Below, piece by piece: positions 1 through 24,958 of a stretch of 24,958 nucleotides of DNA. Position numbers and translations under genes: made by a program. Every line of letters starts with the position of its first letter. The stretch's first letter is position 1. The DNA lies in the NCBI GenBank assembly GCA_946611445.1, contig CAMODP010000005.1, positions 1 through 24,958 of the forward strand. The letters are read 5' to 3'. This DNA comes from an uncultured Eubacterium sp. Lineage in GTDB: Bacteria; Bacillota; Clostridia; Lachnospirales; Lachnospiraceae. Below the pieces are notes generated by a model that did not search any database, had not been told where the DNA came from, and saw nothing but the letters and a program-made list of their open reading frames with translations.

Positions 1-2
1 TG

Positions 3-1919
3 GGATCGGATTCCCATACCCGTTACGGCGCCCTGGGCACCATGGCCATGGGAGAAGGCGGACCGGAGCTTGTCAAACAGCTGCTGGAGAAGACGTATGA
101 CATCCCGATGCCGGAGGTGGTCGCCGTCTATATGACCGGGAAGCCGGTGCCGGGCGTCGGCCCGCAGGATGTGGCGCTGGCCATCATCGGCGCCGTTTTT
201 GAAAAGGGATATGTGAAAAACAAGGTGATGGAGTTTGTGGGCCCCGGTGTCGCGAACCTGTCAGCGGACTTCAGAATCGGCGTGGATGTCATGACGACAG
301 AGACGACCTGCCTGTCTTCCATCTGGCAGACGGACGGCAGGATCCGTGACTGGTATGAAGAGCACGGACGCGTGGAGGAATACGCGGAGCTTGCCCCGGG
401 GGCAGCGGCGTATTATGACGGGGTGATCTGCGTGGAGCTGGACAAGATCCGTCCGATGATAGCCATGCCGTTCCACCCCAGCAATGTCTACACGATTGAG
501 GAGTGCAATGCCAATCTGGCGGATATCCTGGATGACGTAGAGAAGAGGGCGCAGGTGTCACTGGGGGGAAAGATTGATTTCACCCTGAAAAACAAAATCC
601 ATAACGGCAGGCTTCTGGTAGACCAGGGCATTATCGCAGGGTGCGCCGGCGGCGGCTTTGAGAATATCTGCGATGCCGCGGACATTCTGCGCGGCCGGTA
701 TATAGGGTGCGATGACTTTACGCTCAGCGTGTATCCGGCCAGCACGCCGATTTATACCGAACTCTCCAGAAACGGCGTTCTGGCGGATCTGATGCAGACC
801 GGCGCGATCGTCAAGACGGCGTTCTGCGGACCGTGCTTCGGCGCGGGCGATACGCCGGCAAACGGTGACCTTTCCATACGGCATTCTACCAGGAACTTCC
901 CGAACCGGGAGGGGTCGAAGGTGCAGAACGGACAGATTGCGTCTGTGGCACTGATGGATGCCCGCTCTATTGCCGCTACGGCTGCCAATCAGGGCTATCT
1001 GACGCCGGCAACGGAGTTTGCGGGGGAATACCGGCGGCCTGTCTATCATTTTGACGGGCGCATATATGATCACCGCGTTTTTGACAGTCATGGCGAAGCC
1101 GATCCTTCCGTGGAAGTCCGGTTCGGTCCGAATATCAAGGACTGGCCTGCCATGTCTGCGCTGCCGGAGGACCTGATCCTGAAGGTAGTCTCAGAGATCC
1201 ATGATCCGGTGACGACGACAGATGAGCTGATCCCCTCCGGCGAGACATCCTCTTTCCGCTCCAATCCGCTGGGACTGGCGGAGTTCACCCTGTCCCGAAA
1301 GGACCCCCTGTACGTAGGAAGGGCAAAGGAGGTGCAGAAGGCACAGAAGGCGCTGGAAGCATCCGCCTGTCCGATTGAGGCACTGTCTGAGCTGAAGCCG
1401 GTCATGCAGGCAGTCTGCCGCGCGTTCCCGGCATCTGCCGCTGCCGCGCAGGCGGAAGAAGGAAGAGCCGGGGCGTGTGAGAAAACGCAGGAAAACGCAG
1501 ATAAACCCGGAACGTACGGCGTGCGGCGGATGGGCGTCGGCTCCACAATCTTTGCCGTAAAGCCCGGCGACGGCTCTGCCCGTGAGCAGGCTGCATCCTG
1601 TCAGAAGGTGCTGGGCGGATGGGCAAACATAGCTCATGAGTACGCCACAAAGCGGTACCGCTCCAATCTGATCAACTGGGGTATGCTGCCTCTGCTGGTG
1701 CCGGCAGGAGAACTGCCGTTCAGAAACGGGGATTACCTGTACCTGCCGGAGATCCGCAGAGAATTGGAGGAAAAGGCCGACCGCGTCCGGGCGTACCGCA
1801 TCCCGGCAGACGGCAATGGAGAACCGGTGCCCTTTGACATGACACTGGGCGCCCTGACGGATGACGAGAGACAGATCATCCTGGACGGATGCCTGATCAA
1901 TTATTACAGAAATCACTGA
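3..1919 (+). CDS. Aconitase-family hydratase (YbhJ-like), 5' end missing
   Basis: The reading frame is open from base 3 and reads [20 protein letters not shown] before the first in-window ATG at 42, so the true start lies upstream and about 638 residues are visible. The DSHT motif and the three cluster cysteines of the aconitase fold can be seen: one in [10 protein letters not shown] (codon 642-644, equivalent to the SCTNS cysteine of aconitase) and a C-x2-C pair in FCGPCFGAG (codons 825-827 and 834-836). This predicts a cytoplasmic [4Fe-4S] hydratase or isomerase acting on a hydroxy-acid. The sequence resembles the uncharacterised YbhJ group more than AcnA or LeuC, so the substrate is unknown. 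The stop lies 26 bp before the MBL-fold gene, so it is probably co-transcribed with it and the lar genes. A low-similarity, Ala/Glu-rich stretch at about bases 1380-1500 looks like an interdomain linker. Confidence 0.85.
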
Positions 1920-1945
1920 ACAGAGCCGGACTTGAAGGAGGCAGA

Positions 1946-2569
1946 ATGAAAATGAGTATGCAGATCAGATATTTCGGACACTCTTGCTTCACGGTTTCCT
2001 GCCGGGGATATACGGTGGCGCTGGATCCCTATGATGACCATGTGCCGGGATACGGGCCGCTGCATCTGCAGGCCAATGAGGTCCTGTGCTCCCATGAACA
2101 CGGTGACCACGCCTTCCGGGAGGCGGTAGAAATCGTATCCGGGGGAGAGAATCCTTTTCGGATCACGGCATATGACATTCCACACGATGACTGCGGGGGC
2201 AAAAAACGCGGAATGAACAGGATCACTGTCCTGGAAGCGGAAGGACTGAAGGCCGTGCATTTCGGCGATATCGGCTGTGAGCTGCCGGATGATCTGGCCG
2301 CAGAGCTGTCCGGGGCGGACGCAGTTATGATTCCGGTCGGCGGATTCTTTACGATCGACGCAGCGCAGGCTGCCGCCCTGTACCGGCAGATCGGCGCGAA
2401 AGTCATGATTCCCATGCATTACCGGCTGGGAGAAAACGGCTTTGACGTGATCGGGACACTGGATGATTTTGAAAAGGCGGCCGGCGGTCTGACGCGCTCC
2501 GGGAGCAGTGTGCTGGAAGTGACAAAAGATATGCCGGCTGGGATTATCGCGCTGAAAAGCGAGGGATAA
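1946..2569 (+). CDS. MBL-fold metal-dependent hydrolase
   Basis: The 207-residue protein has the metallo-beta-lactamase fold signature of the small UPF0173/YtkL-like branch: an N-terminal IRYFGHSCF strand, the metal-binding HEHGDH motif (residues 50-55), HFGDIG, and a late PMHYR histidine. The ATG at 1946 was preferred over an earlier in-frame ATG at 1889 because it has GAAGGAGG six to seven bases upstream and avoids a 31-bp overlap with the hydratase. It probably binds two metal ions and hydrolyses a small ester, thioester or phosphodiester, but the substrate cannot be told from sequence. Its place between the hydratase and larE suggests the three are co-transcribed. Confidence 0.85.
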   Translation: MKMSMQIRYFGHSCFTVSCRGYTVALDPYDDHVPGYGPLHLQANEVLCSHEHGDHAFREAVEIVSGGENPFRITAYDIPHDDCGGKKRGMNRITVLEAEGLKAVHFGDIGCELPDDLAAELSGADAVMIPVGGFFTIDAAQAAALYRQIGAKVMIPMHYRLGENGFDVIGTLDDFEKAAGGLTRSGSSVLEVTKDMPAGIIALKSEG

Positions 2570-2609
2570 AACGAGGCGGTCTCTGCCGGGCGGCAGACGG
2601 AGGAGTTCT

Positions 2610-3419
2610 ATGGGGACAGAACTGCAGAAAGAAGAAAAACTGAAAGCGTATATACAGACACTCGGCAGTCTCGCTGTCGCCTTTTCCGGCGGCGTGGATT
2701 CTGCTTATCTGAGCGATGTGGCTCATGAGGTTCTGGGCGGCCGGATGGTTGCGGTGACAGCCAGGTCAGCCCTGTTTCCGGAGAGGGAATACAGGGAGTC
2801 TGAAGCGTTCTGCCGTGAAAAAGGGATACGGCAGCTGACCGTGCTGTCGGATGAACTGGAGACAGAGACGTTTCGCCGCAATCCGAAGAACCGCTGCTAT
2901 CTGTGCAAAAAAGATCTTTTCAGAAAAATACTCGCGCTGGCAGAAAAAGAGGGGATCGGATATGTCGCGGAAGGCTCGAACATGGATGACCTGGGAGATT
3001 ACCGGCCGGGCCTGCAGGCCGTGGCGGAGCTGGGCATCGTGAGTCCCCTGCGGGAGGCCGGCCTGACGAAGCAGGAGATCCGTGATCTCTCAGAAAAGCG
3101 GGCGCTTCCCACCTGGAACAAGCCTTCCTTTGCATGCCTGGCATCCCGGTTTGTGTACGGAGAGACGATTACGCGGGAGAGGCTGAACCGTGTGGGTGCG
3201 GCTGAACAGCTCCTGCTGGACCTGGGTTTCCGGCAGATGCGGGTGCGCGTCCACGGAGAAGTCAGTGAAACGGCCAGAATCGAGGTCCTGCCGGAGGATA
3301 TCGGGCGGTTCGCGGAGGAACAGCTGCGCCAGAAAGTATGGGCGGGCCTGAAGGCCCTGGGATTTGCCTATGTGACACTGGATCTGCAGGGCTACCGCAC
3401 CGGAAGTATGAACCTTTGA
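2610..3419 (+). CDS. larE: ATP-dependent sacrificial sulfur transferase LarE
   Basis: LarE makes the nickel-pincer nucleotide (NPN) cofactor by adenylating the pyridinium dicarboxylate intermediate and giving up a sulfur. The 269-residue protein has the PP-loop ATP pyrophosphatase motif SGGVDS (residues 26-31), an EGSNMDDLGDYRPG stretch, and KPSFACLASR with Cys176. Cys176 has the same number as the sacrificial cysteine of Lactiplantibacillus LarE, so this looks like the single-use version. A further RCYLCKKD pair (Cys96, Cys99) is present, so sulfur relay or a cluster cannot be ruled out. The start is set by GGAGGAG upstream of the ATG. The stop codon is directly followed by a copy of the GGATTG-type hairpin described separately, and larB follows 70 bp later. 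Confidence 0.93.
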   Translation: MGTELQKEEKLKAYIQTLGSLAVAFSGGVDSAYLSDVAHEVLGGRMVAVTARSALFPEREYRESEAFCREKGIRQLTVLSDELETETFRRNPKNRCYLCKKDLFRKILALAEKEGIGYVAEGSNMDDLGDYRPGLQAVAELGIVSPLREAGLTKQEIRDLSEKRALPTWNKPSFACLASRFVYGETITRERLNRVGAAEQLLLDLGFRQMRVRVHGEVSETARIEVLPEDIGRFAEEQLRQKVWAGLKALGFAYVTLDLQGYRTGSMNL

Positions 3420-3451
3420 GGATTGCGAGAGCACGAAGTGCGGAGCAATCC
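3420..3451 (+). repeat. Solo copy of the 3' hairpin (P3) of the dispersed structured element
   Basis: GGATTGC (3420-3426) pairs with GCAATCC (3445-3451), and the inner GCAC-gaa-GTGC pairs at 3431-3441. The same hairpin ends both large elements at 15.4 and 19.7 kb, where the closing pair is T-A instead of C-G. It begins on the last bases of the larE stop codon and ends 38 bp before larB. There is no U-run after it, so it is not an ordinary terminator. Confidence 0.75.
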
Positions 3452-3489
3452 GTGGAATCATAACCTACAAATAGCAAGGAGCAGAAAAA

Positions 3490-4263
3490 ATGAAGACAGA
3501 AGAAATTCTCCGGCAGGTGCAGTCCGGGGAACTGTCAGTGGAAGAGGCGGTGCGCGCCCTGGGGCGGGAGCCTTTTGAGGAGATGGGCTTTGCCAAGCTG
3601 GACATGCACAGGGAGACGCGGTCCGGATTTCCGGAGGTTGTGTACTGCAGCCGCAAGGCAGATGATTTCCTGGTCAGGATATACAGGGAACTGTATGAAA
3701 AAAACGGTGAGGTTTTCGGCACCAGGGCGGACGCCCATCAGTTCGAGGTCGTGCGGGACATTCTGCCCCAGGTGACATGGGACCCGGTCTCCCGCATTTT
3801 GAAGGCAGAGAGGCCGGACAAGAAAAGGTGCGGCTGCATTGCGGTCTGCACAGCCGGGACGGCTGACATATCTGTCGCGGAGGAAGCCGCACAGACGGCC
3901 GAGTTTTTCGGAGCGGCAGTGGACCGGATCTATGACGTAGGCGTGAGCGGCCTGCACCGGCTGCTGTCCCGGATGGAGCGGATACAGGCGGCGAACTGCG
4001 TGGTGGCGGTTGCGGGCATGGAGGGCGCGCTGGCCAGTGTGATAGGCGGACTGGTGCAGAATCCTGTGATCGCCGTGCCCACCTCTGTCGGATACGGCGC
4101 CAGCATGAACGGCCTGTCTGCCCTGCTGACGATGATTAATTCCTGCGCGAACGGGATTGCCGTCGTAAATATCGACAACGGGTTTGGCGCCGGATACATG
4201 GCAACACAGATTAACCGTCTGGCTGTAAGAGGCGCACAGAACACAGCGCAGCAGCAGGACTGA
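3490..4263 (+). CDS. larB: Nickel-pincer cofactor biosynthesis carboxylase/hydrolase LarB
   Basis: LarB carboxylates the pyridinium ring of nicotinic acid adenine dinucleotide and hydrolyses the phosphoanhydride, the first step to the NPN cofactor. The 257-residue protein has an N-terminal helical part (EEILRQVQSGELSVEEAVRAL) and a C-terminal AIR-carboxylase-like domain with TAGTADISVAEEAA, VVAVAGMEGALASVIGGL, PVIAVPTSVGYGA and NSCANGIAVVNIDNGFGAG. The last motif carries the conserved cysteine reported to form a covalent link with the substrate in LarB. AAGGAG lies eight bases before the ATG. It lies between larE and larC in one operon. Confidence 0.93.
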   Translation: MKTEEILRQVQSGELSVEEAVRALGREPFEEMGFAKLDMHRETRSGFPEVVYCSRKADDFLVRIYRELYEKNGEVFGTRADAHQFEVVRDILPQVTWDPVSRILKAERPDKKRCGCIAVCTAGTADISVAEEAAQTAEFFGAAVDRIYDVGVSGLHRLLSRMERIQAANCVVAVAGMEGALASVIGGLVQNPVIAVPTSVGYGASMNGLSALLTMINSCANGIAVVNIDNGFGAGYMATQINRLAVRGAQNTAQQQD

Positions 4264-4282
4264 CGGAGGGGAACTGGTTTGT

Positions 4283-5629
4283 ATGAAAAAAGAAATGCTG
4301 TATATTGACGCGTCCAGCGGGATCAGCGGCGATATGTTTGCAGCCGCCATGCTGGATCTGGGCGCGGATATGACGGTCCTGGAGCGCGCACTGGCCTCAC
4401 TGCCCCTGACAGGGTTCAGAATACAGGTCAGCCGTGTACAGAAGTCTGCCATTGACTGCTGTGATTTTGACGTGGTGCTCGATGAAGACATTGAAAACCA
4501 TGACCATGACATGGAATATCTGCATGGACATGAGCACAGCCACGGGCATGAGCACGATCATGAGCACAGCCACGGACATGAACACGGGCATGAGCACGAA
4601 CATGAACATGGTCACGGGCATGAGCACGATCATGAGCACAGCCACGGGCATGATCATGGACACAGCCATGTCCACAGGAACCTCGGAGATATCCGGCGGA
4701 TCCTGTCTGCGGCAGAACTGACGGACGGAGCGCGGTCGATGGCGGAACGCATCTTCCTGATACTGGCTGAGGCCGAGGCTGCCGTTCACGGAAAATCTCC
4801 GGAAGAAGTCCATTTTCATGAGGTAGGCGCCGTAGACTCTATAGTGGATATCACTGCCGCGGCCGTCTGCCTGGACAATCTGGGTATCCGCGAGGTGGTT
4901 ATACCCAGGATCTGTGAAGGAAGCGGGACCGTGCGCACACAGCACGGGATCCTGCCGGTACCGGTACCGGCTGTGTCGGCGATTTCCGCTTCTTACGGCC
5001 TTCCCCTGCATTTTACGGGACTGCACGGTGAATTTGTGACACCGACCGGGGCTGCCATCGCCGCGGCAGTCATGACGTCAGATACCCTTCCGGACAGATT
5101 CCGCATACGCGGGCTCGGCATCGGCGCAGGCAAGCGGGAGTATGAGCTGCCCGGCATGCTGCGGATTATGCGGATCGAGACGGAAGAGGAAGAGAAGCGG
5201 GACAGCATCTGGAAGCTGGAGACGAATCTGGATGACTGTACCGGCGAGATCCTGGGATATGTCATGGAGAGGCTTTTTGAAGCCGGTGCCCGGGACGTTC
5301 ACTACATGCCCGTATTCATGAAGAAGAACCGTCCTGCCTGGCAGCTGAATGTGATCTGTGATGAGGACAGGATACCGCGGCTTGAAAAAATAATATTTGA
5401 GGAGACAACCACCATCGGGATCCGGAGATGCCGGATGGAACGCACTGTCCTGGAACGGCGGGAAGGAGAAGCCCGGACAGTATTCGGCAAGGTCCGCACG
5501 AAGATCTGCCGCGTGGGAGACAGTGAAAAGGTATATGTAGAATATGACAGCGCCGCCGCTGTAGCGAAGGAGAAGGGCATCCCCCTCTCGGAGATTTTCC
5601 GCCTGGCGGCAGAAGAAGGGAATTCCTGA
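4283..5629 (+). CDS. larC: Nickel insertion enzyme LarC, single ORF with long His-rich insert
   Basis: LarC is the CTP-dependent cyclometallase that inserts nickel into the pincer cofactor. The 448-residue protein starts with LYIDASSGISGDMF and has VHFHEVGAVDSIVDI and HGEFVTPTGAA in the first half, then ETNLDDCTGEILGYVMERL and IFEETTTIGIRR in the second. In Lactiplantibacillus the two halves are joined by a programmed frameshift, but here they are one uninterrupted frame. Residues 73-131 form an unusually long His-rich insert (about 28 histidines in HxH runs with Glu, Asp, Gly and Ser), probably a nickel store or entry site. GGAGGGG lies upstream of the ATG, and the gene follows larB by 19 bp. 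A terminator at 5681-5718 ends the operon. Confidence 0.95.
   Translation: MKKEMLYIDASSGISGDMFAAAMLDLGADMTVLERALASLPLTGFRIQVSRVQKSAIDCCDFDVVLDEDIENHDHDMEYLHGHEHSHGHEHDHEHSHGHEHGHEHEHEHGHGHEHDHEHSHGHDHGHSHVHRNLGDIRRILSAAELTDGARSMAERIFLILAEAEAAVHGKSPEEVHFHEVGAVDSIVDITAAAVCLDNLGIREVVIPRICEGSGTVRTQHGILPVPVPAVSAISASYGLPLHFTGLHGEFVTPTGAAIAAAVMTSDTLPDRFRIRGLGIGAGKREYELPGMLRIMRIETEEEEKRDSIWKLETNLDDCTGEILGYVMERLFEAGARDVHYMPVFMKKNRPAWQLNVICDEDRIPRLEKIIFEETTTIGIRRCRMERTVLERREGEARTVFGKVRTKICRVGDSEKVYVEYDSAAAVAKEKGIPLSEIFRLAAEEGNS
4541..4647 (+). repeat. DNA-level direct repeat inside the larC His-rich segment
   Basis: A 35-bp sequence starting CACGGGCATGAGCACG occurs at 4541-4575 and again, identical, at 4613-4647 (72-bp spacing). 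It lies within a longer run of CATGAGCAC/CATGAACAC units. This suggests the His tract expanded by slippage or unequal crossing-over in steps that kept the frame. Confidence 0.85.
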
Positions 5630-5680
5630 AGGACTGAGAGCCTGATCCCGGCAGAAAGACAGGGAATCCCCGGTTGAAGA

Positions 5681-5718
5681 AATCCTGTGCCCGTTGTAGA
5701 ATGGGTACAGGATTTTTT
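5681..5718 (+). terminator. Intrinsic terminator of the lar operon
   Basis: A 12-bp stem (5681-5692 with 5703-5714, one G-U pair) with a 10-nt loop is followed by a T-run to 5718. It lies 51 bp after the larC stop and before the c-di-GMP gene. Confidence 0.9.
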
Positions 5719-5754
5719 GATGTTCAGCGCAGCTGAAAAAGCGGGAGTAGAGAG

Positions 5755-8700
5755 ATGCCTGATACGCAGAATACAGTTTATTCAACCAAAGGGAAAAGGC
5801 ATGTCCTGATTGCAGATGATGAGATCATCAATCGGGAGATGCTCGGCGCCATGCTGCAAAAGGAGTATGAGATCCTCTTTGCCGGCGACGGCGCCGAGAC
5901 AATGGAGCAGATCCGCAGGTACAGAGATTCGCTTTCCCTGGTCCTGCTGGACATTCTGATGCCTGTCATGTCCGGACTGGATGTGCTCAGGGCCATTCGG
6001 GAGGATGAATCGCTCTCCGGGATTCCGGTCATCGTGATGACGGCGGAGAAGGATACCGAGATCGAGAGCCTGAATCTCGGGGCGATTGACTTTATCCCGA
6101 AGCCGTATCCGCCCATCGGCGTCATACAGGCGCGGGTGCTGCGGACAATAGAACTATTTGAAGACCGTGAGACCATCAAGACGACAGAGCGGGACGAACT
6201 GACCGGACTGTACAACAGAGAGTACTTTTACCGTTATGCCAGTCAGTTTGACCAGCTGTACCGGGACACGGAGATGGATGCCATCATAGTCGATGTCAAT
6301 CATTTCCGCATGATCAATGAGCGCTACGGCAAGGCCTATGGCGACCGTCTCCTGAAGAAGATCGGACAGCAGCTGCGGGACCTGGTAAGCGAAAAAGGGG
6401 GAATCGTCTCCCGCAGAAGCGCGGATACCTTCATGGTTTACTGCCCGCACCGGGAGGATTATCATGCGTTTATGGAGTGCGCCTCTGTGCGGATGACAGA
6501 CGATGACAACGCTGAGAACCGTGCCCGGCTGCGCATGGGCGTGTACTCCTGCGTTGACAGGGCGATTGATATCGAGCGCCGCTTTGACCGGGCAAAAATG
6601 GCGGCGGATACCGTAAAGGGCAGCTATACCAGGAACATAGGCTATTATGACAACGACCTGCATAAAAAGCAGCTTTACGCAGAACGGCTGATTGAAGATT
6701 TTCCGGCAGCCGTGGCCGGCAGGCAGTTCCAGGTGTACTACCAGCCGAAGTTCGATGTCCGGCCTGACACACCGGTACTCTCAAGCGCTGAAGCTCTGGT
6801 GCGATGGATGCATCCTGAGCTCGGCATGATCAGTCCCGGACTGTTCGTCCCCCTTTTTGAAGAGAATGGACTGATTCAGCAGCTGGATATCTATGTGTGG
6901 CAGGAAGCCGCTGCCCAGATCCGCGACTGGAAGGACAGGCTCGGCTATTCGGTGCCGGTTTCCGTAAATGTTTCCCGGATTGACATGTACGATCCGAAGC
7001 TTCCTGAGATACTGAAGACGATCCTGGAGGAGCACGGAATTACCGGAAGAGACTTTCTGCTGGAGGTGACTGAATCCGCATATACGCAGGATTCCCGGCA
7101 GATTGTAGAGACGGTAGAAAAGCTGCGCAGCCAGGGCTTCCGGATCGAGATGGATGATTTCGGCACAGGGTACTCTTCTCTGAACATGATCTCCACACTG
7201 CCGATCGACGCACTGAAGCTGGATATGCACTTTATCCGTGATGCCTTCCGGGATGGCGGAAACACTCACATGCTCGAGGTCATCATCGGGATTTCAGAAT
7301 ATCTGTCCGTTCCCATAGTCGCCGAAGGCGTCGAGACGGAGGAACAGATGCATGCCCTGAAAACGCTGGGCTGCGACTATGTGCAGGGGTATTTTTTCTC
7401 AAAACCTGTGCCGGTCGCAGAGTTTGAAGCGTTCATACTGCAGAAAAAGGAGGCGGATAAGGCAGCGCGCAGCCAGATGCTGAGCGGGGAAACGGAGAGA
7501 AGGAAATCTGATGAGAACGAAGAACGGGCCCGTCAGGCAAAACTCAGTGTTCTCAGGCGGAGAACGGATGAGCGGGAAAAGACCAGTGACAGCCATGCTC
7601 CGGAGCATGTGCAGGAACATACAGGCATACAGCTCAAAACCGCGTCCGTGTTTTTTGTCATCCTGGCCTTTATAGCCGCCCTAGCCCTTATGGGAGCGGA
7701 CCTGATGGTCACAAGAGGATATCAGAGGATGCAGCTTGCCAGCGACCGCTATATTGCCGCGCAGCTTGCCGCGACAGATATGGAATCTGCGTCTGACTTC
7801 CTGACAGACAGGGTGCGCTGCTTCGTGGTTACCGGCGAACTGGAGTATCTGGAAGATTTCTTTGAGGAGGTCGAGATTACCCGGCGCAGAGACAAGGCAG
7901 TCGAAAATCTTGAAGAATTGCTCTCAGGCAGGGACAGCGCAGCCCTTGACAGCCTGAACGCCGCGCTGACGCTTTCCAATGAGCTGATTGAAACGGAAAA
8001 TTATGCCATGCGGCTGATGACGGAAGCCGGTCACTATGAGGGCCGGGAGATTCCTCCGGCCATAGCGGCGGTGACGCTCAGTGAAGAGGATATGGCGCTG
8101 TCGTCGGACGAGATGAAAGAAAAGGCGCAGACGCTTGTCTTCGACAACAACTATATGCATTTCAAGGACCGCATCCGGGAAAACGTAGGGCAGTGCACGC
8201 AGTCTCTGATCCGCGCTTCCAGCCAGGAACTTGAAAACGCGTCCGCGCAGCTGGCGCTGCTGGTGAACATACAGACAGCAATGACCATTTTCTTCCTGCT
8301 GATTGTGCTTGCGATCGTGGGCATTATTACCCAGATGATCCGGAAGCCGCTCACGAACATGGTGCGGAAGATGCAGGCGAAGGAAATCATTTCACCTACC
8401 GGTGTTGAGGAACTGCGGTTTGTCACCAGGATATACAATAAGATCCTTTCGGAAAATCAGAAGGCAAATGAGAGACTCAGCCACGAAGCGTCGCATGACG
8501 CCCTGACGGGGCTGTTCAACCGCGGGGCGTATGACCTGCTGATGGAGAGCGCTGACAAGGAGCACATGGCGCTGCTGCTGGTGGATGTGGATTATTTCAA
8601 ATCCGTCAACGACAATTACGGACATGCTGTGGGAGACAGGGTGCTCAAACGTGTGGCGGATATTCTGCGAAACAGCTTCCGGTCCGTGGATATCCTCTGC

Positions 8701-8991
8701 AGGATCGGCGGCGACGAATTCGCTGTGGTGATGACCCGTGTGAACAGCTCCATGAGCCAGCTTGTCCTGAACAAGATCAACCGGGCAAACGAGCTGCTGC
8801 AGCATCCCAAAGATGACCTGCCGCCTGTCTCATTGAGTGTCGGCGTGGCATTCTCTGACAGAAAGAATCCGCAGGGAGATATTTTCAAAGACGCAGATAC
8901 AGCCCTCTACCGGGTAAAGGACGGAGGCAGAAAGGGCTGTGCCATCTATGGGCCGGAGGATCTCCCGGACGGGAATCCGGCGGGGAGCTAG
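5755..8991 (+). CDS. REC-GGDEF(degenerate)-EAL-TM-sensor-TM-GGDEF c-di-GMP protein
   Basis: This 1078-residue protein should both break down and make cyclic di-GMP. Residues about 15-130 are a response receiver with D21/D22, phospho-acceptor D66 (LLDILMP), T96 and K116. Residues about 145-300 are a GGDEF domain whose signature is replaced by SADTF (222-226), so it is probably inactive or a GTP sensor. Residues about 310-560 are an EAL phosphodiesterase with E346-A-L, N405, E437, DDFGTGYS (467-474), K488, E524 and Q544 present, so it is probably active. A charged linker leads to TM1 (about 629-650), an extracytoplasmic helical region to about 840, TM2 (about 841-861), a short HAMP-like stretch, and a C-terminal GGDEF with an intact motif (985-989) and an I-site RSVD (976-979). 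Both catalytic ends would lie in the cytoplasm. It follows the lar terminator and appears to be its own unit. GGAGTAGAGAG precedes the ATG. Confidence 0.92.
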   Translation: MPDTQNTVYSTKGKRHVLIADDEIINREMLGAMLQKEYEILFAGDGAETMEQIRRYRDSLSLVLLDILMPVMSGLDVLRAIREDESLSGIPVIVMTAEKDTEIESLNLGAIDFIPKPYPPIGVIQARVLRTIELFEDRETIKTTERDELTGLYNREYFYRYASQFDQLYRDTEMDAIIVDVNHFRMINERYGKAYGDRLLKKIGQQLRDLVSEKGGIVSRRSADTFMVYCPHREDYHAFMECASVRMTDDDNAENRARLRMGVYSCVDRAIDIERRFDRAKMAADTVKGSYTRNIGYYDNDLHKKQLYAERLIEDFPAAVAGRQFQVYYQPKFDVRPDTPVLSSAEALVRWMHPELGMISPGLFVPLFEENGLIQQLDIYVWQEAAAQIRDWKDRLGYSVPVSVNVSRIDMYDPKLPEILKTILEEHGITGRDFLLEVTESAYTQDSRQIVETVEKLRSQGFRIEMDDFGTGYSSLNMISTLPIDALKLDMHFIRDAFRDGGNTHMLEVIIGISEYLSVPIVAEGVETEEQMHALKTLGCDYVQGYFFSKPVPVAEFEAFILQKKEADKAARSQMLSGETERRKSDENEERARQAKLSVLRRRTDEREKTSDSHAPEHVQEHTGIQLKTASVFFVILAFIAALALMGADLMVTRGYQRMQLASDRYIAAQLAATDMESASDFLTDRVRCFVVTGELEYLEDFFEEVEITRRRDKAVENLEELLSGRDSAALDSLNAALTLSNELIETENYAMRLMTEAGHYEGREIPPAIAAVTLSEEDMALSSDEMKEKAQTLVFDNNYMHFKDRIRENVGQCTQSLIRASSQELENASAQLALLVNIQTAMTIFFLLIVLAIVGIITQMIRKPLTNMVRKMQAKEIISPTGVEELRFVTRIYNKILSENQKANERLSHEASHDALTGLFNRGAYDLLMESADKEHMALLLVDVDYFKSVNDNYGHAVGDRVLKRVADILRNSFRSVDILCRIGGDEFAVVMTRVNSSMSQLVLNKINRANELLQHPKDDLPPVSLSVGVAFSDRKNPQGDIFKDADTALYRVKDGGRKGCAIYGPEDLPDGNPAGS

Positions 8992-9066
8992 CCGTAAACT
9001 TCAGACGGTCCGGGAAAGAACCCGGATCTGTTCCGGAACGGAAGCACATAGTCTATAAGGAGTACC

Positions 9067-9837
9067 ATGAACAGAAAACAGACAGAGGCGTATCTGGAAC
9101 GGATACAGTATACAGGAAGCCTGGCGCATACGGGAGAGACGCTGGACAGGCTGATCAAAGCGCATATCGGGACAGTCCCGTTTGAGAATCTGGATATATA
9201 TGAGTGGAATCTGGTGCCTTCTCTGGAGGAGGAGGATCTCTACCGCAAGGTCGTGGAGCAGCGCCGCGGAGGATACTGCTTTGAGCTGAATACCATTTTC
9301 GGCGCGCTGCTTAAAGCCCTCGGATTTCCGGTGTACCCGATCGTGGTGCGCCTGCTGGGCGGCCCCGGCCCCCTGCATCCGTATGCTCACAAAGGGCTGA
9401 TTGCCTCTGCGGAGGGAAAACGCTGGTATTGTGATGTGGGATTCGGCGGCCCCGGCCCCAAGGGTGTGGTAGAGCTTCGCCCGGGCCTTCAGGAGATCGG
9501 CGGGCTTCCGTTCCGCGGCCGCTTCCGGGAGGATGGCAGCTTCCTGATAGACAGACCGGAAGGAGAAGCGTGGACGGATGTCATGTATTTTGCAGAGCGG
9601 CCGATTGAGCCGTGCGACTTCCTGCCGCTGAATTTCTATCAGGCCAGGCTTGAGGAATCCTATTTCCGGATGGACCGCATGGTGAATCTGACACTGCCAA
9701 ACGGAAGCAAAGCCCTGACCGGAATGCATTTTACGCTGCGGAAGGACGGGAAAGTGACAGAGCGGGATCTCTCCTCAAAGGAGGAAGCGGAGCAGCTGCT
9801 CAGAGAAGAGTACGGCATAGATGTCGTGCTGCCGTGA
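9067..9837 (+). CDS. Arylamine N-acetyltransferase
   Basis: This enzyme transfers acetyl from acetyl-CoA to arylamines or hydrazines by a ping-pong mechanism. The 256-residue protein carries VPFENLDIY, RRGGYCFELN with Cys71, His108 (YAHKGL) and Asp123 (CDVGFGG), the full Cys-His-Asp triad of the NAT family at nearly the standard positions. Its length is slightly below the usual 270-280 residues. AAGGAG lies six bases before the ATG. The upstream 75-bp gap holds a GC hairpin (GGTCCGGG/CCCGGATC) without a U-run. In gut bacteria such enzymes act on drugs and on endogenous or dietary aromatic amines, but the natural substrate here is unknown. Confidence 0.92.
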   Translation: MNRKQTEAYLERIQYTGSLAHTGETLDRLIKAHIGTVPFENLDIYEWNLVPSLEEEDLYRKVVEQRRGGYCFELNTIFGALLKALGFPVYPIVVRLLGGPGPLHPYAHKGLIASAEGKRWYCDVGFGGPGPKGVVELRPGLQEIGGLPFRGRFREDGSFLIDRPEGEAWTDVMYFAERPIEPCDFLPLNFYQARLEESYFRMDRMVNLTLPNGSKALTGMHFTLRKDGKVTERDLSSKEEAEQLLREEYGIDVVLP

Positions 9838-9919
9838 GCGCATCTGTGGTACAGGACGCAGGCTGCGTCCATTGCCGAGATCTTTTAAATCGTATCTCAT
9901 ATGCGGGCAGGACATTAAC

Positions 9920-10144
9920 ATGTTCAATTGGATTAAGAAGAATAAAAAGCCGGAAAAAATCCCCTACGACCCCGCCGAAAAATACCCTGTCATCCGCTGC
10001 AGCATCTGCACCGGAGAGCAGGTAGGCGGTCTGCGGAAGCGCGGAAACGGCGCGTTTGAGGAGCTGATGCTGATCCGCGATGACAGGGACCTGGAGATTT
10101 TCTGCGCGATGATGGGAACAGAAGACATACCGAAAGAGTTTTAG
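9920..10144 (+). CDS. Small conserved cytoplasmic protein with paired cysteines
   Basis: The 74-residue product begins MFNWIKKNKKPEKIPYDP and has a CSIC pair in VIRCSICTGEQVGG, followed by LMLIRDDRDLEIFCAMMG. It resembles a short Clostridia family of unknown role (some database entries call similar proteins aspartate dehydrogenase, which this length cannot support). I chose the ATG at 9920 over one at 9821 because the earlier start overlaps the NAT gene and gives a Cys/Arg-rich, unlikely N-terminus, while GGCAGGA precedes 9920. The CxxC could bind metal or be redox-active, which is inference. It lies between NAT and threonine ammonia-lyase on the same strand. Confidence 0.7.
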   Translation: MFNWIKKNKKPEKIPYDPAEKYPVIRCSICTGEQVGGLRKRGNGAFEELMLIRDDRDLEIFCAMMGTEDIPKEF

Positions 10145-10227
10145 CCGCATCCTGTAAGCTGCTTTTGGTGTGTGAATATACAGAAGGGACCGGGCGGAAG
10201 CGATCCCGCTGTCTTCGGAGGACAAAG

Positions 10228-11454
10228 ATGGGAACGGAAAAAATGCTGACCCTGGAAGCTTTTGAAGAGGCTTCCGAAGCTGTCAGAAAGGTGACGCAGG
10301 AAACAAAGCTGATCTACAGCAAGTATTTCAGCGACAGGACAGGCAACCGCGTCTATTTCAAACCTGAGAATATGCAGCTGACCGGCGCGTACAAGCTGCG
10401 CGGGGCATATTATACCATAGGCACCCTGACGGAAGAGGAGCGCAGCCGGGGGCTGATCACTGCTTCTGCAGGCAATCACGCGCAGGGCGTTGCCTATGCC
10501 GCGCAGTGCTGCGGGGCGAAGGCGGTGATCGTCATGCCGACGACCACGCCTCTGATCAAGGTGGAGCGTACCCGGGGCTACGGAGCGGAGGTTGTCCTGC
10601 ACGGCAATGTCTATGACGAGGCCTGTGAGAAGGCATATGAGCTGGCCGAGGAGTACGGGTATACCTTTATCCATCCGTTTAATGATCTCCGCGTGGCAAC
10701 CGGACAGGGAACCATTGCCATGGAAATCATACAGGATCTGCCGTTTGTCGACTACATCCTGGTCCCGATCGGCGGCGGCGGCCTGGCCTGCGGCGTATCG
10801 ACGCTGGCAAAGCTTCTGCGGAAGGAAATCCGGGTGATCGGTGTTGAACCTTCGGGCGCTGCCTGCATGAAGGCTTCACTGGAGGCCGGCCATGTGACGA
10901 CGGTTTCCCCGGTAAATACGATTGCGGACGGCACGGCCGTGCAGACTCCCGGCGACCTGGTCTTCCCCTATATTCAGGAAAATCTGGATGACATCATCAC
11001 GGTTGATGATGAAGAACTCGTCGTGGCATTCCTGGACATGGTTGAGAATCACAAGATGGTCGTGGAGAATTCAGGACTGCTGACCGTTGCCGCGCTGAAG
11101 CATCTGCATGTGAAGGACAAGAAGATCGTCTCGATTCTGAGCGGCGGAAATATGGATATCATCACGATGTCGTCCGTGGTCCAGAACGGCCTGATCGCCC
11201 GTGACAGAATCTGCACGGTATCGGTCCTGCTGCCGGACCGTCCCGGCGAGCTGGTGCGGGTTTCTTCTATCATCGCAGAGAAGAAAGGCAATGTCATACG
11301 GCTGGACCACAACCAGTTCTACAGCACGAACAGACAGGCGGCCGTGGAACTGAAGATCACGATGGAGACATACGGAACAGCGCATAAGAATGAGATCATG
11401 CAGGCACTGGAGGAGGCAGGCTTCCGGCCGAAGTCAAACAGACCCAATCTGTAA
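10228..11454 (+). CDS. ilvA: Threonine ammonia-lyase (dehydratase)
   Basis: A PLP enzyme turning threonine into 2-oxobutanoate and ammonia, for isoleucine synthesis or threonine fermentation. The 408-residue protein has the PLP lysine K56 in TGAYKLRGA, the phosphate-binding loop GGGGLACG, and a single C-terminal ACT-like domain (from about residue 325, VSVLLPDRPGELVRVSSIIAEKKGNV). That is the short, single-ACT type (TIGR01127-like) rather than the 514-residue E. coli IlvA. The start at 10228 is supported by CGGAGG six bases upstream. An in-frame ATG at 10165 has no such site. Without ilv neighbours, a catabolic role (tdcB-like) is equally possible. galM follows 45 bp later. Confidence 0.92.
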   Translation: MGTEKMLTLEAFEEASEAVRKVTQETKLIYSKYFSDRTGNRVYFKPENMQLTGAYKLRGAYYTIGTLTEEERSRGLITASAGNHAQGVAYAAQCCGAKAVIVMPTTTPLIKVERTRGYGAEVVLHGNVYDEACEKAYELAEEYGYTFIHPFNDLRVATGQGTIAMEIIQDLPFVDYILVPIGGGGLACGVSTLAKLLRKEIRVIGVEPSGAACMKASLEAGHVTTVSPVNTIADGTAVQTPGDLVFPYIQENLDDIITVDDEELVVAFLDMVENHKMVVENSGLLTVAALKHLHVKDKKIVSILSGGNMDIITMSSVVQNGLIARDRICTVSVLLPDRPGELVRVSSIIAEKKGNVIRLDHNQFYSTNRQAAVELKITMETYGTAHKNEIMQALEEAGFRPKSNRPNL

Positions 11455-11499
11455 CCGGCTTGTAGCGGGCGGATCATCATGTGAAAGGAGAACAGAGAT

Positions 11500-12513
11500 A
11501 TGTCAGAAACAATTACGGCAAAAAAGTACACGATCAGTGCGGGTAACTATTCGGCTGTTGTGACGGATTTCGGCGCAACAGTGATCAGCATCTGCGTGCC
11601 GGCAGCAGACGGCAGCACGCGGGATGTGGTGCTCGGATATGATGATATCGATTCGTATAAGAACGGAAGAAGCCATCACGGCGCCGTGATCGGCAGGAAC
11701 GGAAACAGGATCGCCAACGGCCGCTTTACGCTGGGCGGTAAGGTCATCCAGATGCCGGTCAATGAGAACGGCAACAGCCTCCACAGCGGTCCGGACGGAT
11801 ATGAGTACCGCATCTGGAAGACGGAAGCGCAGACCCCGGATTCCGTTGTGTTTTCTCTTCACAGCCCTGACGGAGACCAGGGACTGCCCGGCAGTCTTGA
11901 TGTCTGCGTCACGTACCGGATATCGGAAGACGGCACGCTCAGCCTGACTTACGAAGGCATCTCTGACGCGGATACCATCTTCAACATGACCAATCACAGC
12001 TACTTCAATCTGGACGGCCATGACGGGAAGGACATCCATGACCATATGCTGCAGCTGAACTGCAGCGCCTTCTCGGAGGTGGCGGCAGGGTCTATTCCCA
12101 CGGGCCGGCATATCGATGTGCAGGACACTGTCTTCGATTTCCGGACGCCGCATGCTATAGGCGAGCGCATCGGAGCAGACGACGCGCAGCTGAAAATGAC
12201 GGGCGGTTACGACCATAATTTCTTTGCTGACGGCACGCCGGGAGAGTACCGGAAGATCGCGGAGGCCTGGTCTCCTGCTTCCGGCATCCGGATGGAGGTT
12301 TTCACGGATCTGCCCTGCGTGCAGTTCTATGCCGGCAACTTTATACGGGAAGAAAAAGGAAAAGGCGGCGCGGTCTATGGCCCGCGCAGAGGCTTCTGCC
12401 TGGAGACCCAGTACTGCCCGGATGCCGTTAACCGGCCCGCTGAGCTGCAGCCGTTTTTGAAGGCCGGAGAGAAAGTGTGCTCCAGGACGGCTTACAAATT
12501 CAGTCTTAGGTGA
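11500..12513 (+). CDS. galM: Aldose 1-epimerase (galactose mutarotase)
   Basis: Interconverts the alpha and beta anomers of galactose and glucose in the cytoplasm. The 337-residue length is typical. Visible motifs are GAVIGRNGNRIANGRF near the N-terminus, TNHSYFNLDG with the catalytic acid histidine, the GGYDHNF segment, and CLETQYCPDAVN with the catalytic base glutamate. AAAGGAG lies ten bases before the ATG. It lies 45 bp behind the threonine ammonia-lyase, so read-through is likely although the pathways are unrelated. No terminator is evident directly after the stop. The next signal is the promoter at 12647. Confidence 0.93.
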   Translation: MSETITAKKYTISAGNYSAVVTDFGATVISICVPAADGSTRDVVLGYDDIDSYKNGRSHHGAVIGRNGNRIANGRFTLGGKVIQMPVNENGNSLHSGPDGYEYRIWKTEAQTPDSVVFSLHSPDGDQGLPGSLDVCVTYRISEDGTLSLTYEGISDADTIFNMTNHSYFNLDGHDGKDIHDHMLQLNCSAFSEVAAGSIPTGRHIDVQDTVFDFRTPHAIGERIGADDAQLKMTGGYDHNFFADGTPGEYRKIAEAWSPASGIRMEVFTDLPCVQFYAGNFIREEKGKGGAVYGPRRGFCLETQYCPDAVNRPAELQPFLKAGEKVCSRTAYKFSLR

Positions 12514-12646
12514 TTTAACGCAGGGCCATGAAGTGTAGAAGGTGATCAAATATCTGAAAATAATGTAATTAAACAAACTAATAGGACAAAAAAGAATTTA
12601 CACACAATAATATATAGAAAACGCGAAAAATTATTTGAAAACTGTG

Positions 12647-12675
12647 TTGACAAAACTAATGCCGTGTGTTAGTAT
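12647..12675 (+). promoter_or_regulatory. Strong sigma-A type promoter for an orphan transcript
   Basis: TTGACA at 12647-12652, exactly 17 bases, then TAGTAT at 12670-12675. The bases upstream are very A/T-rich (12590-12640), like an UP element. It points into a region without a convincing coding gene. Transcription would start near 12682. Confidence 0.75.
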
Positions 12676-12747
12676 TACACCATCAAGAAACACAAAGAAC
12701 TGAGACAGAGCTTCAGTTCAATAGTTTCCTGAAGGAGGTACAGTCCA

Positions 12748-12798
12748 TTGGATGTTTCACATGTCAGATCTTTTCAGTATGAGGGTGGTACTGCATAG
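12748..12798 (+). CDS. Possible 16-codon leader peptide (TTG start)
   Basis: TTG at 12748 lies eight bases after AAGGAGGT and opens a 16-residue frame ending in TAG (MDVSHVRSFQYEGGTA). The site copies the RBS/start context of the GNAT gene (GGAGGTACAGNCCATTG). It lies about 65 nt into the orphan transcript. This is weak evidence for a gene, recorded because the initiation signal is good. Confidence 0.25.
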   Translation: MDVSHVRSFQYEGGTA

Positions 12799-13415
12799 CA
12801 GGTCCCCGCGAGAAAGACCTTTTATAAGTGAGAAAAAAGGAATATTGTTCCGGAGATATAGTGAGAACGGAACCTGATACATAAAAGGTAATGTGAAGGC
12901 TGGCAGCTCATATTGAACAGATACCACAGGAACAGGCAGATGTCCGACAGTGTAAATCAACGGGACAGGAAAAGACAGAAGGCGCAGGAAAGTCAGACAG
13001 GAGTCTCAAGAGAGATGGGGATTCCGCGGAAGGTCTGAGAGAAGTATTTGAGAAGAGAAATTTGAAACATCATTGGTTTCAGATTCGGTTTCAATAGAAT
13101 ATCAGGAAGCAAGTATCTGAGAGCCGACGAGAAAGGCATCAGGAAGAATTCCGGATAATCTGGTGTCAGAGATCGGATTATTTATAACAGAAGCGCCGTA
13201 GAAAATACAAGCCTGTTTTCCGCATATAAAAAACACAGAACTTTCTAAGCAGATCAGAGCATTCATAATAGTAAGGGAAAGAAACAGCAGAAACAGTATT
13301 CCCGGAAAGAAATGCAAAGGCTGCGAGCAGGGAACGAAACCTGAAAATGTATACTATACATTCTGACAAGGAAAGAAAGAAGAGAAAATACAATTGAATA
13401 ACGAACCATTTCAGT

Positions 13416-13470
13416 AAAGCGGCTGGGGATCTTAAGAGTCATGAGTAAGGTTTCCGGCCGCTTTCTTTTT
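13416..13470 (+). terminator. Intrinsic terminator of the orphan transcript
   Basis: AAAGCGGC with six further pairs including wobbles (13416-13429) pairs with TTTCCGGCCGCTTT (13451-13464). The loop is about 21 nt and the stem is followed by a T-rich run (to 13470). Confidence 0.85.
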
Positions 13471-13483
13471 GCGTATCGGAGCG

Positions 13484-13701
13484 CCCCCGGAAGAAAATAA
13501 GGAGCTGCCCCGGCAGGCAAAAGGGTGCCCCTATAGGGTCTGAAGGAAACCTTCGCAGCCGCCGGTACTTAGTGAAAACAAGTGCGTGAGCACGAAGCTT
13601 GAACTTAGTACCGCTGCGGCGAGAAAGAGCGCAAGCGTTTTCCGAAAGATCCTATAGGGGCACCCTTTTGCCTGCCGGGGCAGCTCCTTATTTTCCGGGG
13701 C
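13484..13701. repeat. 218-bp palindromic element with perfect 44-bp arms
   Basis: Positions 13494-13537 and 13651-13694 are perfect reverse complements over 44 bp, and pairing continues with a 3-nt bulge to about 13484/13701. The 113-nt core has its own hairpins: GAAGG/CCTTC (13542-13554), CGCAGC...GCTGCG enclosing GGTACT...AGTACC, and GTGC-gtga-GCAC. It also has the decamer GAGCACGAAG (13588-13597) found in the P3 hairpins elsewhere in the window. It lies 14 bp after the orphan transcript's terminator and just past the stop of the minus-strand SH3 gene, so it could end that transcript. It could equally be a MITE-like insertion or a structured RNA. There is no transposase gene. Confidence 0.85.
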
Positions 13702-13717
13702 TGTCCCTGATTCTGTG

Positions 13718-14689
13718 TCAGATCAGATAATTCTTGTTGACGTAGCCGGACTTTCCAAGAGTGGGAGCATATACCCACCAGTAGGTGGAATCGCTGGTAT
13801 CCTGCACCTGTACGGTCTGGCCGGAGTACAGCTTGCCGATCTCATTGCTGTAGTCGTAGGCTTTCGCGGAGCGCAGCGCCAGATAGCCGGTGGCAACCGA
13901 TACGGTCTTAGTGAAGCCGGAAGAACTGCTGCCTGCGCCTGCCAGATAGTTTCTGTTTACATAGCCGGATTTACCAAGCTTCGGAGAGTAGCCCCACCAG
14001 TAGGTGGAATCGCTCTTGTCAGTAACGGTAAAGGTATCGCCGGTGTACAGCTTGCCGATCTCGTTGCTGTAGTCGTAAGCCTTTGCAGTGCGCAGCGCCA
14101 GATAGCCGGTGGCAACACTGACGGAATAGTTTTCTCCGCTCGGAGCCGGAGCCGGGCTGCTGCCGCCCACCAGGTAGTTCCTGTTGACGTAGCCGGACTT
14201 TCCGAGTGTGGGAGCGTATACCCACCAGTAGGTGGAATCGCTGGTATCCTGTACCTGTACGGTCTGGCCGCTGTACAGCTTGCCGATCTCATTGCTGTAA
14301 TCATAGGCCTTCGCGGTGCGCAGCGCCAGATAACCGGTGGCAACCGATACGGTCATGGTTGTGCCCGAGGGAGAGGGGCTGCCGCCGTAGCGGAGATAGT
14401 TGCTGTTTACGTAACCGGATTTGCCAAGTGACGGCGCGTACACCCACCAGTAGGTGCCGTAGCTTTTGTCGATGACCTGTACGGTCTCGCCTTTGTAGAG
14501 ACGGCCGATCTCATTTTCATAGGCAAAGGCTCTCGCGCTGCGCAGTGCCAGGTAGCTGCTGGCGACATCTACAATGTAGGTCTCGTCTGCGGCAACGTCC
14601 TGGATCGTCACCTGATTGACAGCCGGGATGCCGAACAGGAGAAACAGTGCCATTCCGACAGCCGTCAGTTTTTTGAGCAGGGTTTTCAT
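13718..14689 (-). CDS. Secreted protein with four bacterial SH3 repeats
   Basis: The 323-residue protein has a signal peptide (MKTLLKKLTAVGMALFLLFGIPA..., cleavage probably near residue 35) followed by four SH3_3-type repeats at about 38-99, 111-173, 188-249 and 261-323. Each carries GYLALR, NEIGKLY, TYWWVYAP and LGKSGYVNxNYL. The linkers are Gly/Ser/Pro-rich. Such domains bind peptidoglycan cross-bridges, so a wall-binding or wall-sensing role outside the cell is likely. No catalytic domain is attached. GGAGGAG precedes the ATG, and it lies 59 bp downstream of the GNAT gene on the same strand. Repeats 2 and 4 are nearly identical in DNA as well as protein. The long + strand frame over this region is a shadow of the repeats. 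Confidence 0.93.
   Translation of the reverse strand: MKTLLKKLTAVGMALFLLFGIPAVNQVTIQDVAADETYIVDVASSYLALRSARAFAYENEIGRLYKGETVQVIDKSYGTYWWVYAPSLGKSGYVNSNYLRYGGSPSPSGTTMTVSVATGYLALRTAKAYDYSNEIGKLYSGQTVQVQDTSDSTYWWVYAPTLGKSGYVNRNYLVGGSSPAPAPSGENYSVSVATGYLALRTAKAYDYSNEIGKLYTGDTFTVTDKSDSTYWWGYSPKLGKSGYVNRNYLAGAGSSSSGFTKTVSVATGYLALRSAKAYDYSNEIGKLYSGQTVQVQDTSDSTYWWVYAPTLGKSGYVNKNYLI
13721..14358 (-). repeat. Homogenised ~0.2-kb tandem repeats within the SH3 gene
   Basis: Units at roughly 13721-13909 (SH3 repeat 4), 13945-14130 (repeat 3) and 14170-14358 (repeat 2) are strongly similar. Units 2 and 4 differ by only a handful of bases, including at synonymous sites. Unit 1 (about 14390-14580) is more diverged. 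This pattern fits recent duplication or gene conversion. Confidence 0.8.
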
Positions 14690-14731
14690 GATGGGAATCT
14701 CCTCCTTTTAAAGTGTTTTATTATTTATTTT

Positions 14732-14757
14732 ATCCTGTAAAGTTGTTTTTACAGGAT
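14732..14757 (+). terminator. Perfect 10-bp hairpin over the GNAT stop codon, T-run on the + side
   Basis: ATCCTGTAAA (14732-14741) pairs with TTTACAGGAT (14748-14757), loop of 6, followed on the + strand by TTTTTT. Read in the GNAT direction (minus), the A-run comes first and no U-run follows, so it is a poor terminator for GNAT. It would stop antisense (+ strand) transcription. Whether it acts on GNAT-SH3 read-through is unclear. Confidence 0.5.
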
Positions 14758-15222
14758 TTTTTCCATTCCGATCTTCTGCGGTACCAGACCGCAGCTTTCG
14801 TAGAACCGCAGGGCACTTTCATTGCATGCCCACACATTCAGGGTGACGTTGTAGCAGCCGATTGACCGGGCGTACTGCAGCACATATTCATACAGGGACC
14901 TGCCGATGTGCTTTCCCCGGAGATGCTCGAATACGCACAGATCATCAATATACAATGTCTTTATGTCCGTCAGCACATTGTCATCCGGCAGCTGCTTCAG
15001 GATGCAGAACGCATATCCCTCTGTGACGTCCTGTTCATTTACAGACACAAATACAGGCGTCTTTTCATTCGCAAGAATGGCGGGAAGCTGCTCCGCGGTG
15101 TACTTTGTCGCCGGGCCCTTGAAGAGATCCGGACGCCCGTTGTGATGCACCATACAGACCTGCACCAGCAGCTCCAGAATCTGCGGGATGTCCTTTGCTT
15201 CTGCCCTTCGGATTGAGTTCAA
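14749..15222 (-). CDS. GNAT-family N-acetyltransferase (TTG start)
   Basis: A 157-residue acetyl-CoA-dependent acetyltransferase. It begins MNSIRRAEAKDIPQILELL, has the acetyl-CoA motif A region DLCVFEHLRGKHIGRSLYEYV (R102-G-K-H-I-G107), and ends with the usual CNESALRFYESCGL motif B. The substrate is unknown. The start is a TTG. It is convincing because GGAGGT lies eight bases upstream and the family's IRRAEAKDI opening follows at once. An AT-rich stretch with TATAAT on the minus strand (15294-15299) could serve as the promoter. The secreted SH3 gene follows 59 bp downstream on the same strand. Confidence 0.9.
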   Translation of the reverse strand: MNSIRRAEAKDIPQILELLVQVCMVHHNGRPDLFKGPATKYTAEQLPAILANEKTPVFVSVNEQDVTEGYAFCILKQLPDDNVLTDIKTLYIDDLCVFEHLRGKHIGRSLYEYVLQYARSIGCYNVTLNVWACNESALRFYESCGLVPQKIGMEKIL

Positions 15223-15441
15223 TGGTCTGTACCTCCACAGATGTAAACCTGCCGTTCATCAGAGGATCGGCATAACTTTGTAACAAATGTGTAATTATAT
15301 TATGCCACAAGATGGCAGGAATGTCTACAGATGCTTTCTCACAATCCGGCACAACGTTCCTGCGTAAGAGAGGTTTCTTAAAAGGGCGGGCCGACGGAAC
15401 CGTTAATTGCGGAACCGGATGTTTGCGTGTAAAATGTAAGA

Positions 15442-15632
15442 GATTATAACGCCAAAAGTACTGAACCCACGCAAGCTAAGTGCCCTGCGGGTATGCTTGC
15501 AGGTGGGTGAAAGTACTTGGGGCGTGCCCCGACATGAGGACGAAGTGGTGCGAAAGCAACACGAAAGTCCGAATGGCGGGAGGATTGTGGGAGCACGAAG
15601 TGCGAAACAATCCGTAATCTGCATTTGAAAAC
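15442..15632 (+). repeat. Dispersed structured element, full copy 1
   Basis: A 191-nt element with a predicted three-domain fold. Domain 1: P1 15449-15461/15513-15525, P1b ACCCAC/GTGGGT (15465-15470/15503-15508), P1c GCAAGC/GCTTGC (15471-15476/15495-15500). Domain 2: CCCGACAT/ATGGCGGG (15528-15535/15573-15580) enclosing GGAC/GTCC and a GAAA-capped stem (15545-15562). Domain 3: GGATTGT/ACAATCC (15582-15588/15607-15613) with an inner GCAC/GTGC. A conserved tail TTTGAAAAC ends it. The 3' 108 nt differ from the 19.7-kb copy at about eight positions. It ends 37 bp before nth on the same strand. No ORF. It could be a structured RNA or a non-autonomous mobile element. Confidence 0.8.
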
Positions 15633-15669
15633 TTACGTATAAAAATATAACGGAAGGCCGGGGAAAGCA

Positions 15670-16416
15670 ATGAAAGCATCTGAGACAGAGAGACTGAATA
15701 ATAATAAAAAAAAAGCCGCGGATAAAAAGAAACAGGATAAGAAGGAGCCTGAGCTGGAGGAGGTCAGGAAGCTGGCGCTGGAAGTCATTGAAAGGCTGAA
15801 AAAAGAATATCCTGAAGCGAGCTGCACACTGGAATACGAGAAGGCCTGGCAGCTGCTGGTAAGTGTGCGTCTGGCGGCACAGTGTACGGACGCGCGCGTC
15901 GACCAGATCACGCCGCTGCTGTACGCGAAATTTCCGACTGTAAAGGCACTGGCAGAGGCTGACCCTGATGATATTGAGGAGATTGTGAAGCCGTGCGGTC
16001 TGGGACACAGCAAGGCCAGGGACATTTCCAGATGCATGAGAGTCCTGCACCTGGAATATAATGATCAGGTGCCGGAAACCTTCGACGAGATCCTGGCCCT
16101 GCCGGGGGTCGGCCGCAAAAGCGCCAATCTGATCATGGGAGATGTGTTCGGAAAGCCGGCTATCGTCACGGACACGCATTGTATACGGCTGACAAATCTG
16201 ATCGGTCTGGTTGACGGCATAAAAGAGCCGGCAAAGGTAGAAAAAGCACTGTGGAAGATCGTGCCTCCGGAAGAGGGAAATGATCTGTGCCACAGGTTTG
16301 TCCTCCACGGGCGCGCGGTGTGCGCGGCAAGGCATCCGAGATGTGAGATCTGCTGTCTGCGTGATATCTGCAGGCATGGAAAGGAGACGCTCGGCGGCAA
16401 ACTGAAATTGAAATAA
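15670..16416 (+). CDS. nth: Endonuclease III (DNA glycosylase/AP lyase)
   Basis: Removes oxidised pyrimidines from DNA and cuts the abasic site. The 248-residue protein has the helix-hairpin-helix LPGVGRKSANLI with catalytic K150, the catalytic D168 in VTDTHC, and the [4Fe-4S] ligands C218-x6-C225-x2-C228-x5-C234, exactly the Nth spacing. A lysine-rich N-terminal tail of about 28 residues (KKKAADKKKQDKKE) precedes the conserved domain and makes it longer than the usual 210. It may aid DNA binding. The tail codons include a run of nine A (15706-15714), a possible slippage site. The ribosome site GGGGAAAGCA is modest. The structured element lies just upstream. Confidence 0.95.
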   Translation: MKASETERLNNNKKKAADKKKQDKKEPELEEVRKLALEVIERLKKEYPEASCTLEYEKAWQLLVSVRLAAQCTDARVDQITPLLYAKFPTVKALAEADPDDIEEIVKPCGLGHSKARDISRCMRVLHLEYNDQVPETFDEILALPGVGRKSANLIMGDVFGKPAIVTDTHCIRLTNLIGLVDGIKEPAKVEKALWKIVPPEEGNDLCHRFVLHGRAVCAARHPRCEICCLRDICRHGKETLGGKLKLK

Positions 16417-16457
16417 TAGTTAACAGATTTGTTATGTATACCACTGCCTCTCTGTGC

Positions 16458-16494
16458 TATAATAAATTCCTGAACCCAGGGGAGCGGGTTTTTT
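16458..16494 (+). promoter_or_regulatory. TATAAT box followed by a small hairpin with a T-run
   Basis: TATAAT at 16458-16463 has no good -35 at 17 bases (TTGTTA lies 23 bases upstream). Just after it AACCC/GGGTT (16473-16477/16486-16490) is followed by TTTT. The hairpin may be a weak nth terminator or an attenuator for the next gene. Confidence 0.35.
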
Positions 16495-16510
16495 AATAGG
16501 GGGAATCCAT

Positions 16511-17008
16511 ATGCATATCACAGGGGCGCTGGTTCTGGCGCTGCTGACAGGACCTTTTCTGTCGGCAGGGCTTTCATCGCTGTCCGCTTTTTTACCAGAT
16601 ACAGAATTTCATATTCCTCTCACAGACCGTCAGAAAGAGATCCTGCGGGAGCAGGGCCTGCCGGAGATCTATGAGGAGCTTACGGCCGCGCAGAGAGATA
16701 TGATTTTGTCCATCGAACAGCTTCTGGAGAAAGTGGAGGATAAATACGGGAAGGAAATGGTTTTTGAGAGCTATCAGCCCGGGACGGAGGAAGATCCGGA
16801 TACGGTAAGCGTGCAGTTCCGGGATCCTGACTGGGACAGAAGCCAGCCAAATGCCACCGTAACCAGAAAAGAGGAAAACGGTATTGTGTCCTTTTATGAT
16901 GATTACGCAGTGCCTTCTGAAGGGAGGCAGCTGAAAATTCTGCTGACAGAGACGGCGCTGGAACTGGCGGAGATCATACAGAGTTCATTTTCTTCAGTTC
17001 CGGCATGA
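16511..17008 (+). CDS. Small exported or membrane-anchored protein of unknown function
   Basis: I do not recognise this 165-residue protein. Residues 1-30 are hydrophobic with small residues (MHITGALVLALLTGPFLSAG), fitting a signal peptide or anchor although the usual positive charge is missing. The rest is acidic and hydrophilic, with LTDRQKEILREQGLPEIYEELTAAQRDMILSIEQLLEKVEDKYG predicted as helices, then a beta-rich part. The layout resembles small Firmicute lipoproteins, but no lipobox cysteine is present. AGGGGG lies before the ATG at 16511. The 3' end overlaps the 3' end of the MATE gene by 35 bp in convergent orientation. Confidence 0.65.
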   Translation: MHITGALVLALLTGPFLSAGLSSLSAFLPDTEFHIPLTDRQKEILREQGLPEIYEELTAAQRDMILSIEQLLEKVEDKYGKEMVFESYQPGTEEDPDTVSVQFRDPDWDRSQPNATVTRKEENGIVSFYDDYAVPSEGRQLKILLTETALELAEIIQSSFSSVPA

Positions 17009-18470
17009 CGGTGCAGAGCATGGTGATGAAGCAGGCCAGTCCGCCGATTACGTTGGATACCGGCTCCGCCAGGAAGACACCGTCTGTCCCCATGTTCATG
17101 CCCAGTGCCAGCAGATATGTGGCGGGAACTACAATAAAGGCTTTACGGAGGAGCGAGAAAAAGATCGCTCTTCTTTTTTTGTTCAGAGATTTGAACGTAG
17201 TCTGGCCGGTGTACTGGAAAACCATGAACGGAAAAGCATAAAAATACAGATGCAGCGCGTGTCGGGTTTCCGTCAGAATTCCTGCGTCCGTGCTGAAAAT
17301 GGAGATGAGCAGGGCAGGCTTCCATTCCAGGAACCCCCATGTCGCCAGAGAATACGCGAAGCCCAGAACCGCCAGCGTCATGACAGCTTTTCGCACCAGA
17401 TCCGGCCGGCGTGCGCCGTAATGAAAGCTGATGATCGGCGCTGCCCCGTCTGCGATGGCGAGCATCGGCAGCTCCAGAATCTGCCGGACAGAGGCCAGTA
17501 TGGCCATAATCGTGATGTACAGGTCTCCGCCTGTCAGGGAGAGTACCCGGTTGCACGTGATCTGTACAAGGGAATTGGTCATCAGCATGACGAAGGTAGC
17601 GACACCGAGAGAGATGATATCAGCAGCACGCCGGAATTCCCGAAATATCTCGCACACAGGCTGGCGGTGCAGGCGGATCTCGATATTGCCGCGAAGCAGC
17701 AGGAGAAGGACAAATACGGCAGACAGTCCCTGTGAGATCACAGTGGCGACAGCCGCGCCCCGTACTCCCATGCCGAGCCCAAAAATAAAGACCGGGTCCA
17801 GAATCAGGTTGGCGACGGCGCCGATGGCGACGGTGACCATGGCCGCGTGGGGATAGCCCTGTGCCACGATAAACGGATTGAGACCGGACGCCAGCATGGA
17901 AAAAACCGTGCCTGCCAGGTAAATCTGCAGGTAGGGCAGGCTGTAGATGAGCGCCTTCCCGGAAGCGCCGAACAGCTGCAGGATCGGACGGCCGAACAGC
18001 CACCCGGCGGCCATGAGAAAAATGGCGCATCCCAGCTCCAGCCAGAAGACGGTATCCAGCAGCATACCTGCTTCTCTGGAATCACCGCGCCCCCTTGCGA
18101 TGGCAAAGAGCGGCGCGCCGCCGCTCCCGAACAGATTGGTGAAGGCGGCAATGATGGTGATGACAGGAAAACACAGTCCCACTGCGCCCAGCGCTGCGGT
18201 TCCCGTGCCGGGTATCCGGGAGATATAGATCCTGTCGACGATATTGTAGAGGAGATTCAGAAACTGGGCTGCCAGCATGGGAACCGCCATGGACAGAATG
18301 TCTTTGACGATTCTCCCGTCGGAGAAATCAATCTGGCGGCTGTGTGACGGATGCCTCTCCGGGCCGGCGGACGATGAAATCGATGAAGAGTTTTTTGATT
18401 TATGACTGATTTTCACTGGTTTAGGATCACTTTCGCTGATGTACTGTTTGCAGTATAGCACATTTGTCAA
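16974..18470 (-). CDS. MATE-family multidrug/cation antiporter
   Basis: An inner-membrane transporter of about 12 helices that usually exports drugs or metabolites against Na+ or H+. The core starts at DFSDGRIVKDILSMAVPMLAAQFLNLLYNIVDRIYISRIPG and shows two homologous MatE halves (FGSGGAPLFAIARGRGD in the first, ISFHYGARRPDLVRKA in the second). It resembles the DinF/MepA-like branch. The start is uncertain. The frame opens with TTG at 18470 without a good ribosome site, and the first about 45 residues are polar and atypical. GTG codons at 18461 and near 18416 are also possible, and a true start could be later. It overlaps the upstream gene's 3' end and is divergent from the aldo/keto reductase. 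Confidence 0.88.
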   Translation of the reverse strand: MTNVLYCKQYISESDPKPVKISHKSKNSSSISSSAGPERHPSHSRQIDFSDGRIVKDILSMAVPMLAAQFLNLLYNIVDRIYISRIPGTGTAALGAVGLCFPVITIIAAFTNLFGSGGAPLFAIARGRGDSREAGMLLDTVFWLELGCAIFLMAAGWLFGRPILQLFGASGKALIYSLPYLQIYLAGTVFSMLASGLNPFIVAQGYPHAAMVTVAIGAVANLILDPVFIFGLGMGVRGAAVATVISQGLSAVFVLLLLLRGNIEIRLHRQPVCEIFREFRRAADIISLGVATFVMLMTNSLVQITCNRVLSLTGGDLYITIMAILASVRQILELPMLAIADGAAPIISFHYGARRPDLVRKAVMTLAVLGFAYSLATWGFLEWKPALLISIFSTDAGILTETRHALHLYFYAFPFMVFQYTGQTTFKSLNKKRRAIFFSLLRKAFIVVPATYLLALGMNMGTDGVFLAEPVSNVIGGLACFITMLCTVMPELKKMNSV

Positions 18471-18510
18471 GAGAGAAAGGCGCCAGTCACCGGCCGGCCT
18501 TTATCTGCCC

Positions 18511-18539
18511 TTGTTTCTGCGGTTCTTTTTGCGTATAAT
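18511..18539 (+). promoter_or_regulatory. Promoter of the aldo/keto reductase gene
   Basis: TTGTTT (18511-18516), 17 bases, TATAAT (18534-18539). A start near 18546 would give a leader of about 35 nt before the ATG at 18581. Confidence 0.6.
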
Positions 18540-18580
18540 TACAGTACAGCAAAGCATCCAGCAGAGGAAGGAGGATCCGC

Positions 18581-19714
18581 ATGCAGTATCAGGATTTCAG
18601 AGGAGAGAGGATATCGCGTCTGGGTTTCGGCATGATGCGCCTGCCGGTCACGGGCGGGGATCAGGCGTCTGTTGATTATAGAAAGGTCGAAGAGATGTTC
18701 CTATATGCCGTTGAGCATGGAATCAATTATTTTGACACGGCGTATCCCTATCATGAAGGGGAGTCGGAGCGGACGCTGGGCCGCCTTCTGGATGAACACC
18801 ATCTCCGCGGCGAGGTCAACATCGCGACAAAGCTCTTTACGCTCGGTATGGAGAAACCGGAGTATGACCCCAGAAAGATGTTCGCGGAACAGCTTTACAG
18901 ACTGCGCACGGATCACGTTGATTTTTATCTGATGCACGGCCTGCACGGGGATCAGTGGGAGACGCTGAAGACTCGTTTTGATATTATCCCGTGGCTGGAT
19001 TCGCTTCGTAGGGAAGGGATCATACGGCATATCGGCTTTTCATTTCATGATGAGCTGCCGAAGTTCAAGGCGATTCTGGACGATTATGACTGGGAATTCG
19101 CCCAGATACAGTACAATTACGCGGACCACAGGATACAGGCCGGGGATGAGGGGATCGCTTACGCCAGACAGAAAGGCGTGCCGCTGACCATCATGGAGCC
19201 GCTGAAGGGAGGCAGCCTGATCTTCCCGGATTATCCCGAAATGGATGAGATCCGGCGGAAGCACGGGCTGGCGAAGGAATCCTTCGCGGAACTGGGGCTG
19301 CGCTATGTCCTGTCTCAGGAAGGTCTGCTGACCGTGCTCTCCGGCATGAGCACGATCGGGCAGATGAAGGAAAACATCGATATAGTTTCCCGCGCCGAAA
19401 CCGGATGCTTTACCGGGGAAGAACAGGCCTGCGTGGAGGAAATCCGGGAGGTTCTCCGTCAGGCGGATGCCATTCCCTGTACCGGATGCAAATACTGCGT
19501 TGACGGATGTCCGCAGAATATCGCCATTCCGGACGCGTTCCGGTTCTATAATGAAGCGAAACGGTATCACAATCCGGCTTCTCAGAAGAGAGGATATGAC
19601 AGGTCCTGTTCCAATCTTGCGGATTGTGTCGAATGCGGCCAGTGCGAAGAAGCCTGTCCGCAGCATCTGGAGATTCCGGCACTGCTGAAGACAGTGCGCG
19701 CATATCTGGATTGA
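18581..19714 (+). CDS. Aldo/keto reductase with C-terminal double [4Fe-4S] ferredoxin domain
   Basis: A 377-residue oxidoreductase of the COG1453 type. The N-terminal TIM barrel has GFGMMRLP, the aspartate and tyrosine of NYFDTAYPYHEGESE, the lysine of IATKL and the histidine of FYLMHGLHGD, the classical AKR tetrad. The C-terminal part has two cluster motifs, CTGCKYCVDGCP and CVECGQCEEACP (C-x2-C-x2-C-x3-C each), so electrons can pass through ferredoxin-like centres rather than only NADPH. The substrate is unknown and it is probably cytoplasmic. AGGAGG lies upstream of the ATG. The stop codon overlaps the first bases of structured element copy 2. Confidence 0.93.
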   Translation: MQYQDFRGERISRLGFGMMRLPVTGGDQASVDYRKVEEMFLYAVEHGINYFDTAYPYHEGESERTLGRLLDEHHLRGEVNIATKLFTLGMEKPEYDPRKMFAEQLYRLRTDHVDFYLMHGLHGDQWETLKTRFDIIPWLDSLRREGIIRHIGFSFHDELPKFKAILDDYDWEFAQIQYNYADHRIQAGDEGIAYARQKGVPLTIMEPLKGGSLIFPDYPEMDEIRRKHGLAKESFAELGLRYVLSQEGLLTVLSGMSTIGQMKENIDIVSRAETGCFTGEEQACVEEIREVLRQADAIPCTGCKYCVDGCPQNIAIPDAFRFYNEAKRYHNPASQKRGYDRSCSNLADCVECGQCEEACPQHLEIPALLKTVRAYLD

Positions 19715-19887
19715 TTACAGCGCCAGAAGGGCTGAGCCCAAGCAAACTTGCTTGCTAGTGGGCGAAAGTACTTCTGGCGTGCCCCGACATGAGGACGAAG
19801 TGGGGTGAAGGCACCACGAAAGTCCGAATGGCGGGAGGATTGTGGGAGCACGAAGCGCGGAACAATCCGTAATCTACTTTTGAAAAC
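19713..19887 (+). repeat. Dispersed structured element, full copy 2
   Basis: A 175-nt relative of the 15.44-kb element in the same orientation. P1 is a perfect 9-bp stem (19721-19729/19771-19779). P1b is GCCCA/TGGGC where copy 1 has ACCCA/TGGGT, a compensatory change. The CCCGACAT/ATGGCGGG domain and the GGATTGT/ACAATCC hairpin (19837-19843/19862-19868) are kept, as is the TTTGAAAAC tail. Shared sequence starts at GATTA, so the element begins inside the stop codon of the aldo/keto reductase and ends about 160 bp before the xpaC-like gene. The rest of the 332-bp gap holds the promoter described next. Confidence 0.8.
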
Positions 19888-19919
19888 GGAATTATGAATA
19901 GACCGTAGGAAAGCCCGGC

Positions 19920-19957
19920 AAACAACAGTTGTTTTTAACGGACTCTTGCATTAAAAT
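19920..19957 (+). promoter_or_regulatory. Promoter of the xpaC-telA pair with overlapping palindrome
   Basis: TTGTTT (19929-19934), 17 bases, TAAAAT (19952-19957). A perfect 7-1-7 palindrome AAACAAC-A-GTTGTTT (19920-19934) covers the -35 box and looks like a repressor site. The regulator is unknown. Confidence 0.55.
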
Positions 19958-20046
19958 GAGGTTGCCGGCATCAGTGCGCAGAGAAGCAGCATGCAGAACG
20001 CTGAACAGGCACAAACAGAAAACATACGCAGTACAGGGACAAACAG

Positions 20047-21342
20047 ATGGATATTGATGAATTGCTTCGTGCAGGAAGCGACATCTGCGATGATGTTGTT
20101 CATGCCATAAATACGAATAATTACAGTGATCTGGGCAAAAAAATCACTGACAGGGTCAATGAGGTGACAGGGCAGTTTATGGCCTCCGGTTCCCGACCCG
20201 GCGCGGCCGGACCATCCGGCAGACCTGGCGCGGCCGGCGGCGGGCAGTACCGTCCGAACGGGCCCATGCAGTCCTATGCGGCGCAGGGGAGCAACAGCCA
20301 CTGGAACCGGGATCTGTCCAGAAGAATGTCGTCCTTCTTCCTGAAACACCGTGTGAGCAAGGCGACCGGGGTCGGCAAGATGGTGACCGGCATTGTCGGC
20401 ACCGCGTTCAACGGCCTGCTCACTCTGGGCGCCACTGTGGCAGCAGCGGCAGGAACACTGTCATTCTGGCCCATCGGCATTTTCGGTGCGCTGACAGCGG
20501 CGTCGATTGTCCTGATTGTAAAGGGATCAAAGGACAAAGCGCTAGTGGACAAGTACTACAAGTACGGCAGGGAACTTGGCCAGTCAGAGTTTTTCTCGGT
20601 TGAAAAGCTGGCAGACTCGATGGGGATATCTGAAAAAGAACTCCACGACGAGATCGAACAGATGATGAAGAAGGGATACCTGCCCCAGGCGAAGTTTGAC
20701 AGAGGCGAGACGACAGTCATGCTCTCTGAGCGGGCTTACGCGCAGTATATGCAGGCGGAAGAGGGACGGCTGCAGCGGGAGGCGGAGGAAAACGCCCGCA
20801 GAGAAGAAGAGAAAAAACGCGAGGAGAGACTGGGAGCGACGGAACTCGGCCGGGATGCCGCAGAGGTCCTGCGCCAGGGCAACGCGTACCTGCAGCGGGT
20901 GAGAGAACTCAACGCGGCCATTCCCGATGAGGAAATGTCCGGCAAACTGTACCGTCTGGAAGATATCATGAACCGGATCTTCGAGCAGGTAGAAAAACAG
21001 CCGGAAACAGCCCAGAGCCTGCGGCGGTTTATGGAATATTATCTTCCGACCACGGAAAAGCTGCTGAAAGCCTATGTGGATCTTGAAAAGCAGCCAGAGG
21101 TGGGAGAGAACATCACGAAGCCGAAACAGCAGATCGAAGAGGCGATGGACACGATCAACGATGCGTTCGAGAAGCTGCTGGACAGCCTGTTCGAGGATAT
21201 GGCCTGGGATGTCTCTTCTGATATAAATGTGATGAGAACCATGATGGCGCAGGACGGCCTGACCGAGGAATCCGGCGGGTTTGCGGCGATGGCGCAGCCG
21301 TCTGAAGGGACCGGCGGGTTCGCAACGATGGAGCAGCCCTGA
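20047..21342 (+). CDS. XpaC-family (5-bromo-4-chloroindolyl phosphate hydrolysis) protein
   Basis: A 431-residue protein assigned to the XpaC family mainly by its layout and its TelA partner. A soluble N-terminus with a Gly/Pro/Ala-rich stretch (GSRPGAAGPSGRPGAAGGG) leads to two adjacent hydrophobic segments (about 115-165, ending SIVLIVKGSKDKALVDKYY). Next come a winged-helix-like part (FFSVEKLADSMGISEKELHDEI), a charged coiled coil (RLQREAEENARREEEKKREE) and a helical domain (about 280-400). The biochemical role is not established, and the family name comes from a plate phenotype. The C-terminus repeats GGFAAMAQP/GGFATMEQP. The SD before the ATG is weak (CAGGGA). It is followed by telA, as in Bacillus xpaC-yaaN. 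Confidence 0.82.
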   Translation: MDIDELLRAGSDICDDVVHAINTNNYSDLGKKITDRVNEVTGQFMASGSRPGAAGPSGRPGAAGGGQYRPNGPMQSYAAQGSNSHWNRDLSRRMSSFFLKHRVSKATGVGKMVTGIVGTAFNGLLTLGATVAAAAGTLSFWPIGIFGALTAASIVLIVKGSKDKALVDKYYKYGRELGQSEFFSVEKLADSMGISEKELHDEIEQMMKKGYLPQAKFDRGETTVMLSERAYAQYMQAEEGRLQREAEENARREEEKKREERLGATELGRDAAEVLRQGNAYLQRVRELNAAIPDEEMSGKLYRLEDIMNRIFEQVEKQPETAQSLRRFMEYYLPTTEKLLKAYVDLEKQPEVGENITKPKQQIEEAMDTINDAFEKLLDSLFEDMAWDVSSDINVMRTMMAQDGLTEESGGFAAMAQPSEGTGGFATMEQP

Positions 21343-21451
21343 CGGCGGGCTGATATTCCACGCGGTGAGCGGATAAAACGTGCAGAAAAGCTGATCATAA
21401 AGACAGCATACAAATACTGTATACGATAATTATTTCAGGAAGGAGAACCCA

Positions 21452-22615
21452 ATGGCAGAAGAATTCAAGGATTTTGAGCTGGACGCGCCGGCAGCGCCGT
21501 CGCTTACGTTTGATGCCGCCGGAGAGGCACAGGAGGCACCTGTGCAGGTAATGGCCGCGCCGCAGGTTGAGAAGCCGAAGGCGGAGGAGGTTCATCTCAC
21601 ACCGGAAGAGATGGCGATGGTCGAAAACTTCGCCAAACAGATCGATGTGACGAACACACAGGCAATTATGAACTACGGTGCCGGAACCCAGAAAAAGATG
21701 GCCGATTTTTCGGAAAAGGCGATCGGGAACGTGCGGTCCAAAGACATGGGTGAGGTCGGTGACATGATCTCAGACCTGGTGACGGAGCTGAAGAGCTTCG
21801 ATGTACAGGAAGAGCAGAAGGGCCTGCTGTCCGTCTTCAAGAAGGGCGCAAACAAGGTCACTGCCATGAAGGCAAAATATGAGAAGGCAGAGACAAATGT
21901 CTCCTCGATCCAGCGCGAGCTGGAAAAACACCAGATCACCCTGCTCAAGGACATGGATGTCCTGGATAAGATGTACGAGCTGAATCTGGCGTACTACAAA
22001 GAACTGACCATGTACATCCTGGCCGGCAGGAAGAGACTTGAGGAGGTCCGGAACGGCGAGCTGGCGGAGCTGCAGGCCAAGGCCGAGGCTTCAGGCCTGG
22101 TAGAAGACGCGCAGGCTGCCAAGGATCTGGCGGCGCAGTGTGACCGCTTTGAAAAGAAACTCCACGACCTGGAGCTTACCAGGACGATCGCGCTCCAGAC
22201 AGCGCCGCAGATCCGTATGGTGCAGTCCGCGGACCAGATGATGGCGGAAAAGATCCAGACAACCATCGTCAATACGATTCCGCTGTGGAAGAACCAGATG
22301 GTCATCGCCATGGGCATTGAGCATTCCACCCAGGCCGCAAAGGCAGAGCGGGAGGTGAACGATATGACCAACGCACTCCTGAAGAAAAACGCAGACGCCC
22401 TGAAGCAGGCCACTGTCGCGGCGGCAAAAGAATCCGAGCGGGGCGTCGTGGACATTGAGACGCTGAAGCACACCAATGAGACGCTGATCTCCACGCTGGA
22501 CGAAGTCCTGACGATTCAGAAAGACGGCAAAGAGAGACGGCAGGCGGCGCAGGCTGAACTGGCGGATATCGAGAATCAGCTGAGACAGAAGCTGCTGGAG
22601 GCGGCACGCTCATAA
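21452..22615 (+). CDS. TelA-family (toxic anion resistance) protein
   Basis: A 387-residue cytoplasmic protein of the TelA/YaaN family, linked by genetics to tellurite, peroxide and lantibiotic or cell-wall stress resistance, mechanism unknown. Typical parts are an acidic, Pro/Ala-rich N-terminus, VENFAKQIDVTNTQAIMNYGAGTQKKMADFSEKAI, a long helical coiled-coil centre (KYEKAETNVSSIQRELEKHQITLLKDMDVLDKMYELNLAYYKEL) and NTIPLWKNQMVIAMGIEHS in the C-terminal half. AAGGAG precedes the ATG. It sits 109 bp after the XpaC gene, and together they look like a two-gene stress unit ended by a strong terminator. Confidence 0.92.
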   Translation: MAEEFKDFELDAPAAPSLTFDAAGEAQEAPVQVMAAPQVEKPKAEEVHLTPEEMAMVENFAKQIDVTNTQAIMNYGAGTQKKMADFSEKAIGNVRSKDMGEVGDMISDLVTELKSFDVQEEQKGLLSVFKKGANKVTAMKAKYEKAETNVSSIQRELEKHQITLLKDMDVLDKMYELNLAYYKELTMYILAGRKRLEEVRNGELAELQAKAEASGLVEDAQAAKDLAAQCDRFEKKLHDLELTRTIALQTAPQIRMVQSADQMMAEKIQTTIVNTIPLWKNQMVIAMGIEHSTQAAKAEREVNDMTNALLKKNADALKQATVAAAKESERGVVDIETLKHTNETLISTLDEVLTIQKDGKERRQAAQAELADIENQLRQKLLEAARS

Positions 22616-22655
22616 AAAACTGAGAGTCTGCACAGCAGAGATTCTGAAGAAGAAA

Positions 22656-22693
22656 AGCAGCATGGATCCACTCGGGTCCGTGCTGCTCTTTTT
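22656..22693 (+). terminator. Intrinsic terminator of the xpaC-telA unit
   Basis: A 14-bp stem (22656-22669 with 22674-22687, two wobble pairs) with a 4-nt loop is followed by a T-run. Confidence 0.9.
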
Positions 22694-22710
22694 ATAGAGA
22701 GTAATGAAAC

Positions 22711-22846
22711 GAAGCGTCCTGGCATATACCTCAAACGGGATCGCTCGCGCTCTGTCCTCACGCAGCGGCACTAAGCTCGTGCCGAGGCACTCGCTAAGTG
22801 CCGGCGTTGCGGATGTCCCGTTTTGAGGTATATACCGGGACGCTTC
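22711..22846. repeat. 136-bp palindromic element between convergent genes
   Basis: Arms at 22711-22740 and 22816-22846 are reverse complements apart from one inserted base, one wobble and one mismatch. The core contains CGCAGC...GTTGCG enclosing two hairpins, GGCAC/GTGCC and GGCACT/AGTGCC. The layout and the CGCAGC/GYTGCG clamp match the 13.48-kb element, but the arms are unrelated in sequence. It lies between the xpaC-telA terminator and the mscS stop (22878), so it may also end the mscS transcript. Confidence 0.8.
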
Positions 22847-22877
22847 TGTACAGCGGCCTTGACAGAAAAGCCTCTTC

Positions 22878-23678
22878 TCAGCTCTTCGTCTCTGTAATGA
22901 CGCGCACTGCCGGAGCCTGCACGCCTGCGGCGCCGAGCGCTTCCGCGATCTGCTGGATGAGCTGGAAGTAAGTGTCCCAGTAATTTGCCGTCTCGGTCCA
23001 GGCCCGCACGATAAACTCCATGGCTTCGTTGGTGCCGCCGGAGATCTGGGCGAACGGGGCGGGATCCTTGAGAACCAGTTCATTTTTGTTCATGACATCA
23101 ATCATGATGTCCTGCACCTTCTGGATGTTCTCGCTTTTGGCGCAGGAGAAGGTGAGATCCACGCGCCTTGTCGGGGCACAGGTGAAGTTGGTGACGTTCG
23201 CGTTCATCAGCGCGCCGTTCGGTATGGTGACCGTTTTGTTGTCCGTGGTGGTCAGTACGGTGTAGAACAGGGCGATCTCTTTTACAACGCCTTCTTCACC
23301 TGACGCGGCAACGTAGTCGCCGACATTGAACGGACGGAAAATCAGCAGCATGATGCCGCCGGCCAGATTGCTGAGCGCGCCCTGCAGGGCCAGGCCGACT
23401 GCCACGCCGGCAGAGGCGAGAACCGTGATCACGGACGCCATCGGCACGCCGAGTACGCTGATGATGGAAATGACCAGAATTACATAGAGGGCTACTCTGA
23501 CGAAATTCATCGTAAAGGAGCGGACGGTCGGATCCATCTTGTCCAGCCCCTTCGCGGAGCTGACAAGCTTCAGAAGCTTCCCGATAATGATACGGCCGAC
23601 GATGAAGATCAGGAGCGCCAGGACAATTTTTCCGCCGGCTCCGACGCACAGATCAATCAGTGAATTGAGAAATTCCAT
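22878..23678 (-). CDS. MscS-type mechanosensitive ion channel
   Basis: A small-conductance stretch-activated channel that releases solutes at hypo-osmotic shock. The 266-residue protein has three membrane segments (about 12-34, 57-82 and the pore-lining helix 85-115). The pore helix is Gly/Ala-rich (ASAGVAVGLALQGALSNLAGG), followed by the cytoplasmic domain start FRPFNVGDYV and TIPNGALMN. Its length and layout match the short E. coli MscS form. AAGGAGG lies seven bases before the ATG. It follows the PepSY gene on the same strand by 95 bp. A palindromic element lies just downstream of the stop. Confidence 0.93.
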   Translation of the reverse strand: MEFLNSLIDLCVGAGGKIVLALLIFIVGRIIIGKLLKLVSSAKGLDKMDPTVRSFTMNFVRVALYVILVISIISVLGVPMASVITVLASAGVAVGLALQGALSNLAGGIMLLIFRPFNVGDYVAASGEEGVVKEIALFYTVLTTTDNKTVTIPNGALMNANVTNFTCAPTRRVDLTFSCAKSENIQKVQDIMIDVMNKNELVLKDPAPFAQISGGTNEAMEFIVRAWTETANYWDTYFQLIQQIAEALGAAGVQAPAVRVITETKS

Positions 23679-23773
23679 TATACTGCCTCCTTTGCTGTTC
23701 TTTTTCTGGCTGTTACTGTTTCAGGTAGCTGCGTTTTGCACCTGTAATATCGACTGCTTACATAATCAGACTG

Positions 23774-24355
23774 TCAGTCATCACCGTATTCCATGTCTTT
23801 GCTCAGAATACTGCCGGTCGAAGCGTCGATATCGTATTCATACTCCACGCCGTCAGCCGTGCGGAAGGTGACATTGTATTTTTCAATTCCATCGTCGAGC
23901 TCTTTGTAGCATTCTGTGACCGTGACATCTCCGGCCTGGAAACCGGCATCTTTTAGTGCTATGTCGGCGGCTTCCGTATCCGTCAGGGCTCCGCCTGCAG
24001 AACCGGCATCCTTCTGCGCCGCTGTCTCCGGGTTCAGCAGTGCCGCGTACTCCAGATCATCCTCCGGCTCCCAGGCGTCCTGCTCACGGGCCAGGACATC
24101 TCCGGCCGCAAAGTCGATATCGTAGTCATATTTTGTCTGCCCCGGGATCAGGAAGCCGACAGAATAGACCTTTTTGCCGTTCTCGACATCCTTGTATGAT
24201 TTATAGACAACCGCCTCAGCCTCGTTTACGCCGGCATGCTCCAGCGCTGTCTTTTCGGCATCCTCAGCGGTGAAGTCCTGCGCCCACACAGACATTCCGG
24301 ATACAAGTGTGAGCAGAATGGCGCCTGTTAATCCCGTGATTGCTTTCTTCTTCAT
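23774..24355 (-). CDS. Secreted PepSY-domain protein (two repeats)
   Basis: The 193-residue protein starts with a clean signal peptide (MKKKAITGLTGAILLTLVSGMSVWAQ). Two PepSY-like repeats follow, the first from FTAEDAEKTALEHAG to YDYDIDFAAGDVL (about residues 28-90) and the second from LTDTEAADIALKDAG to YEYDIDASTGSIL (about 128-187). An acidic linker separates them. PepSY domains are thought to inhibit or chaperone secreted proteases or to sense at the surface. The partner is unknown. The start at 24355 is chosen for AAGGAG seven bases upstream and the signal peptide. An in-frame start at 24436 would bury it. Confidence 0.88.
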   Translation of the reverse strand: MKKKAITGLTGAILLTLVSGMSVWAQDFTAEDAEKTALEHAGVNEAEAVVYKSYKDVENGKKVYSVGFLIPGQTKYDYDIDFAAGDVLAREQDAWEPEDDLEYAALLNPETAAQKDAGSAGGALTDTEAADIALKDAGFQAGDVTVTECYKELDDGIEKYNVTFRTADGVEYEYDIDASTGSILSKDMEYGDD

Positions 24356-24475
24356 GCGTTCTCCTTCTTTTTGTGATGTTGTGTCCTGCTGTGATTTCCT
24401 GTATATTATATGACTGGCAACTGCGGAGCATCCCAAAATATGCGAGAAAATGGAGTTTCACAATTACCTGAAAAC

Positions 24476-24504
24476 ATTATATGCCACTGAAAAAGGACTT
24501 TCCA
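24476..24504 (-). promoter_or_regulatory. Promoter for the PepSY-mscS pair
   Basis: On the minus strand TGGAAA (24499-24504), 17 bases, TATAAT (24476-24481). A second TATAAT at 24405-24410 has no good -35 partner. The 264-bp gap is divergent, and the + strand promoter of the flavodoxin gene was not identified with confidence. Confidence 0.5.
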
Positions 24505-24619
24505 CAGAAAATTAAACGGAATAGGCGATTTTTTGCAATAACTGTACAATCTGTCGGTTGTGCGGCTTCGCGCCCTGTGGTACCCTTGCCCCAAGCAGTA
24601 TTTTACGAGGAGGTTTGAC

Positions 24620-24958
24620 ATGATTTTCTATTTTACCGGAACGGGGAACAGCTATGCGGCGGCAATGGAACTGGAGCTGCGGCTGGAGGACCGGCTGTTC
24701 AGCATCGCGGACTGTGTGAAGCAGAAACAGTATCATTTTGCCCCTGCGGACGGTGAGGCGGTCGGAATTGTCTGCCCTGTCTATTACGGCGGTCTGCCGA
24801 CGATTGTATCCGCCTTTCTGGCCCGGCTGCGCTTTGACAGGGAGCCGGCGTACCTCTACGGACTGCTGACATTCGGAGGAATGGCAGCGGGGGCGGACGG
24901 TGTGCTGCGCAGACAGCTGCGTTCTTCCGGCCATGAGGCGGATGCCGTGTGGATGCTG
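24620..24958 (+). CDS. Flavodoxin-domain protein, probably EFR1-family ferrodoxin (3' end missing)
   Basis: The frame from ATG 24620 is open to the window edge (113 codons), so the gene is cut. It begins MIFYFTGTGNSYAAAMELEL, the FMN phosphate-binding loop T-G-T-G-N-S of flavodoxins, and continues with VGIVCPVYYGGLPTIVSAFL and TFGGMAAGADGVL, typical of the flavodoxin half of EFR1-type proteins, which carry two C-terminal [4Fe-4S] motifs. That second half is outside the window, so a stand-alone flavodoxin cannot be excluded. GAGGAGG lies six bases before the ATG. It is divergent from the PepSY gene. Confidence 0.8.
   Translation, partial: MIFYFTGTGNSYAAAMELELRLEDRLFSIADCVKQKQYHFAPADGEAVGIVCPVYYGGLPTIVSAFLARLRFDREPAYLYGLLTFGGMAAGADGVLRRQLRSSGHEADAVWML

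Follow-up and report, generated by a model that had tools for sequence, protein, structure and literature searches.

The window analyzed here, a 24,958-nucleotide stretch of contig CAMODP010000005.1 from an uncultured Eubacterium sp. of the Lachnospiraceae, contains one decayed arm-bearing copy of a short folded element, a second copy whose right end has decayed, and a relic. The features, with helices numbered P1 to P4, are as follows.

15441..15620, + strand: copy 1, the full RF01699 core with closing helix P1, a P2 hairpin with a longer tip, P3, and P4 (117 bits)
19712..19894, + strand: copy 2, a 183-bp element (Rfam match 19712-19875, 105.3 bits)
19707..19711, no strand: putative 5-bp target duplication of copy 2, left side, TGGAT
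19895..19899, no strand: putative 5-bp target duplication of copy 2, right side, TGAAT
19712..19714, + strand: the TGA with which copy 2 opens on the left, terminating the preceding gene 18581-19714 (ORF end; distance -3)
3412..3461, + strand: third, partial copy (relic), reduced to the P4 helix plus the right-hand strand of P1

The original prediction placed two copies on the + strand at roughly these positions, and both are present. Its coordinates were approximately right but need extension: the Rfam matches cover 15441-15620 and 19712-19875, and the copy 2 element continues to 19894, so that the end it had proposed, TTTGAAAAC, falls inside the decayed right arm. The two copies differ at 8 positions of their last 108 nt (92.6% identity, against about 93% predicted), and both of the predicted P1b pairs, ACCCA/TGGGT and GCCCA/TGGGC, are found. 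In copy 1 the left arm is good, and a decayed right arm, GCATTTGAAAAC, follows position 15620; no target duplication is recognizable at its flanks. Copy 2 likewise combines a good left arm, TGATTACAGCGCCAGAAG, with a decayed right arm, ACTTTTGAAAACGGAATTA. Its flanking TGGAT and TGAAT are identical at four of five bases, and its length of 183 bp is that of two copies elsewhere in the same genome (L030 and L054).

Both copies were also expected to lie between genes. This holds for copy 1, which is followed after 49 nt by the start of an endonuclease III-like gene (15670-16416, + strand; identified by reading), but copy 2 touches the aldo/keto-reductase-like gene 18581-19714 (also by reading), to which it contributes the stop codon. 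Among six loci of a paralogue of the latter gene (43-44% identity in the relatives listed), one, L131, carries an element 67 nt past the gene, which we take as chance. The relic scores 41.7 bits over 3318-3461 (E 6e-10) with a model built in this analysis, and 34.9 bits with RF01699, under the Rfam cut-off of 48. It is located between two + strand reading frames and overlaps the stop of the first (2610-3419).

Although no named RNA family had been recognized in the sequence, both copies match Rfam RF01699 (Clostridiales-1), with scores of 117.0 and 105.3 bits over model positions 1-166 and a gathering cut-off of 48 bits. An Rfam scan had been suggested as the check on novelty; it returned this hit, and the RNA family is therefore already known. 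No other Rfam family matched copy 1 in a search up to E 5, and a likeness of the P3 loop to the hammerhead was set aside on the same result. Clostridiales-1 was named in 2010 as an RNA whose job was not known (PMC2864571). Its table entry describes it as probably RNA and probably not cis-regulatory, from Clostridiales and the human gut (Weinberg et al. 2010, PMC2864571). The portion of that paper considered here describes neither function nor mobility for the family (PMC2864571), and a literature search found neither described for Clostridiales-1. Rfam files RF01699 as gene/sRNA. Its model ends at P1, leaving out the outer right arm.

The packed RNA fold that had been proposed for both copies is borne out, as each is more stable than all 200 of its shuffles (copy 1, 15441-15639, z -8.2; copy 2, 19712-19894, z -6.3). 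Copy 1 folds well on its reverse strand too (z -6.1), because inverted repeats necessarily fold both ways, and the DNA fold of copy 2 coincides with its RNA fold. Covariation was evaluated on 70 of 101 copies, both window copies included, picked by length (145-200 nt) and word similarity and aligned by sequence. The P1, P3, and P4 structure pairs in 83.5% of cells, compared with 30-40% when it is slid by 1-3 columns, a comparison that favors the tested structure because it was derived from one alignment row. Changes at both partners of a pair affect 474 cells across these related, non-independent copies, against 63-137 for the slid versions and 162 +/- 14 after shuffling; further pair types are barely above the shuffled level (86 vs 77). 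By helix, pairing reaches 96.1% in the P3 stem, 97.5% in P4, and 98.9% in the P4 tip, and falls to 45.6% in P1 and 67.9% in the P3 tip, the low values being partly misalignment. Several bases in the internal loops and tips reach a constancy of 90% or more across the 70 copies, and the P4 tip is mostly GCGAAGC. One strand forms a four-way junction in which P1 encloses P2, P3, and P4; the helices covary, and the fold is real.

The source genome (1.95 Mb, 67% complete) contains further copies, with 24 places in all by blastn, and has 15 RF01699 matches, 12 of them above the cut-off. The element is short (183 bp for copy 2), non-coding, and dispersed in many copies, as is characteristic of a miniature inverted-repeat transposable element. 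Among this genome and 40 relatives, 23 of 41 have matches: all 16 genomes of the genus, six of nine other members of the family, and one of 16 other members of the order. The highest count in a single genome is 51 matches, possibly a lower bound given that 52 candidates were scored there. Class-wide, 16 of 391 genomes have matches (13 above the cut-off), and 12 of these 16 belong to the same family. No match to the element was found in plasmids. Phage records gave three partial matches (E 6e-14 to 3e-4), all in unannotated faecal records, and none of the 15 pattern hits in viral contigs had a duplicated pair.

The flanks of intact copies reveal a second, inverted arm outside the Rfam model. 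Arm-bearing copies extend from TGAT...CAAAAG to CTTTTG...ATCA and occur in either orientation. These terminal inverted repeats are seen in L030 and L054 of the source genome, in genomes G015 and G017, and in others, and in both window copies the right one has decayed; G015 has nine copies of exactly 195 bp, arm to arm. All facing arm pairs 36-260 bp apart in the loci collected by then were surveyed with their flanks ignored, which gave 120 distinct pairs at 112 loci. A flush 5-bp direct repeat borders 60 of the 120 (shuffled mean 3.1, maximum 9), eight others have a flush 6-bp repeat (shuffled mean 0.2, maximum 3), and none has a flush 4-bp repeat. The remaining 52 lack a perfect 5- or 6-bp repeat, 18 of them agreeing at four of five bases. 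An earlier subset had the 5-bp repeat in 19 of 35 pairs (shuffled mean 1.4, maximum 6), and the loci of G332 in five of 21 (shuffled mean 0.4, maximum 3). Of the 60 repeats, 55 have T at position 1 and all 60 have A at position 5; the preceding base is A in 52, and the following base is T in 55. These base frequencies define the target as A-TNNNA-T. Arm pairs of only 38-159 bp with the repeat represent shorter derivatives that keep the arms and the duplication, and at L335 the same arms enclose unrelated filler. The anatomy of arm-bearing copies is that of a miniature inverted-repeat transposon. In a separate observation, an element of a different kind is nested in L345.

Four arm-less subfamilies (39 copies) share no common duplication at any offset tried, and those copies may therefore move differently. 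Possible insertions inside genes were considered from joined flanks, which give a reading frame in 14 of 47 copies; the eight inspected were judged to be chance or upstream-of-start frames. At 13 nth-like loci of relatives the element is absent, and the sequences are too diverged to give a clean empty site.

A partner transposon was sought with the same arms. No duplicated arm pair more than 401 bp apart was found in 95 loci, and a looser long-distance test over all loci collected by then also gave no partner. Thirteen loci of PF00665 or PF01609 genes in the six genomes searched have no such arms. G332 has 102 arm ends and none for the reversed pattern. Among the 100 ends listed, uninterrupted facing pairs more than 250 bp and less than 8 kb apart comprise one of 7.2 kb and one of 473 bp; neither stretch contains a transposase or a matching repeat, and the longer one carries transporter genes and others that look ordinary. 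The single ends L077 and L079 yielded nothing as partner candidates, and the long pairs L219 and L247 proved to be chance pairs.

Gene context was assessed for 160 copies (101 from the first set, 29 of 48 named-contig model matches, 22 of 27 class-search loci, and eight more from G015), with neighboring genes taken from a simple codon-based caller of this analysis. The 47 copies with a right arm, 46 of which have a repeat matching at four or five bases, show 18 oriented with both neighboring genes and 14 against both. In the middle class of 29 copies with arm-like sequence only, eight are with both neighbors and eight against. The 84 copies with no right arm found, a class of mixed subfamilies that includes some array units and one or more same-site pairs from two species, show 38 with both neighbors and six against (p 9e-7); the orientation differs between copies with and without the arm (Fisher p 0.004). 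The distance from a sense upstream stop to the element start is 12 nt or less in 9 of 22 arm-bearing, 8 of 12 middle-class, and 32 of 50 arm-less copies. As nearness to the stop is found in the first two classes too, arm-less copies are distinct by orientation more than by position. Of the 38 arm-less sense copies, 20 have both a stop within 12 nt and the next start 15-150 nt on.

Some copies appear settled at one site. In the genus of G066 the purB-like locus was obtained from 30 of 31 genomes, with genes named by reading. The junction of the purF-like and purB-like genes is occupied by an arm-less element in G219 (97.9 bits), in G066 (94.7 bits), and, diverged, in G452 (66.7 bits); L447 and L448 have two weak matches at the opposite end of purB, and at L456, L457, and L436 purF and purB are adjacent with the element absent. 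The right P1 strand of L434 complements the purF end perfectly over 11 bp, and L456, without the element, has the same purF end, TTTGAGCAATAA. The pairing with the purF end is shorter in L435 and looks broken in G452. L411 and L413, from two species of the same genus, follow the same preceding gene end (...KMFNM stop). Their P1, P2, P3, and P4 strands differ from each other and are still complementary within each copy, which is compatible with selection acting on the fold of a copy that has stayed in place, and also with copy replacement or template switching. Compared within genomes, the longest P1 stem is 8.8 for a copy's own strands and 6.0 with those of other copies (66 copies), a difference that arises partly because subfamilies differ.

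The original prediction left a choice between a structured RNA class and a non-autonomous mobile element, and the evidence supports both simultaneously. This known RNA family is in large part a transposon family, and it belongs to a known class of RNA-folding miniature transposons. We consider it probable, at roughly 70%, that Clostridiales-1 is the cargo of a non-autonomous miniature inverted-repeat DNA transposon whose old copies are kept between genes. Arm-bearing copies would be moved by a putative cut-and-paste transposase acting in trans. Sense copies would form a closed junction within a polycistronic mRNA, tucking the insert away between the stop codon and the next ribosome-binding site, and with the insert folded out, gene coupling or mRNA stability would survive. 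Arm-less copies may be retained because the closed junction folds them out of the message in this way, a tentative proposal from sequence comparison to which we give somewhat less than even odds. The table entry's judgement of probably not cis-regulatory (PMC2864571) weighs against this reading. A stronger version is a mobile riboregulator: the transposon would spread a folded RNA, P1 would be rewritten at each settled site to pair with the upstream gene end, and a terminating ribosome would open the junction, whose reclosure would couple the upstream gene to the next. We regard that extension as doubtful.

Alternatively, template switching during replication, at imperfect palindromes, could produce the matched stems without selection; the same process could lengthen P1 into the host gene and delete the right arm. 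The 11-bp match at L434 to a purF end that is the same in element-free L456 counts in favor of such a process, and the P2 stems are largely replaced between L411 and L413. Outward P1 runs point the same way, at 3.49 against 2.61 when swapped in 78 arm-less copies and 2.70 against 2.64 in 47 arm-bearing ones. However, template switching should pair the conserved purine loops as well, several bases of which are 90% constant in the 70 copies, and it gives no account of the sense bias; we judge it unlikely as the source of the matched stems. The fold may instead act as single-stranded DNA and not as RNA, for example for replication or for a transposase. The coincident DNA and RNA folds of copy 2 agree with this, as does the usual P4 tip GCGAAGC, which we take to be an unusually stable DNA mini-hairpin, but the sense bias of arm-less copies points to transcripts, and a purely DNA role seems decidedly improbable.

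A different objection is that Clostridiales-1 is an ordinary structured RNA gene or cis-regulatory RNA, multiplied by duplication, with flanking repeats that are incidental. The gene/sRNA filing in Rfam and the strong covariation are what this predicts, and the sense bias of arm-less copies and the compensated stems of copies at the same gene end would follow from it too. It is nevertheless difficult to reconcile with a flush 5-bp duplication at A-TNNNA-T in 60 of 120 arm pairs, with derivatives as short as 38 bp that keep both arms and duplication, or with arms that surround unrelated filler at L335. Taken together, these points make it very unlikely. The mobile element of the original prediction was right in kind, but the route it offered, single-strand movement of an IS200/IS605 or REP-RAYT-type element through its end hairpins, is unsupported. 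A hairpin is possible by eye at each end of arm-bearing copies. Single-strand transposition of the IS200/IS605 or RAYT type is not known to leave target duplications or terminal inverted repeats, and Clostridiales-1 has both, the duplications being flush and of fixed length (5 bp, sometimes 6 bp); we give this route very little credence.

With Clostridiales-1 read as transposon cargo, a structured RNA listed since 2010 gains an origin, a true right end, and a target site, and the Lachnospiraceae gain a common transposon family. The reading also divides the copies, in a testable way, into those that move and those that have settled in sense orientation close to stop codons. More generally, covariation by itself is not enough to call a family a gene, and other bacterial RNA families may ride mobile elements.

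Several known systems offer points of comparison. REP/REPIN sequences are short, dispersed, palindromic repeats moved in trans by RAYT proteins; Clostridiales-1 elements are also short, dispersed, and palindromic, but have target duplications and terminal inverted repeats. Relative to RF01699 as modeled in Rfam, the mobile element extends past P1 to the outer right arm. IStrons similarly join mobile DNA to a structured RNA that may render an insertion harmless (PMC4227781, as far as the part considered here describes them). Clostridiales-1 differs in having no transposase gene and no group I intron, as copy 1 matches no other Rfam family up to E 5, and splicing is not claimed for it. Clostridiales-1 also resembles NEMIS/Correia, ERIC, and CIR elements, which the relevant part of PMC2229807 describes as non-coding, up to about 200 bp long, mostly intergenic, and RNA-folding, with terminal inverted repeats and a target duplication. 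ERIC and NEMIS are reported there to affect neighboring mRNAs (PMC2229807), and provide precedents for the effects proposed for Clostridiales-1 copies. Most of these elements share a TA motif in the same account (PMC2229807), whereas Clostridiales-1 has a 5-bp TNNNA duplication. It is further set apart by a multi-branched fold whose loop bases hardly vary, and by an arm-less, sense-oriented set of copies, in some of which P1 matches the locus.

Clostridiales-1 elements, or their terminal inverted repeats (arms), occupy the following loci:

L336, 7680-7717: 38-bp palindrome, two arms back to back, 5-bp repeats on either side
L344, 6895-6932: 38-bp palindrome, two arms back to back, 5-bp repeats on either side
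L335, 6316-6523: element with Clostridiales-1 arms, repeat TCTAA and an unrelated, self-complementary filler
L345, 2245-2645: Clostridiales-1 element enclosing another element
L495, G332:C38:109352-109824: 473-bp stretch bounded by arm-like ends

The 38-bp palindromes are footprints or minimal derivatives of the element. The right end of L495 carries a Clostridiales-1 remnant, and close to its left end lies a palindrome of two arms back to back. Because L335 combines matching arms and the repeat TCTAA with unrelated filler, the arms may also be able to mobilise other cargo. The inner element of L345 has ends TTACTGTTCA...TGAACAGTAA and, by eye, a 9-bp repeat.

Copies lacking the right arm form head-to-tail arrays in L178 (G010), L179 and L180 (G015), and L042 and L189 (G004), with a period of ~170 bp or a similar ~34-bp spacer. 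Upstream of the purB-like gene, the decayed copies of L443, L444 and L445 retain the right P1 strand, ATCATTCAT, which by eye is complementary to the end of the preceding gene.

Two coding regions were read in the window:

13718-14689, minus strand: 323-aa reading frame
2610-5629: three co-directional frames, larE/larB/larC-like, named by reading

The product of the former appears by eye to be secreted and to contain four SH3-like repeats arranged in tandem. The partial Clostridiales-1 copy sits between the larE-like and larB-like frames, and the larC-like third frame contains a histidine-rich stretch. From their sequences, we take the three to resemble larE, larB and larC, that is, nickel-pincer cofactor synthesis.
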